Shown here: piece by piece, positions 1-64,000 of the stretch
Layout: every line of letters begins with the position of its first letter
Position numbering within the stretch: the first letter of the stretch is position 1
Assembly: GCA_012838895.1 (NCBI GenBank)
Contig: DUOJ01000135.1
Coordinates: 1 to 64,000 of the forward strand
Source of the DNA: Spirochaetales bacterium
GTDB lineage: Bacteria; Spirochaetota; Spirochaetia; Sphaerochaetales; Sphaerochaetaceae
Direction: 5' to 3'
DNA: 64,000 nucleotides
Translations under genes and position numbers: made by a program
The notes under the pieces: model-generated
Told to the model about the DNA's origin: nothing
The model's database searches: none
Seen by the model: only the letters and a program-made list of their open reading frames with translations

Positions 1-122
1 CCACTGTAGAGCACCTCTGCTAGGTTGTTGAGGAATTGGGGATAAGCTTTAATACGTTCAACCGCAGCTAAAACATCATCGCCACGGTATGGAGCAATAT
101 CTTTGTACTTATCAAAATCCAT
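1..122 (-). CDS. Partial CDS (N-terminus only), possibly acyltransferase-like; product uncertain
   Basis: Minus-strand reading MDFDKYKDIAPYRGDDVLAAVERIKAYPQFLNNLAEVLYS... runs off the window edge; starts 4 nt after the upstream CDS. Confidence 0.55.
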   Translation of the reverse strand, partial: MDFDKYKDIAPYRGDDVLAAVERIKAYPQFLNNLAEVLYS

Positions 123-125
123 CCC

Positions 126-1112
126 TTAAAACTCCCTATTTAATGATTGCATATATTGGCTCCTCTCCCATTGAGAGGGGTCCTCAATCCGCTTGTGGGC
201 CAATTTGCCCCTAAAGTCGACAAAGTCGTTGTAACCGTGTTGGTCCATCCAATCGATTAAGTTGTCAAGCATCTCTTTAATCACCTTATCCCCTTTCTGC
301 ATCACAACTGAACAAATCTGGACTGCTTTAGCCCCAGAGAGGAGCATTTTGATGAGGGTCTTCCCCGAATGGATTCCGGTAGAGGCACATATATCTAGGT
401 TGATATAGGCCGACAGGAGGGCGGTCCACTGGAGAGCTAAGGTGTAATCGTGAGCGCCACTCAACATAATTGAGGCGCGGGTAGCCACCTTCTCAATATC
501 GACATCGGGTTGGTAGAAACGGTTAAAGAGGACCAAACCTTCAACGCCAACCTCATCGAGCTGCTTAACAATATTGGCTAAGGCGGTGAATTGGGGGCCA
601 ATCTTAATTGAGAGGGGGAGTTTTGACCTCTTTCTCGCCTCGCCCACGAGGTGGAGAAACTCCCCTTCCAGTGTTTGAGAACTCTTTTTGAAATCGGAGG
701 GGAGGATATTGTAGTTGAGTTCGAGGGCATCGGCCCCCACCTCCGCTAGCCGCTCAATATAGTCGAGCCACGCCCCTTCTGTGCGGCAGTTGATACTTGC
801 TACCACCGGAATAGAGAGGGCCTCTTTAGCCTCCTCCACTAGAGAGAGGTAGGTATCAAGGTGGAAGTTGCGACTCGACTCTGTTAGGAAGTCGCTACTA
901 TCGACGTGTGGAACATACCCTTCACTCTGCTTGAGGCTTGTAGCTACATCGTGCTCAATCTGCTCTTCAAAGATCGATTTCAGCACTACTGCGGCAGCGC
1001 CCCCATCCTCACACCGTTTCAACTTATCGAGAGAAGCTGTTAAAGGGGAGCTCCCTATAATAATCGGATTTTTTAAATTTAACCCTAGGTATGTTGTTGC
1101 TGTACGACTCAT
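126..1112 (-). CDS. Dihydroorotate dehydrogenase-like flavoprotein
   Basis: TIM-barrel FMN-type motifs (LGLNLKNPIIIGSSPLT, SIKIGPQF, STGIHSGKTLIKMLLSGAKAVQICS); catalytic NxSCPN region replaced by ELNYNILP. Confidence 0.8.
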   Translation of the reverse strand: MSRTATTYLGLNLKNPIIIGSSPLTASLDKLKRCEDGGAAAVVLKSIFEEQIEHDVATSLKQSEGYVPHVDSSDFLTESSRNFHLDTYLSLVEEAKEALSIPVVASINCRTEGAWLDYIERLAEVGADALELNYNILPSDFKKSSQTLEGEFLHLVGEARKRSKLPLSIKIGPQFTALANIVKQLDEVGVEGLVLFNRFYQPDVDIEKVATRASIMLSGAHDYTLALQWTALLSAYINLDICASTGIHSGKTLIKMLLSGAKAVQICSVVMQKGDKVIKEMLDNLIDWMDQHGYNDFVDFRGKLAHKRIEDPSQWERSQYMQSLNREF

Positions 1113-1168
1113 GTCCCCCTCCTTCCCAATATAATAGCCAATAAGTGGTCAGATGTACAGTAAAAGCC

Positions 1169-2413
1169 CTATAAGGCTTCCATTAAAACATCAACTAACA
1201 CCCTTATAAGGGGCTTGTAGCACTCCTTCGCGGTCTCGATCAAAACAATATCGTCCCCTTGGTCAAAGGTGTAGGGAAGGTCCCCCTCTTCTAGAACTGT
1301 TTTAATCCTCTCCCCCAATGGAGAGTCGCCTCGCCACCCCTTTCCCACTAACCCTACGAGAGCTCGTTCGGGAGAGAAGCTTAATCCCCTCCCACTCAGT
1401 GCCCCTCGCATCTCGATTGAGAGGTGGCCAATAAGGTAGACCGCCTCCCCCTCTAAATCGCCGTAGTGGTCAATAGCGAGCTCTTTGAGAAGTTGAGCCA
1501 CACCCGGAGAGGTTTTTAATTTATGGACAAGGGGGAGACCAGAGATCCCCACTAGCGGTTGACCACTCTCTCCCCTCTCAGCTGTGATTAGGGTGCCACA
1601 AGCCCTTATGTCGTTGGTGTTCTTAACCCTAATGGGGATAGCTGGTGCCACGACTGGAGCGACAGCATCGCGGTGGAAAACACTCGCCCCCAGTTGAGCC
1701 AAAAGGGCCAATTCGTGGTAGGTGAGATGGGGGACAACAGGTGCTTCGGGGGCAATTCTGGGATCAGCTAGATAAATACCCGAAACATCGCTCCAGTTCT
1801 CATAAAGCTCAGCATCTACTGCCCTGGCCACAATAGCCCCTGTGATATCAGAGCCACCGCGGGAGAAGGTTTTTATAGCCCCCTCTTCGTCAAGGCCGTA
1901 GAAACCGGGAATAACAAATAGAGAATTACTATTGGTGACCCGCTCTCCTAAGAGGCGGTATGAACTCTCATCGATTTTCCCTGTGTTGGTTAATCGGATA
2001 ACTTCAGCAGCATCGATAAACTCCCCTCCAAAGTATTCGCTTAAGAGGAGGGCGTTGAGGTACTCCCCCCGACTCGCTGCATAATCTTGGGTAGTGTGGT
2101 GGGGAAGCTCTCCATAGATAGCATCGAGCTCTCTCTTGAGGTCTCTCCTAGTTCCCAAAGCCTCCCCAATCTTTAAGAAGCGCCCCCTAATTTTAGAGAA
2201 GGGGAGATCAAAACTCTCCCCCCTCTCAACTAGCGCGTGACACTCAAGGAGGAGGTCGGTAATTTTGGTATCTTTAGAATCTTCTTTTCCGGGGGCTGAG
2301 ACGACAACAAAGCGTCGCCTCTTATCCCCCTCAATAATCTCTTTAACTTTCTTAATCTGTGAAGCATTGGCTAACGAAGTGCCACCAAATTTGCAAACCC
2401 AAGCTTTTTCCAT
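1169..2413 (-). CDS. Aspartate kinase
   Basis: VCKFGGTSLA N-terminus, FSRGGSDITGA, YENWSDVSGIYLADPRI. Confidence 0.9.
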   Translation of the reverse strand: MEKAWVCKFGGTSLANASQIKKVKEIIEGDKRRRFVVVSAPGKEDSKDTKITDLLLECHALVERGESFDLPFSKIRGRFLKIGEALGTRRDLKRELDAIYGELPHHTTQDYAASRGEYLNALLLSEYFGGEFIDAAEVIRLTNTGKIDESSYRLLGERVTNSNSLFVIPGFYGLDEEGAIKTFSRGGSDITGAIVARAVDAELYENWSDVSGIYLADPRIAPEAPVVPHLTYHELALLAQLGASVFHRDAVAPVVAPAIPIRVKNTNDIRACGTLITAERGESGQPLVGISGLPLVHKLKTSPGVAQLLKELAIDHYGDLEGEAVYLIGHLSIEMRGALSGRGLSFSPERALVGLVGKGWRGDSPLGERIKTVLEEGDLPYTFDQGDDIVLIETAKECYKPLIRVLVDVLMEAL

Positions 2414-2420
2414 TTTTACC

Positions 2421-2873
2421 TCAAAACGTTAGTGGTACATGATAATTATGTGACTGGTAAACGACAAATGTTTCGACCTCCAAAACCTCAGAAACTTTAG
2501 CTAACTCAACCTTAAAGAAGTCTAATAGGCTCAACCCTTCACTCTCACAAAGGGCAATCTGTACAATTAGGTCGTAACGTCCTGTGACAACTACCGCGGA
2601 GATGACACCCCGCAACTTTATAAACTCTTGTGCTTTCCGCTCAAGGTCTAAAGTCTTTAGCTTAATCCCCATCATAACAACCTGCATCCCTGGGAAAAAT
2701 TCGGGGTCGACTAGACCGGTGATGTGGAGTACCCCATCTTCAATCATCTTGTAGACACGGGAGCGCACCGTATTCTCAGTTATTGCGAGCTCTTCAGCAA
2801 TTGCACTGAAGGCCTTTCTTCCGTCAGCTAGGTGTCTAATAATTGCTTTGTTGGTTTCATCAATTTTCTTCAT
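2421..2873 (-). CDS. Lrp/AsnC family transcriptional regulator
   Basis: AsnC-type HTH (DETNKAIIRHLADGRKAFSAIAEELAITENTVRSRV) and RAM-like C-terminal domain. Confidence 0.88.
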   Translation of the reverse strand: MKKIDETNKAIIRHLADGRKAFSAIAEELAITENTVRSRVYKMIEDGVLHITGLVDPEFFPGMQVVMMGIKLKTLDLERKAQEFIKLRGVISAVVVTGRYDLIVQIALCESEGLSLLDFFKVELAKVSEVLEVETFVVYQSHNYHVPLTF

Positions 2874-3955
2874 TACCCATTTACTCTCTGAAATTCTCTC
2901 ATCAAGTTGGCGAGAGCCTCTACATCTTCAACAGGGAGTGCATTATAGAGGGAGGCCCTTAAGCCACCAACACTTCTGTGCCCTTTTAAACCCACCATTC
3001 CAGCCTCTTTGGTGGCAGCTAAAAATTTAGCCTCCAACTCTTCACTGGGGAGTCTAAAAACAATATTCATAGTCGACCTATAATCTCGATCGACTGGAGA
3101 GCGGTAGTAACCGCCACTTTGATCAATCGCATCGTAAAGGAGGGACGATTTTAATTGGGCCCTTTGGGCCATACCGGCTGTCCCCCCATTTCTCTTCACC
3201 CACTCAAGGACCAATTTAACGCCCCAAATTGAGAAGACGGGAGGGGTGTTATACAAACCGTTACTCTTCTGATGGGAGCGGTAATCGAGGATTGAGGGGA
3301 TAGAGCTATTTTGGTGCTCAAGGAACTCATCTTTAATAATTACGAGGGTTGCTCCAGCGGGCCCCATATTCTTTTGGGCCCCTGCAAAGATCAGAGAAAA
3401 TTTCTCTATTGGGATAGAGCGACTCAAGATATCGCTCGACATATCGGCGACAAGGGGGATGCCACATTCGGGCCACTCTTTCCACTGAACTCCCCCAATC
3501 GTCTCATTAGAGCAGAGGTAGAGATAGGAACTCTCTGGAGAAGGTTTAATGGTATTTACAGCGGGCAAGGTGGTGTAGCTGGTATCTTTACCGTCCCAAT
3601 AGGTAGCAACTGGACCAATAACTTGAGCCTCTTGGAGTGCTTTGGTGGCCCAAGAACCACTGTTGATATAAGTTGCCCCCTTTGCGGGATTGAGGAAGTT
3701 GAGGGGGAGCATCGCAAACTGGAGAGAACCGCCTCCCCCTAAGAAGAAGTATGAGTACCCTTCAGGTATCTCCATCACCTCACCCAACAGGGCCAAAGTT
3801 TCACTGTACATAGTGTTGAAAGGCTCAGAGCGGTGGGAAGACTCGACAATCGAGAGTCCCTCGTCGTTGTAGTTGGCAATCTCCCTCTCCATCTCTTTTA
3901 ACACCTCTACCGGTAGGACAGAAGGGCCTGCAAAAAAGTTTTTCTTTCGGCTCAT
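2873..3955 (-). CDS. serC: Phosphoserine aminotransferase
   Basis: FFAGPSVLPVEVL, GGGGSLQFAMLPLN, AGAQKNMGPAG PLP-lysine motif. Confidence 0.92.
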   Translation of the reverse strand: MSRKKNFFAGPSVLPVEVLKEMEREIANYNDEGLSIVESSHRSEPFNTMYSETLALLGEVMEIPEGYSYFFLGGGGSLQFAMLPLNFLNPAKGATYINSGSWATKALQEAQVIGPVATYWDGKDTSYTTLPAVNTIKPSPESSYLYLCSNETIGGVQWKEWPECGIPLVADMSSDILSRSIPIEKFSLIFAGAQKNMGPAGATLVIIKDEFLEHQNSSIPSILDYRSHQKSNGLYNTPPVFSIWGVKLVLEWVKRNGGTAGMAQRAQLKSSLLYDAIDQSGGYYRSPVDRDYRSTMNIVFRLPSEELEAKFLAATKEAGMVGLKGHRSVGGLRASLYNALPVEDVEALANLMREFQRVNG

Positions 3956-4836
3956 TGTAGTTCTCCTTTGACAAATTTAGCAATTATTGCTTGGGCCTCT
4001 TCTCCAATACGAAGGAGGTTTTCATTACTATTAGCTCCAATATGGGGGGTCAAAGTGACCCTCTCACAATTGAGGAGGGGGTAATCGGCAGAGGGTGGGT
4101 CACTGGGGTAGACATCGGTCGCATACCACCTGATCTTCCCACTCTTTAGGGCTTCAACCATCGCCTCTGGGTCGACACAAGGGCCCCGCCCCGTGTTAAT
4201 CACCACCGGCTGACGCTCCAATTTATCGATTAAGTCAGCACTAAAAAGGGCGCGGGTCTCATCGGTTAAAGGGAGATGGATTGAGATGTAATCGGCCTTG
4301 CAGACAGCCTCTTCCAAGGTGGGCAGGAGAGTTGCAACGGGACAGGTTGTCACATATTTATCGTAGGCCACCACCTTCATCCCAAAGGCTTGGGCTCTTT
4401 TGGCAACTTCGGAGGCGATGTTACCAACTCCAAGAAGGGCTAAGGTTTTTCCGTAGAGCTCACTCCTCTTCATCGCCTTAAGCCACTGGCCACTCTTCAT
4501 GCCGTTGTGAACCTCAATGAGGTTGTTGGGGACCGATAACATGAGGGCAAAGGCCAATTCAGCCACAGCAATGGCTGAGGCTTTGGGGGTGTTTTTCACA
4601 ATAACACCCCTGCTTTTGGCATATTCGACATCGATATTGTCGACACCGACCCCTCCACGAATTAGGAGTTTAAGATTCTTTGCTCCATCGAGATACTCTT
4701 TGGTGCACTTAGTTTTACTGCGGACTAAGATAACGTCAGCCTCACCAACCCTCCCCTTGTCGTCGGTGACCTCCCCAAACTCTTCTAGCAACTTGGGAAG
4801 AGAGGCATCAAATGCATCGGAAATCAAAATTACCAT
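3952..4836 (-). CDS. serA: D-3-phosphoglycerate dehydrogenase, short form without ACT domain
   Basis: D-2-hydroxyacid dehydrogenase motifs (LLGVGNIASEVAKRAQAFGM, NTGRGPCVD, TPHIGANSNE); ends shortly after the catalytic domain. Confidence 0.85.
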   Translation of the reverse strand: MVILISDAFDASLPKLLEEFGEVTDDKGRVGEADVILVRSKTKCTKEYLDGAKNLKLLIRGGVGVDNIDVEYAKSRGVIVKNTPKASAIAVAELAFALMLSVPNNLIEVHNGMKSGQWLKAMKRSELYGKTLALLGVGNIASEVAKRAQAFGMKVVAYDKYVTTCPVATLLPTLEEAVCKADYISIHLPLTDETRALFSADLIDKLERQPVVINTGRGPCVDPEAMVEALKSGKIRWYATDVYPSDPPSADYPLLNCERVTLTPHIGANSNENLLRIGEEAQAIIAKFVKGELQ

Positions 4837-4866
4837 GAATCTCTCCTTTCGTCCCTAACTAGCCTC

Positions 4867-4896
4867 ATCGTAAAAGGATAGTTGTGGATTTGTCAA
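4867..4896 (-). promoter_or_regulatory. Candidate sigma70-type promoter for serA operon
   Basis: Minus strand TTGACA (4891-4896), 18-nt spacer, TACGAT (4867-4872), with AT-rich upstream sequence. Confidence 0.6.
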
Positions 4897-4935
4897 ATAT
4901 ATTATTAAAAATTTATCCATCTCTAAATTTAGGTC

Positions 4936-5904
4936 TTAAAACCTACCCTTCTCTATTTTGTCCCACACAGGTTTAACTGAATCTCCCTTAGGTAAAAGCT
5001 CTAGGTCATAAGGCGTGGTCTGGTAAACGTAGTAATTTAGCCAGTTTGTGTAGAGCAGTTGGGCATGTGAAGACCAACTCACCGACACCGGTGCCTTAGG
5101 ATTATTGTTGTGATAGTAATTCTTTGGCAAATCTATCGCAACCCCTTTATCTAAATCTCTTCTGTATTCGCTATCTAAGGTGAGGGCTTCGTACTCGGGG
5201 TGTCCAAAGACGAAGACTTGGCGCCCATCTTTGCTAGCGACAATATAGAGGCCCGCCTCGTCGCTCTTAGAGAGGATCTCTAGATTAGCCACCTTTTTAA
5301 TATCTTCCTCTCGCACTTCAGTGTGGCGTGAATGGGGGGCATTAAAGAGGTCGTCAAATCCCCTTAAGAGGGGGGTGTTGGGGATACACACCTTGTGGGA
5401 AAAGATACCGAACATCTTCTCTTCTAGGGGGTATTTAGGGATTTGGTAGTGGTAGTAGAGGCCCGCTTGAGCCCCCCAACAGAGGAAGAGGGTGGCAAAG
5501 ACCCTCCCTTTAGCCCACTCCATAATAGTACAGAGCTCCCCCCAGTAATCGACCTCTTCAAACTCCAACGTCTCAATGGGGGCGCCAGTTATTATAAGGC
5601 CGTCGTAGTTGCGCTTTTCAACCACTGAGAATGTTTTATAGAACTGCTCGAGGTAACTCTTAGAGGCGTTACGCGAGGTGTAGGTAGCCGTACGGAGAAA
5701 GTCGACCTCAATTTGGAGGGGTGTATTGGAGAGGCGCCTTAAAAGGCTCGTTTCAGTCGTTGTTTTAAGGGGCATCAAATTTAGAATTAAGAGTTTAAGG
5801 GGGCGAATATCTTGGGTACTGGCCCGCTTTTCGGTCATTACAAAGATATTCTCTTTCTCAAGGGTTGCTCGAGCTGGTAGCGAGTCGGGTATTTTTACCG
5901 GCAT
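4936..5904 (-). CDS. metA: Homoserine O-acyltransferase (predicted acetyl-CoA type)
   Basis: [43 protein letters not shown]; Glu at residue 111 (ITGAPIE). Confidence 0.92.
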
Positions 5905-5907
5905 AGG

Positions 5908-7200
5908 TCACCTCGCCCCTTCTAAGGCTTGTGACAAGTCTCCCAACAAGTCGTCAATATGTTCCAGCCCAATCGAGAGGCGCACTGTCCCCTCTTCAAT
6001 CCCCCCCTCTTTAAGTTGCTCGCCTGTCAATTGGTTGTGAGTTGTGCTAGCGGGATGAATTACTAAAGATTTAGCATCAGCGACGTTGGCTAAGAGGGAG
6101 AAGAGCTCCAAATTGTCAATAAACTTTTTAGCCCTCTCCTCGCCCCCCTTCACAACGAAGGTAAAGATTGAGACTCCCCCTAGGGGGAAGTACTTCTGGT
6201 AGAGTGGGTGGGTAGGGTTAGTCGAAAGAGAGGGGTGGTTAACCCTCTCAACCAAATCGTGCTTAGCTAAAAACTTAACAACCTCTAGCGCATTGGCCAC
6301 ATGGCGCTCAACGCGTAACGAGAGGGTCTCTACTCCTTGGAGCAATAAAAAGGCGTTAAAGGGGCTCATGGTAGCGCCATAATCGCGCAGTAGAACAACG
6401 CGTGCCCGCATGATAAAGGCTCCCTTTCCGGCTGCCTCAACATAACTGATTCCGTGGTAGGAGGGGTCCTCCTCAACAAGCGAGGGAAATTTTCCAGATT
6501 CTCGCCAATCGAAGTTCCCCCCATCAACAATAGCCCCCCCGATAACGGTGCCATGCCCTCCGATAAACTTTGTAGCTGAGTGGATCACTATATTGGCCCC
6601 CCACTCAATTGGGCGTAGCAGGTAGGGGCTGGCAAAGGTGTTGTCGACCACAAGGGGTATTTTGTTCCTTTGACAGATTGCGGCAATTCTCTCGATATCG
6701 GCAATGTTCCCGTTGGGATTGCCAATACTCTCAATAAAGAGGGCTTTAGTATTGGGTTGTATGGCCTCCTCCATCGCCTCATAATCATCGACATCGACAA
6801 AGGTGGTCGTTATCCCCTGTTGGGTCAATGTGCGAGCTAAGAGGTTGTAGGTCCCCCCATAGATTGTGCGACTAGAGACAATATGGTCACCACTTTGGGC
6901 AAGGTTTTGAAGTGCTAAGGTTGTGGCGGCTTGTCCCGAAGCGAGGGCTAAGGCCCCTACCCCCCCCTCTAGGGCGGCTAGGCGCTCCTCAAAGATAGCG
7001 GTCGTGGGGTTGCCGATGCGGGTGTAGATATTCCCCTCTTTAGTGAGATTAAAGCGATCAGCGGCATCTTGGCAATTATCAAAGACAAAGCTGGTGGTAG
7101 CGTAGATGGGGACAGCACGGGCACCAGTGGCCCTATCGCCCTCCTCTTGTCCTACATGGATTTGTAGAGTTTCGAAATGGTAATTTTTCCCTTTTTGCAT
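5908..7200 (-). CDS. metY: O-acetylhomoserine sulfhydrylase / aminocarboxypropyltransferase
   Basis: [31 protein letters not shown] and [18 protein letters not shown] motif. Confidence 0.9.
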
Positions 7201-7225
7201 AGTCAGTTCCCCCTGTAGATGGTAT

Positions 7226-7297
7226 TTAAGCGACTGAAAGGTCTCCCATCCTCGAGTGGAAGTGATCGATTTTCTTATTTTGAAGCTCGTCTCTCAT
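7226..7297 (-). CDS. Short leader ORF upstream of metY (23 aa: MRDELQNKKIDHFHSRMGDLSVA)
   Basis: AGGAGG seven nt before ATG; stop 25 nt before metY ATG; not in the supplied ORF track. Confidence 0.45.
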   Translation of the reverse strand: MRDELQNKKIDHFHSRMGDLSVA

Positions 7298-7321
7298 CCA
7301 AGAACCTCCTAAAAAGGGTAT

Positions 7322-7350
7322 AAAAAACCGCCGGTGTACTGCCGACGGTT
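7322..7350 (-). terminator. Rho-independent terminator (or attenuator) between rpsU and metY
   Basis: Minus strand AACCGTCGG-CAGTACA-CCGGCGGTT (9-bp stem with one G-U) followed by a T run (seven Ts including the last stem base pair). Confidence 0.75.
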
Positions 7351-7373
7351 GTTTCGCCATTGTACAGGTGTGA

Positions 7374-7592
7374 CTAATAGCTTTTCATTGAGTGCATTTT
7401 GCGAACTTTTTTCATCTGTTTGCGCTGCATAGCCTTTTTCTTCCTGTTTTCAATAGTGGAAGGTTTCTCATAGTATTCGCGTTTTTTCCACTCCCTGATA
7501 ATCCCCTCTTTCTCAACCATCCGTTTAAACTTTTTGATGGCCTTCTCAAGAGGCTCATTATCGTCAACTCTTACATAAGCTATAGTAATCAC
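7374..7592 (-). CDS. rpsU: 30S ribosomal protein S21
   Basis: [44 protein letters not shown]; likely GTG start at 7592 rather than the ORF-track start. Confidence 0.9.
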
Positions 7593-7656
7593 CCCCTCTC
7601 CGCTCTGCGGCAAGAATTAGAGCCTAATATTTACTAATAACGCCCTTTTTGTCAAG

Positions 7657-9822
7657 CTATCGCCCCATTATCTCTTCGATTGGGGTGAAGTGTTTTTGAA
7701 TAGCAACTACGGTCAATTGCAATGTTTCGGTGTTGCGGAAATAGTTGCGCCCCATCTTAAAGACAACATCGACAAAATCGCCCTCGCTGAATATTTCATC
7801 CGTCTCCTCTCCTCCGTTCCAGTAGAGAGCGGGCCAACTATATTCGCCATGGCGCAGTTGTAGTTTGAGGTGAACCCCATTTTGTCCCAAATATTGGAGA
7901 GACTCCACCTTTGCTTTGTTGATTAAGAACTGGAGCGGAGGATTCCCTTCGCCGTAGGGCTCAAAAGCTTCAACTAAGTCGATTAAGGTGGGATTGAGGT
8001 AGTCGATGGGGAGCTCCACATCGATGGTTACCACCTCCTCTTCCTCGTTTGACTCCCCCTCATAGCGTTTAATATACTCTTCTAGCCGCTCTCTAAAGAG
8101 GGGGAGATTTTCTAAGGGCATGTTAAAGCCTCCTGCACAGCGGTGCCCCCCATAATCGCTAAAGAGTTCACCGAAGAGCTCTAAAAAGTCGCGGGTGTTG
8201 AAATTGTCACCACTGCGCATTGAGCCACGTATTTGCTCTTTGTCAACATAGGCCAAAACTAGTGCCGGGACTTTGTGGTTTCTCAACAAACGGGAAGCAA
8301 TAATTCCGGTCAATCCTCGGTTAACCTTTTTATCGTCAACCAAAATGAATTTCTGGTCGTAGAGCTCGAGCGATTGTTTAGCCCCCCTCTCCATCCTCTC
8401 CCACGCCTCATCACTCTGTTTCTGTCGTTCACGGTTGAGCGAGAAGAGCTCCTCTACATAATGATTACTGGCGCCAATATCTTTGGCTAAGAAGAGGTTG
8501 GCAGCTACATCGGGGCGCCCTAAGCGCCCAGCAGCGTTGATTAACGGCGAGATCTGCCACCCTATATCATTCGTTGAAAGTTTTACCCCAGACAACTTTT
8601 GAAGGGAGAGGAGGAGTTGCAACTCTGGGCGTTTCCCCTCCCCCATCTTAGCCATTCCGATACGCACCATAATTCTGTTCTCATCAACCATTGGCATTAA
8701 GTCCCCTACTGTTCCAAGGGCAACTAGATCTAAGATATCTTCATAACCGGTAGAGAGAGGGGGATATTTACGTACAACAAAGGCGTGAAAGAGGGAGAAG
8801 AGGAGATCAAGTTCAGTCGCTTGTTGGATATAACGGAGGGAACGGCTAATGCGCATCAAGGCAAAGATACTTTTGCCCTTAACTTGGGGTAGCACCGTCT
8901 CAAACTGCCCCCTTAGTTCACTCATATAGATCTCTAATGAATTACCAAAGGCGCGCTTAAAGAGCTCTTTTTGCACCTCTACGTCGAGGGCAAAGATGGG
9001 GAGATTGCAATCTAAAAACCTTATAATCCTACTCTGTTCTAGCGGAACAAGTCCCACAGAAATCTCCTCTATCACCCGCTCTTCAATTAGAAGGTTACGC
9101 ACTTTAATCGCTTCGAAAATAACGGTCTCTTTCCCCTTCTCGGTATTACCCGGATAGGCGTGGAAGAGGAGGAGTTCTTCGTTGTAGAAGTCGCTTTTGG
9201 CAAAACGGAGGGCCCAGATACACTTAGCCACCACACCACAACCGGCGAGATCTCCAAAGGGGTAGTCACACCCCTCTAACTTTGGATTAATTACCGCATC
9301 GGCAGCCGGAATAATATCGCCCCCTAAGTGGTGGTCGGTGATTAAGACACCAATACCCAACTCTTTGGCGTAGAGCACCTCATCAATATTGGAGATGCCA
9401 CAGTCGACGGTAATGACTAATTCAACCCCTTGGGAGGCTGCCTCATCGAGGTAGGCACGGGTTAACCCGTAGGGTTCATCGCCTTGGGGGAGACGCCAAG
9501 TTGTCTCAATCCCCATCGCCTCTAACTCTTGAACTAACAAGACAGTACTAGTAATTCCATCGACATCGCGGTCGCCAAAGATACACACCTTTTGGTGTTC
9601 GCTTTGGGCCTCTAAGACCCGCTCTACAAACATCTCCATCTCATCGAAGAGGAAGGGGTTGTGGAGGTAGGTGGTGTCGTTCTCTAAGAAAAACTTAACT
9701 TTTTGACTCTCATTAACTCCTCGGCGCTCTAAGAGCGATGCAGTGATGTAATCGACTCCAAACGTTTCGTTGAGGCGTCGCACCGATTCGACCGAAATGG
9801 GTTCTTTTTTCCATTTTTTCAT
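7657..9822 (-). CDS. recJ: Single-stranded-DNA-specific exonuclease RecJ
   Basis: DRDVDGITSTVLL, TVDCGI, ITDHHLGG, GRLGRPDVAANLFLA, YGGHRCAGGF. Confidence 0.92.
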   Translation of the reverse strand: MKKWKKEPISVESVRRLNETFGVDYITASLLERRGVNESQKVKFFLENDTTYLHNPFLFDEMEMFVERVLEAQSEHQKVCIFGDRDVDGITSTVLLVQELEAMGIETTWRLPQGDEPYGLTRAYLDEAASQGVELVITVDCGISNIDEVLYAKELGIGVLITDHHLGGDIIPAADAVINPKLEGCDYPFGDLAGCGVVAKCIWALRFAKSDFYNEELLLFHAYPGNTEKGKETVIFEAIKVRNLLIEERVIEEISVGLVPLEQSRIIRFLDCNLPIFALDVEVQKELFKRAFGNSLEIYMSELRGQFETVLPQVKGKSIFALMRISRSLRYIQQATELDLLFSLFHAFVVRKYPPLSTGYEDILDLVALGTVGDLMPMVDENRIMVRIGMAKMGEGKRPELQLLLSLQKLSGVKLSTNDIGWQISPLINAAGRLGRPDVAANLFLAKDIGASNHYVEELFSLNRERQKQSDEAWERMERGAKQSLELYDQKFILVDDKKVNRGLTGIIASRLLRNHKVPALVLAYVDKEQIRGSMRSGDNFNTRDFLELFGELFSDYGGHRCAGGFNMPLENLPLFRERLEEYIKRYEGESNEEEEVVTIDVELPIDYLNPTLIDLVEAFEPYGEGNPPLQFLINKAKVESLQYLGQNGVHLKLQLRHGEYSWPALYWNGGEETDEIFSEGDFVDVVFKMGRNYFRNTETLQLTVVAIQKHFTPIEEIMGR

Positions 9823-9848
9823 ATAACAACCTTTTATTTATTTTCATC

Positions 9849-10601
9849 TCAAACCTCCCATAAGAGCGCTGTATTGAGGCTCTTCAGAGGGCTCCCTAAG
9901 ATCGTTGTCAGATAGCGGAGCATATACCTGACAAGGCGGATGGTGGCTGTCTCACTCAAGGGGACTAGGACAGCCTCTCGCTCTTCAAGGGGGTGGATAT
10001 AGAGGAGGTAGCGACGAGCCCCTGGTCCTAAAGTCCAAGCCACTTCGCCCCCCACATCGCCACAGCTATGACAGCAAGGGGAGTTGAGGGTGCGATTAAA
10101 GGAGAGGGACTCCTCCCCTTGATATTCGCGACCACACTGGGGGCATTGGTTTAAATCTCCCTCTAGCCCCATTATCTTGATGAAGCGGGTGATAAAGAGG
10201 ATTAAGACCCGTTTAGCTTCAATGGCGGGGTCATCTAACAAGCTAATGGCAGCTGTAGTTAAATGGAAGAGCTCACCATAATCTCCCCCATGCATCCTAA
10301 TTACAATTTCACATAGGGCGTGGGCAATGTAGAGGCGCTCTATCTCCCCTTTTATAGTCCCATCACCGGCGATTAGGTCGACATCTTTGAGGGTGTAGCC
10401 CTTCTTAGGGCGATTGCTGTAGAGGTAGAAGGTCCCCCTAGAGAAGGGTTCAATTCCGCCTGCTAACTTCCCTTTACGCCCCCCATAAACTACGGCATCA
10501 AAGAGTCCCAAGGTGGGTGAGAGGAGGGTCACAAGTCGGTGGAGGTCCCCCCACTTTTTATTGGCCAGGACGATTGCCTGGCAAGTGAGATTCTTCTCCA
10601 T
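9849..10601 (-). CDS. recO: DNA repair protein RecO
   Basis: N-terminal OB-like CQAIVLANKKWGDLHRLVTLLSPTLGLFDAVVYGGRKGK and CPQCG...CCHSCG zinc site. Confidence 0.82.
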   Translation of the reverse strand: MEKNLTCQAIVLANKKWGDLHRLVTLLSPTLGLFDAVVYGGRKGKLAGGIEPFSRGTFYLYSNRPKKGYTLKDVDLIAGDGTIKGEIERLYIAHALCEIVIRMHGGDYGELFHLTTAAISLLDDPAIEAKRVLILFITRFIKIMGLEGDLNQCPQCGREYQGEESLSFNRTLNSPCCHSCGDVGGEVAWTLGPGARRYLLYIHPLEEREAVLVPLSETATIRLVRYMLRYLTTILGSPLKSLNTALLWEV

Positions 10602-10690
10602 CCAAGTCCCTATCAATAATGTTCATACCAAAGAGTAACTTCTCACTAAAACCTTGTCAACTAAAGGGGCATTTGTGGTATGATGCCATT

Positions 10691-12016
10691 ATGTGGAATC
10701 GTAAGGTGCTTGTTACCATTTTTATCATTTTTGTACTACTTCAACCACTCTGGTCTATTTCTAACCTTAGAGAAGGACCCCTCTGGGACCCTTTCAGCTC
10801 TACTGAGCTTCTCAAAGAGCGCAACTTCTTTAGAGAACTCTCACAAGAGGAAGAGGAGGCCCTTAAGGCGCTTGAAATTGACCTTGTCACCGTTGGGAGG
10901 GGCGACCCCCTCTACGTCTGGTTTGGCCACACGGGGCTTGTTGTCAGGGACAAGAGGGTTGATCGCTCAGTTATGTACGACTACGGAATTTTCAGTTTTG
11001 ACGACGGCTTTTACAAAACCTTTGCAATGGGACGTCTCAACTACCAAGTGTGGGCCACCTCAGCTTTGGCCCGCTTAAACCAGGCAGTTTCCAGTGAGCG
11101 CTCTGTAACAAAGCTGAAACTTAACCTAGACGATAGTGCCACCATCGAGACGATAAACTTCCTCAACTTCAACGTGAAAGAGGAGAACAACACCTACCTC
11201 TACCACCACTACCGCGAGAACTGCTCTACTAAAATACGTGATATTATCGACAAAGCGGTGGGGGGACAATTTAAGGGGTGGGCCACCTCGATTGAGAGCC
11301 CCTACACCTTAAGACAACTGGTGATGCTCCACAGTGCCCCCTCCCCCCTTATAGACTGGCTCTTAAACTTTCTCCAAAGTGGAGAGATTGATGGCCCCAT
11401 TACCCTGTGGGAGGCGATGTTCTTACCAGCTGTTTTAGAGAAGGCCCTGCTTAACTTTGAATATCTTAACAGCGCAGGGGAAATGGTTAAGATTGCCAGC
11501 GATTATGAGGTGCTCAATGAAGAGCCATTAGGGGTACGCCCCACAACAAGAAGTGAATGGAAAAGCACCACCCTCCCCACTTTTTTAGTCGCCCTAGCAG
11601 TAGCCCTTCTCTTAAGAGGTTTACTTTGCCTATCGAGGCGCTCAAAGGTGGCTAAGGTGGCTTGGGGTAGCCTCACTTTTCTCATCTACCTAGTTTTAGG
11701 AATCCTCTCGCTCCTCCTTCTATTCATGGTCTCTATTAGTAATCACGATGTCACCTACTGGAACGAGAATCTCATCTTTGCCACCCCTTGGTTGGTGGTG
11801 ATGGCGATTCAAGCCCTAATTTACCTCTTCTCTAAAACTAGTTCCCTTAAGCACTTTAAACGGGGCAACACCTTTTTTGCCCTCTTGATGGTTGTTTATA
11901 TTGTCTTAAAAATGGGCTTCCCCACCCTCTTGGGACAACAAAACTGGCCAGCAATCTTAACTTTCTTACCCCTCTTTGTAGCTAACAGTTCACTAATTTC
12001 TAAGAGACGATCTTAG
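10691..12016 (+). CDS. DUF4105 (Lnb N-terminal periplasmic domain) membrane protein
   Basis: LVTVGRGDPLYVWFGHTGLVV, YDYGIFSF, YHHYRENCSTKIRDIID; C-terminal hydrophobic helices. Confidence 0.8.
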   Translation: MWNRKVLVTIFIIFVLLQPLWSISNLREGPLWDPFSSTELLKERNFFRELSQEEEEALKALEIDLVTVGRGDPLYVWFGHTGLVVRDKRVDRSVMYDYGIFSFDDGFYKTFAMGRLNYQVWATSALARLNQAVSSERSVTKLKLNLDDSATIETINFLNFNVKEENNTYLYHHYRENCSTKIRDIIDKAVGGQFKGWATSIESPYTLRQLVMLHSAPSPLIDWLLNFLQSGEIDGPITLWEAMFLPAVLEKALLNFEYLNSAGEMVKIASDYEVLNEEPLGVRPTTRSEWKSTTLPTFLVALAVALLLRGLLCLSRRSKVAKVAWGSLTFLIYLVLGILSLLLLFMVSISNHDVTYWNENLIFATPWLVVMAIQALIYLFSKTSSLKHFKRGNTFFALLMVVYIVLKMGFPTLLGQQNWPAILTFLPLFVANSSLISKRRS

Positions 12017-12944
12017 TCCCTTTCCCCTCGTAGAGGGCCCCATAAAGGTTCTCAGGGTTGGTAATAAGGGCAACCCCACCACTGCTTTTGACAAAGTCGA
12101 GGGCTGCTTCAATCTTAGGTAGCATACTCCCAGGGGCAAAATGCCCCTCAGTGATATAGGTTTGGCACTCATCACAGGTAATTTGAGAGAGGGCTTTTTG
12201 ATCACTTTTCCCCCAATTGAGGTAGACCTTCTCAACAGCCGTTGAGATTACCAGTAGATCAGCTTTTAACTCTTTGGCAATAAGGGCACCAGCAAGGTCT
12301 TTATCGATAACAGCTTCAATTCCACGGTAAAGGCCATCCTTCCCCTTAACAACGGGGATTCCGCCACCACCTGAGCCAATTACAACGACTCCACTGTCAG
12401 CCAAAATCTTGAGGGTCTCAAGCTCAACAATCGAGAGGGGTTTGGGAGAGGGGACTACCCTTCGGTAACCGCGTCCGGCATCCTCCATCACACTCCACCC
12501 CTCTTCAGTTTGGCGCTTGAGCGCCTCCTCTTCTGTCATAAATGCGCCAATAGGTTTAGTCGGTTTATTGAAAGAGGGGTCGAGGGGGTCAACTTCAACT
12601 TGGGTTACAACGGTGGCGACAGCGTTAAAATTGCCCACTTTAGCCAGTTCGTTCTTCAGCGCCATTTGGAGCTGGTAGCCAATCGTCCCCTGGGTGTCAG
12701 CGACACACACATCGAGGGGGACTGGGTGGAGAATCGATTTGGAAATCTCCCCCCTTAAGAGGGAAAAGCCCACCTGTGGTCCGTTTCCGTGGGTAATTAC
12801 AACGCGGTGCCCCGCTTCAATTAAGCGGGCAATGTGACTAGCGGTCTTGCGTGCTGCTTCGTACTGACTCTCAACGGTCACCATTTTGGTATCTTCGATG
12901 AGGGAATTCCCCCCTATCGCAATAACTATCAACTTGTTTTCCAT
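12000..12944 (-). CDS. arcC: Carbamate kinase
   Basis: LIVIAIGGNSLI, VITHGNGPQVG, IGSGGGGIPVV, AVIDKDLAGALIA. Confidence 0.92.
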   Translation of the reverse strand: MENKLIVIAIGGNSLIEDTKMVTVESQYEAARKTASHIARLIEAGHRVVITHGNGPQVGFSLLRGEISKSILHPVPLDVCVADTQGTIGYQLQMALKNELAKVGNFNAVATVVTQVEVDPLDPSFNKPTKPIGAFMTEEEALKRQTEEGWSVMEDAGRGYRRVVPSPKPLSIVELETLKILADSGVVVIGSGGGGIPVVKGKDGLYRGIEAVIDKDLAGALIAKELKADLLVISTAVEKVYLNWGKSDQKALSQITCDECQTYITEGHFAPGSMLPKIEAALDFVKSSGGVALITNPENLYGALYEGKGTKIVS

Positions 12945-13053
12945 AAACTCTCCAACTTCAGTATACCTTTTATGCAACAACTTGCAACAGCATTACCCTC
13001 CTTTACTAAGCTCCCCATTTTCGATATTGTCAAGTGAAAAGGGAGGGGTAAAG

Positions 13054-13683
13054 ATGTTTACGAGAGAGCAAAAAAAGCAATTCCTATTCGCATTATATTT
13101 AACTTCTATGGTGCTAGTGAATACCCTAGGTTCCAAAATTACCACCCTGGGCTCCGTTAGAGCTTCGGTAGGGGTCTTTTTCATGCCTCTTCTATTTGTA
13201 ATTACCGACATTATTACCGAGGTATATGGGAAGAAGACTTCAACGCAGTTTGTTAACCTCTCTACAATTATGATGATCTTTATGTTCCTCATGATTGGGC
13301 TCTGTATCATTTTACCCCCCAATGCGACGTGGGGGCTACAGAGTGCTTATGCCAGTGTCTTTGGTTCTAGTATGCGGATGACGATTGCTAGCCTCACCTC
13401 ATTTTATATCGCCCAACACATGGATGTCTTAATCTTTGCCTTTATAAAATTAATCACCAAAGAGAAACACCTTTGGATTAGAAACAATGTGAGTACCATC
13501 ATTAGCCAATTTGTTGACACTACAATTTTTATGTTCCTCACCTTTTACAAGATGAATCCCGATTACACCTTCTCGTTCTTGTGGACCCTAATCCTCCCCT
13601 ACTGGGGTTTTAAGGTGATCTTCGCCCTTCTCGATACCCCAATATGTTATTTAGGAGTTTGGTGGCTTAAGAGGAGTGAATAG
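13054..13683 (+). CDS. Queuosine precursor transporter (YhhQ/VUT family)
   Basis: Multi-pass hydrophobic protein with VNTLGSKITTLG, FVITDIITEVYGKK and C-terminal DTPICYLGVWW. Confidence 0.8.
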   Translation: MFTREQKKQFLFALYLTSMVLVNTLGSKITTLGSVRASVGVFFMPLLFVITDIITEVYGKKTSTQFVNLSTIMMIFMFLMIGLCIILPPNATWGLQSAYASVFGSSMRMTIASLTSFYIAQHMDVLIFAFIKLITKEKHLWIRNNVSTIISQFVDTTIFMFLTFYKMNPDYTFSFLWTLILPYWGFKVIFALLDTPICYLGVWWLKRSE

Positions 13684-14364
13684 GTGAAAGTTCCCCTCTT
13701 TGGTGACAGTCTAACCTTAGGAAGAATTGGAATTCCTTATGCCCGCTTTCTCCCCGTTGAGAGTGAAGTGCGCGGCATTGAGGGGGAGACTTTTTCAGCG
13801 ATTATTGGGCGTGTTGAGCGCCATTTGAGGCGCCAAGCACCCCCCTATCTGGTAATTCAGGGGGGAGGTAACGACCTCCTCCTCGCAAGTAGGGGCTTTA
13901 TCCTTAACCCCCACCACCCCCCTATTAACAATGATGAGGAGTTTATTTCACTTGCTGCAGAAGCTTTTAATCGTCTTTCAACACTCTCCTTCGAAACCAC
14001 TTTTATTGTCTGCTCTCTCCCCATCTTAGGTGAAGAACTCACCTCGCCTCTCAACCAACAACGCCGCGAGCGAAATCGTCTCTTAAGCCAACTCACCAAG
14101 GGGTACCACCATTTCATCTACTGCGACATCACCACGGCAGGAGAGGCTGTAATAGAGGCTGAGCAAGGCTCCCTAGATAACCACTACTTCCCTTCAGGGT
14201 TGAAAGACTTCACCCCCGATGCCCTCGCTATAGGGGGCGATGAGGGACGCGCTCAGCGCCTCTCTGAGGAGAGGGGACTCTTACTAACAGTTGATGGGAT
14301 CCATCCCAACGGGCGTGGAGCACGTTTAATAGCTTCACCTCTAGCCAAACTTTTAGTACATTAA
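13684..14364 (+). CDS. SGNH/GDSL-type hydrolase
   Basis: GDSLTLG block, GGNDLL, DGIHPNGRG; GTG start. Confidence 0.82.
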   Translation: MKVPLFGDSLTLGRIGIPYARFLPVESEVRGIEGETFSAIIGRVERHLRRQAPPYLVIQGGGNDLLLASRGFILNPHHPPINNDEEFISLAAEAFNRLSTLSFETTFIVCSLPILGEELTSPLNQQRRERNRLLSQLTKGYHHFIYCDITTAGEAVIEAEQGSLDNHYFPSGLKDFTPDALAIGGDEGRAQRLSEERGLLLTVDGIHPNGRGARLIASPLAKLLVH

Positions 14365-14405
14365 AGGTGTAACCATTGTACAATTTATAATTTGGAGGAT
14401 ATTTC

Positions 14406-16754
14406 ATGGCAGAAAAGGAACTGATGCCCATTGAGCAAACACTGCCCCGTAATCTATTTGTACTCCCCTTAGCGGGAAATCCACTTTTTCCTGGTCTATT
14501 TACCCCTCTCTCAATCGAGAGCCAAGAGGATATTGAGATTGTTAACCAAGCGATGAACCATGGTGGAGACTTGGGCCTGCTATTGATGAAGGATGAGCAC
14601 AAAACAGAGTACGAGGCAGACAATCTCTATCGGGTTGGAACCGCCGCCAAGATAATAAAGCGCATTAAACTCCCCGATGGAGGGATGTCAATTTTCATCT
14701 CTACTGTTAAAAGGTTCCAGGTTAAAGAGTTCCACTCAAGTGGCACTTTTATCATAGCTGAAGTTGATTACCTCGACGACATTGAAGATAACCCTACCGA
14801 ACTTAAAGCCTGGACCCGTCAACTAATCGTTGAAACTAAAAAACTCTCTAAGGGCAATCCCCTCTTCACCGAGGAGATGCGACTAAATATGGTAAATATA
14901 GACCATGCTGGAAAGATGACCGATTTCATTGCCAGTATTATCAACATTGATCGGCGTCAGCAACAGAGAATTTTAGAGACCCTCAATGTGCGCCGCCGCA
15001 TAGAGCGGGTGTTGGTTTTTATCAAGAAAGAGCAAGAAGTTCTCGCTATGCAGGAACAGATCCAAAAGAGGGTCAATTCCAAACTTGAGAAGAACCAAAG
15101 AGAATATTTCCTTAGAGAAGAGTTGCGCCATATACAACAAGAGTTGGGTCTCACCTCCGACCCAAGGATGGCAGTTTTTAATAAGATTAAAAAACAGCTT
15201 GATGCCCTCGAGTTTGAGGGGGAGGTGGCTGAAGCGGTCCAAAATGAGCTCGATAAATTCCAGAGCCTCGACCCCAATAGCCCCGACTACGCCATAACAC
15301 GCACCTACCTCGAGACCATAGCAGCCCTCCCCTGGAATAATCCAAAGCCGGAAGATTTCTCCTTAGCCTCAGCTAAGAAGATCTTAGATGGGGACCACTA
15401 TGGACTCACCGATGTGAAAGATAGAATTTTAGAGTACCTCGCCGTGCGTAAAAAGAAGGGAGATACTAAAGGGTCGATTATCTGTTTGGTGGGACCCCCG
15501 GGAGTTGGAAAAACTTCGGTTGGTCAATCGGTAGCCCGTGCCCTAAAGAAAGAGTACTTCCGCTTCAGTGTGGGGGGAATGCGGGATGAAGCTGAGATAA
15601 AAGGGCACCGCCGCACCTATATAGGGGCGATGCCTGGAAAGATTATCCAGGGGTTGAAAACTGTAAAGACTAAAAACCCCGTCTTCTTAATCGATGAGAT
15701 TGATAAAATGGGAGTCTCCTTCCAAGGTGACCCTGCATCGGCCCTGCTAGAGGCGCTCGATCCAGAACAAAACACCGGTTTCAGGGATTACTATCTCGAT
15801 CTCCCCTTCGACATCTCTCAAATTCTCTTTATTGTAACGGCTAACAACCTCGATACAATTCCACGCCCCCTCCTTGATCGGATGGAGGTAATCCATATTG
15901 CCGGTTACACCGCCAAAGAGAAATTGGCCATTGGGCGCAAATATCTAGTACCCAAGAGTTTGAAAAAACATGGGCTAACCCGTAAAGAGGTCACCTACAC
16001 TTCGGCTATCCTCCACGAAATTGCCGAGAGCTATGCCCGTGAAGCGGGAGTGAGAAACTACGAGAAGTCGCTTGATCGCATCCACCGTAAAGTGGCCCGT
16101 GAGATTTTAGAGAATGAGGCGATTGAACTACCCATTAAAATTGATCGAAAGAAGATGATTGAGTACCTAGGACAACCAATCTTCCGTGAAGATGAGATTT
16201 TAAGGGCCGACCACCCCGGAATGGCCATAGGACTTGCTTGGACCAGCCTGGGGGGTGACACCCTCATCATCGAAGCGGTCAACTATCCTGGTAAGGGGGA
16301 ACTTAAACTGACTGGTAAGCTGGGCGAGGTGATGCAAGAGTCGGCCAATATTGCCCTCACCCACCTCAAAAGTATTGCCAAGAAGTACAACATCGAGCAG
16401 GTGTGGTTCGATACTAACGCTATCCACCTCCACGTTCCCGAGGGAGCTACCCCCAAAGATGGCCCCTCAGCCGGAATAACAATGGCAACTGCCCTCTACT
16501 CTTTGGCAACTAATCAGATACCTAAGAAGAACTTAGCGATGACGGGTGAGCTCGATTTAGTGGGTAAAGTGATGCCCATTGGGGGGTTGAAAGAGAAGGT
16601 GTTAGCTGCTCGCCGCAATAAAATCGATACAATCTTGATTCCTAAGTTTAATGAGCGCGACCTAGATGAGTTAGACGAAGAGGTGAAGAAGGGGATCACC
16701 TTCCACCTAGTCTCCACCTTTGATGAGGTGTTGAGTCACTCGTTTAATAAGTAG
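14406..16754 (+). CDS. lon: ATP-dependent protease Lon
   Basis: GPPGVGKTSVGQSVARAL Walker A, FLIDEIDK, KDGPSAGITMATAL catalytic serine block. Confidence 0.96.
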   Translation: MAEKELMPIEQTLPRNLFVLPLAGNPLFPGLFTPLSIESQEDIEIVNQAMNHGGDLGLLLMKDEHKTEYEADNLYRVGTAAKIIKRIKLPDGGMSIFISTVKRFQVKEFHSSGTFIIAEVDYLDDIEDNPTELKAWTRQLIVETKKLSKGNPLFTEEMRLNMVNIDHAGKMTDFIASIINIDRRQQQRILETLNVRRRIERVLVFIKKEQEVLAMQEQIQKRVNSKLEKNQREYFLREELRHIQQELGLTSDPRMAVFNKIKKQLDALEFEGEVAEAVQNELDKFQSLDPNSPDYAITRTYLETIAALPWNNPKPEDFSLASAKKILDGDHYGLTDVKDRILEYLAVRKKKGDTKGSIICLVGPPGVGKTSVGQSVARALKKEYFRFSVGGMRDEAEIKGHRRTYIGAMPGKIIQGLKTVKTKNPVFLIDEIDKMGVSFQGDPASALLEALDPEQNTGFRDYYLDLPFDISQILFIVTANNLDTIPRPLLDRMEVIHIAGYTAKEKLAIGRKYLVPKSLKKHGLTRKEVTYTSAILHEIAESYAREAGVRNYEKSLDRIHRKVAREILENEAIELPIKIDRKKMIEYLGQPIFREDEILRADHPGMAIGLAWTSLGGDTLIIEAVNYPGKGELKLTGKLGEVMQESANIALTHLKSIAKKYNIEQVWFDTNAIHLHVPEGATPKDGPSAGITMATALYSLATNQIPKKNLAMTGELDLVGKVMPIGGLKEKVLAARRNKIDTILIPKFNERDLDELDEEVKKGITFHLVSTFDEVLSHSFNK

Positions 16755-16759
16755 GGATT

Positions 16760-17947
16760 ATGGAACTTTTAAGTCCAGCCGGGACTCTGGAGAAATTAGA
16801 GTACGCCTACGCCTACGGGGCCGATGCCGCCTACGTGGGGATGCAGGAGTTCTCTCTCCGTTCCCGGGCGGGCAATATTGACGACTCTCAAGTTGATCAA
16901 TTGAAAAAGGTGAAGGGGGATAAAAAACTCTACGGCGCGCTTAACTCCTTCTTCCACGAGAAGGATGTTGGACTCCTCAAAGAGCGTCTCGCTGTTATAA
17001 AAAGCTACCCCTTTGATGCCCTCATCGTCTCTGATATTGGAGCAGCAGCCCTCTTGAGAGACTACTTTGGGGAGGCGATGCCTCTCCATTTGAGTACCCA
17101 AGCCAACTGTCTAAATAGTGCAGCAATTAAGGTCTACCGCGATTTGGGGTTTTCACGCATTATTATGGGGCGAGAAGCTTCACTCAAAGATATAACAGAG
17201 ATTAAAGAGGCACTTCCAGAGATGGAGGTGGAGACCTTTGTCCACGGAGCGATGTGTATGGCCTACTCAGGGAGGTGTCTCCTTAGCGCCTTCTTAACGG
17301 GCCGTAGTGCCAACGAGGGGGATTGTGCCCACACCTGTCGCTGGAACTATCGCTTAGCCCTAGAAGAAGAATCGCGTCAGGGTGAATATTTCCCAATAGC
17401 TGAAGAGGATGGCTTCACAACAATCCTCTCCTCTAAAGACCTCTGTATGATTGACCACCTCGACCAGTTGCGGAGCGCTGGAATTGATTCAGTTAAGATT
17501 GAGGGGCGGATGAAATCTCTCTACTACGTTGCTACTGTTACTCGCGCCTACCGCAAAGCTTTAGACAAAGCTGTTGACTGGCCCCTCTACCGAGAGGAGC
17601 TCTTTAGGGTCTCTCACCGAGAATACTCAACCGGCTTTTTCTTCGATAAAGAGGAGATCTCCACCTCCACTGAGAAGAGTTATATCCGCGACTATCTCCT
17701 TATTGGGACAATTGAGGAGGAGGTAGCCCCCTCCCTCTTTGCCCTAAACCTTAAAAATAGGCTTATCACCGGTTCCACCATTGAGTATATCGGCCCCAAC
17801 TCTTTAGGGATTGAGGACTCCTCTTTCACCCTATTTGATGAAAATGGGGAAAAGGTGGCAATAGCTAATCACCACCAGAAAATATTTTTAAAAACTGACA
17901 AACCAATTGACTCTAAGTTTATAATTAGGCAAAAAACATCAAATTAG
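16760..17947 (+). CDS. U32 family peptidase / tRNA hydroxylation-type protein
   Basis: MELLSPAGTLEKLEYAYAYGADAAYVGMQEFSLR, ETFVHGAMCMAYSGRCLLS, DSVKIEGRMKSLYYVA. Confidence 0.9.
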   Translation: MELLSPAGTLEKLEYAYAYGADAAYVGMQEFSLRSRAGNIDDSQVDQLKKVKGDKKLYGALNSFFHEKDVGLLKERLAVIKSYPFDALIVSDIGAAALLRDYFGEAMPLHLSTQANCLNSAAIKVYRDLGFSRIIMGREASLKDITEIKEALPEMEVETFVHGAMCMAYSGRCLLSAFLTGRSANEGDCAHTCRWNYRLALEEESRQGEYFPIAEEDGFTTILSSKDLCMIDHLDQLRSAGIDSVKIEGRMKSLYYVATVTRAYRKALDKAVDWPLYREELFRVSHREYSTGFFFDKEEISTSTEKSYIRDYLLIGTIEEEVAPSLFALNLKNRLITGSTIEYIGPNSLGIEDSSFTLFDENGEKVAIANHHQKIFLKTDKPIDSKFIIRQKTSN

Positions 17948-17978
17948 CCCAAATTTACGCCATTTTGACGCTTTTTTC

Positions 17979-18006
17979 TTGTTATTTGGTCAAAATGTGA
18001 TAACAT
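17979..18006 (+). promoter_or_regulatory. Candidate promoter of Hc1-like gene
   Basis: TTGTTA (17979-17984), 16-nt spacer, TAACAT (18001-18006); AGGAGG at the RBS. Confidence 0.5.
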
Positions 18007-18035
18007 AATCGTAAGATTTATTAGGAGGCTAGCCA

Positions 18036-18212
18036 ATGACAGTTCATGAGCAAATCGTGGCTCAATACGAAGCCTACATTGCAGAGAACCAGAAATTCGC
18101 CGAAAGGGGAGTAAAAGCTTCTGCTGCTAGAGCAAGGAAAGCTCTTGGGGAGTTGGGAAAACTTGCTAAAGAGCGTCGAAAAGAGATTCAAGACGAGAAA
18201 AACGAGCTTTAA
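18036..18212 (+). CDS. Histone H1-like (Hc1-type) small basic protein, 58 aa
   Basis: MTVHEQIVAQYEAYIAENQKFAERGVKASAARARKALGELGKLAKERRKEIQDEKNEL; good RBS; absent from supplied ORF track. Confidence 0.7.
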   Translation: MTVHEQIVAQYEAYIAENQKFAERGVKASAARARKALGELGKLAKERRKEIQDEKNEL

Positions 18213-18226
18213 TTTATTACATTAAG

Positions 18227-18258
18227 AAAAACAGGTCGATTAAGACCTGTTTTTTTTA
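18227..18258 (+). terminator. Rho-independent terminator after Hc1-like gene
   Basis: AAACAGGTC-GATTAA-GACCTGTTT plus T tract; A tract on the other side makes it potentially bidirectional for valS. Confidence 0.85.
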
Positions 18259-18264
18259 TTCCAA

Positions 18265-20931
18265 CTATTTTTGAGCCTTCATTGAGGCTAAGAGGGAGAG
18301 GTGACTCTCCCCTTTCTCTATCTTCTCCTCAAATTCCAACCGTTTCCCCTCCTCCTTCTCTATCGCCTCTGGTTTAGCATTAGCTAAGAATTGGGCGTTG
18401 GAGAGTTTCTTAAGACTCCCCTCTAGGGCTTTACGGTTCTTCTCCAGTTCGTTAGTAATCCTCTTCATCTCCCCCGCGATATCTAGAACATCTTGGACAA
18501 AGACAAAAGCCTCAAATCCAATTCCAGAAACGGGAACAGCTGAGGTGATCGACTCCACTGCGTCGTAGTCAATCTTAAAGTTATCGGCTCCAATCAAGGC
18601 CGCCACCAACCCCTGATTCTCCTCAATAAAGAGACTCCCTTTGAAGTTAGGGTTGGGTCTTAAGATTACTGAGAGGCGTCGCTCGATGGGGATTTGGAGT
18701 TCACTCCTTAATGCACGCACAGCGTGGACAACATCTTGCATTGCCGTAACAATCTCCTTGGCCTCTTCGTAACACCCATCAGCTTTATAGACAACGTAGG
18801 GGGCCTCAATAAGGCGCCCTTGGGTGTTGGGGAGTTTGCCATAGATCTCTTCGGTGATAAAAGAGGCAAAGGGGTGCATTAAGCGCATCAATTGATCGAG
18901 GAGGTTGAGCATGATTGTCACTTGGCGATCTTTATCGGCCTCATCATCGGTTGTTAGGTTGTGTTTAGTCGCTTCGATGTACCAGTCACAAAAATCGCTC
19001 CAGAAGAGGTCATAGATCACTTGAGCCGCATCGTTGAAGCGGTAGCTCTCCATCGCTTTCTCAATCTTTAGGGCTGCCTCATTAACCTGGTGGTACATCC
19101 ACTGGTCGATAACTTTGAGCTCTACCTCTTCAAGAGAGAGAAGTTTGCGCCCATCGATGTTCATCAACAAGAAGCGGGTGGCATTCCACACCTTGTTAGC
19201 AAAGCGGGAGCCAAATTTGAACGATTCGATATCGATTAAGATATCTTGCCCCTGGGCTGCCATGTAGCAGAGGGTAAACTTCATCGCATCGGCGCCATAA
19301 AGGTCGACCACTTCGAGGGGGTCGATTCCGTTGCCGAGTGATTTACTCATCTTGCGCCCCTGCTTGTCGCGCACTAGCCCCGTGATGTAGATGTCGCGGT
19401 AGGGGACCTCTCCTAAGAACTCAAGCGAGGCCATTATCATGCGGGAGACCCAGAAGAAGATGATATCGTAACCGGTCACCAAGGTATTGGTGGGGAAGAA
19501 ATTCTGCATGTCGTCACTCTTTTGGGGCCACCCAAGGGTGCTAAAGGGCCAGAGCCACGAGCTAAACCAGGTGTCCAAGACGTCGCTATCTTGCTCAATA
19601 TTGGTAGAGCCACACTTTTTGCACACTGTGGGGTCGACCCTCTCCACCATCACGGCATCACAATCGTGGCAGTACCAGACTGGAATACGGTGGCCCCACC
19701 AGAGTTGGCGGCTGATACACCAGGGGCGAATATTTTTGAGCCAGTGGCTGTAAGTGTTCTCCCATCGTTTGGCATAGAAGTTGATCTCTCCCCTCTCCCA
19801 AGCTTCAAGCGCCTTCTTAGCCATCCCCTCCATCGCCACAAACCACTGCTCTGAGAGGTAGGGTTCAATAATAGTTGAACAGCGGTAGCAGTGACCCACT
19901 TCGTGGTCGTGTGGCTTAGAAGAGATGAGGTACCCCCCCTCTTCAAGGTCTTTAACGACCGCTTTACGCCCTGTTTGGACATCCATCCCTTGGTAGGCCA
20001 GCGGTACATTCTCATTGAGAGTGCCATCGGGGTTGAGGATATTGACTTGAGGTAAGTTGTGGCGCTGCCCAATCTCCCAGTCGTTGGGGTCGTGGGCTGG
20101 GGTAATTTTAACAAAGCCGGTACCAAACTCTATATCGACATAGCTATCGCCAATAATGGGGATCTCTTTGTTGGCTAAGGGGAGAATTACGGTAGTTCCG
20201 ATAAGGTCTTTGTAGCGCTCATCGCTGGGGTTAACCGCTACAGCCACGTCTCCAAACATCGTCTCAGGGCGGGTTGTGGCAACGGTGATTCCCCCCTCTT
20301 TAGAGGCAAAGGGGTATTTAATATCGTAGAGACGGCCGGCGACATTGCTGTATTCAACCTCGTCGTCGGCTAAGGCTGTACCACAATGGCTACAGTAGTT
20401 GACGAGGTAGTTCCCCTTGTAGATTAGTCCCCGCTCATAAAGGGTGACAAAAGCTTCGCGCACCGCCCCACTCAACCCCTCATCGAGGGTGAAGCGTTCA
20501 CGAGACCAGTCACACGAGGAACCAATCTTCTCAAGTTGCTTGGTGATTACGCCATGGTGGCGCTCTTTAACCTTCCACGTCTCTTCGACAAATTTTTCCC
20601 GTCCCAAATCGTGACGCGATAGCCCTTTTTTGGCCAATTCGCGCTCAACTACGTTTTGGGTAGCTATGCCGGCGTGGTCGGTTCCTGGTAACCAAAGGGT
20701 TGGTCGCCCTTTCATGCGCCAGTAACGAGCTAAGATATCTTGAAGTAGGTTGTTAAGGGCGTGCCCCATATGGAGGATACCGGTAACGTTGGGAGGAGGC
20801 ATCACCATAGTGAAAGTTGGGTTGCCATTGAGAGTTGGCTCAAAGCAGCCATTCTCTTTCCACTCCCGGTAAATCCTCTCTTCGAACTCTTTAGGATTGT
20901 AAGTTTTGTCGAGTTCCACAGCCTGCATCAA
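18265..20931 (-). CDS. valS: Valyl-tRNA synthetase
   Basis: PPPNVTGILHMGHALNN, LPGTDHAGIATQ, KMSKSLGNGIDP. Confidence 0.96.
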   Translation of the reverse strand: MMQAVELDKTYNPKEFEERIYREWKENGCFEPTLNGNPTFTMVMPPPNVTGILHMGHALNNLLQDILARYWRMKGRPTLWLPGTDHAGIATQNVVERELAKKGLSRHDLGREKFVEETWKVKERHHGVITKQLEKIGSSCDWSRERFTLDEGLSGAVREAFVTLYERGLIYKGNYLVNYCSHCGTALADDEVEYSNVAGRLYDIKYPFASKEGGITVATTRPETMFGDVAVAVNPSDERYKDLIGTTVILPLANKEIPIIGDSYVDIEFGTGFVKITPAHDPNDWEIGQRHNLPQVNILNPDGTLNENVPLAYQGMDVQTGRKAVVKDLEEGGYLISSKPHDHEVGHCYRCSTIIEPYLSEQWFVAMEGMAKKALEAWERGEINFYAKRWENTYSHWLKNIRPWCISRQLWWGHRIPVWYCHDCDAVMVERVDPTVCKKCGSTNIEQDSDVLDTWFSSWLWPFSTLGWPQKSDDMQNFFPTNTLVTGYDIIFFWVSRMIMASLEFLGEVPYRDIYITGLVRDKQGRKMSKSLGNGIDPLEVVDLYGADAMKFTLCYMAAQGQDILIDIESFKFGSRFANKVWNATRFLLMNIDGRKLLSLEEVELKVIDQWMYHQVNEAALKIEKAMESYRFNDAAQVIYDLFWSDFCDWYIEATKHNLTTDDEADKDRQVTIMLNLLDQLMRLMHPFASFITEEIYGKLPNTQGRLIEAPYVVYKADGCYEEAKEIVTAMQDVVHAVRALRSELQIPIERRLSVILRPNPNFKGSLFIEENQGLVAALIGADNFKIDYDAVESITSAVPVSGIGFEAFVFVQDVLDIAGEMKRITNELEKNRKALEGSLKKLSNAQFLANAKPEAIEKEEGKRLEFEEKIEKGESHLSLLASMKAQK

Positions 20932-20989
20932 GTGCCTCCTCTAACCCTTAGTTGGGGCAATACTAACAGAATGGGGCTATTGTTACAAC

Positions 20990-21022
20990 TAACAAAGAAG
21001 AGGTCCCAACTTAAGTGGGACC
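20990..21022 (-). terminator. Terminator downstream of sigma/anti-sigma operon
   Basis: Minus strand GGTCCCA-CTTAAGT-TGGGACC followed by TCTTCTTTGTT. Confidence 0.65.
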
Positions 21023-21052
21023 CTAGATGAGATATATATAAACTCCTCAAAA

Positions 21053-21607
21053 CTAGAGGAGGTTATCAACAGAGTCGATTGGAATTAGCCCTTTTAGGCG
21101 CAAATCAACCTCATAACCGCGGCTATCGAGGTACTTAAGAATCTCCTCCAAAGAGAAGTTGTCTAAGATTTGGGCCACCGTTAGTCCATCGGTCGCTTTA
21201 ACTTGGACAACGCGCCCCTCTTCGGCCACATTGACTCGCGGAATCAATTGGTCAGTTTGAGCCGCCCCTTTAGGATTGATTAAAAGGGCTCCTACAAAAA
21301 TGACAATAAAGGCAGCTGCTACAGCTAAGAGAGTGGGTGTTTTAATTCGAAAGTCACGGCTAAAAAATCCCCTCTTCTTCTTTGAGATGTAGTTGTTCTC
21401 TATAAACTGGTACACCTTCTTGGAATGGTCCTCAATCTCTTGGTCCTCTAAACGAGAAGAACTCACCAAATAGTGGAGCGATTGGAGCTGCTCAAACCTG
21501 CTTTTACAGGCATTACAATAGGTGAGGTGCTCCTCTACCTGTGTCCTCCACGGCTCTACCAGTTCACCATCAAGATAGGTATTCAAAATTTGATCATCAA
21601 GACACAT
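21053..21607 (-). CDS. Anti-sigma factor (zf-HC2 type) with one TM helix
   Basis: EEHLTYCNACKSRFEQL zinc-finger motif; TM TPTLLAVAAAFIVIFVGALLI; downstream of and overlapping an ECF sigma gene. Confidence 0.78.
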   Translation of the reverse strand: MCLDDQILNTYLDGELVEPWRTQVEEHLTYCNACKSRFEQLQSLHYLVSSSRLEDQEIEDHSKKVYQFIENNYISKKKRGFFSRDFRIKTPTLLAVAAAFIVIFVGALLINPKGAAQTDQLIPRVNVAEEGRVVQVKATDGLTVAQILDNFSLEEILKYLDSRGYEVDLRLKGLIPIDSVDNLL

Positions 21608-22124
21608 CAATTTCCTCCCGGTCAAGCATCGACTCCAACATTTTACGAGCTCGATGGACTCTAACCTTCACATTACTTTCGGAAATGCGGAGAATCTTAG
21701 CTATCTGCTTGTAATTTAAATCGGCATACTCTTTTAAAACTAACACCGATTTTAACTTCTCAGGCAACTTTTCCACAGCCTCCCTGACTAAAGTTTTGGT
21801 TTCCGAACTTATGAGGACCTCTTCTCCGCTCCTTATTGGGACCTTGGGGGCCTTTTTTATCTTGTCCACCATGGCCTTCTCCCGCGACTTTCGCTTCACT
21901 ACGTTGATCGCCAAATTCTTGGTAACTCTAATCAACCAGTACTTAGCTTCGTCGACCGACTTGAACTCAATATCGCGCTCAAAGAACCGGATAAATGCCT
22001 CTTGGCAGATGTCCTCAGAGACATCCATGTTATAAGTTACATGATACGCAACGCGCATCACAACCGGAAACACCTCCTCATATACAAGCCTAAACGATTC
22101 ATTTTCGTTGCTCTTTACTTCCAT
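21597..22124 (-). CDS. ECF-type RNA polymerase sigma factor
   Basis: Sigma-2 region DISEDICQEAFIRFFE and sigma-4 YADLNYKQIAKILRISESNVKVRVHRARKML. Confidence 0.9.
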   Translation of the reverse strand: MEVKSNENESFRLVYEEVFPVVMRVAYHVTYNMDVSEDICQEAFIRFFERDIEFKSVDEAKYWLIRVTKNLAINVVKRKSREKAMVDKIKKAPKVPIRSGEEVLISSETKTLVREAVEKLPEKLKSVLVLKEYADLNYKQIAKILRISESNVKVRVHRARKMLESMLDREEIDVS

Positions 22125-22136
22125 ATGCTCAACAAC

Positions 22137-23558
22137 TCACCTACTGTTTTGGTTACAGATTTTTGTAACAATGGTCCCCTCACTCGTATCTTTGAGGGAA
22201 TAACCCATTTCCTCCACTATAACACGAAGTTCATCAGCTTTGGCCCACTCTTTTGCAGCTTTGGCCTCTAACCGTTGATCAACTAGAGCTTGCACCTCTT
22301 CGGGGATTACCACAATCTCCTCTTTAACATCTTTTAGTCCAAGCCCTAAAATTTTATCAGCCTCGTAGAGGAGGGCCAATTTCTCATCAGAAGCAAGCTC
22401 CTCATCTTTAAGAAGGGTCCAAATAGTAGCGAGTGCGCGAGGAGCATTTAAATCGTTGTTGAGGTGTCCAATAAAGGTTTCGATGTAACTTCTACCACCT
22501 TCAGAGAGGGTTAGAGAGGGGCTCCCTGCCTCCCCTTTAAGGGCTAGAACCTGCTTAACAAGGCGCTCACGGGCACTCTTAGCGCTGTCGAGAGCTTGCC
22601 ATGAGAACACCAATTGGGAGCGGTAATGGCCACCGAGGCAGAAATAGCGGTAATCCAACGGGTGGTAACCTCTCTCCTTAAGGTAGGAGAGGGTTAAGAA
22701 CTCCCCCTTCGATTTAGAGAGTTTTCCCGTTTCATTGATTAAGAACTCACCATGAATCCAGTAGTTGACCCACCGCTTACCGGTGGCAGCTTCACTTTGG
22801 GCAATCTCATTGGTGTGGTGAACCGGGATATGGTCAATACCACCACAGTGGAGGTCGAAGGTCTCCCCCAAATATTTAATGCTCATCGCTGAACACTCGA
22901 TGTGCCATCCAGGATAACCTACTCCCCAAGGGGAGGGCCACACCATCGCTTGATTGGCAAACTTAGATTGGGTAAACCAGAGGACAAAATCCATCGGGTT
23001 GCGTTTATTGGGATCAACCACAATTCGGGCTCCAGCTTGTAGGTCTTCAACCTTGAGTCGTGCCAACTCTCCGTAGCGGGGGAAGGTGTCGATACTAAAA
23101 TAGACGTTTCCTCCAGCGGTGTAGGTGTGCCCCTTCGCTTCGAGGCGCTCAATGAGGGCAATCATATCGGTGACATGGTCGGTCGCTTTACACGAGATGG
23201 TGGGTCGCAAGATGTTGAGGGCATCGGTATCTTGAAAGAAGGCCTGGGTATACATATCGGCAATCTCAGTGATAGTCTTCCCCTTTTCACGGGCCGACTT
23301 CACCATCTTATCTTCCCCTTCATCCCCATCGTCACTTAAGTGCCCCACATCGGTTATATTCATCACATGGCGCACATCATAGCCATTGTACTCTAGGGTT
23401 CGTCGTAAGATATCTTCAAAGAGGTAGGTGCGGAGGTTGCCTATGTGAGCGTAGTTGTAGACCGTTGGTCCACAACAATACATCAAAGCCTTCCCCTCCT
23501 CGATTGGGATGAAAGGCTCAACCTTACGATTCAAAGTGTTGTAGAGAGAGAGTTGCAT
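22137..23558 (-). CDS. cysS: Cysteinyl-tRNA synthetase
   Basis: [45 protein letters not shown]. Confidence 0.95.
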
Positions 23559-23619
23559 AGGTACTCCTGTTCAATAATCTGCCGTTGTCTACCACAAATA
23601 ATTCAAGTATCATTGTCTT

Positions 23620-24531
23620 GTGTATTTAACAATAAGTAATGGAGCCGAAAAAATCAATAAGGGGCTTAAAATTCTCAAAAATGTCCCTTTAGCCCCCCTC
23701 ACCTCTTTTGGAACCGGTGGAAAGGCCGACTATTTAGCGACTGTTACCACTTTCCAACAACTCAAAGAGACTCTCGCTTGGGCCAATGAGAGGCAACTAC
23801 CCCTCACCCTCTTAGGGGGAGGAACCAATGTCCTCATCAGTGACCGCGGAGTGGAGGGGTTGGTAATTGTCACCACGGCTCTCACGGCCCACTATGTCCA
23901 AAACCCCCTCTTTGTGTGCCAAGCTGGACTTCCCCTCGATACAGCCATCGATTTAATGAACGACAACTACCTTTGTGGCCTTGAGCCATTAGGAGGCCTC
24001 CCCGGGAGTGTGGGAGGGGCCGTCTATGGCAATGCCTCCGCCAATGGGGAGAGTATTGCCTCCCACATAGAGTGGATCGATTACCTCAGCCGAGAGGGGC
24101 AGTTGAGCCGCTACTACCGCCGTGATGACGATTTCTCCTATAAAAAGTCCCCCTTTAGTGACACCGAGAAGATTATCTGGGAGGTCGCTTTCCATCTCAA
24201 GCCATGCCACGACCCCTCTAAGATGAGGGTATTGAAGGAAGAAAGTCGCGCTAAACGCAAAGCGAGGGGGCAATACGATTACCCGAGTGCCGGGTGCATC
24301 TTCAAAAATCCGAGTGAGGGACCTGCCGGCTATTTTATTGAACAGGCTGGTTTCAAAGGGTACTCTCTAGGGGGGGCAACCGTAAGTTCCAAACACGCCA
24401 ACTTCGTTATTATTAAAGGCGAAACCACCAGCCAGGCAATCTACGATTTGACTCTTTTAGTTGAGAAGGGGGTCTTAGAGCGCTTTGGGATTCCCCTTGA
24501 AAGAGAGATTAGGTTGGTTGGAAGATGGTAA
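23620..24531 (+). CDS. murB: UDP-N-acetylenolpyruvoylglucosamine reductase
   Basis: TSFGTGGKADYL, LLGGGTNVLISD, GLEPLGGLPGSVGGAVYGNA, YPSAGCIFKNP. Confidence 0.93.
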   Translation: MYLTISNGAEKINKGLKILKNVPLAPLTSFGTGGKADYLATVTTFQQLKETLAWANERQLPLTLLGGGTNVLISDRGVEGLVIVTTALTAHYVQNPLFVCQAGLPLDTAIDLMNDNYLCGLEPLGGLPGSVGGAVYGNASANGESIASHIEWIDYLSREGQLSRYYRRDDDFSYKKSPFSDTEKIIWEVAFHLKPCHDPSKMRVLKEESRAKRKARGQYDYPSAGCIFKNPSEGPAGYFIEQAGFKGYSLGGATVSSKHANFVIIKGETTSQAIYDLTLLVEKGVLERFGIPLEREIRLVGRW

Positions 24532-25768
24532 AAGAGAGGGTTAAAGAGCCACTACTCTGCCACTCCCCCTTAATAGAGTAGTTACCCCTCCTCTTAGATA
24601 AACTCAAAGTTACATTGGTGCCACGACTGTTGTGGTTTAAAGTGAAACTCCACTCAACCTCCCCCTCCCACTTCACCACGGCCCTCCCACTAAACAAAAG
24701 TTCTTTTGTGTAGGTGAGAATCGGTTCTAACTCCAAACGGACCCCCCAGAGGGTAATTTTCTGGTTCCAAGTCAGCTCATACTTCTCACTCACCCTCATC
24801 GAACGGTTGTGACGCCACTCATAGAGGAGGGAGAGGGAGAATAGGTCACTATAGGCAACTACCCCCTTAAGAGAGAGGAGATGCCTCTGCCCCTTGTCGG
24901 CATAGATTGGGCGCTCATAGAGGCGCTCGGTGAGGGTTAGGGCAATTTTTAGTTTGGTGAAGGTAAGCCCCATATTGAAAACATTCTCCCTGAGGGGCCC
25001 CTCAATGGTCTTGTAGCCTAAACTCTTAATCGCCCCTAGATATGGGGGGAGCTCTAGACGCCTATATTCAACCTTGAAAGGGGGTAGGCTCCACTCGGTT
25101 ACAAAGAGGTTAGAGAGGCCCAAGCCCCCCACAGAACAGTAGGCAAAACGGAGAAGGAGAGAAGTTTTTAGATCTCCCCCTTGGGTGTAGTTGAGGTAGG
25201 CTACCCCACCCCTCTCAATGGGGAGAGCGCGGTAAGGGATTGTAAAAGTTGTTGGAAATTCATCCCCCCGCCCCTTCAAAAGAAGCCCCCCGGCAAGGGT
25301 CTCGCCCCATCCTCCCCCTACCATAACCCCCTCACTAAATGAGGCTCCGTAGAGGGTCGCTTTAGGGAGAACTAACGAGAAGCCTCCCATATAGTTTTTA
25401 GCCTCCCCCACCTGAGTGTAGCTCGCTTTTAAAGGCTCCCCTCCACCCCCTTTGTGGGGGGAGAGGGAGAAGCCTCTCTCAAAGAGGGGGGCAATTAGGG
25501 GATTATGTTCAAGGTTGCCCCACACCAGAGTCAACTTCTCGCTCAAAGGGAGATTTAAGGATAGCGACCCTTTAAAATTAAGGAGGGGAAATTCTTCCTG
25601 ATAAGCAAGTTCTAGGGCTACCCCCCCCTTCAAAGGACCATAATCGAGGCGTGGTGGGACAACCTTTAAGCTAGAAGACCCGACAGAGGCTTGCCAACTA
25701 CCTGACAGGGGAGCAACGATTGTAAAAAAAGAGAGTATTACAAGTAAAAGGTGTTTGCCCATAATCAA
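24509..25768 (-). CDS. Hypothetical secreted/outer-membrane beta-barrel-like protein
   Basis: N-terminal signal peptide-like segment (GKHLLLVILSFFTIVAPLSGS) and alternating amphipathic strands throughout; no family recognised. Confidence 0.5.
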   Translation of the reverse strand: MIMGKHLLLVILSFFTIVAPLSGSWQASVGSSSLKVVPPRLDYGPLKGGVALELAYQEEFPLLNFKGSLSLNLPLSEKLTLVWGNLEHNPLIAPLFERGFSLSPHKGGGGEPLKASYTQVGEAKNYMGGFSLVLPKATLYGASFSEGVMVGGGWGETLAGGLLLKGRGDEFPTTFTIPYRALPIERGGVAYLNYTQGGDLKTSLLLRFAYCSVGGLGLSNLFVTEWSLPPFKVEYRRLELPPYLGAIKSLGYKTIEGPLRENVFNMGLTFTKLKIALTLTERLYERPIYADKGQRHLLSLKGVVAYSDLFSLSLLYEWRHNRSMRVSEKYELTWNQKITLWGVRLELEPILTYTKELLFSGRAVVKWEGEVEWSFTLNHNSRGTNVTLSLSKRRGNYSIKGEWQSSGSLTLSFTIFQPT

Positions 25769-25880
25769 TTAGAGGACAATCACCCCCTTTTGCTTCAAAT
25801 CGATTGATTTTATGTGTTTAACATGGCAAAATGCTTTTTGGTTATTTTAGCCTATCTTTTTAAGTTCTTAGGAGGCCTTC

Positions 25881-27215
25881 ATGGTAATTCTCACCCTTAA
25901 TTGCGGTAGCTCGTCCGCAAAATACCAAGTGTACGACTGGGAAAAGAAAAGTGTACTAGCTTTTGGTGTCGTCGAGCGAATCGGTCTAGAGTATTCGGAA
26001 ATTGAGCACCGCAGTGCCAATAATGGGCTCCACAAAGAGAGAATTTCCTCCCCGACTCACCGAGAGGCGATTGAGTTTATAATTAAAATCTTGGTTGATC
26101 CTGTTCATGGGGTAATTAAAGATATTAAAGAGATTGGTGCGGTTGGGCACCGTGTCCTCCACGGTGGAGAGTATTTTACCCAATCGGTATTGGTTGACGA
26201 CGAGGTGGTGGCCCACTTAAAAGAGATTATCCCCTTAGGCCCCCTCCACATGCCTGCAAATATCATGGGGATTGAAGCAGCCCGTAAAGTGATGGGAGAT
26301 ATCGACCACGCTATTGTAATGGATACTGCTTGGCACCAGACGATGAAACCAGAAGCCTTTTTGTATGCCACCCCCTACGAGTGGTACAAAAATTACAACG
26401 TACGTCGCTACGGCTTTCACGGCACCAGCTTCCTATACACAGCTAAGCGGGCAGCAGTTCTCCTCGGAAAAGATCCAAGTGAAACTAACTTGATTATCTG
26501 CCATATTGGTAATGGTGCTTCGGTTTCAGCTGTTAAAAATGGGGTTGCTGTCGATACCAGCATGGGACTCACCCCCCTTGAGGGATTGGTGATGGGCTCT
26601 CGCTCTGGCGATATGGACCCAGCAATCCTCCCCTTTATCATGAACCGTACCGGCATGAGTGCCAACGAGATGGATAACGTCCTCAACAAGCAGAGTGGAT
26701 TAGTTGGAATCTGCGGAATGAGCGACCGCCGTGACGTTAGAGATGCCGCTGAGAAGGGCGATGAGAGGGCCAAATTGGCTATTGAAATTGAGTGTCACCG
26801 CCTCAAGAAATATATTGGGGCTTACGCGGCAGAGTTGGGAAGGGTCGATGCCCTTGTCTACACCGCCGGTGTGGGTGAGATGGCTCCCCATATTCGAGGG
26901 AAAGCTACCCAAGGACTCGATATCATGGGAATCAAACTAGATGTTGAGAAAAACCTACTGGCAACATGCCGCAATGCTGAGTTTGAAATCAATACAGAGG
27001 ATTCTCCTACAAAGATATTTGTAATTCCTACCGACGAAGAATTGGTGATGACCGAAGATGCCTACGCCCTCATGAACGGAACCTACGATGTTCACACCAA
27101 TTTTGTCTACTCTTTCCAGAGTAAAGATTATGTCAACAAAGCGCGCGCTGAGGCCCTCAAAGAGGATTTGAAGAAGCGTCCTGAGCTGAAAGAGATCTTT
27201 GCCCTCCCACGCTAA
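25881..27215 (+). CDS. ackA: Acetate kinase
   Basis: ILTLNCGSSSAKYQVYD, GHRVLHGG, RYGFHGTSFLY, DTSMGLTPLEGLVMGSRSGDMDP; AGGAGG RBS. Confidence 0.95.
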   Translation: MVILTLNCGSSSAKYQVYDWEKKSVLAFGVVERIGLEYSEIEHRSANNGLHKERISSPTHREAIEFIIKILVDPVHGVIKDIKEIGAVGHRVLHGGEYFTQSVLVDDEVVAHLKEIIPLGPLHMPANIMGIEAARKVMGDIDHAIVMDTAWHQTMKPEAFLYATPYEWYKNYNVRRYGFHGTSFLYTAKRAAVLLGKDPSETNLIICHIGNGASVSAVKNGVAVDTSMGLTPLEGLVMGSRSGDMDPAILPFIMNRTGMSANEMDNVLNKQSGLVGICGMSDRRDVRDAAEKGDERAKLAIEIECHRLKKYIGAYAAELGRVDALVYTAGVGEMAPHIRGKATQGLDIMGIKLDVEKNLLATCRNAEFEINTEDSPTKIFVIPTDEELVMTEDAYALMNGTYDVHTNFVYSFQSKDYVNKARAEALKEDLKKRPELKEIFALPR

Positions 27216-27844
27216 GAACGGCTTTTCTCAACAAAGGCTATAAATTCTTTAATTAACTCGACGGAGAGCTCAATTGAGAGCTTTCCCGAGTTGATTGTTA
27301 AGTCGTAGTTACAAGCGATCCCCCACGTTCCAGTGGCGTAATAGTCGTGGTATTTCTTCCTCTCTTTGTCGTACTTAGAGATGTTTGCTAAAGCCTCTTC
27401 ATTTGAAATATTTTCATATTCAGCTATTCTATGGGCTCTAACCTCTTCAGAAGCATGAATAAAGAGGGAGATGTGGAAGGGGTGGTCTTTGAGGATGTAA
27501 TCGGAACACCGTCCAACAAAGATTGCGGGTCCCTCATCGGCCAGTTGCTTTATAATCTCATACTGTGTCAAAAAGAGGGTGTCGCTAAGGGGCATATTGT
27601 AGATAGAGGTGGAGGGGTGACCAAAAGCGGGGACACTTGAGGGGGGAGTATAAAGGAAACGACTGGTCGCCCTTTCGTCTAAGTTCTCCAACACCTGTTT
27701 ACTCATACCACTTTTTTCAGCAGCCAAGGTGATTAGGGCGCTATCGTAGAAGGGAACCTTTAACTCTTCAGCAAGTTTACGACCCACCTCACGACCACCA
27801 CTACCAAACTGACGACTAATTGAAATAACCGAATTTATTCCCAT
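27212..27844 (-). CDS. Cytidylate kinase-like family protein
   Basis: ISISRQFGSGGREVGRKLAEEL, FVGRCSDYIL. Confidence 0.8.
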   Translation of the reverse strand: MGINSVISISRQFGSGGREVGRKLAEELKVPFYDSALITLAAEKSGMSKQVLENLDERATSRFLYTPPSSVPAFGHPSTSIYNMPLSDTLFLTQYEIIKQLADEGPAIFVGRCSDYILKDHPFHISLFIHASEEVRAHRIAEYENISNEEALANISKYDKERKKYHDYYATGTWGIACNYDLTINSGKLSIELSVELIKEFIAFVEKSRS

Positions 27845-27894
27845 AAAAGTCTCCTCACCCCCATTGTAATACGAATAGGGGGAGAATTAAAGGG

Positions 27895-29400
27895 TTATTC
27901 ATCGTGAAGATTGGCAGATGGGTATTTTGGTTCGCTGGTGGTATGGAGTCCCAACTTCCTCAGTCCGTTGGCATCTCCAATTGTGGGGAGGTGGGTTAGA
28001 TGCACCTCACACCCGCTCAAATTGGGGAGCTGTTCTAAGGCGGCTTGGGCTGAAGGGTTTATCGGGGCCGACATTGCGAGACAGATTAGGGTCTCGTCAA
28101 GGTCTAAAGAGACCCGCTTGCCACTCAAAATATTCTTCTTTAAGAACCTAATCGACTCAATAGTTTGCTTGGGAATTAGGTCGATATTCTTAGGGATTCC
28201 AGCCAATTTTTTAGCTGCGTTTAAAATTAGAGCTGAAGAGGCGTGGAGGGTCTCCGAATTGGAGCCACTCACTAGAGAGCCGTCGTGTAGCTCAATGGCA
28301 GCAGCACACACAATCCCGTCACGCCCCTTTCCCCGAACAACAGCCCTTTTTAGGGCTTCACTGGCAGCTGGGACACACTTTCTCATCTCGGTATTTAGGT
28401 GAAGCGACTCTAAGATAAGCTTCACCCGTCCAATCGCATCACTACTGCCAATCCCCTGCGCATAATCACAGGCGACAGTGTAGTAGCGCCTAATTATCTC
28501 TTGTGAGGCTGCCTCACGTACCGCTTCATCGTCGACAATCACATCGCCACAACGGTTAATCCCCATATCAGTGGGAGATTTGTAGAGGGAAGGAAGGCCG
28601 GTAATCTTCTCTAAAATCCGCTTTAAGACGGGGTAAGCCTCCATGTCACGGCTGTAGGAGACGGCCTGTATACCATAGGCTGAAAGGTGGTAGTGGTCGA
28701 TTTGGTTGGTATCGCCAAGGTCGGCGGTTGCCGTCTCGTACGCTTTGTTGACAGGGTGATCAATGGGGAGGTTGTAGATGGGGAAGGTCTCAAACTTGGC
28801 ATAACCACTCTTTATCCCATGGCGGTAGTCGTGGTAGAGCTGCGAGAGGCAGGTAGCCAGTTTACCACTGCCAGGACCGGGAGCTGTCACTAAAACAACC
28901 GGTTGGGTCGTCTCGATGTAGGGATTGGCGCCATAGCCGGCATCGCTCACAATAATGTCTATATCGGAGGGGTAGCCATCGGTCTCTTTGTGGATATAGG
29001 TCTTAATTCCCCGCCGGTTGAGCCGGTTCATAAACTGGACAGCTGAGAGCTGACCATTGAAGCGGGTTATAACCACCCCTTTTACCGGTAGCCCCCACTC
29101 GCCAAAATCGTCAATCATTTTGAAGACGTCGGTGTCGTAGGTTATACCAAAATCGCTCCTTATTTTACGTCGCTCAATATCGTCGGCATAGATACAGACT
29201 ATGACATCAATTTTATCTTTTAGGGATTGAAGAACGCCCATTTTAACATTGGGGTCGTAGCCAGGGAGGACTCTCGAAGCGTGGTAGTCAAAAAGTAACT
29301 TGCCACCGCACTCTAAATACAACTTCCCTTCACAGAGTGCTAAGCGCTCTAGAATGGCCTCTCTTTGCTCCTTAAGGTAGCGTTCATTGTCAAATCCCAT
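27895..29400 (-). CDS. DUF1846 family protein
   Basis: GFDNERYLKEQREAILERL..GKLYLECGGKLLFDYHASRVLPGYDPNVK, VTAPGPGSGKLATCLSQLYHD. Confidence 0.87.
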   Translation of the reverse strand: MGFDNERYLKEQREAILERLALCEGKLYLECGGKLLFDYHASRVLPGYDPNVKMGVLQSLKDKIDVIVCIYADDIERRKIRSDFGITYDTDVFKMIDDFGEWGLPVKGVVITRFNGQLSAVQFMNRLNRRGIKTYIHKETDGYPSDIDIIVSDAGYGANPYIETTQPVVLVTAPGPGSGKLATCLSQLYHDYRHGIKSGYAKFETFPIYNLPIDHPVNKAYETATADLGDTNQIDHYHLSAYGIQAVSYSRDMEAYPVLKRILEKITGLPSLYKSPTDMGINRCGDVIVDDEAVREAASQEIIRRYYTVACDYAQGIGSSDAIGRVKLILESLHLNTEMRKCVPAASEALKRAVVRGKGRDGIVCAAAIELHDGSLVSGSNSETLHASSALILNAAKKLAGIPKNIDLIPKQTIESIRFLKKNILSGKRVSLDLDETLICLAMSAPINPSAQAALEQLPNLSGCEVHLTHLPTIGDANGLRKLGLHTTSEPKYPSANLHDE

Positions 29401-29412
29401 AGGTCTCAACTC

Positions 29413-29970
29413 CTACTTAAATAGAATCGCCTTGGCGATTTCATCACTCAACTGCTTCGAGGCAAGTTTAGTTACAATAGCGAGGGCAAACTCAACGGCA
29501 CATCCCGCGGCACGGGCAGTAATTAGATTACCATCGACACAAACTCGCTCATCAGAGAACTCAAAGTTAGGAACATACTCCTCAACTCCAGGATAACAGA
29601 CAGCTTTGCGCCCCTCAAGGAGACCAGCTGGTCCTAAAACAACGGCTGGGGCAGCACAAATAGCGGCTATAAGACCCCCTGAGTTGGCTATGAGGAGCAT
29701 CTTCTCGTTAATTGCCCACGATTCAGCTAAGTTTTTTGATCCTAAGCCCCCTCCCGGGAGGACAATTGCCTTAAAATCGACGCCCACCTCATCAATTAGA
29801 GTGTCACAACATACTTTAATCCCGTGGGCCCCCTCAATCTCGAGTCCCCCCACCCCAGCTACAACAACATCCCACCCGGCACGGCGAAAAATATCGATAG
29901 GGGTAATTGCCTCAATCTCCTCAAATCCGTTGGCCAAAGGGACCAATACTCTAACTTTTTGACTACTCAT
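29413..29970 (-). CDS. DJ-1/PfpI family protein
   Basis: VLVPLANGFEEIEAITPIDIFRRAGWDV, LPGGGLGSKNL, IAAICAAPAVVLGPAGLL. Confidence 0.9.
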   Translation of the reverse strand: MSSQKVRVLVPLANGFEEIEAITPIDIFRRAGWDVVVAGVGGLEIEGAHGIKVCCDTLIDEVGVDFKAIVLPGGGLGSKNLAESWAINEKMLLIANSGGLIAAICAAPAVVLGPAGLLEGRKAVCYPGVEEYVPNFEFSDERVCVDGNLITARAAGCAVEFALAIVTKLASKQLSDEIAKAILFK

Positions 29971-29971
29971 C

Positions 29972-31039
29972 TTAAACTCCTAGCTCTCGCTTACCCGCTT
30001 TCAGCGTTGCATAGGCTCTCTGCAACACCTCAACAGTCTCGTCCCACCCCATGCAGCCATCGGTAATTGAAACCCCGTAGGCTAGTTCAGAGGGGTCATC
30101 TCCCAAGGCCTGACATCCGGAGAAGAGGTTACTCTCCAACATAAAACCCCGAATCTCTTTATGGCCCCAAATCACTTGATCTATAACGGCCCTTAAAACC
30201 CTCTTCTGCCTCCCCGGAACCTTGCGGGAGTTGGCGTGTGAACAATCGATTACAATTGAGGGGGTTAAGTTCATCTTCTCCATCAACTTTGAGGCAACCT
30301 CAATCTCCTCTTCATAGTAGTTGGGAGCGTGATCCCCCCCCCTTAAAATGAGGTGGGCACAGTCGTTACCGGTGGTGCGGTAGATAGCCAAATTCCCCTG
30401 CTTGTCGACCCCTATAAAGGCCGCCTTCTCCTGAGAACTCTTAATGGCATTAATTGCGGGGGCACACTCGCCACTGGTGCTATTTTTAAAGCCAATGGCC
30501 ACCGACATTCCACTTGCTAAGGTGCGGTGGGTTTGACTCTCGGTGGTGCGGGCTCCCACAGAGCCCCAACTCAACATCTCGTCTATATATTGGGGGACAA
30601 TGGGGTCGAGCATCTCACACCCAACCGGCATCCCCAAACTTGTAATATCGATAAGGAGTTTACGGGCTAAGGCAATTCCAGCCTGAATATTGTAGGTACC
30701 ATCGAGATAGGGGTCGAGAATGAATCCCTTCCACCCCCCAATTGTGCGTGGCTTTTCAAAGTAGGTACGCATCACAATATAGATCTCATCAGAGAGCTCA
30801 TCCGCTAGTGCTTTGAGCTTCTTAGCATACTCAACAGCTGCCTCAGGGTCGTGAATTGAACAGGGGCCAACGATGGCCAAAAGGCGTCTATCGCCCCCTC
30901 GAATAATATTGTTGACCTGTTCACGCGACTTTATAATCGAGTTGGTCAACTCAAGTGAGACCGGATACTTCTCCATTAGGGAAGCTGGACTCTCCAGCGG
31001 TTCAATACTATCAATCCTAATATCTATATTCTTAATCAT
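29972..31039 (-). CDS. 3-deoxy-7-phosphoheptulonate (DAHP) synthase, class I
   Basis: IVGPCSIHDPEAAVEYAKKL, MRTYFEKPRTIGGWKGFILDPYLDG, GARTTESQTHR, LRGGDHAPNY, DCSHANSRK. Confidence 0.95.
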   Translation of the reverse strand: MIKNIDIRIDSIEPLESPASLMEKYPVSLELTNSIIKSREQVNNIIRGGDRRLLAIVGPCSIHDPEAAVEYAKKLKALADELSDEIYIVMRTYFEKPRTIGGWKGFILDPYLDGTYNIQAGIALARKLLIDITSLGMPVGCEMLDPIVPQYIDEMLSWGSVGARTTESQTHRTLASGMSVAIGFKNSTSGECAPAINAIKSSQEKAAFIGVDKQGNLAIYRTTGNDCAHLILRGGDHAPNYYEEEIEVASKLMEKMNLTPSIVIDCSHANSRKVPGRQKRVLRAVIDQVIWGHKEIRGFMLESNLFSGCQALGDDPSELAYGVSITDGCMGWDETVEVLQRAYATLKAGKRELGV

Positions 31040-31089
31040 TTCATCCTCAATCTTACCTTTGTGACCGCATTATTTCAATTGGGTAAAGG

Positions 31090-32793
31090 CTACTCTTGGT
31101 GTTGCTCTTTTACCCCACCCTTTAGGGCATAGAGGTAGCGCTTAATCTTTAAGGTCGGGGTGCGCTGGAAAGGCTCCTCTTGGAGTTCCACCACCCTAAC
31201 ATGGCTATGAGAGCCCAGCTGTTGGTTTACCCCTTTGCGCAAACTGCTTAAATAGATTGCTGCCTCCTCTTTTGCATCGACCAAAGACATTTTAAGGTTT
31301 TCACCCATCAACTCAAAATTGAGCTTAATCATCGCCACTAAGCCCCCCTCCCCGTCGACAACTAGAGACTCTTCGACAAAGGGTTGGTTATTAAAGAGCT
31401 GCTCAATAAATTCGGGGTAGATATTCTCCCCTGATGGGCCCAAAATCATAGTTTTGCTACGCCCCTTAATTGTCACCCTGCGTCTATCGACCTCACCTAA
31501 ATCACCTGTCCTAAACCACCCATCAGCTGTAAAGGCCTCTTTAGTGAGCTCCTCCTGCTTATAGTAGCCCTGCATTACATTGGGTCCTTTAGCCAAGATC
31601 TCCCCCCCTTCACCGATCTTGAGGGTGACTCCTTTGAGGGGATAGCCAATTGTCCCCACCTTGGTCTGCTTAGGACCCGCGCCTGCCAAAAGGGGTGCAG
31701 TCTCGGTGAGACCATACCCAATTGCATAGGGGAATCTTGCCTCTTTGAGAAATTTCTCACACTCTAAATCGAGAGGAGCTCCCCCAATACCAAAGAATTT
31801 GAGTCGCCCCCCAAAGGTGCTGCGTAGTTTTCTCCCCACCATCCGGTTAATAAGCACCCTAAAGAAGGGGGTTTTGTACCGTTTTGCTATAGTCTCATTC
31901 CCCTCTATTTCAGCAATTACCGAACTCTTGTAGACCTTCTCGATTAAGAGAGGGACCGAAAGCATCACATGGGGCCTCACCCTCTTCATAGCCGGCATCA
32001 GGAGACTTGGTGAGGGGGGACGGTTTAAGTAGTGGATATGGCAACCACAAAGGAGGGGTAGCAGGAACCCAATCGTAAACTCGTACGAATGGGCCAAGGG
32101 GAGAATCGATAGAAACTGCATCCCTGTTTTAACTTTAAAGAACTGCTTAACACTAGCAACAGCATTGCTCGTCAAGTTTTTGTGGGTGAGCATCACCCCT
32201 TTGGGTTCCCCTGTGGTGCCACTGGTGTAGATGATTGAGGCGAGGTCCTCCTCTTGGGGAGATCTTGACTCAACTTTCTTATGTTCAATTTTTGTCCGCA
32301 AGGTATCAATGCCGGCCCCTTCACTAAACTCCTTGACACTCCTAAACTCTTTGGCAACTGCGTGGGGAACATAAAAAAGGTCGTCTAACCTTATTAAAAT
32401 ATTCTCCTCTTTCGTGTTTAGGTCCCCAATCTTGGGGTAGTGTTTACCCGCTACAATAGCGACAGTGACACCACTGTGGATGAAGATCTCTCTAATTTCA
32501 GGCTCTGAGAATTCGGGCAAAATGGGTAAGGCGACACAACCCGCTGAGACAATTGCTAAATAGGCGATAGCCCAATTAATTTGGCTCTCCCCCAGTAGGG
32601 CGATATGGGTCCCCTTCTCGACGCCCTTATTAATTAAGAAGGTCGCGAGGGCATCAACCTTCCGCTTTAAAGCAGTATAAGTTAGCCCATCCTCTTCACT
32701 ACCAACTGTACTAAGTGCTAATCTTTGGTCAAATTTTTGAGTCGAACGCTCAAGGAGATGCCTAATCGTGTAGTTGTCCAAAATTTCTTTCAT
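31090..32793 (-). CDS. AMP-dependent acyl-CoA synthetase/ligase
   Basis: IIYTSGTTGEPKGVMLTHKNL, GYGLTETAPLL, GWFRTGDLGEV. Confidence 0.9.
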   Translation of the reverse strand: MKEILDNYTIRHLLERSTQKFDQRLALSTVGSEEDGLTYTALKRKVDALATFLINKGVEKGTHIALLGESQINWAIAYLAIVSAGCVALPILPEFSEPEIREIFIHSGVTVAIVAGKHYPKIGDLNTKEENILIRLDDLFYVPHAVAKEFRSVKEFSEGAGIDTLRTKIEHKKVESRSPQEEDLASIIYTSGTTGEPKGVMLTHKNLTSNAVASVKQFFKVKTGMQFLSILPLAHSYEFTIGFLLPLLCGCHIHYLNRPPSPSLLMPAMKRVRPHVMLSVPLLIEKVYKSSVIAEIEGNETIAKRYKTPFFRVLINRMVGRKLRSTFGGRLKFFGIGGAPLDLECEKFLKEARFPYAIGYGLTETAPLLAGAGPKQTKVGTIGYPLKGVTLKIGEGGEILAKGPNVMQGYYKQEELTKEAFTADGWFRTGDLGEVDRRRVTIKGRSKTMILGPSGENIYPEFIEQLFNNQPFVEESLVVDGEGGLVAMIKLNFELMGENLKMSLVDAKEEAAIYLSSLRKGVNQQLGSHSHVRVVELQEEPFQRTPTLKIKRYLYALKGGVKEQHQE

Positions 32794-32809
32794 CTTCTCT
32801 TCTCCTAAT

Positions 32810-33574
32810 TTAGAGTGTCCCGTTATACTGCTCTCCATTGTGGCAAACAACCACCTCACCCACCCACTCCAACTTCTCGTCACACTGCTTTAAAACGACC
32901 TTAGGGTGGTTATTGGTCTTTGATAGGTGGCATAAATAGACTTTTTCAGGTCCCCTTTGAAGGGAGTTGAGGAGATTGATTGCTTCGCCGTTAGAGAGGT
33001 GCCCCTGCTCCCCTCGAATCCGCTCTTTAAGGAAGTAGGGGTAAGGCCCCCTCTCCAACATCTCCTCATCGTAATTGGCCTCTAAAAAGAGGAGGTGGGT
33101 CCCCTCTATTTGGGCCACCATCGCCTCATCCCAGAGGCCAGTATCGGTCAAAATTGCAAGTTTCTTCCCCCCTACCTCGATGGAGAAGCCGACCGAATGG
33201 GGGCTGTCATGGTGGGTTTCAAAGGGGGTTATAACAAAAGGGGGGAGAGAAAAACTTACCCCCGCCTGAAAGGTTTGTAATTGGGGAGGTGGAATATTTA
33301 ATTTAACCACCTCTTCTAGCTCTACCACCGCTTGATTAACAACTACCGGCTTACCGCTTTGGCGGGCAAAAACCCCTGCCCCTCGGGCATGGTCGGGGTG
33401 GAGGTGGGTTAAACAGAGAGCGCCAATTTGGTGAGGGGCATAGCCTGCAACCTCTATACGCCCTTTCAGCTCCTTATAAGAGAAGCCCGAGTCGATTAGA
33501 AGGGCCTCCCCCCTATACCCAATGAGATAACTATTTCCAGAGGAACCACTCCCTAAAACAGAGTAGCTAATCAT
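32810..33574 (-). CDS. MBL-fold metallohydrolase (YycJ/WalJ-like)
   Basis: SVLGSGSSGNSYLI, LCLTHLHPDHARG, TDTGLWDEAM, LCHLSKTNNHP. Confidence 0.85.
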   Translation of the reverse strand: MISYSVLGSGSSGNSYLIGYRGEALLIDSGFSYKELKGRIEVAGYAPHQIGALCLTHLHPDHARGAGVFARQSGKPVVVNQAVVELEEVVKLNIPPPQLQTFQAGVSFSLPPFVITPFETHHDSPHSVGFSIEVGGKKLAILTDTGLWDEAMVAQIEGTHLLFLEANYDEEMLERGPYPYFLKERIRGEQGHLSNGEAINLLNSLQRGPEKVYLCHLSKTNNHPKVVLKQCDEKLEWVGEVVVCHNGEQYNGTL

Positions 33575-33897
33575 CTCTCCTCCAGAAAGGAGGGGTCAAA
33601 GCCGACGACAACCCGTCCCTTCCGCCTCAAAATAGGGATTCTTAAAAGATTGGGGTGTTCTATCAGCTCTTCTTGAGCGTCGTAAACACGCCACTGATAC
33701 CCCCCCTTCTTGTAATGACTAGACGCCTCATCAATGAGAGAAGCGGGGTCAATTACACTAAATATATTGTTGTATTCCCCCGGAGAAAGGGGACGACTAT
33801 TGAGGTCGACAAATTGGTATTCTAACGACCGTTCTTGACAAAAGCGTAGGGCTTTTCTGGTCTCAGCACACCCTTTTCTACCAATAATCTGTACCAC
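33571..33897 (-). CDS. ArsC/Spx-family thioredoxin-fold protein
   Basis: IIGRKGCAETRKALRFCQERSLEYQFVDLNSRPLSPGE ... LLRIPILRRKGRVVVGFDP. Confidence 0.75.
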   Translation of the reverse strand: MVQIIGRKGCAETRKALRFCQERSLEYQFVDLNSRPLSPGEYNNIFSVIDPASLIDEASSHYKKGGYQWRVYDAQEELIEHPNLLRIPILRRKGRVVVGFDPSFLEER

Positions 33898-33911
33898 TAT
33901 AAATCTCCTTT

Positions 33912-33939
33912 ATTATGACAATCATAATGAGAATGTCAA
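33912..33939 (-). promoter_or_regulatory. Promoter with overlapping Fur-like box upstream of ArsC-like gene
   Basis: Minus strand TTGACA (33934-33939), 16-nt spacer, CATAAT (33912-33917); spacer contains ATTATGA-CAA-TCATAAT dyad and GACAAT-CATAAT-GAGAAT hexamers. Confidence 0.5.
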
Positions 33940-33960
33940 AGAACGTCCACTACCCTCAGG

Positions 33961-33989
33961 TTGACAAAAAAGGGGCAAAAACTAATAAT
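33961..33989 (+). promoter_or_regulatory. Candidate asnS promoter
   Basis: TTGACA, 17-nt spacer, AATAAT. Confidence 0.5.
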
Positions 33990-34014
33990 AAGCTCCCAAA
34001 GAGAGGAGTCATCT

Positions 34015-35403
34015 ATGTACAACAGAATTTCCCAACTACTTAAAAAAACAGTAACCGACGAGCTAGTAACCGTCGAGGGGTGGGTGCGTACCAAAAGAGA
34101 GAGCAAAACTGTCTGTTTTCTCGAATTGAATGATGGCTCATCCTTAAAGGGGTTACAGGCAGTTATCGACTTAGAGACCTTTGCTGACAAACCCCTTTTA
34201 GCCAAAATTTCAACGGGGGCAGCTGTGTCGTGCCAAGGGAAATTAATCCCCTCCCCCGGCGGAAAGCAAGCTGTTGAATTAGCAGTCGATTCGCTTACCC
34301 TCCATGGAGAAGCTCCAGCTGAGAGCTACCCCCTCCAGAAGAAGCGCCACACCCTAGAGTACTTGAGGGAGATTGCCCACCTTAGACCCCGCACTAACAC
34401 CTTAGGGGCCGTCGCTCGGGTGCGTCACGCCGTCTCTTACGCTATCCACACCTTCTTCAACGAGCGGGGGTTCTACTATGTCCACACCCCTATTATTAGT
34501 ACAGCCGATGCTGAGGGGGCGGGTGAGCAATTCCAAGTCACCACTCTCGACCTCAACAATGTCCCTCTCCTTGAAGAGGGGGGTGTCGATTTCTCCAAAG
34601 ATTTCTTTGGCCAAAAGGCAGCCCTCACAGTGAGTGGACAACTCCAAGGGGAGGCCTACGCCTTAGCCTTGAAGAATATCTACACCTTTGGCCCCACCTT
34701 TAGGGCTGAAAACTCCAATACACGCCGCCACTTGAGTGAGTTTTGGATGATTGAACCAGAGATGGCCTTTTGTACCCTCGAGGGGAACATGGCACTGGCA
34801 GAGGAGTTTTTGAAGTATATCTTCTCTTATGTCTTAGAGAACTGCGCTGAAGATATGGAGTTCTTCTCCACCTGGATTGAGAAGGGGGTGGCAGAGACCC
34901 TCCAGAAGGTGATTGATTCTCCCTTCGTTGAGATGAGCTACACCGATGCTGTAACTGAGTTGATTAAAAACAATGCCAAGTTCGCCTTCCCTGTCAAATG
35001 GGGGAGCGACCTCCAAACAGAACACGAGCGCTTCTTAACCGAAGAGGTGCACAACGGGCCAGTCATTGTCACCGACTACCCCAAAGAGATTAAGGCTTTC
35101 TACATGAAGCTCAACCCAGATGAAAAGACGGTGAGGGCAATGGATGTCTTAGTCCCCCGCCTAGGGGAGATTATTGGGGGCAGTGAGCGTGAAAGTCGCC
35201 TCGATTTACTAACTGAGCGGATGGTAACCTTGGGTCTCAAACCTGAGGATTACTGGTGGTACCTCGACCTTAGACGCTACGGAAGTGTCCCCCACAGCGG
35301 TTTTGGGCTCGGTTTTGACCGGGCTATCCAATACATCACCGGTATTCAAAACATTAGAGACGTCATCCCCTTCCCGCGAGCTGTCAAACAAGCTGATTTC
35401 TAG
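34015..35403 (+). CDS. asnS: Asparaginyl-tRNA synthetase
   Basis: [80 protein letters not shown]. Confidence 0.95.
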
Positions 35404-35953
35404 TATTTAAAGCGGCGTAGAGGACCAGTTGAGATAAATTGCGAGCCCCTGTCTTTAAGTAGAGACTTCTCTGGTGGGTTATTACAGTATATTTAGAGAT
35501 CTGTAGAGTATAGGCGACCTCTTTAATGGAGTGGCCTTGGGCTAAAAGGTCCAACACCTCCCGCTCCCGTTTTGTTAAGGGTTTGTAATTCACTTCACTC
35601 TGATAAACGGCCTCACTCTTCTCGAGGGAGAGGAGCTCGACTAGGCGAGGCATACAGTTGGCCATATTGAGGTTGTGGGAGAAGAGGGGGGAGAACTTCT
35701 TCTCAACCTCATCCCCCCAAATAACGACACTCTCCCCTTTATAATCAAACAGGAGAGGTTTAACAAAACGGATTTCAGCTTCACTAAAAATAAGGATTAC
35801 CAAGGTGCAGTTAGGGGGAATCTCCCCTCTAAGGCCCGTAAAGGTGACCGCATCAACCTCTACTGCCCCCCGCAGAAAGGAGAGGAGCCAATATTTAAAG
35901 GTTTGGCCCATCGCTTTTTGTGAGGCTACTATTAAAAGGTTTCTTTCCCCCAT
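35384..35953 (-). CDS. LuxR-family regulator with degenerate receiver-like N-terminus
   Basis: LTKREREVLDLLAQGHSIKEVAYTLQISKYTVITHQRSLYLKTGARNLSQL HTH; no clear Asp/Lys receiver signature. Confidence 0.8.
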   Translation of the reverse strand: MGERNLLIVASQKAMGQTFKYWLLSFLRGAVEVDAVTFTGLRGEIPPNCTLVILIFSEAEIRFVKPLLFDYKGESVVIWGDEVEKKFSPLFSHNLNMANCMPRLVELLSLEKSEAVYQSEVNYKPLTKREREVLDLLAQGHSIKEVAYTLQISKYTVITHQRSLYLKTGARNLSQLVLYAALNTRNQLV

Positions 35954-35993
35954 ACCTAAATGAGAGGGGTAAAGCGAATCTCACTTCATTTCT

Positions 35994-36458
35994 CTAATTT
36001 AAAAGACGGGTCAGCTCCCGGTCGAGGGCGTTGGCGAACAGTTTTATTTCACGGTTAGAGAGTGGCTTGGTCTGCTCGACAAAGAGCCCTTGTTCTCTGA
36101 AGTCGCTCATTAAATTGCGCAAACTGAGACGTTCTCCAATATTCTCGGCGGTGTAGACCCCTCCCCTGTCATCGAGGACTACAACCCCTTTTTGGGCAAG
36201 GCGATTGGCTAAAGGGATATCGCGGGTTATAGCTAAAAACCCCTCTTCAGCCCTCCCAACAAGGTAGTTGTCGGCGCTATCGTCCCCATGAGGAACTACC
36301 ACCATCTCAACGGAGGACTCTCTACTCGCCTCTTCAACATCACTTAGGGGGCGGTCGGCTACAAAGAGAGCCTCTATCTGGCGGTTTTTAATCGCCTTCA
36401 AGATAATTGTTCTGAGGCGTCGGGGGCACGAATCGGCATCTACCAACAGTTTCATCAC
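35994..36458 (-). CDS. UPF0178 / DUF188 (YaiI/YqxD) family protein
   Basis: LLVDADSCPRRLRTIILKAIKNR, VVVPHGDDSADNYLV, ITRDIPLANRLAQKGVVVLDDRG. Confidence 0.88.
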   Translation of the reverse strand: MMKLLVDADSCPRRLRTIILKAIKNRQIEALFVADRPLSDVEEASRESSVEMVVVPHGDDSADNYLVGRAEEGFLAITRDIPLANRLAQKGVVVLDDRGGVYTAENIGERLSLRNLMSDFREQGLFVEQTKPLSNREIKLFANALDRELTRLLN

Positions 36459-36564
36459 CTAACCATACCTATCCTTATCAAACAGGTCAATTGGTGTTAG
36501 TATTGCCCTAATGTTGTTAAATTCATATAATTTTCCCATACTACATAGAGATAGGAGGAGAATA

Positions 36565-38220
36565 ATGGAATATTCACCACTACAAAAAGCACGTTATGCT
36601 TATAAACCTAAGTTACCCCTCATCTTACGCGATGAGATCGGTACCATTGAGATAAAGAGGGGGGCCAAAGGGGAACCCAAAAGCGACCAAAAGGAGCTCA
36701 AAGCCCTATTTCCCAACACCTATGGGATGGAAAGTGTCTCCTTCACGAAAGGGTCAACTACAAAGAAAATGGAAAAAACCAATGTAGGGGTAATCCTCAG
36801 CGGTGGACAGGCTCCCGGTGGACACAACGTTATTGCCGGTCTCTTTGATGCTATTAAGAATGGGAATCCTGAGTCTAAACTCTTTGGATTTTTGGGAGGA
36901 CCCTCAGGAATCTTAGAGGACAAATATGTAGAGATTACCTCCCAGTTTATTGACCAATACCGCAATACTGGCGGTTTTGATATCATCGGCAGTGGTCGCA
37001 CTAAACTTGAGACCGAAGAGCAATTTGCCACCTGTGCCAAAGTTTGTCATCAACACGACATTAAAGCGATAGTAATTATTGGAGGAGATGACTCCAACAC
37101 CAACGCCGCTATTTTAGCTGAATACTTTATTAAAACTAATGCTGGTATAACAGTGGTTGGTTGTCCTAAAACAATCGACGGGGACCTTAAAAACGAACAA
37201 ATTGAGATCTCTTTTGGTTTTGATACCGCCACTAAAACTTACAGCGAACTGATTGGAAACCTTATGCGGGACGCCAACAGTGCCAAGAAGTATTGGCACT
37301 TCATCCGTTTAATGGGGCGTAGTGCTAGCCACATAGCCCTTGAGTGCGCCTTGATGACACAGCCTAACGCTTGCCTGATTGGTGAGGAGTTGGCTGCCAA
37401 CAACACCAATTTAACCGAAATTGTTGAGTACCTCGCCTCGATTATTGTGAAGAGGGCTGAGAAGGGGATGAACTTTGGAATTGCCTTGATTCCCGAAGGG
37501 ATTGTCGAATTCGTCCCCGAGATGCGCCTCTTAATTGGGGAGCTTAATACCCTCTTAGCGGTTGAGGCCGACGCATATGGAGAGTTGAAGGAGTGGGAAG
37601 AGCAGTACGCTTTTATTGAGAAGAACCTTACCCCCACCAGTGCCCACGCCTTTACCTCACTCCCCCGCCTAATTCAGGAACAACTCCTGAAAGACCGCGA
37701 CCCCCATGGGAACGTCCAAGTCTCCCTAATTGAGACTGAGAAGATGTTGATTGAGATGGTTGAAGCACGCTTAGCTGAGCTGAAAGCCAAAGGGGAGTAC
37801 AAAGGAAAGTTTGGCCACCAGAGCCACTTCTTCGGTTACGAGGGGCGCTGTGCATTCCCCTCCAACTTTGACAGCGACTACTGCTACAGTTTGGGCTACA
37901 ACGCCTATCTCCTAATCGCCAATGGGTGTACCGGTTATATCTCCTCCATTACCAACTTGACAGCTTCAGCTGACCAGTGGCAGGCAGGGGGAATTCCCAT
38001 CACAATGATGTTCAACATGGAGAGTCGCCATGGTGAGATGAGACCGGTAATTGAGAAGGCTTTAGTCGACCTTAATGGGGGCCCCTTCAAATATTTTGCC
38101 GCCCACCGCGACAGCTGGGCGGTTGACTCTAAATACCTCTACCCTGGTGCTATCCAGTACTATGGGCCAACTGAGGTGTGTGATACGACAACTAAGACCC
38201 TCCAACTGGAACATAACTAG
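36565..38220 (+). CDS. pfp: Pyrophosphate-dependent 6-phosphofructokinase
   Basis: [30 protein letters not shown] (GGDD), [11 protein letters not shown] at 36565 preceded by GGAGGAG. Confidence 0.92.
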
Positions 38221-38241
38221 TCGCTAAATTTTTATCGCTTT

Positions 38242-38278
38242 GTCCCCCTTTTAGTGCTAACATTAGCCAGAGGGGGAC
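38242..38278 (+). promoter_or_regulatory. RBS-sequestering stem-loop upstream of DUF364-type gene
   Basis: GTCCCCCT (38242-38249) pairs perfectly with AGGGGGAC (38271-38278), which contains the Shine-Dalgarno; nested GCTA-ACAT-TAGC in the loop. Confidence 0.5.
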
Positions 38279-38281
38279 TTT

Positions 38282-39034
38282 ATGGAACTAAATAACAAAA
38301 TTTATTCACTTTTTGCCGATGACGCTGATAACGCCATTATAGAAGAGGTGACCATAGGGTTGGGTTATACAGCAGTCACTCTGAATGACGGACGTTGTGG
38401 CATGTGTGCGACTCTCTTTGACCCAAAGCACGCGTTCTCGTTAAACACCGATGAAAACGACTATGAGGGGCGCGGAGCACTACAACTCTTGCGTCAAATT
38501 AAGAGAGAGGATAATCATCTCTCAAGGGTAATGGCCGTCGCTCTAGTCAATGCTTTAAACCAGAAGTTTGCCACAACTCTTCCAACGGGACCCGAGGGGC
38601 TCTACAAAGCTCTCGACCTCCCTGTGGGGGCTAAGATTGGGATGATTGGTCACTTCTCTCCAGTCTTTAACAAACTCGAAGAGACTGGCTACGAGGTGCG
38701 TTCTCTTGATCTGGGGCGAAGGATTGGAAAAGCCGCTGAGTTCTACCCATGGGCGACAGCTGAAGCTGATCTCCTTATTTTGACAGGAACCTCTATTGTC
38801 AACAACACAATCGAAGAGGTTCTAAGCAAGTTTGAGAGGGGTAAAATCTCGGTTGTAATGATGGGGCCTTCAACTATCTTAAGGAGTGAACTCTACGCAG
38901 ATTATCCGATACGCTACGCTGCCGGTTCGGTGGTGGTGGCCAAAAAAGACCTCCTTAAAGCGGTACGCAATGGGAGAGGGACCCTCGACATCCACTACCA
39001 AGCCAAGCAGGTCTTCTTACCGGTGGACGGTTAA
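38282..39034 (+). CDS. DUF4213/DUF364 (putative heavy-metal chelation) protein
   Basis: VTIGLGYTAVTLNDGRCGMCATLF, IGMIGHFSPVFNKLEETGYEVRSLDL, LILTGTSIVNNTIEEVL, VVMMGPSTIL. Confidence 0.75.
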   Translation: MELNNKIYSLFADDADNAIIEEVTIGLGYTAVTLNDGRCGMCATLFDPKHAFSLNTDENDYEGRGALQLLRQIKREDNHLSRVMAVALVNALNQKFATTLPTGPEGLYKALDLPVGAKIGMIGHFSPVFNKLEETGYEVRSLDLGRRIGKAAEFYPWATAEADLLILTGTSIVNNTIEEVLSKFERGKISVVMMGPSTILRSELYADYPIRYAAGSVVVAKKDLLKAVRNGRGTLDIHYQAKQVFLPVDG

Positions 39035-40182
39035 AGGAGAGAGTGGAGAATCTCAACAACCAGCTCGCTCGCTAACTCTACAGGGGAGTTGCGTTTAAGG
39101 TTTTGCCGCCCAATAGTGGTCAACTCCTCTTTAGTAAACCCGTAGGTAGAGAGGCGTGGAAGATTCGCCAAGCGGGTGAGATTCTCTAGGTAGCCAAGCA
39201 GCCCTTCAACTCCATCAACTCCCCACAAGTTGGCCACTCTTTCCATCTTAGTGAGGAAGAGCGACCCTTTAGGGGCCTCCTTGAGAAGTGCTTTGTTAAA
39301 CTCACTTAAAAGCAAGCCACACACCACCCCATGGGGGACAGCGTGCAGCGAGCCAAGGGGACCGGCTAAGCCGTGGACATACCCCAGCCCTGAGTTGGCA
39401 ATCGCCATCCCTGAGATGTAGGCTCCGTAGGCCATCTCCCCCCGTAATTCGACTGAATGCCCCTCTCCGTTTAAGAGGCGTGGAAGGGCATTACCCACCA
39501 TTGCTAGCGCTGGCAGGGCCAACGAGTCGATAAAGGGGTTAGCTTTAGTTGAGGTAAATGCCTCCAAGAGTTGCGTCATGGCATCTAAGCCACTCGCAGC
39601 AGTAACTTCAGCGGGGGCGCTCAGAGCCAATACGGGGTCGATTATTACAAGGTCGGGGATATAGTTGTCGTGGCGCAGTGATTTTTTGAAGCCCCCTTGG
39701 CCCACCTGGGAGATAACAGCATTTTTAGTCGCCTCACTTCCTGTGCCGGCCGTTGTAGGGATGGCATAGAGGGGGAGACGAACAGAAGGGGGCGTTAAAT
39801 CCCCTACCCCTTCTAAGAATCTTTTAACTGAGAGTTTTCTCCTCTGTTTACACATTACAGCGGTAGCTTTGGCAGTATCGAGGGCACTTCCTCCCCCAAT
39901 TCCCACCACAACTTCACACTCTCTATCTTTGAATAGATTAGTAGCTTCATCGATTGAGGAGACCGAAGGTTCTCCGGCAACATCGGTAACAGTTACCGCA
40001 ATTCTGAGGCGCAGTAACTCGTCGAGAAGTTGTCGGTAATGGGTAGTAGAGAGGATACCCCTTCCTACACAGAGGGCAACGCTCGTAAAGCCCCGCTCCT
40101 TTAATAGGGATGGGAGCTGGGTGAAGGTCCCCTCTCCAAAGAGGAGATTGCCGGTGGCACTAATGGAAAATTGTGGAATCAT
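39031..40182 (-). CDS. Iron-containing alcohol dehydrogenase
   Basis: VVGIGGGSALDTAKA, AIPTTAGTGSEATKNAVIS, GLGYVHGLAGPLGSLHAVPHGVVCGLLL. Confidence 0.92.
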   Translation of the reverse strand: MIPQFSISATGNLLFGEGTFTQLPSLLKERGFTSVALCVGRGILSTTHYRQLLDELLRLRIAVTVTDVAGEPSVSSIDEATNLFKDRECEVVVGIGGGSALDTAKATAVMCKQRRKLSVKRFLEGVGDLTPPSVRLPLYAIPTTAGTGSEATKNAVISQVGQGGFKKSLRHDNYIPDLVIIDPVLALSAPAEVTAASGLDAMTQLLEAFTSTKANPFIDSLALPALAMVGNALPRLLNGEGHSVELRGEMAYGAYISGMAIANSGLGYVHGLAGPLGSLHAVPHGVVCGLLLSEFNKALLKEAPKGSLFLTKMERVANLWGVDGVEGLLGYLENLTRLANLPRLSTYGFTKEELTTIGRQNLKRNSPVELASELVVEILHSLL

Positions 40183-40493
40183 TACACTCTACCTCCAAGG
40201 TGTGATGGCAAATGAATCACCCTCTTAGCGGGGTCGCGGTTTTGCCGAAAAATAAGGGCAATGTGACCAATGACGGTCACAACTTCCCCCTCCACTTTTA
40301 GGGCCAGCTCTTCAGAAATGGTACGCTTCTCATCAAAAAAGGTTTGAAAGCGCACCTTCACCAGTTCGTGGGAATTTAAGGCGACATCGAGGGCCTCGAC
40401 AATACGCTCATCAAAGCCACTGCGCCCAATCATCACCACCGGTTTAAGGGCGTGACCCCTTTTACGTAAGAAATTACGGGTTGCACTATCCAT
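40182..40493 (-). CDS. CRM-domain RNA-binding protein (YhbY-like)
   Basis: RNFLRKRGHALKPVVMIGRSGFDERIVEALDVALNSHELVKVRF ... VIGHIALIFRQN. Confidence 0.9.
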   Translation of the reverse strand: MDSATRNFLRKRGHALKPVVMIGRSGFDERIVEALDVALNSHELVKVRFQTFFDEKRTISEELALKVEGEVVTVIGHIALIFRQNRDPAKRVIHLPSHLGGRV

Positions 40494-40505
40494 AATGCTA
40501 ATCTA

Positions 40506-42254
40506 TCAATCCTTGTAGAGCTTGGCAACTACGTGACGCTTAACTTTCTTAGTACTTGTCATCTCAAGGGGCTCTTTTGTAATGGTGATGCGCTCAATCC
40601 GTTTATAGGGGAGGAGCTCTTTGTTCACCTTATCAACAACACCCTGCATGTGGTCCAAAACTGCTTTATCTAACGCTTTGGGGTCGCTGTGAAGTTTAGC
40701 CATATCATCGCTGAACTTCTCAGAGGGGTGGATAATCGCCCTTATCCCCTCAGCCAATGATTTTTTATCGACAAGGTAGCCAAGGACACAAATTTGCTCC
40801 ACTTCATCGTAGAGTTGGAACATATCTTCGATCTCCTCAGGGAAGACGTTTTTGCCACCTTCGGTGACAATTAGTGACAACTTCCTTCCGGTGAGGTAGA
40901 GATAGTTGTTGATAATATAACCGGCATCGCCACTGTGGAACCACCCCTCATCATCAAACACCTCTTTTGTCGCCTCGGGGTTGTTGTAGTACCCTTGCAT
41001 CACCATCGGTCCTTTAATCAAAATCTCACCCACGCCGTTGGCATCAGGATTGAGGATTTTCATCTCGGTACGGGGGATGATTTTACCAACTGAGGTCTCT
41101 ACATAGGCATCAGTCGGGTTGAGGGTCACAATAGGGCTTGTCTCGGTTAAGCCGTACCCTTGAACAAAATCGATTCCGAGCTGGTTAAAGAGCTTAAAAG
41201 TATTTGCAGGCAGAGGGCCTCCACCGCTGATACAGATCCTAATCTTATCCATCGAGAGTTTAGCCAAGATTCCGTTAAACATTTTGTGGCCGGGGTTCAC
41301 TTTGAACACCTTCTTAATAAGTCCACTGATTGACATCAAGAAGCGGATAAGGCCATAAGCGATAATCCCCTTCTCCTTAATCCCGTTCATCAACCCTTTA
41401 AGCATCTTGTTAAAGAGCATCGGGACGGCGAGGAACATTGTTACGTTCCCCTTCTTTAGTTCTTTTAGAATCTGGGAGACGATTAACTTCTTACCAAAGA
41501 CTATCTCAGCACCGACAGAGGTCGCCTCAATGAACACCGCCAACATCGTGTAAGAGTGGTGGATTGGGAGGAGGGCATAGAAGATATCGGAGGAGGAGAT
41601 CGATAGATTGGCTTGGGCCAAATAACAGTCTGATACTAAATTGGAGTGGGTCAACATAACCCCTTTGGGGGTTCCTGTGGTACCACTTGTAAAGAGGATT
41701 GCTGCCAGTTCGTCAACTTTAACCTTCTCACGTGTCACATTTTTGGGGCCCTTCTTATTGAAGATATATTCACTGTGCCCCTCTTCAAGGGAGATCTTAA
41801 ACTCAAGGTCTACCTCTTTATTGGCATCGATAGCGTCGTAACGTTCACTGTCGATAAAAAGGTGTCTCACCGAGGCAAAATTCATCAAGTGTTGCAACTC
41901 TTTATCGCTCAACTGGTAGTCAAGGGGGACAATTATTCCCCCAGCATAGAGAACAGCTAGGTAGGCAACGGCCCACTCTGGGGAGTTTTTCCCCGTTAAG
42001 GCAACTTTCACCCCTGGGCCTATCCCCTTACTAACCAAGTAGTTGGCTACTTCAACAATTTTATCATGAGCTTCGCTATAGGTGAGGGTAAACTCGGTTG
42101 GGGCAAAAGCTGTAAAACAGCGTTTGTTGGGGTAACGGCTAACAGAAATTTCAAACATCTCAACTAAAGTTGGCCACTCACCATCAAAAAATGTTCCCCT
42201 GTACTCTTCTAGAAAATCCCAAGGATTTTGTGTGCTCTTTTTCGATTTTCCCAT
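40506..42254 (-). CDS. AMP-dependent acyl-CoA synthetase/ligase (second paralogue)
   Basis: ILFTSGTTGTPKGVMLTHSNL, GYGLTETSPIV, GWFHSGDAGYI. Confidence 0.9.
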   Translation of the reverse strand: MGKSKKSTQNPWDFLEEYRGTFFDGEWPTLVEMFEISVSRYPNKRCFTAFAPTEFTLTYSEAHDKIVEVANYLVSKGIGPGVKVALTGKNSPEWAVAYLAVLYAGGIIVPLDYQLSDKELQHLMNFASVRHLFIDSERYDAIDANKEVDLEFKISLEEGHSEYIFNKKGPKNVTREKVKVDELAAILFTSGTTGTPKGVMLTHSNLVSDCYLAQANLSISSSDIFYALLPIHHSYTMLAVFIEATSVGAEIVFGKKLIVSQILKELKKGNVTMFLAVPMLFNKMLKGLMNGIKEKGIIAYGLIRFLMSISGLIKKVFKVNPGHKMFNGILAKLSMDKIRICISGGGPLPANTFKLFNQLGIDFVQGYGLTETSPIVTLNPTDAYVETSVGKIIPRTEMKILNPDANGVGEILIKGPMVMQGYYNNPEATKEVFDDEGWFHSGDAGYIINNYLYLTGRKLSLIVTEGGKNVFPEEIEDMFQLYDEVEQICVLGYLVDKKSLAEGIRAIIHPSEKFSDDMAKLHSDPKALDKAVLDHMQGVVDKVNKELLPYKRIERITITKEPLEMTSTKKVKRHVVAKLYKD

Positions 42255-42420
42255 AAGTTAACTCCTAAATCTTCTTCTTAGTAACTATTTATACAGTGGA
42301 ATAATAGACTCAATTTAATCTTAAAACAAGTGTTTTAGACTACAAAATGTCATTTTCTGTCAATATGTCTAAATTTGCCTATCGATTGACCAACTTTGCC
42401 CCCTATTATAGAGTAGCTCT

Positions 42421-43785
42421 ATGCAATTTACTAACTTCGATCAATTCTGCCTGTATATGGAATCTTTTGCCAATTTAGAGCGTAAAACTGGCGATTATTC
42501 CCCTCGAGAATACCGCCTCGACCGGATGGGCAAACTACTCACCCACCTTGGCAATCCTGAGAGGTCATTTAAAAGTATCCACATCGCTGGTTCTAAAGGG
42601 AAAGGTTCCACAGCGATTTTTATTGCAAAAGGACTCAGTGCCCTCGGCTATAAAACAGGGCTCTACGCCTCACCGCACCTTGTTGACTACCGTGAACGCT
42701 TCACCCTGAGTGGCACTTTCTTCAGCGAAGAGGCCCTTGTAAAAAGTGGCAATAGCTTAGTCGAAAAGCTTGAGGGATTCTCCTTTAGCGATGAGTGGGG
42801 GGTGAGCGAACCCACGGCCTTTGAACTTTATACCGCTTACGCCTATCTCCTCTTTAAGGAGAATAAGTGCTCTTGGGCGGTCATCGAGACCGGCTTGGGA
42901 GGACGCTTAGATGCAACCAACACCCTCACGCCTGAAGCCTCTGTAATTACACCAATTGAGTTGGAACATACTGCCATCCTTGGTAACACCCTCTCCTTAA
43001 TAGCCTATGAGAAGGGGAAGATTATCAAAGAGGGACGCCCTGTTTTCGTCTCCCACCAAGACTACCGTGTAAGGGATGTTTTAGAAGAAGAGGCCTTCCA
43101 GAAAAAGAGTCGCCTCTACCCCCTCGAAGCAAGTGTTGAAGCGTTAACGTCCAGGACAACTGAGGAGGGTGAAAAAGTTAAAATTAGTTGGCGCAATGGG
43201 GAGGAGACCAACCTCCTCCTTAAGATGCGCGGCGCTGCCCAAGGAGAAAATAGTGCCCTAGCCCTTCTACTCTTAAAAACTCTCAACCTCTACCGCCCTG
43301 GAGTGAGCGAAGAGGCTATAATGGGGGCCTCTCTACCGGGAAGGATGGAGAGACTCTCTGCCAATCCCCCTCTAATTATCGATGGGGCCCACACCGAAGC
43401 GAGCCTTAGACACCTCTTAACCTCTTTTAGACAGCTCTATGGGAATGAGGGTAATACCCTAATTTTTGGAGCTATTGAGGGGAAAGACCATATCCATATG
43501 GCCCACCTCCTCCTCCCCCTCTTTGAAAATATAATTGTGAGTCGCCCGGGAACCTTTAAGGCGAGCAATCCCGAAAAACTCTTTAGTCTCCTCCAGGAGG
43601 AGGCTAAAAAGCTCAAAGTTAAGCCCAACTTTTACCTAGCACTGGAGGCTAATGATGCCCTAGAACTAGCCCTCTCTTTAGTGGCTAAAGGGGGCGCTAT
43701 CTTAACCACCGGCTCTTTCTATCTCTGTGGTGATATCACGCTAGCCTTTCGAGAAAGGGGTAAGCATGAGTCTAAACTGGCGTGA
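42421..43785 (+). CDS. folC: Folylpolyglutamate synthase/dihydrofolate synthase
   Basis: SIHIAGSKGKGSTAIFIAKGL, YASPHLVDYRERF, ETGLGGRLDATN, IIDGAHTEASL. Confidence 0.9.
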   Translation: MQFTNFDQFCLYMESFANLERKTGDYSPREYRLDRMGKLLTHLGNPERSFKSIHIAGSKGKGSTAIFIAKGLSALGYKTGLYASPHLVDYRERFTLSGTFFSEEALVKSGNSLVEKLEGFSFSDEWGVSEPTAFELYTAYAYLLFKENKCSWAVIETGLGGRLDATNTLTPEASVITPIELEHTAILGNTLSLIAYEKGKIIKEGRPVFVSHQDYRVRDVLEEEAFQKKSRLYPLEASVEALTSRTTEEGEKVKISWRNGEETNLLLKMRGAAQGENSALALLLLKTLNLYRPGVSEEAIMGASLPGRMERLSANPPLIIDGAHTEASLRHLLTSFRQLYGNEGNTLIFGAIEGKDHIHMAHLLLPLFENIIVSRPGTFKASNPEKLFSLLQEEAKKLKVKPNFYLALEANDALELALSLVAKGGAILTTGSFYLCGDITLAFRERGKHESKLA

Positions 43786-45169
43786 AATTGAGCTCATCTT
43801 AAGCGAACTCCCCCTTGAGGAGAGCGTTATCCAAAAAACCTACCAGATAGGGTTTAATGGTCTCCTCTTTGAGCTCTACCACCCCCAAGAGCGGGCGTGG
43901 CCCCTCTATATAGAGGTGGGAAGTCGTTCCTCACGCCTCCACCGTCTCTCCCAAACAATTCGTGACCAAAAGAATCCCAAATTGCAACGCTTTATTCAAT
44001 TTCTAAGGGCCAACATTGAGGGGGCTAAAATAGTAGGAGTTGAGCAGTTACCTGAAGATCGCCTAATCACCCTTAAGTTAAAGAGGAGAGGGGAGAGTCT
44101 TAATTTAATCATTCGCCTCTACAGTGGCGCCAAAGCCAATGTGATTGTGTGTGACGCTAACTACAAAATCTTAGAGCTCCTCTTTAGACGCCCCAATCAA
44201 AATGAGATGGCAGGCGAATACCTAATACTGGAGAAGAGGGCTCCCCTCACCTCTTTTGAGGTGCGAGAACACCCTAAAGACCTCTCGTTCAACCAATTTA
44301 TTGAGGAGTACTACCAAAGTAGTTTAATTGAAGAGCGGGAAGACCTCCTCAAAAAGCTAGCTAAGGTCAAAGATGAGGAACTAACAACTCTTAACAATCG
44401 CTTAAGGCAAAATGAGGAGCGCCTCAAAAAGAGTAGCGACTACGACTCTTACCGTCACAGTGGAGATCTCCTCAGTTCGGTGAGTCCCCCTTTAGCTCGA
44501 GATCAAGGGTGGGTTGAGGTGGCTGACTGGCTCCAAGAGGGGGCTAAGGTGACCATCAGTGTCGACCCCTCTCTCTCCTTAGGGGAGAATATTGCCAACT
44601 ATTACCGTAACTATAGTCGCCTAAAAGCAACTTACGAGAAGAGTCTTGAAAATGGGGAAGCTCTTCAAAAACTGCTAGATCAAAAGCAAGCTTACTATGA
44701 GCAACTTGCCAATAGCAGTGATGAGATTTTAAAAGAAGCCCTCAAAGGCGATTCCCCTAAAGGAGTCACCCCAGAGAAACAAGTTGGCCTCACCTTTAAG
44801 AGTGGAATTTTCACCATCCTAGTGGGGCGCAACGCCCAAGAGAACGAAGCTCTTCTTAGGAGAGCTGTTAGAGGCAACGACTGGTGGCTCCACACCCGCG
44901 ATTACAGTGGGGGGTATGTCTTTATTAAGTCGATTAGGGGGAAAAGTATCCCTCTCGAGACCCTCCTGGATGGGGGCAACCTCGCCCTCCACTACTCCAA
45001 AGGGCGTAGCGGTGGTTCGGGTGACCTCTACTACACCCAGGTAAAATATCTGAAGCGAGTCAAAGGGGGAAAGGTAGGATTGGTCTTACCAATGCAGGCC
45101 AAAAATATTACAATTAGATTGGACCAAGAGCGTTTAAGACGACTCTTTAGTGAAAGTGAGGAGGAGTAG
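43766..45169 (+). CDS. NFACT-family protein (RqcH/FbpA-like)
   Basis: NFACT-N LIIRLYSGAKANVIVCD; C-terminal NFACT-R RAVRGNDWWLHTRDYSGGYVFIKS. Confidence 0.87.
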   Translation: MSLNWREIELILSELPLEESVIQKTYQIGFNGLLFELYHPQERAWPLYIEVGSRSSRLHRLSQTIRDQKNPKLQRFIQFLRANIEGAKIVGVEQLPEDRLITLKLKRRGESLNLIIRLYSGAKANVIVCDANYKILELLFRRPNQNEMAGEYLILEKRAPLTSFEVREHPKDLSFNQFIEEYYQSSLIEEREDLLKKLAKVKDEELTTLNNRLRQNEERLKKSSDYDSYRHSGDLLSSVSPPLARDQGWVEVADWLQEGAKVTISVDPSLSLGENIANYYRNYSRLKATYEKSLENGEALQKLLDQKQAYYEQLANSSDEILKEALKGDSPKGVTPEKQVGLTFKSGIFTILVGRNAQENEALLRRAVRGNDWWLHTRDYSGGYVFIKSIRGKSIPLETLLDGGNLALHYSKGRSGGSGDLYYTQVKYLKRVKGGKVGLVLPMQAKNITIRLDQERLRRLFSESEEE

Positions 45170-45170
45170 C

Positions 45171-46541
45171 GTGGAGAGTTTTAAGGTCGTTAACCACACC
45201 ATTAAAGGGGTGGCGATGAGTGGAATCAAGTTAAAAGAAGAGCCACCGCGCAACTTTATGAGTGGGGTAAAAGAGGTGGGTTATATCTACAAAGATGGCT
45301 CTTACCGTGAATGGCAATGGCACTCACTAGCGACTATAGACGAGGAGAGTTACCTCCTCTTCGACCGCTTGGAGATCTACCATTTCAACGCAATAGCCGA
45401 CACCCTCCGCCCTAAGGCGCTCCCCCTCTTAAGGAATTTGGCTAAAGCTCTACAAACCCTCCCCCCCTCTTTTATAAACCTCAACTGTGGCCTTATTGAG
45501 ACGTGGAGAATCTACTTCTTAGGTGACGACTCAGTCTTAATTTTGCCCCAATCCCTCTCCCTCCTCTTCCTCCAAATTACACCGCCAGAGATCCGTGCCC
45601 ACTATTTTGATTACTATCTAAAACCCAACCTAGAGGCCCCATTCACCCTTTGTCACCAATTTACCCAATTCTTGTACTTCGCTATAACAGGCTCTCTCCC
45701 CTATGGTGATGAGAAAGTGCGCCTCGATAAATGGCGCCATCTCCCCATCGCTTTGGTAGCTAAAAACCTAAAAGAAGAGGAGGCGGCCTGGATTGACTCA
45801 ACCCTCTCCCTTAAGGGGGCAGAGCAGCGTCAAATAGCCTCAAGTGCCTACAGTGGCGAGGAGAATCTCGCTTGGTGGCTCGATAAAAGCAGTGACTTCA
45901 CTTGGCCCGTTGAGTTGGAAGAGGGTGAGGGAATAGCGACGTTTAGAGAAGAACAAGATAAGCGGGTAGCGAGGCGCCTCTTTTGGAAAAAACGGGGGCC
46001 CTTAATTGTAACCTTAGTTATTGGGGGACTTATAGTGATCTCATTCGTATCGTCCATTATCTCAAAACAGCTTGCCCCCCCCTCGACAGCTAACCTCTCG
46101 CCTGTGGAGATTATTGAGTCGTTTATAGAGGGGCAAGACAACCTCGATGTCACCCAGATGGGGGCAGCTCTCGCACGCGGGACTAAGAACCCTTTTGAGA
46201 GAGAGAGCTCAACCCTCTTTGTCACCACTAAAGTGCGTGAAGCTTACGAGAGGTACAACCCTTTAATCAATGCCCGCGAATGGGTCGCTGAGGGGCGCCC
46301 CCCTGTTGAAGAGAGCTCCCTCCTTTGGGGAAACTTGGAGTACTCAATTGAAGAGACCTCACCCCTAACCTACCGCTTAACAACCCTCTTTTTAGCCCCT
46401 AAGGGGGGTGAAGAGGCGCTCTTAATCGAGGAGATTGAACGGGTAATCGATTTCACCTTTAGAGAGAAGAAAAACTACTATTTAATCGATAAGATTGAGA
46501 TAATTGAAGAGACTCCCCTTAAGAGTTATCGCCTCGATTGA
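45171..46541 (+). CDS. Hypothetical single-TM protein with kinase-like cytoplasmic region
   Basis: GTG start 2 nt after NFACT stop; TM segment GPLIVTLVIGGLIVISFVSSII; weak resemblance to degenerate protein-kinase C-lobe. Confidence 0.6.
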   Translation: MESFKVVNHTIKGVAMSGIKLKEEPPRNFMSGVKEVGYIYKDGSYREWQWHSLATIDEESYLLFDRLEIYHFNAIADTLRPKALPLLRNLAKALQTLPPSFINLNCGLIETWRIYFLGDDSVLILPQSLSLLFLQITPPEIRAHYFDYYLKPNLEAPFTLCHQFTQFLYFAITGSLPYGDEKVRLDKWRHLPIALVAKNLKEEEAAWIDSTLSLKGAEQRQIASSAYSGEENLAWWLDKSSDFTWPVELEEGEGIATFREEQDKRVARRLFWKKRGPLIVTLVIGGLIVISFVSSIISKQLAPPSTANLSPVEIIESFIEGQDNLDVTQMGAALARGTKNPFERESSTLFVTTKVREAYERYNPLINAREWVAEGRPPVEESSLLWGNLEYSIEETSPLTYRLTTLFLAPKGGEEALLIEEIERVIDFTFREKKNYYLIDKIEIIEETPLKSYRLD

Positions 46542-47421
46542 GCAGAGAGATTATCTTATCCTCTTCATCGGGGTGGACCCAGTTGACATTAGGCAGCGAT
46601 TTAAAGAAGGTCATTTGGCGCTTGGCGTATTGGCGTGAGTTACGAACGATTAGGTGGGCAATATCGCGACGCCCCATCGAAGGGTTCTCTCTGGCAATAC
46701 AAAACTCACGATAACCAATCCCCTGCATCGCTGGCCACTCTTTTTTAGCCCCCATTTGAAAAAGGCGCTCAATTTCTTCCTCCAACCCATCGTTAAACAT
46801 CTCCTCCACCCGCTCTTCGAGGCGTTCAAGAAGCTCATCTTTATCGCGGTAGAGGCCAATAATTAAGGGATTGACCCCTTCCCTCGCTTTAGTTGGAAGG
46901 GAGAAATCAGAGAGCGGTTTGCCCGTCTCTTCGTACACCTCTAAGGCGCGCGTTAAGCGATAGCGGTCGGCGGGGTGGATCTTTTCGGCCGAAAGGGGGT
47001 CGACCCGTTGGAGTTCCCTATGAGCCCACTCTAATCCCCGCTCTTTAACCTTTTGAGCAACGAGTTTGCGCACCTCGGGGTTACTCTTAGGGGAGGTGGG
47101 GAGGCCGTAGTAGAAGTGCTTAAAGTAGTAGGCCGTACCCCCACAAACGATGGGGATTCTACCTTTAGAGACAATCTCACAATGCGCCTCATCGGCCAAC
47201 TTAACAAACTCCCCCACCGAGAAGGGTTCATAGGGCTCTTTGATATCTATCAAGTAGTGGGGAATTTGTGCCATAAGCTCATTAGAAGGTTTAGCCGACC
47301 CAATATTGAGATGGCGATAAATCTGCTTAGAGTCGGCATTTATTACACTATAGTTGGTTGAGAAGAGACGCTTCAGAAGAGCTGTCTTACCTACCCCAGT
47401 GGGGCCAAAAAGGAAAATCAG
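46519..47421 (-). CDS. miaA: tRNA dimethylallyltransferase, probable noncanonical start
   Basis: IFLFGPTGVGKTALLKRLFSTNYSVINADSKQIYRHLNIGSAKPSNELMAQIPHYLIDIKEP; frame is open from immediately after the rpoZ TAG; only CTG (47421) or ATT (47418) available as start near SD AAGGAG. Confidence 0.88.
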   Translation of the reverse strand: MIFLFGPTGVGKTALLKRLFSTNYSVINADSKQIYRHLNIGSAKPSNELMAQIPHYLIDIKEPYEPFSVGEFVKLADEAHCEIVSKGRIPIVCGGTAYYFKHFYYGLPTSPKSNPEVRKLVAQKVKERGLEWAHRELQRVDPLSAEKIHPADRYRLTRALEVYEETGKPLSDFSLPTKAREGVNPLIIGLYRDKDELLERLEERVEEMFNDGLEEEIERLFQMGAKKEWPAMQGIGYREFCIARENPSMGRRDIAHLIVRNSRQYAKRQMTFFKSLPNVNWVHPDEEDKIISLLNRGDNS

Positions 47422-47424
47422 CCC

Positions 47425-47622
47425 CTACTCCTTGTCGTCTGTGGTAAACTCGATCTCCTGGGTTAGCACTTGTTTGAGGACTTTAGAGACAACTTTTTCG
47501 TTGGAGGGCTCTCCCTCTTCACTCTCTTGTGCCGCTACAATATTAGAGAGACTAATGGCTACACAGGTGGTCTCGTAGACGTTGTGTTCTTTATCAATTA
47601 AGACATCTAATGGAATGCTCAA
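47425..47622 (-). CDS. rpoZ: RNA polymerase omega subunit (RpoZ-like)
   Basis: MSIPLDVLIDKEHNVYETTCVAISLSNIVAAQ; position between cmk and miaA. Confidence 0.65.
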   Translation of the reverse strand: MSIPLDVLIDKEHNVYETTCVAISLSNIVAAQESEEGEPSNEKVVSKVLKQVLTQEIEFTTDDKE

Positions 47623-47667
47623 AGTATACTCCTTAAACTGTTTTCCTTGATTTAATAGTAAGCTATT

Positions 47668-48192
47668 TTACTTTTTTTGCCTAGAGGAGGCCGCCTCAAC
47701 GATTAGGGTAGCAATCTCTTGGGCACTAAGATTATCGGTATTTATCACAAGGTCGGCAACAGCTGGGTCGGTATTATCGATTGAATAAATTCGCTTGTAA
47801 CGTTTAGTATCTTTTCTATCGCGCCGTTTAGTCTCTTTGAGGCGCTCTTCAAGGGAGCCCCCCTCCCTTTCGTGTATGCGTGCCACACGCACCTCAAGGG
47901 ACCCCTCTAGGTAGACCTTCAAGTCGGCCTCCTTTAAGACCCAAATAGCTAAACGGGAACCCAAAACACAGTTTTTCTGCTCCATTGCCATCTCAACTTG
48001 TCGCCGATCGAGCTCTAGGTCGATTGAGTCATCCCTCTCAGCCATCTTACAAAAGGTCCAAAAATCGATTCCCCGCTCCTCAGCTAAGTTACGAAAAGTG
48101 AAGTTTATAAGGGGGTAACCGGTAATTTGAGAGACCAGAGTACTAACAGTAGTGTTACCACATCCGCTTCTACCCGAAATTGCTATCCTCAT
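47668..48192 (-). CDS. cmk: Cytidylate (CMP/dCMP) kinase-like
   Basis: MRIAISGRSGCGNTTVSTLVSQITGYPLINFTFRNLAEERG. Confidence 0.8.
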   Translation of the reverse strand: MRIAISGRSGCGNTTVSTLVSQITGYPLINFTFRNLAEERGIDFWTFCKMAERDDSIDLELDRRQVEMAMEQKNCVLGSRLAIWVLKEADLKVYLEGSLEVRVARIHEREGGSLEERLKETKRRDRKDTKRYKRIYSIDNTDPAVADLVINTDNLSAQEIATLIVEAASSRQKK

Positions 48193-48201
48193 CCCTCCCC
48201 C

Positions 48202-49071
48202 CTACTCAATATTTCTAAGCTGTTCTCGAATATTTTCGAGTGCCTCTTTCATTGTAACCACTTGCTGACTAATGGGAACTAAAACACTCTTGCTCCCAAT
48301 AGTATTAATCTCTCTATTCATCTCTTGGGCCAAAAAATCGAGTCTTTTTCCTATCGCCCCAGAAGCTTCACACCCCTCAAAAAAGGCCTTTAGGTGGGCT
48401 TCGAGGCGTACAATCTCTTCATTTATCGTTGCCCGGTTGAGTTGGATAGCCACCTCTTGTAGTACTCTCCCCTCATCGTACCCTTTGTCACCCAACAACT
48501 CCTCAATCTTATTGACCATCTCCCCTTTTAGATATCCTTCAAGCTCTTGAGCATGCCCCTTAACAACCTCTACGCCAGAAGCAATTTGGGTAGCTGATTT
48601 AACCAAATCTTCTTTAGTCGCCTCCCCCTCTTTAGAGCGTGAGGCTTTTAAGGTAGCCAACGCCTCATCTAAGAGGGAGAAGAGGGGCTCTTCATAGATC
48701 GAGGCATCCCCTTGGTAGAGGGGGACAACGACCCCTTCCAAGGCGATTAGAGTTTTAAGGTCAATTTTATTTTTTAAATTTGAGAGGGTTGCTACCTTTT
48801 GAAAGACCTTCTCGTACTCCCTTAAAGTCGCTTCATCGACATGGAGGTTATAATTGCTCTTTAGTTGGCGCAATCGTACATAGACCTCAACTCTCCCTCT
48901 TAAGAGGCTCTCTTTAACCCTCTCGTTGATCGCAATCTCATACTGCCCCAACACTGAAGGGAGATTGGTAGCAAGTTCGAGGTAGCGGTTGTTGTACGAT
49001 TTAATTTCAAGTGAGAGGAGATACTCCTCAGTGAGGCGTTCACTAGCGCCATAGCCAGTCATACTATCCAT
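48202..49071 (-). CDS. yicC: YicC family endoribonuclease-like protein
   Basis: MDSMTGYGASE..LSLEIKSYNNRYLELATNLP, C-terminal KRLDFLAQEMNREINTIGSKS. Confidence 0.92.
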   Translation of the reverse strand: MDSMTGYGASERLTEEYLLSLEIKSYNNRYLELATNLPSVLGQYEIAINERVKESLLRGRVEVYVRLRQLKSNYNLHVDEATLREYEKVFQKVATLSNLKNKIDLKTLIALEGVVVPLYQGDASIYEEPLFSLLDEALATLKASRSKEGEATKEDLVKSATQIASGVEVVKGHAQELEGYLKGEMVNKIEELLGDKGYDEGRVLQEVAIQLNRATINEEIVRLEAHLKAFFEGCEASGAIGKRLDFLAQEMNREINTIGSKSVLVPISQQVVTMKEALENIREQLRNIE

Positions 49072-50434
49072 TTAAGCTCCTCCTATGGTGGGCAATGGCA
49101 GCGCCTACTTGGTAGTTGTTGCCTGCCCCCATCGTAACGCAGAGGTCTCCCCTCTGCAACAGCTCACCGGTTTTAATGATTAGCTCCTCCCTAGTTACGA
49201 AAAGAGGGGCCTTTAGCGCTGAGGCTAACTCTTGTGAAAGGTGGGTTGCGTCCTCCCCATCACTCCGTGCCGAAGTGGCAATGGGACGTAAGAGGAGGAG
49301 GTCCCCCTTGCTAAGTTCTTCAACAAACCCTTTGAAGAAGGCTTTAGTGCGACTTGCGGTGTGAGGGTGGAAGATAATCACCACTCGCCGCTTAGGGTAG
49401 CTCCTCCTAATTGCCTCAATTACAGCTCTTATCTCATTGGGGTGATGGGCATAGTCGTCTATGTAGGTAACTCCGTCCTCATCAAAAAGGTGCTCAAATC
49501 TCCCCTTACACCCAGGAAAGGTTGCCCCTAATTCTAAGAAGTGGGGCAAATTCTCTTTATGGGTGATGGCACTGGCCAAGAGGGCACTCCCCACAACATT
49601 GAGGGTAAGGTGGAGAGAGTTAAAGGGGGCCTTAAAGCTCCCTTCAAGGGGCTCTAGGGTATACGTTTCTCTCCCCATCTTGAGGTGGTAATCGCTCCCC
49701 TCCTCTACCCCGTAGGTTACAAGGGGCAGATCTTGGCGCTCCTCTTTAACCCACTCAATCAAGAGGCGAGAGGAAGGTGAGTCTCCTCCACACACTAAAG
49801 GTGCCCCTTGGGGGAGACGCTCTACCAATCGCTTGAAGGAGTCGACTGTCTCTCTCTCCCCCTTAAAGTAGTCGGGGTGGTCCCAATCGATGGTGGTTAT
49901 TAACGCACCCTGCAAGGAGTAGAGGAGGAAGTGGTCGCGGTATTCACACGCCTCTATGAAGGTGAGCTTAGGCTCTATTGGGGCTGAAAGGGCGTTCTCC
50001 CCTTGAAGGTGAGAGCCGTAAATGAAAAGGGCGCTGGGTAGCATCGTCTCGAGGGCTCCAACAGCAGTTGTTTTGCCGTGGGTACCGCTCACCCCATAGC
50101 TGGCGATAGTTTCACTAATCTTTGCAATAAAATGGGGGTGGCTAAGGGTCTCAAAGCCCCTCTTTTTGACCTCTTCAATGAAGGGGGTGTTACTATAAGC
50201 AGCGCTGTAGATAACCAAGTCGCTATTGGCGGGGATAAGGTTGGGGGAGAACCCTTCAAACCACTCTATAGCGCCCTCTTTTAGCACCTCTTCGGTGGCA
50301 AAGTGTTCACTAGAGTCGCAGCCACTCACTTTAATCCCCATCTTCGAGAGGCGCACAGCTAAGGGGGCCATAATGGTCCCCTTTATCCCAACAAGAAAGA
50401 GATCTTTACCTTTTAAATTAGTGAGGAAGCTCAC
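49064..50434 (-). CDS. murC: UDP-N-acetylmuramate--alanine ligase (MurC/Mpl family)
   Basis: LVGIKGTIMAPLAVRLSKMGIKVSGCD, GVSGTHGKTTAVGALE, DDYAHHPNEIRA. Confidence 0.85.
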   Translation of the reverse strand: MSFLTNLKGKDLFLVGIKGTIMAPLAVRLSKMGIKVSGCDSSEHFATEEVLKEGAIEWFEGFSPNLIPANSDLVIYSAAYSNTPFIEEVKKRGFETLSHPHFIAKISETIASYGVSGTHGKTTAVGALETMLPSALFIYGSHLQGENALSAPIEPKLTFIEACEYRDHFLLYSLQGALITTIDWDHPDYFKGERETVDSFKRLVERLPQGAPLVCGGDSPSSRLLIEWVKEERQDLPLVTYGVEEGSDYHLKMGRETYTLEPLEGSFKAPFNSLHLTLNVVGSALLASAITHKENLPHFLELGATFPGCKGRFEHLFDEDGVTYIDDYAHHPNEIRAVIEAIRRSYPKRRVVIIFHPHTASRTKAFFKGFVEELSKGDLLLLRPIATSARSDGEDATHLSQELASALKAPLFVTREELIIKTGELLQRGDLCVTMGAGNNYQVGAAIAHHRRSLNG

Positions 50435-50459
50435 TAGGACACCCCCTAAGTAGGGTTCT

Positions 50460-50630
50460 CTAATTGGCTCTCTTTAACGTTGCATTACACTGCTTGCAAA
50501 TCATCGCTTTGGTGCCATCAATTTCGCGCTCGTACAAAACCTTAATACCGGTCCGTTTACAGACGGGGCAATCCCCTCTACCACGAAATTGTTGCTCTCT
50601 GATTCCAGCTCCCCTATGTGCTTTTGCCAT
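50460..50630 (-). CDS. Small zinc-ribbon protein, 56 aa
   Basis: MAKAHRGAGIREQQFRGRGDCPVCKRTGIKVLYEREIDGTKAMICKQCNATLKRAN (CPVC...CKQC); own RBS and promoter; absent from supplied ORF track. Confidence 0.8.
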   Translation of the reverse strand: MAKAHRGAGIREQQFRGRGDCPVCKRTGIKVLYEREIDGTKAMICKQCNATLKRAN

Positions 50631-50666
50631 TTAAAACTCCTTGAAGCGCGAGATTATAACGGTCTG

Positions 50667-50695
50667 ACTATAGATATCTTAGCCGAGATTGTCAA
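50667..50695 (-). promoter_or_regulatory. Strong sigma70-type promoter for zinc ribbon-murC-yicC-cmk-rpoZ-miaA
   Basis: Minus strand TTGACA (50690-50695), 17-nt spacer, TATAGT (50667-50672). Confidence 0.7.
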
Positions 50696-50699
50696 GCTA

Positions 50700-51761
50700 C
50701 TAGAGGGACCATTTGAGAGCTGTCTGGAGACGCCAGACATCAGTTTTTAGAGAGTAGAGGGCAATTACGTCTAGATGCACCTTCCACAACTGTCCCCCCA
50801 ATCCCATTGTCACAACCCCCTGACCATCAAAAGCAAAGGGAGAACCCTCCCCTCCCATATTCTCTAGATACCCCCCCCTTAAAGCTAACCAAACGTTGCT
50901 CAAAAATTGGACCTTCCCCTCCAGCCCCATATTAATTGAGCGCTCTTCGTTATCACCTAAATTGGTTAGATCGAAAGCAAAGTTAAAGACAACCCGATTG
51001 AGCTCATTGTCACGGTTGTAGATAGGGGAAGAGAGAGCTAGCCCAAGCGTAAGCCCCGAATAGAGGTTGAGGAGGTCGAGACTCAATTCGTTACTTGAAG
51101 AGTCGTAGCTAAAAAGAGAGTCGCTCATTATACCGATAGAGATCCAGCGATAAGTGAGGAGGAGTCCAAAACCGGCGGAGAAGAGTTGTCCATCGGCACT
51201 CCCCCCTCGGTAGCGCTCAAAGATTGTCTCCCTAAAGTAATCGGTGAGGGTGTGCCCCTCCCTCAAGACCACCCCTCGCTCGGAGCGGTTCCCCCCTCGG
51301 ACAAATAAACCGAATGAGAAAATTGGCCACCCGTAAGAGAGGGTTAATTGAATACGTGAGTCGTTGTACCCCTCAAAATAGAGAGCGTCTCCCTGTAGAG
51401 AGCGATTTTCTAAAACATTAGAGAGGGCAATTGAGAGGGCTATGTAACGGTTACTAAGGAGCATACCTAAGGTTGTCGAGGGATTTTGCAAGAAGGGGGC
51501 AAAGTCGTTAACGTCAGCACTACTGCCAACTTTCTCACTAAAACGCCCCTCTACAAGAAACATTGGTTGTTCGTGGTGGTAGAGGGTGGCAGGGTTACGG
51601 TAGAGAGAGGCTGGGGTATCGGCTAGAGCCACACCAGCACCCCCCATAGCAAGGGTTCTTAGATCAATAAAGCGGGCAATCTCTTCAAAACTCTCTTGTT
51701 TAGCACTTAAAGGGGAGATAAAGATGAGCAATAGAAATAGAGACAGAACACTTTTTCTCAA
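50700..51761 (-). CDS. Outer-membrane protein, UPF0164/PorV-like
   Basis: TTG start overlapping MTase stop (TTGA); signal peptide LRKSVLSLFLLLIFISPLSA; LRTLAMGGAGVALADTPASLYRNPATL. Confidence 0.72.
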   Translation of the reverse strand: MRKSVLSLFLLLIFISPLSAKQESFEEIARFIDLRTLAMGGAGVALADTPASLYRNPATLYHHEQPMFLVEGRFSEKVGSSADVNDFAPFLQNPSTTLGMLLSNRYIALSIALSNVLENRSLQGDALYFEGYNDSRIQLTLSYGWPIFSFGLFVRGGNRSERGVVLREGHTLTDYFRETIFERYRGGSADGQLFSAGFGLLLTYRWISIGIMSDSLFSYDSSSNELSLDLLNLYSGLTLGLALSSPIYNRDNELNRVVFNFAFDLTNLGDNEERSINMGLEGKVQFLSNVWLALRGGYLENMGGEGSPFAFDGQGVVTMGLGGQLWKVHLDVIALYSLKTDVWRLQTALKWSL

Positions 51762-53347
51762 TTTTTCCTCGCAATCAGGGGGACTAAAAACTCCCTTAGG
51801 CGCTCTGCGACAGAGGGGTCTCCCCCCGCCCAATCCAACTCCTTTAGAACTCTCTCCAGTTTAACTTTTTCATCTAGACGACGCAAGAGAGGATAGAGGC
51901 GCCGCTCCAGTTTACCCCTCTCACTCTGATTGGGGTCCAGTATCGCCCTAACTAACACTTTGAGCCCCTCGTCGAGGTTGTCACAACTGTTAGCTTCAAG
52001 ATGTTCCACCTCCCACTCGAGCTGCTCAACCTCTTTATTGAGGAGCACCTCCAAAGGGGGTAACCCATCCAAAATTAGCCCCCCAATAAAGGGGTAGTCG
52101 GGGAGACTCTGGGGGGTTTTAAAGAGCCTATCGGTTAGATTGGAGAGACGTTCAACTAGAGGTAATAGCTCAATTCCAGACTCAACCGGGAGGTGAAAAT
52201 TGCCCATTTTTCCCGCAACAAAAATATACTCAATGTTTTGTTTACCTTTGCTCTGTCTCCCCCCCTGGTTCCTTTTAGCCACCGGTATTACGGTAACGGG
52301 GCCATGACGTGGTTCTAATAGCTCGTAGATGCGCTCAATTTCAACTATCCCCTTAGCGGGATAGGTGAGGACAATGTGGCGCGCATCGATTGAACCAAAG
52401 AGGTTAACAAAGGCTAAGTCGGCCTCTTTAAGGGAACAAAAGGGGCTGTAAGTTTGGCGCCAATCGCGACGGATTCCCCCCTTGTCAAGGAGATTTCCCT
52501 CGCTGTCCCGCTCTTCAGAGGGGCGGTAGTTATCCCAGATGGTGATGGTATTGAGGAGGTGGTAGTTGTTCCCATACTGCTGGACAGTCGCTGGGGGGTC
52601 GAGATAGCAGATATCACCACTAGTGCTCTTTAAAAAATCGGCGGCACTCATCAAAGAGACCTCCCCCCTTTTCAGTGGCTCATCAACTAGGGTGGGAACG
52701 CGTAGCACCGGCGGCTCTACTATCCGGCGACGCGCTAATGAGCCCTCCGTGACAAACTTCTTTTGGTAGGCGGTGAAGGAGCCAAGGGTATTGGCTTTAC
52801 GAGAAGCCTCGTAGAGGAGAGCTGCAATTACAACGGCCCGCTCAGCCTCATCGTCTAGACTCCTTTCAACCTCGTTACGCACCTGGTCAAAAAAGCGGGC
52901 ATTGGCTGCTGTAAAAAAGAGGCGCTCCTTTTGTCCATCGTAATAGTTATCGTCTTGGGGGGCGTAGTGGTGACTGAGGTACCCCCCCAAGAGGGGTTCC
53001 TCTGTATTGTAGGCGTAGAGTCCCTCGAGATTAAGGAGGGAGAAGTAGGCATCAATTCCCCCCATCTCTCTAAACATCTGTGATAAATCGTCATTAGTTA
53101 GGGTGAGGTAGACATAGTTTACGAGGTGGGCAAAGGGTTGATTATCGTTAGCTTTAACCCCCATCCCAAGGTTTCGAGCAATGCGCGAAATAGCACCTGA
53201 GCCACAAAAGGGGTCGATAAAAGTGGTCTCTCCCCGAGGTGCTTTCAACTCAGAGAAGAGGAGTTTGAGCGACTCCCCAATCGATCGCTTGTTACCAATT
53301 ATTGAGATTAGTTGATCTCTCTCATAACTGGGGAGGGCGAGGGGCAA
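51758..53347 (-). CDS. D12-class DNA adenine methyltransferase-like protein (motif IV DPPA)
   Basis: ISIIGNKRSIGESL, FIDPFCGSGAISRIARNLG motif I, ICYLDPPATVQQYGNNYHLLNTI; start uncertain (TTG 53347 after GGAGAAGGAGAAG). Confidence 0.8.
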   Translation of the reverse strand: MPLALPSYERDQLISIIGNKRSIGESLKLLFSELKAPRGETTFIDPFCGSGAISRIARNLGMGVKANDNQPFAHLVNYVYLTLTNDDLSQMFREMGGIDAYFSLLNLEGLYAYNTEEPLLGGYLSHHYAPQDDNYYDGQKERLFFTAANARFFDQVRNEVERSLDDEAERAVVIAALLYEASRKANTLGSFTAYQKKFVTEGSLARRRIVEPPVLRVPTLVDEPLKRGEVSLMSAADFLKSTSGDICYLDPPATVQQYGNNYHLLNTITIWDNYRPSEERDSEGNLLDKGGIRRDWRQTYSPFCSLKEADLAFVNLFGSIDARHIVLTYPAKGIVEIERIYELLEPRHGPVTVIPVAKRNQGGRQSKGKQNIEYIFVAGKMGNFHLPVESGIELLPLVERLSNLTDRLFKTPQSLPDYPFIGGLILDGLPPLEVLLNKEVEQLEWEVEHLEANSCDNLDEGLKVLVRAILDPNQSERGKLERRLYPLLRRLDEKVKLERVLKELDWAGGDPSVAERLREFLVPLIARKN

Positions 53348-53421
53348 GAGCTTCTCCTTCTCCTCTCCTTCCTTGAAAAAGGGGAGGAACCTTGATACGA
53401 TATCGTCAATAAGGACGCTTG

Positions 53422-54867
53422 ATGAGAAGATTATCAGTGTTATGGACAAAAGACAAGGTACGCCGTGAATGTACAATTCGTGGCATAGGGGACCCTCTAG
53501 TGGGGACCCTCTCTCTTGTCGCCCAAGAGTGTGGCCCTAATTCGATCTTTGTGGCCCTCCAAGGGCTCCACCATGATGGCCACACCTTTATCGAGGAGGC
53601 AATTGAACGGGGGGCTGAAGTTGTTGTCCATAGCGCCCCCCTTGATTACTACCGTCCAGACAAGGTCTATCTGCAACACCCCAATCCACGCCGCCTCGCC
53701 TCCCTCTTCGCCGCTTCCCTCTATGGCCCTATCCCCTCCTATATAGTGGGAGTTACCGGCACTGATGGGAAGAGCACAACTTGTGAATTCTTGTGGCAAT
53801 TTTTAAGTACATCAGGGGTTAAGTGTGGACTCCTTTCAACCACCTCCTATGATGATGGCACCGGCAAGAGGGGGAGCCCTTATAGACAGAGCACCCCCGA
53901 AGCCCCCCTAATTTACACCTTTTTAGCAACTTGTTACAAAAATGGGGTTGAGGTGGTAATTCTTGAAGCGACGAGCCACGGCCTCTCTCTGGAGGCTAGT
54001 CGCCTTGTGGATATAACCTTCAGTGGAGCCATTGTCACCTCTTTAAGTAGCGAGCACCTTGAGTTTCACACCACCCAAGAGCGCTATGTCGATGCTAAGG
54101 TTAACTTAGTACGCCAACTCAAAGAGGGGGGATGGCTCGCCCTTCCCAAGTCTCTCCCCTCTTTCAACCTCTTCACTAAGGAGGGGATAAAACTCCTCCC
54201 CTACGCACTCGATGAGGGCTTAGGGGGATCTACCCTAAGTGAAGCATGGGATAAACGGGTGATTGCTTTAGATAATGGAACTACCCTTACCCTCCCCTAC
54301 GGACAAAAGTGTTATGCCCAAAATGCTTTGGGGGCCTATCTAGGGGCTACTCAGATAGCTAAAGAGGTTAAACTTGATAAACTGACTCCGGTAGCTGGGC
54401 GCTTTGAGGTGATAGCCACCTCCCCCTTCTTAATAATCATCGACTTTGCCCACACCGGAGAGGCCTTTAACCTCCTTTTTAGCCACCTAAAGGGGCACTT
54501 TAATAATAAAAAGCTGGTTGCCCTCTTCGGCTCCGCTGGGGAGAGGGACCGCCAAAAGAGGTTCACATTGGGCTACAGTAGTGGCCTCTACTGCGACGCC
54601 ATCTTCTTAACCGACGAAGACCCCCGCTTAGAAGAGCCTCAACAAATTGAAAATGATATTGTTGCCGGCATTGAGGCAGCCTCTTTTAGAGGCGACCTCT
54701 TTAAGATCTATGGGAGGCGCTCAGCAATTGAAGCGGCTCTCAATTATTGCGACACCTCCTCAATCCTCCTTTTGTTGGGAAAAGGGCACGAAAGTACCAT
54801 TCAACACGCCACCTACCAAGAGGCGTGGAGCGAGCGAGGGGTAGTAGAAGAGGTACTAAAATGGTAA
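53422..54867 (+). CDS. murE: UDP-N-acetylmuramyl-tripeptide synthetase
   Basis: IVGVTGTDGKSTTCEFL, STPEAPLIYTFLATC, IIDFAHTGEAF, DEDPR substrate loop. Confidence 0.9.
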   Translation: MRRLSVLWTKDKVRRECTIRGIGDPLVGTLSLVAQECGPNSIFVALQGLHHDGHTFIEEAIERGAEVVVHSAPLDYYRPDKVYLQHPNPRRLASLFAASLYGPIPSYIVGVTGTDGKSTTCEFLWQFLSTSGVKCGLLSTTSYDDGTGKRGSPYRQSTPEAPLIYTFLATCYKNGVEVVILEATSHGLSLEASRLVDITFSGAIVTSLSSEHLEFHTTQERYVDAKVNLVRQLKEGGWLALPKSLPSFNLFTKEGIKLLPYALDEGLGGSTLSEAWDKRVIALDNGTTLTLPYGQKCYAQNALGAYLGATQIAKEVKLDKLTPVAGRFEVIATSPFLIIIDFAHTGEAFNLLFSHLKGHFNNKKLVALFGSAGERDRQKRFTLGYSSGLYCDAIFLTDEDPRLEEPQQIENDIVAGIEAASFRGDLFKIYGRRSAIEAALNYCDTSSILLLLGKGHESTIQHATYQEAWSERGVVEEVLKW

Positions 54868-55922
54868 TTGCACTCCTTTATGGCGGGGTTTCAGTGGAAC
54901 ATGTCGTCTCATGTCGCTCTGCTATGACGGTTGGTAAAAAGTTAAAAGCTCTGGGTCACCAGGTAGTCCCCATAGCTATTGCCCGTGATGGGCGCTGGAG
55001 CCTCTACGAAGAGGTCTCTCTAGAGACCACCTTTACCCCACACCGCGCTGTAGCGATAGCTCCGGGGGGAGGTTTAACCCTTCAAGGCGAGCCACTTAAG
55101 GTTGACCTAGCCTTCCCCGTTACCCACGGGAGCGGAGGAGAAGATGGACTTCTACAAGGACTCTTAGAGCTCGCCCATATCCCCTATATCGGCTCGCCCC
55201 CCCTAGCTAGCAGTGTAGGAATGCACAAGAGTGTCACTAAAGAGGTGGTCTCTCCTTGGGGGGTTCCCACCCTCCCCTCCTATTTAATTAAGAGAGGCGA
55301 GCCCTTCTCGCCTCAATCTATTATCGCAAATCTAGGGCCTTCTCTCATTGTCAAACCCGATGATGGGGGCTCGTCTGTAGGTGTTACCCCTCTTTTAAAG
55401 AGCAGTGAAGAGGCGTTGACGGGGGCGGTCGAGAAAGCTTTTAGCTTTACCAACCGGGTCTTAGTCGAACCCCTTGTGACCAACATGGTGGAAGTGGAGT
55501 GTGCCGTTATAGCTGATAAAGGGGGTTACCTTAGTAGCCCCCCAGGCCTCGTTAGAAACCCTCTCAAGGGGGATAATTTCTTAACCTACCACCAAAAATA
55601 TCTCTCCTCTAACCAAGCCTATATCGAGGTGCCAGCCCCGATTGGAGAAGAGAAACTTAAAGAGATTTCAGAGCTAGCCTGTATGGTAGCTCAAGCCCTC
55701 TCGGTAGCGGGGTATGCGCGGGTCGACTTCTTCTTAGAGGAGAGCGGGAAAGTGTGGTTTAATGAAATCAACACCCTCCCCGGGTTAACTGATAAATCCC
55801 ACTTCCCCGTTTTGGCAGCTACTATTGGCTACCCCTGGGAGCGCCTAATTCCCCACCTGATTGAGGAGGCTCTTAGAGTAGCTGCTTCACAAAGGGGCCT
55901 CAACCTTTATGGGGAGGAGTAG
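54861..55922 (+). CDS. ddl: D-alanine--D-alanine ligase
   Basis: LLYGGVSVEHVVSCRSA, FPVTHGSGGEDGLLQGLLEL, VKPDDGGSSVGV, WFNEINTLPGLTDKS. Confidence 0.94.
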   Translation: MVIALLYGGVSVEHVVSCRSAMTVGKKLKALGHQVVPIAIARDGRWSLYEEVSLETTFTPHRAVAIAPGGGLTLQGEPLKVDLAFPVTHGSGGEDGLLQGLLELAHIPYIGSPPLASSVGMHKSVTKEVVSPWGVPTLPSYLIKRGEPFSPQSIIANLGPSLIVKPDDGGSSVGVTPLLKSSEEALTGAVEKAFSFTNRVLVEPLVTNMVEVECAVIADKGGYLSSPPGLVRNPLKGDNFLTYHQKYLSSNQAYIEVPAPIGEEKLKEISELACMVAQALSVAGYARVDFFLEESGKVWFNEINTLPGLTDKSHFPVLAATIGYPWERLIPHLIEEALRVAASQRGLNLYGEE

Positions 55923-55924
55923 TT

Positions 55925-57088
55925 GTGGAGAGTGTCTGGTTCCATGTCGATATGGATGCCTTCTATGCCAGTGTCGAGCAACTCGACAACCCCTCCTATA
56001 GGGGGAAGCCGGTTGTTGTGGGAGGCTTGGGCAACCGCGGAGTTGTTTCAGCCTGCTCCTACGAAGCACGCACCTATGGGGTCCACTCGGCCCTTCCAAT
56101 GTACCGTGCCCGTCAACTTTGCCCCCACGCAATCTTTGTGACACCTCGAATCGAGCGCTACAGTGAGGCTAGCCACCAAGTAGTCTCCCTCCTTAAAGAG
56201 TTCTCCCCCACCGTCCAGCAGATCTCGATTGATGAAGCGTTCCTCGACATGACGGGGACTGAGCGTCTTTACGGCAAACCGCGCCAGGCGGCCACCCTCC
56301 TTAAAAATAGGGTTAAAAACGAAATTGGCCTCACTACCAGTGTCGGTATCGGCACCTCCCGCTTTATCGCCAAGATGGCAAGTGGCTACGATAAACCCGA
56401 CGGGTTGTGTCGTATCTCAAAAGGGAACGAAGAGCGGTTCATCGACACCATTGGTCTCAAAAAACTGTTTGGAATTGGGGAGGCGACCTTAGCTATATTG
56501 AATCGCCACTCGATTACTACGCCAGCGCAAGTTAGGGAGTTCTCCCTTGAGCACCTACAAGCGCTTCTGGGTGAGTCGGGGGGGCTCTATCTCTACCACG
56601 CTTGTCGAGGCATTGACCCAGGCATCTACACAGGGGTGACTAAATCGCGCTCTATAAGTACCGAAAACACCTTTGCTAACGATATCGATAACGAAAAGGA
56701 GCTGTTGCAACAGCTCCTCATGATGTCGCATGAAGTTATGTTTAGAGCTCTACAGGAGAACCTCTCCTCTTCAACCGTGGCTATCAAGGTGCGCTTCAGC
56801 GACTTCACCACAGTGAGTGCTCAAAAGGGATTAGACCATAACCTCTACTCGGGGGAGCAGATCTACGAAGTTGCCCAAGAACTCCTTAAGAGCCGATGGC
56901 GAGATTCCCAGAAGGTGCGCCTCTTGGGGGTGGGACTCTATGGGGTGAGTGACCAGGGTCCCCCTGTCCAGCAAGAGCTCTTTGAAGATCCCTATAAACG
57001 CAAGGGGGAGCTCGAGAAAGCGGTCCTCTCCCTCCGTTCTAAGGGGAGAAACATTCAAAAGGCGAGCCTTTTAGAAGAAAACGATTAA
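55925..57088 (+). CDS. dinB: DNA polymerase IV (Y-family)
   Basis: WFHVDMDAFYASVEQLDNP, ISIDEAFLDMTG, TSVGIGTSRFIAKMASGYDKPDG; GTG start. Confidence 0.93.
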   Translation: MESVWFHVDMDAFYASVEQLDNPSYRGKPVVVGGLGNRGVVSACSYEARTYGVHSALPMYRARQLCPHAIFVTPRIERYSEASHQVVSLLKEFSPTVQQISIDEAFLDMTGTERLYGKPRQAATLLKNRVKNEIGLTTSVGIGTSRFIAKMASGYDKPDGLCRISKGNEERFIDTIGLKKLFGIGEATLAILNRHSITTPAQVREFSLEHLQALLGESGGLYLYHACRGIDPGIYTGVTKSRSISTENTFANDIDNEKELLQQLLMMSHEVMFRALQENLSSSTVAIKVRFSDFTTVSAQKGLDHNLYSGEQIYEVAQELLKSRWRDSQKVRLLGVGLYGVSDQGPPVQQELFEDPYKRKGELEKAVLSLRSKGRNIQKASLLEEND

Positions 57089-57152
57089 TGCCCCTCCTCT
57101 TGCTAGAGACTCTCTATTGGTGGTACAGTAGCGGTGGATTAGGGAGTAGAGC

Positions 57153-57659
57153 ATGGGACTTAATATTGTCTTATTTGAACCAGAGATTCCACAAAATACG
57201 GGCAACATTGCCCGCACTTGTGGTGCCATTGGGGCAACTCTCCATCTAGTCCACCCCCTCGGCTTTGAGCTGAGTGACCGCTACCTAAAAAGATGTGGTC
57301 TCGACTACTGGCACCTTCTCGAAATTAAAGAGTGGCCCTCGGTTGAGAATTTTTTGAGTTTCCACCCCACATCTCCCCTCTGGTTTTTTACCACTAAGGC
57401 CCCCCAGCTCTACAGTGAGGTTAGCTACGGAGAGGAGGCCTACCTAGTTTTTGGGAAAGAGACAAGGGGAATTGCCGAGTCAATTTTAATCAACAATTGG
57501 CAGCAGTGTGTTAGAATACCAATTAGGGGAGAAGCCCGTTCCCTTAACCTCTCCAATAGTGTCGCTATTGGAGCTTTTGAGTGGGAACGACAACACCATT
57601 TTGCAGGGCTTAAAGAGAAGGGAGAGCTCTCCCAAGGAGGATTGAAATGGGTAAAATAG
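57153..57659 (+). CDS. trmL: tRNA (cytidine(34)-2'-O)-methyltransferase
   Basis: NIVLFEPEIPQNTGNIARTCGA, LVFGKETRGI, RSLNLSNSVAI. Confidence 0.93.
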   Translation: MGLNIVLFEPEIPQNTGNIARTCGAIGATLHLVHPLGFELSDRYLKRCGLDYWHLLEIKEWPSVENFLSFHPTSPLWFFTTKAPQLYSEVSYGEEAYLVFGKETRGIAESILINNWQQCVRIPIRGEARSLNLSNSVAIGAFEWERQHHFAGLKEKGELSQGGLKWVK

Positions 57660-58450
57660 GCGTTATAGGGTGTGGAACAATGGGTTCAGCCATTGTCAAA
57701 GCGATTGCTCCCCACACTAAAGAGACAATTCTCCTCTACGACATTAATGAGGTAGCAGCCACCGCCTTAGCTGAAGCTACAGGAGGGAGGGTCCTCCCCC
57801 TTAAATGCCTCTTAGATGAGGCCGCTACAATTATTTTAGCTGTAAAACCTCAAATTCTCCCCCACCTCTATGTGGAGCTCTATCAAGCGACCGGTAAGCG
57901 GTGGATTTCGCTCGCTGCCGGAATCTCTTTGGAGACGCTAGTGGCCAATTTAGGGAGCTCAGAGGTTATTAGAATAATGCCCAATATTGGGGCTGAGGTG
58001 GCCCGCTCTGTTACTGCCATAACTCCCAATGAGGAAGCCTCCGAAGAGTTTATAAAAGAGACGGTAGCCCTAGTAAAACTCTTTGGTTCAGCCCACCTTT
58101 TAAGTGAAGAACACTTGGCAGCTTTCATCGGGGTCTCAGCTTCGGCCATCTCTACCTGTTTTGAGTTCCTCCATGGCATTGCCCTTGGCGGTGTTCAACA
58201 AGGGCTCCCCTACAGAGAGGCCCTCGCCTTGATAAGTGAGACGATGGAGAGTGCCACTAGCCTCATTCAAAGGGGGGAAAAACACCCCAAAGAGTTGCAG
58301 ACGGGGGTTTGCTCGCCCATGGGGACCACCATCGAGGCGTTAAATGTAGTTTTAGACAACTCGCTAGCCGGCATATTGATGGCATCGGTCGAAGCGGCAA
58401 CTGAGCGAGCTTTAGAGTTAGAATTTTTAGCAAAAAATGAGAATAACTAG
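57647..58450 (+). CDS. proC: Pyrroline-5-carboxylate reductase
   Basis: KIGVIGCGTMGSAIVKAI, ILAVKPQ, VIRIMPNIGAEV, SPMGTTIEAL. Confidence 0.92.
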   Translation: MGKIGVIGCGTMGSAIVKAIAPHTKETILLYDINEVAATALAEATGGRVLPLKCLLDEAATIILAVKPQILPHLYVELYQATGKRWISLAAGISLETLVANLGSSEVIRIMPNIGAEVARSVTAITPNEEASEEFIKETVALVKLFGSAHLLSEEHLAAFIGVSASAISTCFEFLHGIALGGVQQGLPYREALALISETMESATSLIQRGEKHPKELQTGVCSPMGTTIEALNVVLDNSLAGILMASVEAATERALELEFLAKNENN

Positions 58451-58459
58451 AGGGATGGT

Positions 58460-59725
58460 ATGATTGATCTAAGAGAGATAAAAGAGCGGCGCGACGAGAT
58501 TGCCGCCAACATCAAGAACCGCGGAATGAAGGTTGACATCGACCAAATTATTGAGCTCCAAGAGGAGCGCGCCCAGCTCTTAAAGAGAGTTGATGAGCTC
58601 CGCTCAAAGCGCAACGAGAATGCAGCGAAGATGAAGGGGAAACTCGATTCTGACGTGCGCGCTCAACTAATTGAAGAGGGAAAGGCTCTTAAAGATGAAA
58701 TTAGCCAAGATGAGACCCTCTTAAAAGAGGTTGAAGAGCGCTACCTCTCCTTAGCCAAAACAATCCCCAACTACGCCCACAAAGGTATTCCTACTGGTGT
58801 TGGTGAGGATGATAACCGTGAAATTAAGAGATTTGGAAAGCCTACCACCTTTACCTTCACCCCCAAAGACCACATTGAGCTGGGAGAGGCGCTCGACCTA
58901 GTCGATTTTGATACAGGGACCAAGGTGACAGGACCCAAGTTCTACTTCCTCAAGAATGAGGCGGTCTATATGTCTCTAGCCTTAGAGCGCTACGCCCTCG
59001 ACACCTTAAGGAAGCACGGCTTCACTCCAGTGTTAACCCCCGACTTAGCCAAAGAGGAGATTTTGGAGGGGATTGGTTTTAATCCAAGGGGTGAGGAGAG
59101 CAATATCTACTCAATTGCAGACACCGACTTGTGTCTAGTGGGGACAGCTGAGATTACCTTGGGGGGCTACCACGCCAATACAATCTTAGAGAAAGAGGCC
59201 CTTCCCATTAAGTTTGGGGGAATCTCCCACTGTTTCCGCCGTGAAGCCGGGAGTGCCGGTCAATTCTCTAGGGGCCTCTACCGGGTCCATCAATTCTCCA
59301 AAGTGGAGATGTTTGTCTACACCCTCCCCGAGGAGTCTGAAAAGGTGCATGAGCAACTCCTAGCGATTGAGGAGGAGATCTACCAAGGGCTCAACCTCCC
59401 CTATCGCGTTGTTGATACCTGTTCAGGGGATTTAGGAGCACCCGCCTTCCGCAAATACGATATTGAGGCGTGGATGCCTGGCCGTGGCGATTATGGGGAA
59501 GTTACCAGTACCAGTAACTGTACCGATTACCAAGCCCGGCGACTAAATATTAGATACCGCGAAGAGGATGGGTCGATTCGTCACCCCCACCTCCTTAACG
59601 GGACTACCATTGCTGTTTCAAGGACCATTTTGGCCATTATGGAGAACTACCAAAGAGAGGACGGGTCGATTGCAATGCCCTCAATATTGGTCCCCTATTT
59701 GGGGTTCTCGGAAATAAGGGGTTAA
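58460..59725 (+). CDS. serS: Seryl-tRNA synthetase
   Basis: MIDLREIKERRDEIAANIKNRG, CFRREAGSAGQFSRGLYRVHQFSKVEMF, EVTSTSNCTDYQARRLNIRYR. Confidence 0.95.
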   Translation: MIDLREIKERRDEIAANIKNRGMKVDIDQIIELQEERAQLLKRVDELRSKRNENAAKMKGKLDSDVRAQLIEEGKALKDEISQDETLLKEVEERYLSLAKTIPNYAHKGIPTGVGEDDNREIKRFGKPTTFTFTPKDHIELGEALDLVDFDTGTKVTGPKFYFLKNEAVYMSLALERYALDTLRKHGFTPVLTPDLAKEEILEGIGFNPRGEESNIYSIADTDLCLVGTAEITLGGYHANTILEKEALPIKFGGISHCFRREAGSAGQFSRGLYRVHQFSKVEMFVYTLPEESEKVHEQLLAIEEEIYQGLNLPYRVVDTCSGDLGAPAFRKYDIEAWMPGRGDYGEVTSTSNCTDYQARRLNIRYREEDGSIRHPHLLNGTTIAVSRTILAIMENYQREDGSIAMPSILVPYLGFSEIRG

Positions 59726-59727
59726 TA

Positions 59728-61185
59728 ATGAAAAAATTGGATGAGTCGGCTTTAGGGACAGACTTTTACGAATTGACAATGATGCAGGGTTATTTTCTCT
59801 CCAACAATAATCCGCAAGTTGTTTTCGATATGTTCTACCGCTCAAATCCATTCAATGGGGGGTACGTCGTCTTTGCCGGACTCAACGACCTCCTAAAACG
59901 GATTGAATCGTTCGCTTTTAGCGCTGGAGATATCGACTATTTAGCCTCCCTCAACACCTTTGATAAGCGGTTCCTCAAATACCTTGAGGAGTTCCGCTTT
60001 CAAGGGCGCATTGATGCAATTGATGAGGGGACAATTGTCTTCCCCGGGGAGCCTTTAATTAGGGTCGAAGCCTCCCTAATGGAGGGACAATTAATTGAGG
60101 GGATGCTCCTCAATACAATCAACTTCCAATCTCTGATTGCCACTAAAGCCTCCCGCGTCTACAACGCTAGTAACAATGGTGAATTGATGGAGTTTGGTTT
60201 TAGACGGGCACAAGGCCCCGATGGGGCCCTCAGCGCTTCAAGGGCCGCCTTCATAGGGGGCGTTGCCGCCACTAGCAACACTTTGGCGGCTAAAGTCTTC
60301 GATATCCCGGCGGCGGGGACGATGGCCCACTCGTGGGTAATGAGCTTTGAGAGTGAACTCGACTCCTTTAGAGCTTTCGCTGAGATCTACCCTAACAACG
60401 CCATCCTATTAATCGACACCTACGACACTTTGGGGTCAGGCATTGAGAATGCCATTATTGTGGGGCAAGAGTTAAAGGCTAAAGGGTACAACTTTGGGGT
60501 GCGCCTCGATAGTGGAGACCTCTCTTACCTCTCACGCGAAATTAGGAAGAAGCTCGACCAAGCTGGCCTTGAGGCGGCCCGCATCTACGCCTCCAACGAC
60601 CTCAATGAACATATCATCGAGACCTTGATTCACGACAATGTTCCCATCGATTCGTGGGGTATTGGGACCCATTTAGTAACTGGTGGCTCCCAAAGCTCCC
60701 TTAATGGGGTCTATAAACTCTCTGCCCGCCAGATGGAGAATGGCTCTTGGCTAGAGACGATGAAAATCACCAACAGCTTTGAGAAGGCGACCAACCCAGG
60801 GCGTAAACAGGTGTGGCGCTTCTTTGATGAAAACGACTCACCCATTGCCGACCTAATCACACTAGAGGATGAGAAAATTGAACTCGACCAAGATTATCTC
60901 TTCTACCACCCCTTCAGTGAAGTTGACTTTTTTACTATGCGCCAAGGGCGGTTTAAGAGTGTAAAACCAATGCTGCAACTCTGTATGGAGGGGGGCAAAA
61001 GGACAAAACTCAATCCTCCGGTCAAAGAACTCCAGAAGTACACCCTAGAGGGGTTAGATGCATTCCACCCAAGCTACAAGCGACTAATGAACCCCCATAT
61101 CTACAAGGTCTCCCTCTCTAGTGAACTAAAGAGGCTAAAAACAAGATTAGCTGTCGAGGGGCTCCAAAAACTCAATAACCGCTAA
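59728..61185 (+). CDS. pncB: Nicotinate phosphoribosyltransferase
   Basis: LGTDFYELTMMQGYFL, FGFRRAQGPDGALSASRAAFIGG, GTMAHSWVMSFESE, GVRLDSGDLSYLS. Confidence 0.93.
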   Translation: MKKLDESALGTDFYELTMMQGYFLSNNNPQVVFDMFYRSNPFNGGYVVFAGLNDLLKRIESFAFSAGDIDYLASLNTFDKRFLKYLEEFRFQGRIDAIDEGTIVFPGEPLIRVEASLMEGQLIEGMLLNTINFQSLIATKASRVYNASNNGELMEFGFRRAQGPDGALSASRAAFIGGVAATSNTLAAKVFDIPAAGTMAHSWVMSFESELDSFRAFAEIYPNNAILLIDTYDTLGSGIENAIIVGQELKAKGYNFGVRLDSGDLSYLSREIRKKLDQAGLEAARIYASNDLNEHIIETLIHDNVPIDSWGIGTHLVTGGSQSSLNGVYKLSARQMENGSWLETMKITNSFEKATNPGRKQVWRFFDENDSPIADLITLEDEKIELDQDYLFYHPFSEVDFFTMRQGRFKSVKPMLQLCMEGGKRTKLNPPVKELQKYTLEGLDAFHPSYKRLMNPHIYKVSLSSELKRLKTRLAVEGLQKLNNR

Positions 61186-61897
61186 TGTAATCAAAGAGTC
61201 CTTCAGCAATAGCGCTAGCCATCTTAGCTTGCCACCCCCCTTCTAACATCAGCTTCTCCTCTAGGGGGTTGCTGATAAATCCTATCTCTACTAAGACTGA
61301 GGGGTTTTTAGACCCATTGAGGACCCAAACATCTTGCTCTTTAACCCCTCGGTTAGACATCTCAGGATAGTAGCGGGCAATTGAGTGGTTTACGGCAGTT
61401 GCCAACAGAAGATTTTGACGGTTGAGGGCGGTGTTGAGTTGCGAGGCAGTGGCTGTAGCATAGCGCCCTATTTGCCAGTCGCTACTAGTCGCCTCTAAGA
61501 AATGGACCCAGTGGCCACTCTTCTTGATTAACACCTCAAACCCTTGTGCTTGGGGCGAAGTAGATGAGTTGGCGTGAATTGAGACAAAGAGGAGAGAGTG
61601 TCCCACCCCTGGGTTCTCTCCAGAAGCAATAGATACCCGCTCTTCAAGGGAGAGGAAGGTGTCACTCTCACGTGTCAGCATCACCTCAAGGCCCCCCTCT
61701 GTCAGCTCTTTTGCTAAAAGTTTAGTCACCGCTAGGGTAATCTCTTTCTCTTTTGATAAAGAACCAACTGCTCCCGGGTCCTCTCCACCATGGCCCGCAT
61801 CAAGAATTACCCTCTTCACGGGAGAAGTGAAGGGGGTAGCAGCAATTAAAGGGGTGGCAATTAGTAAGATGAGAAGGGGGATAAAGAGGCGCTTCAT
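61172..61897 (-). CDS. N-acetylmuramoyl-L-alanine amidase (Amidase_3)
   Basis: Signal peptide MKRLFIPLLILLIATPLIAA; VILDAGHGGEDPGAVG, VSIHANSS, PSVLVEIGFISNPLEE. Confidence 0.92.
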   Translation of the reverse strand: MKRLFIPLLILLIATPLIAATPFTSPVKRVILDAGHGGEDPGAVGSLSKEKEITLAVTKLLAKELTEGGLEVMLTRESDTFLSLEERVSIASGENPGVGHSLLFVSIHANSSTSPQAQGFEVLIKKSGHWVHFLEATSSDWQIGRYATATASQLNTALNRQNLLLATAVNHSIARYYPEMSNRGVKEQDVWVLNGSKNPSVLVEIGFISNPLEEKLMLEGGWQAKMASAIAEGLFDYISGY

Positions 61898-62793
61898 GTC
61901 ACTTGCCACTGCTCGATAAGTTGGTGAAAGTCGGTTTTATAGAGAGGCAGACGCCTTTTCATCTCCTCTTGTAGGTGGTTGTCTTGGTAGCGACGGACCC
62001 GTCGAATATAGTTTTTACCCCCTATTTGGCGCACCCCGAGGGAGCGGGTGTGGACCCGATTCATCCCCACCGCGTCACTGCGGTCTTCAATCACAAATTG
62101 GCGCTCAAAGAAGGTCGACCTGAGGAGGGGGGTATTGTAAATTGGGTAGCCGTAGAGCCACGAGCGCGCTCCAAAATCTAAGGTTTGCCAGTAGTCACTC
62201 TCGATCTCATCATCAAAGCCCCTAAGGCGTTGAAAAAGGGCCCGCTCATAGAGCCCAACTCCCAAAAATGGGTAAAGCGTCGCTGATAACTCCTCTTTAG
62301 GAAAGAATGAAATAGGGTCGATATAATTGCCCCTAACTAGCGGAATTTGAATTGAGGGGATCTTCTCCCCAATGCGGTTGGTTAAAACGGGGGTGACAAC
62401 GGAGGGTTTATCACTACGGTTTAGGATTTCAATGGCCCCCTCAAAGTCGTCGACTTGGTGGCGTAGGTCACTGCGGGTGAGGTAGAAGAAGGTTGAGTAA
62501 CACTCGTTAGCCAACACATTGCCCATCACACCCAAAGAGGTGGGCAACTTAAAGACTATAAAGGTGACTGAGGGGAAGCGCTTAATGAGGTCTTGAATGC
62601 GCCCCTGGTCCTCAAACATCAAGACGTGCAAGGGGTATGGGTAGCGCTCAATAAGGTGCTCGATTGAGCGGGCTAACGCCTCCCCCTTCTCCAAACAGAC
62701 AACTCCAATTGAGAGGGGTTGCTCGCGGTGGAGCAAACTAATCCGTTTACCAATATCTTGTTTTCTGTGAAAAATTTGATAGCTACTGTCCAT
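61894..62793 (-). CDS. Glycosyltransferase-like (GT-A fold) protein
   Basis: LSIGVVCLEKGEALARSIEHLIERYPYPLHVLMFEDQGRIQDLI... FLGVGLYERALFQRLRGFDDEIES. Confidence 0.55.
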   Translation of the reverse strand: MDSSYQIFHRKQDIGKRISLLHREQPLSIGVVCLEKGEALARSIEHLIERYPYPLHVLMFEDQGRIQDLIKRFPSVTFIVFKLPTSLGVMGNVLANECYSTFFYLTRSDLRHQVDDFEGAIEILNRSDKPSVVTPVLTNRIGEKIPSIQIPLVRGNYIDPISFFPKEELSATLYPFLGVGLYERALFQRLRGFDDEIESDYWQTLDFGARSWLYGYPIYNTPLLRSTFFERQFVIEDRSDAVGMNRVHTRSLGVRQIGGKNYIRRVRRYQDNHLQEEMKRRLPLYKTDFHQLIEQWQVT

Positions 62794-63892
62794 TATCTAA
62801 GAATACTATATCTTCGGGCCTAAAAAGTACAACACTTTTCCCCTTTCTAGCGTTAGAGGGGATATCGCGTCCTTGGTGGCCTGCCATTTTTAAGATTTCG
62901 GTAGAGTTGTAGTAGGGGACCGCCTTAGCAATCTTATTAACCATCACCACATCACCCCCATGGAAAACCCCTTCAACGGCAACAACCCCACTAGGAAGGA
63001 GGCTCTTATGGGCCCTAAGGGCAGCTACAGCCCCATCATCAATCCAAATTGTCCCCTCTGGGGCGGTGTTAATAATCCAGCGCTGACGCTGCTTCATCCC
63101 CTCTTGAGGGTGAAAATAGGTTCCCAAAGTCTCTCCATCGAAAATTCTCTGTAACACCCTCTCCTCATAACCGCTGGCGATTACGGTGGCACAACCGGCA
63201 AAGGTGGCTATTTTAGCAGCCAACAGTTTGGTGCGCATCCCACCAGTTGAGAAGGCACCACTGGTTCCTCCCCCGTAGCTTAAAATTGTCTCATCAATTG
63301 AAACTACATCACTTAGCAACTTAGCGTCACTGTGGAGATGGGGATCTTTATCGTAGAGGCCAGCAATATCGGTGAGAATCACTAATAGATCGGCATCAAT
63401 CTTACTCGCCACAAAGGCGCTGAGACGGTCGTTATCGCCAAAGGCGGTCCCAATCTCAGCAATACTGACAACGTCGTTCTCGTTAATTATGGGGATAACT
63501 CCCAGTTCCAATAGGGTATCAATTGAATTTTTAAGGTTGACGAAAGTTTTACGCTGATTCATATCGCTCCGAGTGAGGAGGATTTGAGAGCAAATTAGGG
63601 AGTGTTTTTCAAAAGCTTCCCGGTAATGACTCATCAATAAGGGCTGTCCAATTGAGGCACACGCCTGACGCAAGGCAACTTGGCGCACGGCGGTGGTGCG
63701 CTTGAGCTCTTTAGCCCCCAACCCAATGGCCCCTGAAGAGACGAGGAGAACTTGGACACCCCGCTCGCGTAGCCCCGCAATATCGTCTACTACCTGATCA
63801 ATTCGAGCATTATCGATGCCATTTTTTGAAGAGATCAGATTTGTCCCCACCTTAACCACTGCCCGATGTACTTTAGAAATATCGCGTCCCAT
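62783..63892 (-). CDS. proB: Glutamate 5-kinase
   Basis: AVVKVGTNLIS, LLVSSGAIGLG, INENDVVS, FGDNDRLSA, STGGMRTKLLAAKIA; C-terminal PUA-like domain. Confidence 0.94.
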   Translation of the reverse strand: MGRDISKVHRAVVKVGTNLISSKNGIDNARIDQVVDDIAGLRERGVQVLLVSSGAIGLGAKELKRTTAVRQVALRQACASIGQPLLMSHYREAFEKHSLICSQILLTRSDMNQRKTFVNLKNSIDTLLELGVIPIINENDVVSIAEIGTAFGDNDRLSAFVASKIDADLLVILTDIAGLYDKDPHLHSDAKLLSDVVSIDETILSYGGGTSGAFSTGGMRTKLLAAKIATFAGCATVIASGYEERVLQRIFDGETLGTYFHPQEGMKQRQRWIINTAPEGTIWIDDGAVAALRAHKSLLPSGVVAVEGVFHGGDVVMVNKIAKAVPYYNSTEILKMAGHQGRDIPSNARKGKSVVLFRPEDIVFLDNGQ

Positions 63893-63895
63893 TTT

Positions 63896-63999
63896 ATTCA
63901 CCACCGTACAATTCTGATTTATCGTTTTCTAACTCTATATGCTTGAAGGGTCGCCCCGCAGCGTAGGTGGCTACAGTGTGCCCCTCACCACCTAAGAGC
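63896..63999 (-). CDS. Partial CDS (C-terminus only), product unknown
   Basis: Minus-strand ...LLGGEGHTVATYAAGRPFKHIELENDKSELYGGE*; stop just upstream of proB. Confidence 0.5.
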
Positions 64000-64000
64000 C

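Follow-up and report, generated by a model that had tools for sequence, protein, structure and literature searches.

To our knowledge, few bacterial non-canonical start codons have been characterised. Proven examples are infC, which begins at AUU in E. coli and at ATC in Streptomyces, and the Streptomyces gene sigR, which begins at GTC (PMC5472188). Closely spaced gene pairs provide a second comparison. In galT-galK, reinitiation occurs at a spacing of +3 nt (PMC12548453), and trpE-trpD shows coupling of termination and reinitiation (PMC12548453; PMC6728339). The rpoZ-miaA junction described here has features of both. Like infC and sigR, its miaA is a conserved protein-coding gene without an ATG, GTG or TTG start, of the kind whose starts gene callers misplace. 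As in galT-galK and trpE-trpD, its putative start lies a few nucleotides from the upstream stop codon, and the last codons of the upstream gene contain the Shine-Dalgarno (SD) sequence. The differences are equally clear. The infC and sigR starts were shown experimentally and are regulated through IF3, whereas the present case concerns a tRNA-modification enzyme that is probably initiated at CUG; moreover, the known coupled pairs restart at canonical codons. Bacterial non-AUG starts are thus a known kind of feature. Open-access searches found nothing on the rpoZ-miaA junction, and as far as that literature goes the gene, the codon and the series of genomes with intermediates look new.

The junction is located in a window of 64,000 nucleotides (contig DUOJ01000135.1) from a Sphaerochaetaceae MAG, and all features discussed are on the minus strand. 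The upstream open reading frame (47425-47622) begins at TTG, ends at TAG (47427-47425) and has the C-terminus DDKE. Its match to the omega profile is weak (46 bits, under the cut-off of 76); judging by this match and by its position before miaA, which is conserved in the family, it is rpoZ, encoding the omega subunit of RNA polymerase. Upstream of rpoZ, a cytidylate kinase gene (47668-48192) matches the archaeal-type model TIGR02173 at 145 bits, far better than it matches the bacterial cmk model. The rpoZ frame closes with GAC GAC AAG GAG and TAG. It is followed by GGG, the sole codon before the CTG, then by CTG ATT TTC CTT TTT and by the P-loop codons GGC CCC ACT GGG GTA GGT AAG ACA. Re-reading the minus strand confirmed this sequence and the positions of TAG, CTG and ATT as given in the initial annotation. 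The last two codons of rpoZ, Lys-Glu, form an SD-like AAGGAG (47428-47433) that lies 6 nt before the CTG (47419-47421), the most likely start codon of miaA. The adjoining ATT (47416-47418) is either a second candidate start or a constrained second codon. On the same strand, the CTG lies 3 nt past the rpoZ TAG, within the close spacing of a termination-reinitiation pair.

The identity of the downstream gene is well supported. Translated from the codon after TAG, the frame matches TIGR00174 at 284 bits (cut-off 149) across profile positions 1-287 of 288, and the first residue aligned is the one encoded by CTG. Further matches were found to PF01715 and to solved bacterial MiaA structures, and both the P-loop GPTGVGKT (47383-47406, from reading the sequence) and NADSKQIY are present. 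Counted from the CTG, miaA (46519-47421) encodes a tRNA dimethylallyltransferase of 300 aa. The gene is single-copy, and no second miaA that could serve as a source of MiaA was found in the genome. The first in-frame ATG (47272-47274) is internal to miaA and is not its start, according to the sequence reading and the coding constraint upstream of it. A start there had been said to cost the protein its P-loop and ADSKQIY motifs, and indeed the mechanical open reading frame from this ATG is 251 aa long and lacks both. A caller restricted to ATG, GTG and TTG would choose it, as would suit a miaA that is decaying or that is made from this ATG as a protein without a P-loop. However, the 49 codons from the CTG to this ATG are intact and show 73-80% protein identity to g17, g2 and G020. 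Their differences from relatives fall mainly at third positions, and together with the high identity this argues that they are under protein-level constraint. All MiaA motifs are present, and miaB, whose product is the next enzyme and acts on the MiaA product, is retained. Decay or a truncated MiaA is accordingly extremely improbable. Annotation restricted to ATG, GTG and TTG is nevertheless expected to remove the P-loop from this MiaA.

A codon scan of the miaA frame from the TAG to 47274 found no ATG, GTG or TTG, as the initial annotation had reported, and the frame is shut by the TAG immediately upstream. A three-frame scan showed that the two remaining frames that run into the P-loop, open for 20 and 13 codons, are equally empty of these codons. 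Since no frame offers a start, a single insertion or deletion at the junction could not restore a normal one, and repair of this kind was rejected. With coding constraint extending to the CTG, no canonical start is compatible with a complete MiaA.

Comparison with the rest of the family shows how unusual this is. Adjacency of rpoZ and miaA is general across the Sphaerochaetaceae, and the named relatives drawn from the genome collection are MAGs of that family. Their junctions have the same gene order and the same proteins, and are likewise very short or overlapping. The junction was read in 128 family genomes whose 5' region is intact. Of these, 124 have kept a canonical start no more than 45 codons from the P-loop and 4 have none, this genome being one of those that lost it. 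In 109 of the 119 genomes where rpoZ was recognised, canonical starts are confined to the tail of rpoZ, in a frame overlapping it; in 7, one is found at the rpoZ stop or after it. When the rpoZ tail was re-drawn with synonymous codons, a start was expected in 97 +/- 4 of 118 genomes and was observed in 116, a comparison that covers related, non-independent genomes. This suggests that canonical miaA starts are normally maintained by selection, acting through synonymous codon choice in rpoZ.

The same survey bears on whether the UAG is read through to give an RpoZ-MiaA fusion as the source of MiaA. The initial annotation had noted that rpoZ and miaA share a frame. This is true here, where a single stop separates them, but not elsewhere in the family. 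Counted from the rpoZ stop, the miaA codon at position -5 from the P-loop lies at a distance of 1 mod 3 in 105 of the 119 genomes and of 2 mod 3 in 13; a distance of 0 mod 3 occurs in this genome only (1/119). What does recur is the missing canonical start, for G032 and G044 are also start-less and lack the shared frame. In addition, the rpoZ of relatives ends at the same DKE, with TAA or TAG as the stop. The present genome has RF1, and TAG is more frequent than either other stop in the window, where it ends 21 of the 49 long open reading frames. Recoding of the stop codon was rejected on these last two grounds. With a frame that is not conserved and a stop that is not reassigned, a readthrough fusion is hardly credible, and the shared frame is an incidental feature confined to this genome. 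Four routes to MiaA had originally been listed: a CTG start, an ATT start, coupled reinitiation and readthrough. The CTG with its SD AAGGAG is now favoured and ATT stands as the alternative, while frame, RF1 and TAG usage disfavour readthrough.

The four start-less genomes are the present one, G032, G044 and G042. G032 and G044 are two species of one related genus (HGW-Spirochaetae-4 and -2 MAGs); being close, they were counted as one lineage. Their in-frame stop is found elsewhere than in the present genome, 11 codons ahead of the P-loop, and is followed by GATAAGGAATAATCAC CTG ATT TTC. In G016, a third species of their genus, the sole canonical start codons are a TTG and a GTG that lie 22-24 codons upstream, and the same AAGGAG...CTG ATT is present. 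The ATG of other relatives (G001, G020, G047, G004, G014 and G030) is formed by rpoZ codons of the type xAT GTx, encoding Asp, His or Asn and then Val. At the corresponding site this genome has the rpoZ codons GAG ATC GAG (Glu-Ile-Glu, 47449-47457), and the overlapping-frame ATG is absent. It has likewise been lost from G032/G044 (GAC ATC) and G016 (GAG GTC). What remains in this genome and in G032/G044 after loss of the rpoZ-internal ATG is AAGGAG or AAGGAA, with CTG ATT 6-7 nt further on. The distant G042 (genus g13; L084) has a miaA frame open for 28 codons before the P-loop without ATG, GTG or TTG, and the end of its rpoZ is not identifiable.

These relatives also speak to the quality of the sequence. 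The genome is one MAG of 143 contigs, 85% complete, and its genus is represented by one genome in the comparison, so a substitution error might mask a normal start, for example an NTG at 47421. Against this, an insertion or deletion cannot account for the missing start, the CTG is common to G032, G044, G016, G001 and G020, and G032 and G044 are separately assembled MAGs that lack a start as well. A sequencing or assembly error is therefore very unlikely.

Conservation of the start region was assessed on a tree of RpoB, AlaS and MiaA (2089 columns). In this tree g1 (this genome), g2, g17 and g21 fall into one clade (support 99.9/100) that excludes g5 and g15 and whose internal order is unresolved. 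Synonymous sites are near saturation: of about 20 conserved Leu sites, any two genomes use an identical codon at just 2-7. A set of three lineages (G000, which is this genome, G032 and G016) was picked by the missing near start, not by codon. Of 20 Leu sites, only the CTG at -5 has an identical codon in all three. Clade-wide it is conserved in 5/7 genomes, more than any other of 13 Leu sites, though not universally, as G035 and G047 have CTC at this position. In G035 the ATG is also lost, and TTG or GTG is its start option. G000 and G032 alone, which have no start at all, agree at 5 of 23 Leu sites; this signal is weak, so the inference from CTG conservation rests on the larger sets. The share of CTG among Leu codons is 5.0% in this window and 5.5% in G001, compared with 25-32% in G032, G016 and G020. 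The SD match is strong in the clade and weak in the nearest sister genera. Its duplex energy is -7.8 kcal/mol here and in G016 and G001 and -5.1 in G032/G044, against only -1.0 to -2.4 kcal/mol in g5, g15 and g20; these values assume the standard anti-SD, as 16S was not found in the MAG.

The neighbouring ATT is conserved as well, so CTG is not distinguished by codon conservation. At -4 the ATT is kept in 6/7 clade genomes, the best of 10 Ile sites. As a codon it is rare in G016, at 11% of Ile codons, and makes up about 20% in G032 and G020. Initiation could then occur at AUU 47418, as in E. coli infC, where this codon is a proven start (PMC5472188), with the CUG as a spacer or minor start. 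Its presence in this genome is little surprise, however, because ATT is the commonest Ile codon of the window (52%). The SD would lie 9-10 nt away, a less usual spacing than the 6-7 nt to CTG, and an AUU start would shorten the beta-1 strand covered by the MiaA profile by one residue. Initiation at AUU is thus unlikely, and CUG is preferred.

From this evidence, miaA probably initiates at CUG 47421 by means of the SD embedded in rpoZ, fed by ribosomes that terminate 3 nt upstream. The AAGGAG at the end of rpoZ would serve as the miaA SD, and the CUG would be read by initiator fMet-tRNA. Initiation would probably be assisted by ribosomes fresh from termination at the UAG. The SD and the CUG-AUU site may have arisen downstream of rpoZ, close to the root of the g1, g2, g17 and g21 clade, and the older overlapping-frame start in the rpoZ tail would have been lost later, in this genome and in g17. 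That loss may have occurred either once or twice, as the tree fits both. We infer three parts of this account: the use of CUG rather than AUU, the dependence on rpoZ translation and the order of the evolutionary steps.

Two further candidates were considered in connection with the CUG. Relaxation of the initiator tRNA was rejected, none being evident from an ordinary anticodon stem with the standard GGG/CCC. A hairpin of the GGGGCU/GGCCCC type is possible at the start, but folding is no better than that of shuffled sequences (z -0.24), and relatives lack the hairpin sequence. In E. coli, a CUG start yields about 0.86% of the AUG level (Hecht 2017, as quoted in PMC11497404). With so weak a codon, the cell may require little MiaA, or the yield may be raised by context and coupling. 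In a more far-reaching version, the clade has replaced the canonical miaA start, which overlapped rpoZ, by a CUG that is under selection and functions solely through termination-reinitiation after rpoZ. Low MiaA synthesis would thereby be tied, as a regulatory device, to omega translation and to initiation fidelity (IF3). This version is speculative and somewhat unlikely.

The case is of interest because a conserved tRNA-modification enzyme apparently has a non-canonical start in several species. Relatives that keep the older ATG together with the CUG site supply an evolutionary series for the origin of such starts.

Some related observations were made on infC and on other miaA genes. At L195 (contig C113) of this genome, infC apparently begins at TTG behind AAAGGAGAG, not at AUU or AUC as in E. 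coli and Streptomyces. In G072, from another family of the class, the miaA frame (L094) runs for 24 codons without a canonical start, and shortly before it there is an ATG in a different frame (cgATGccattcctCTGgta). This may be an indel error, a frameshift or a further non-canonical start. In the small Sphaerochaetaceae genome G005, a MiaA match (C10:3065-3946) contains one in-frame TAG.
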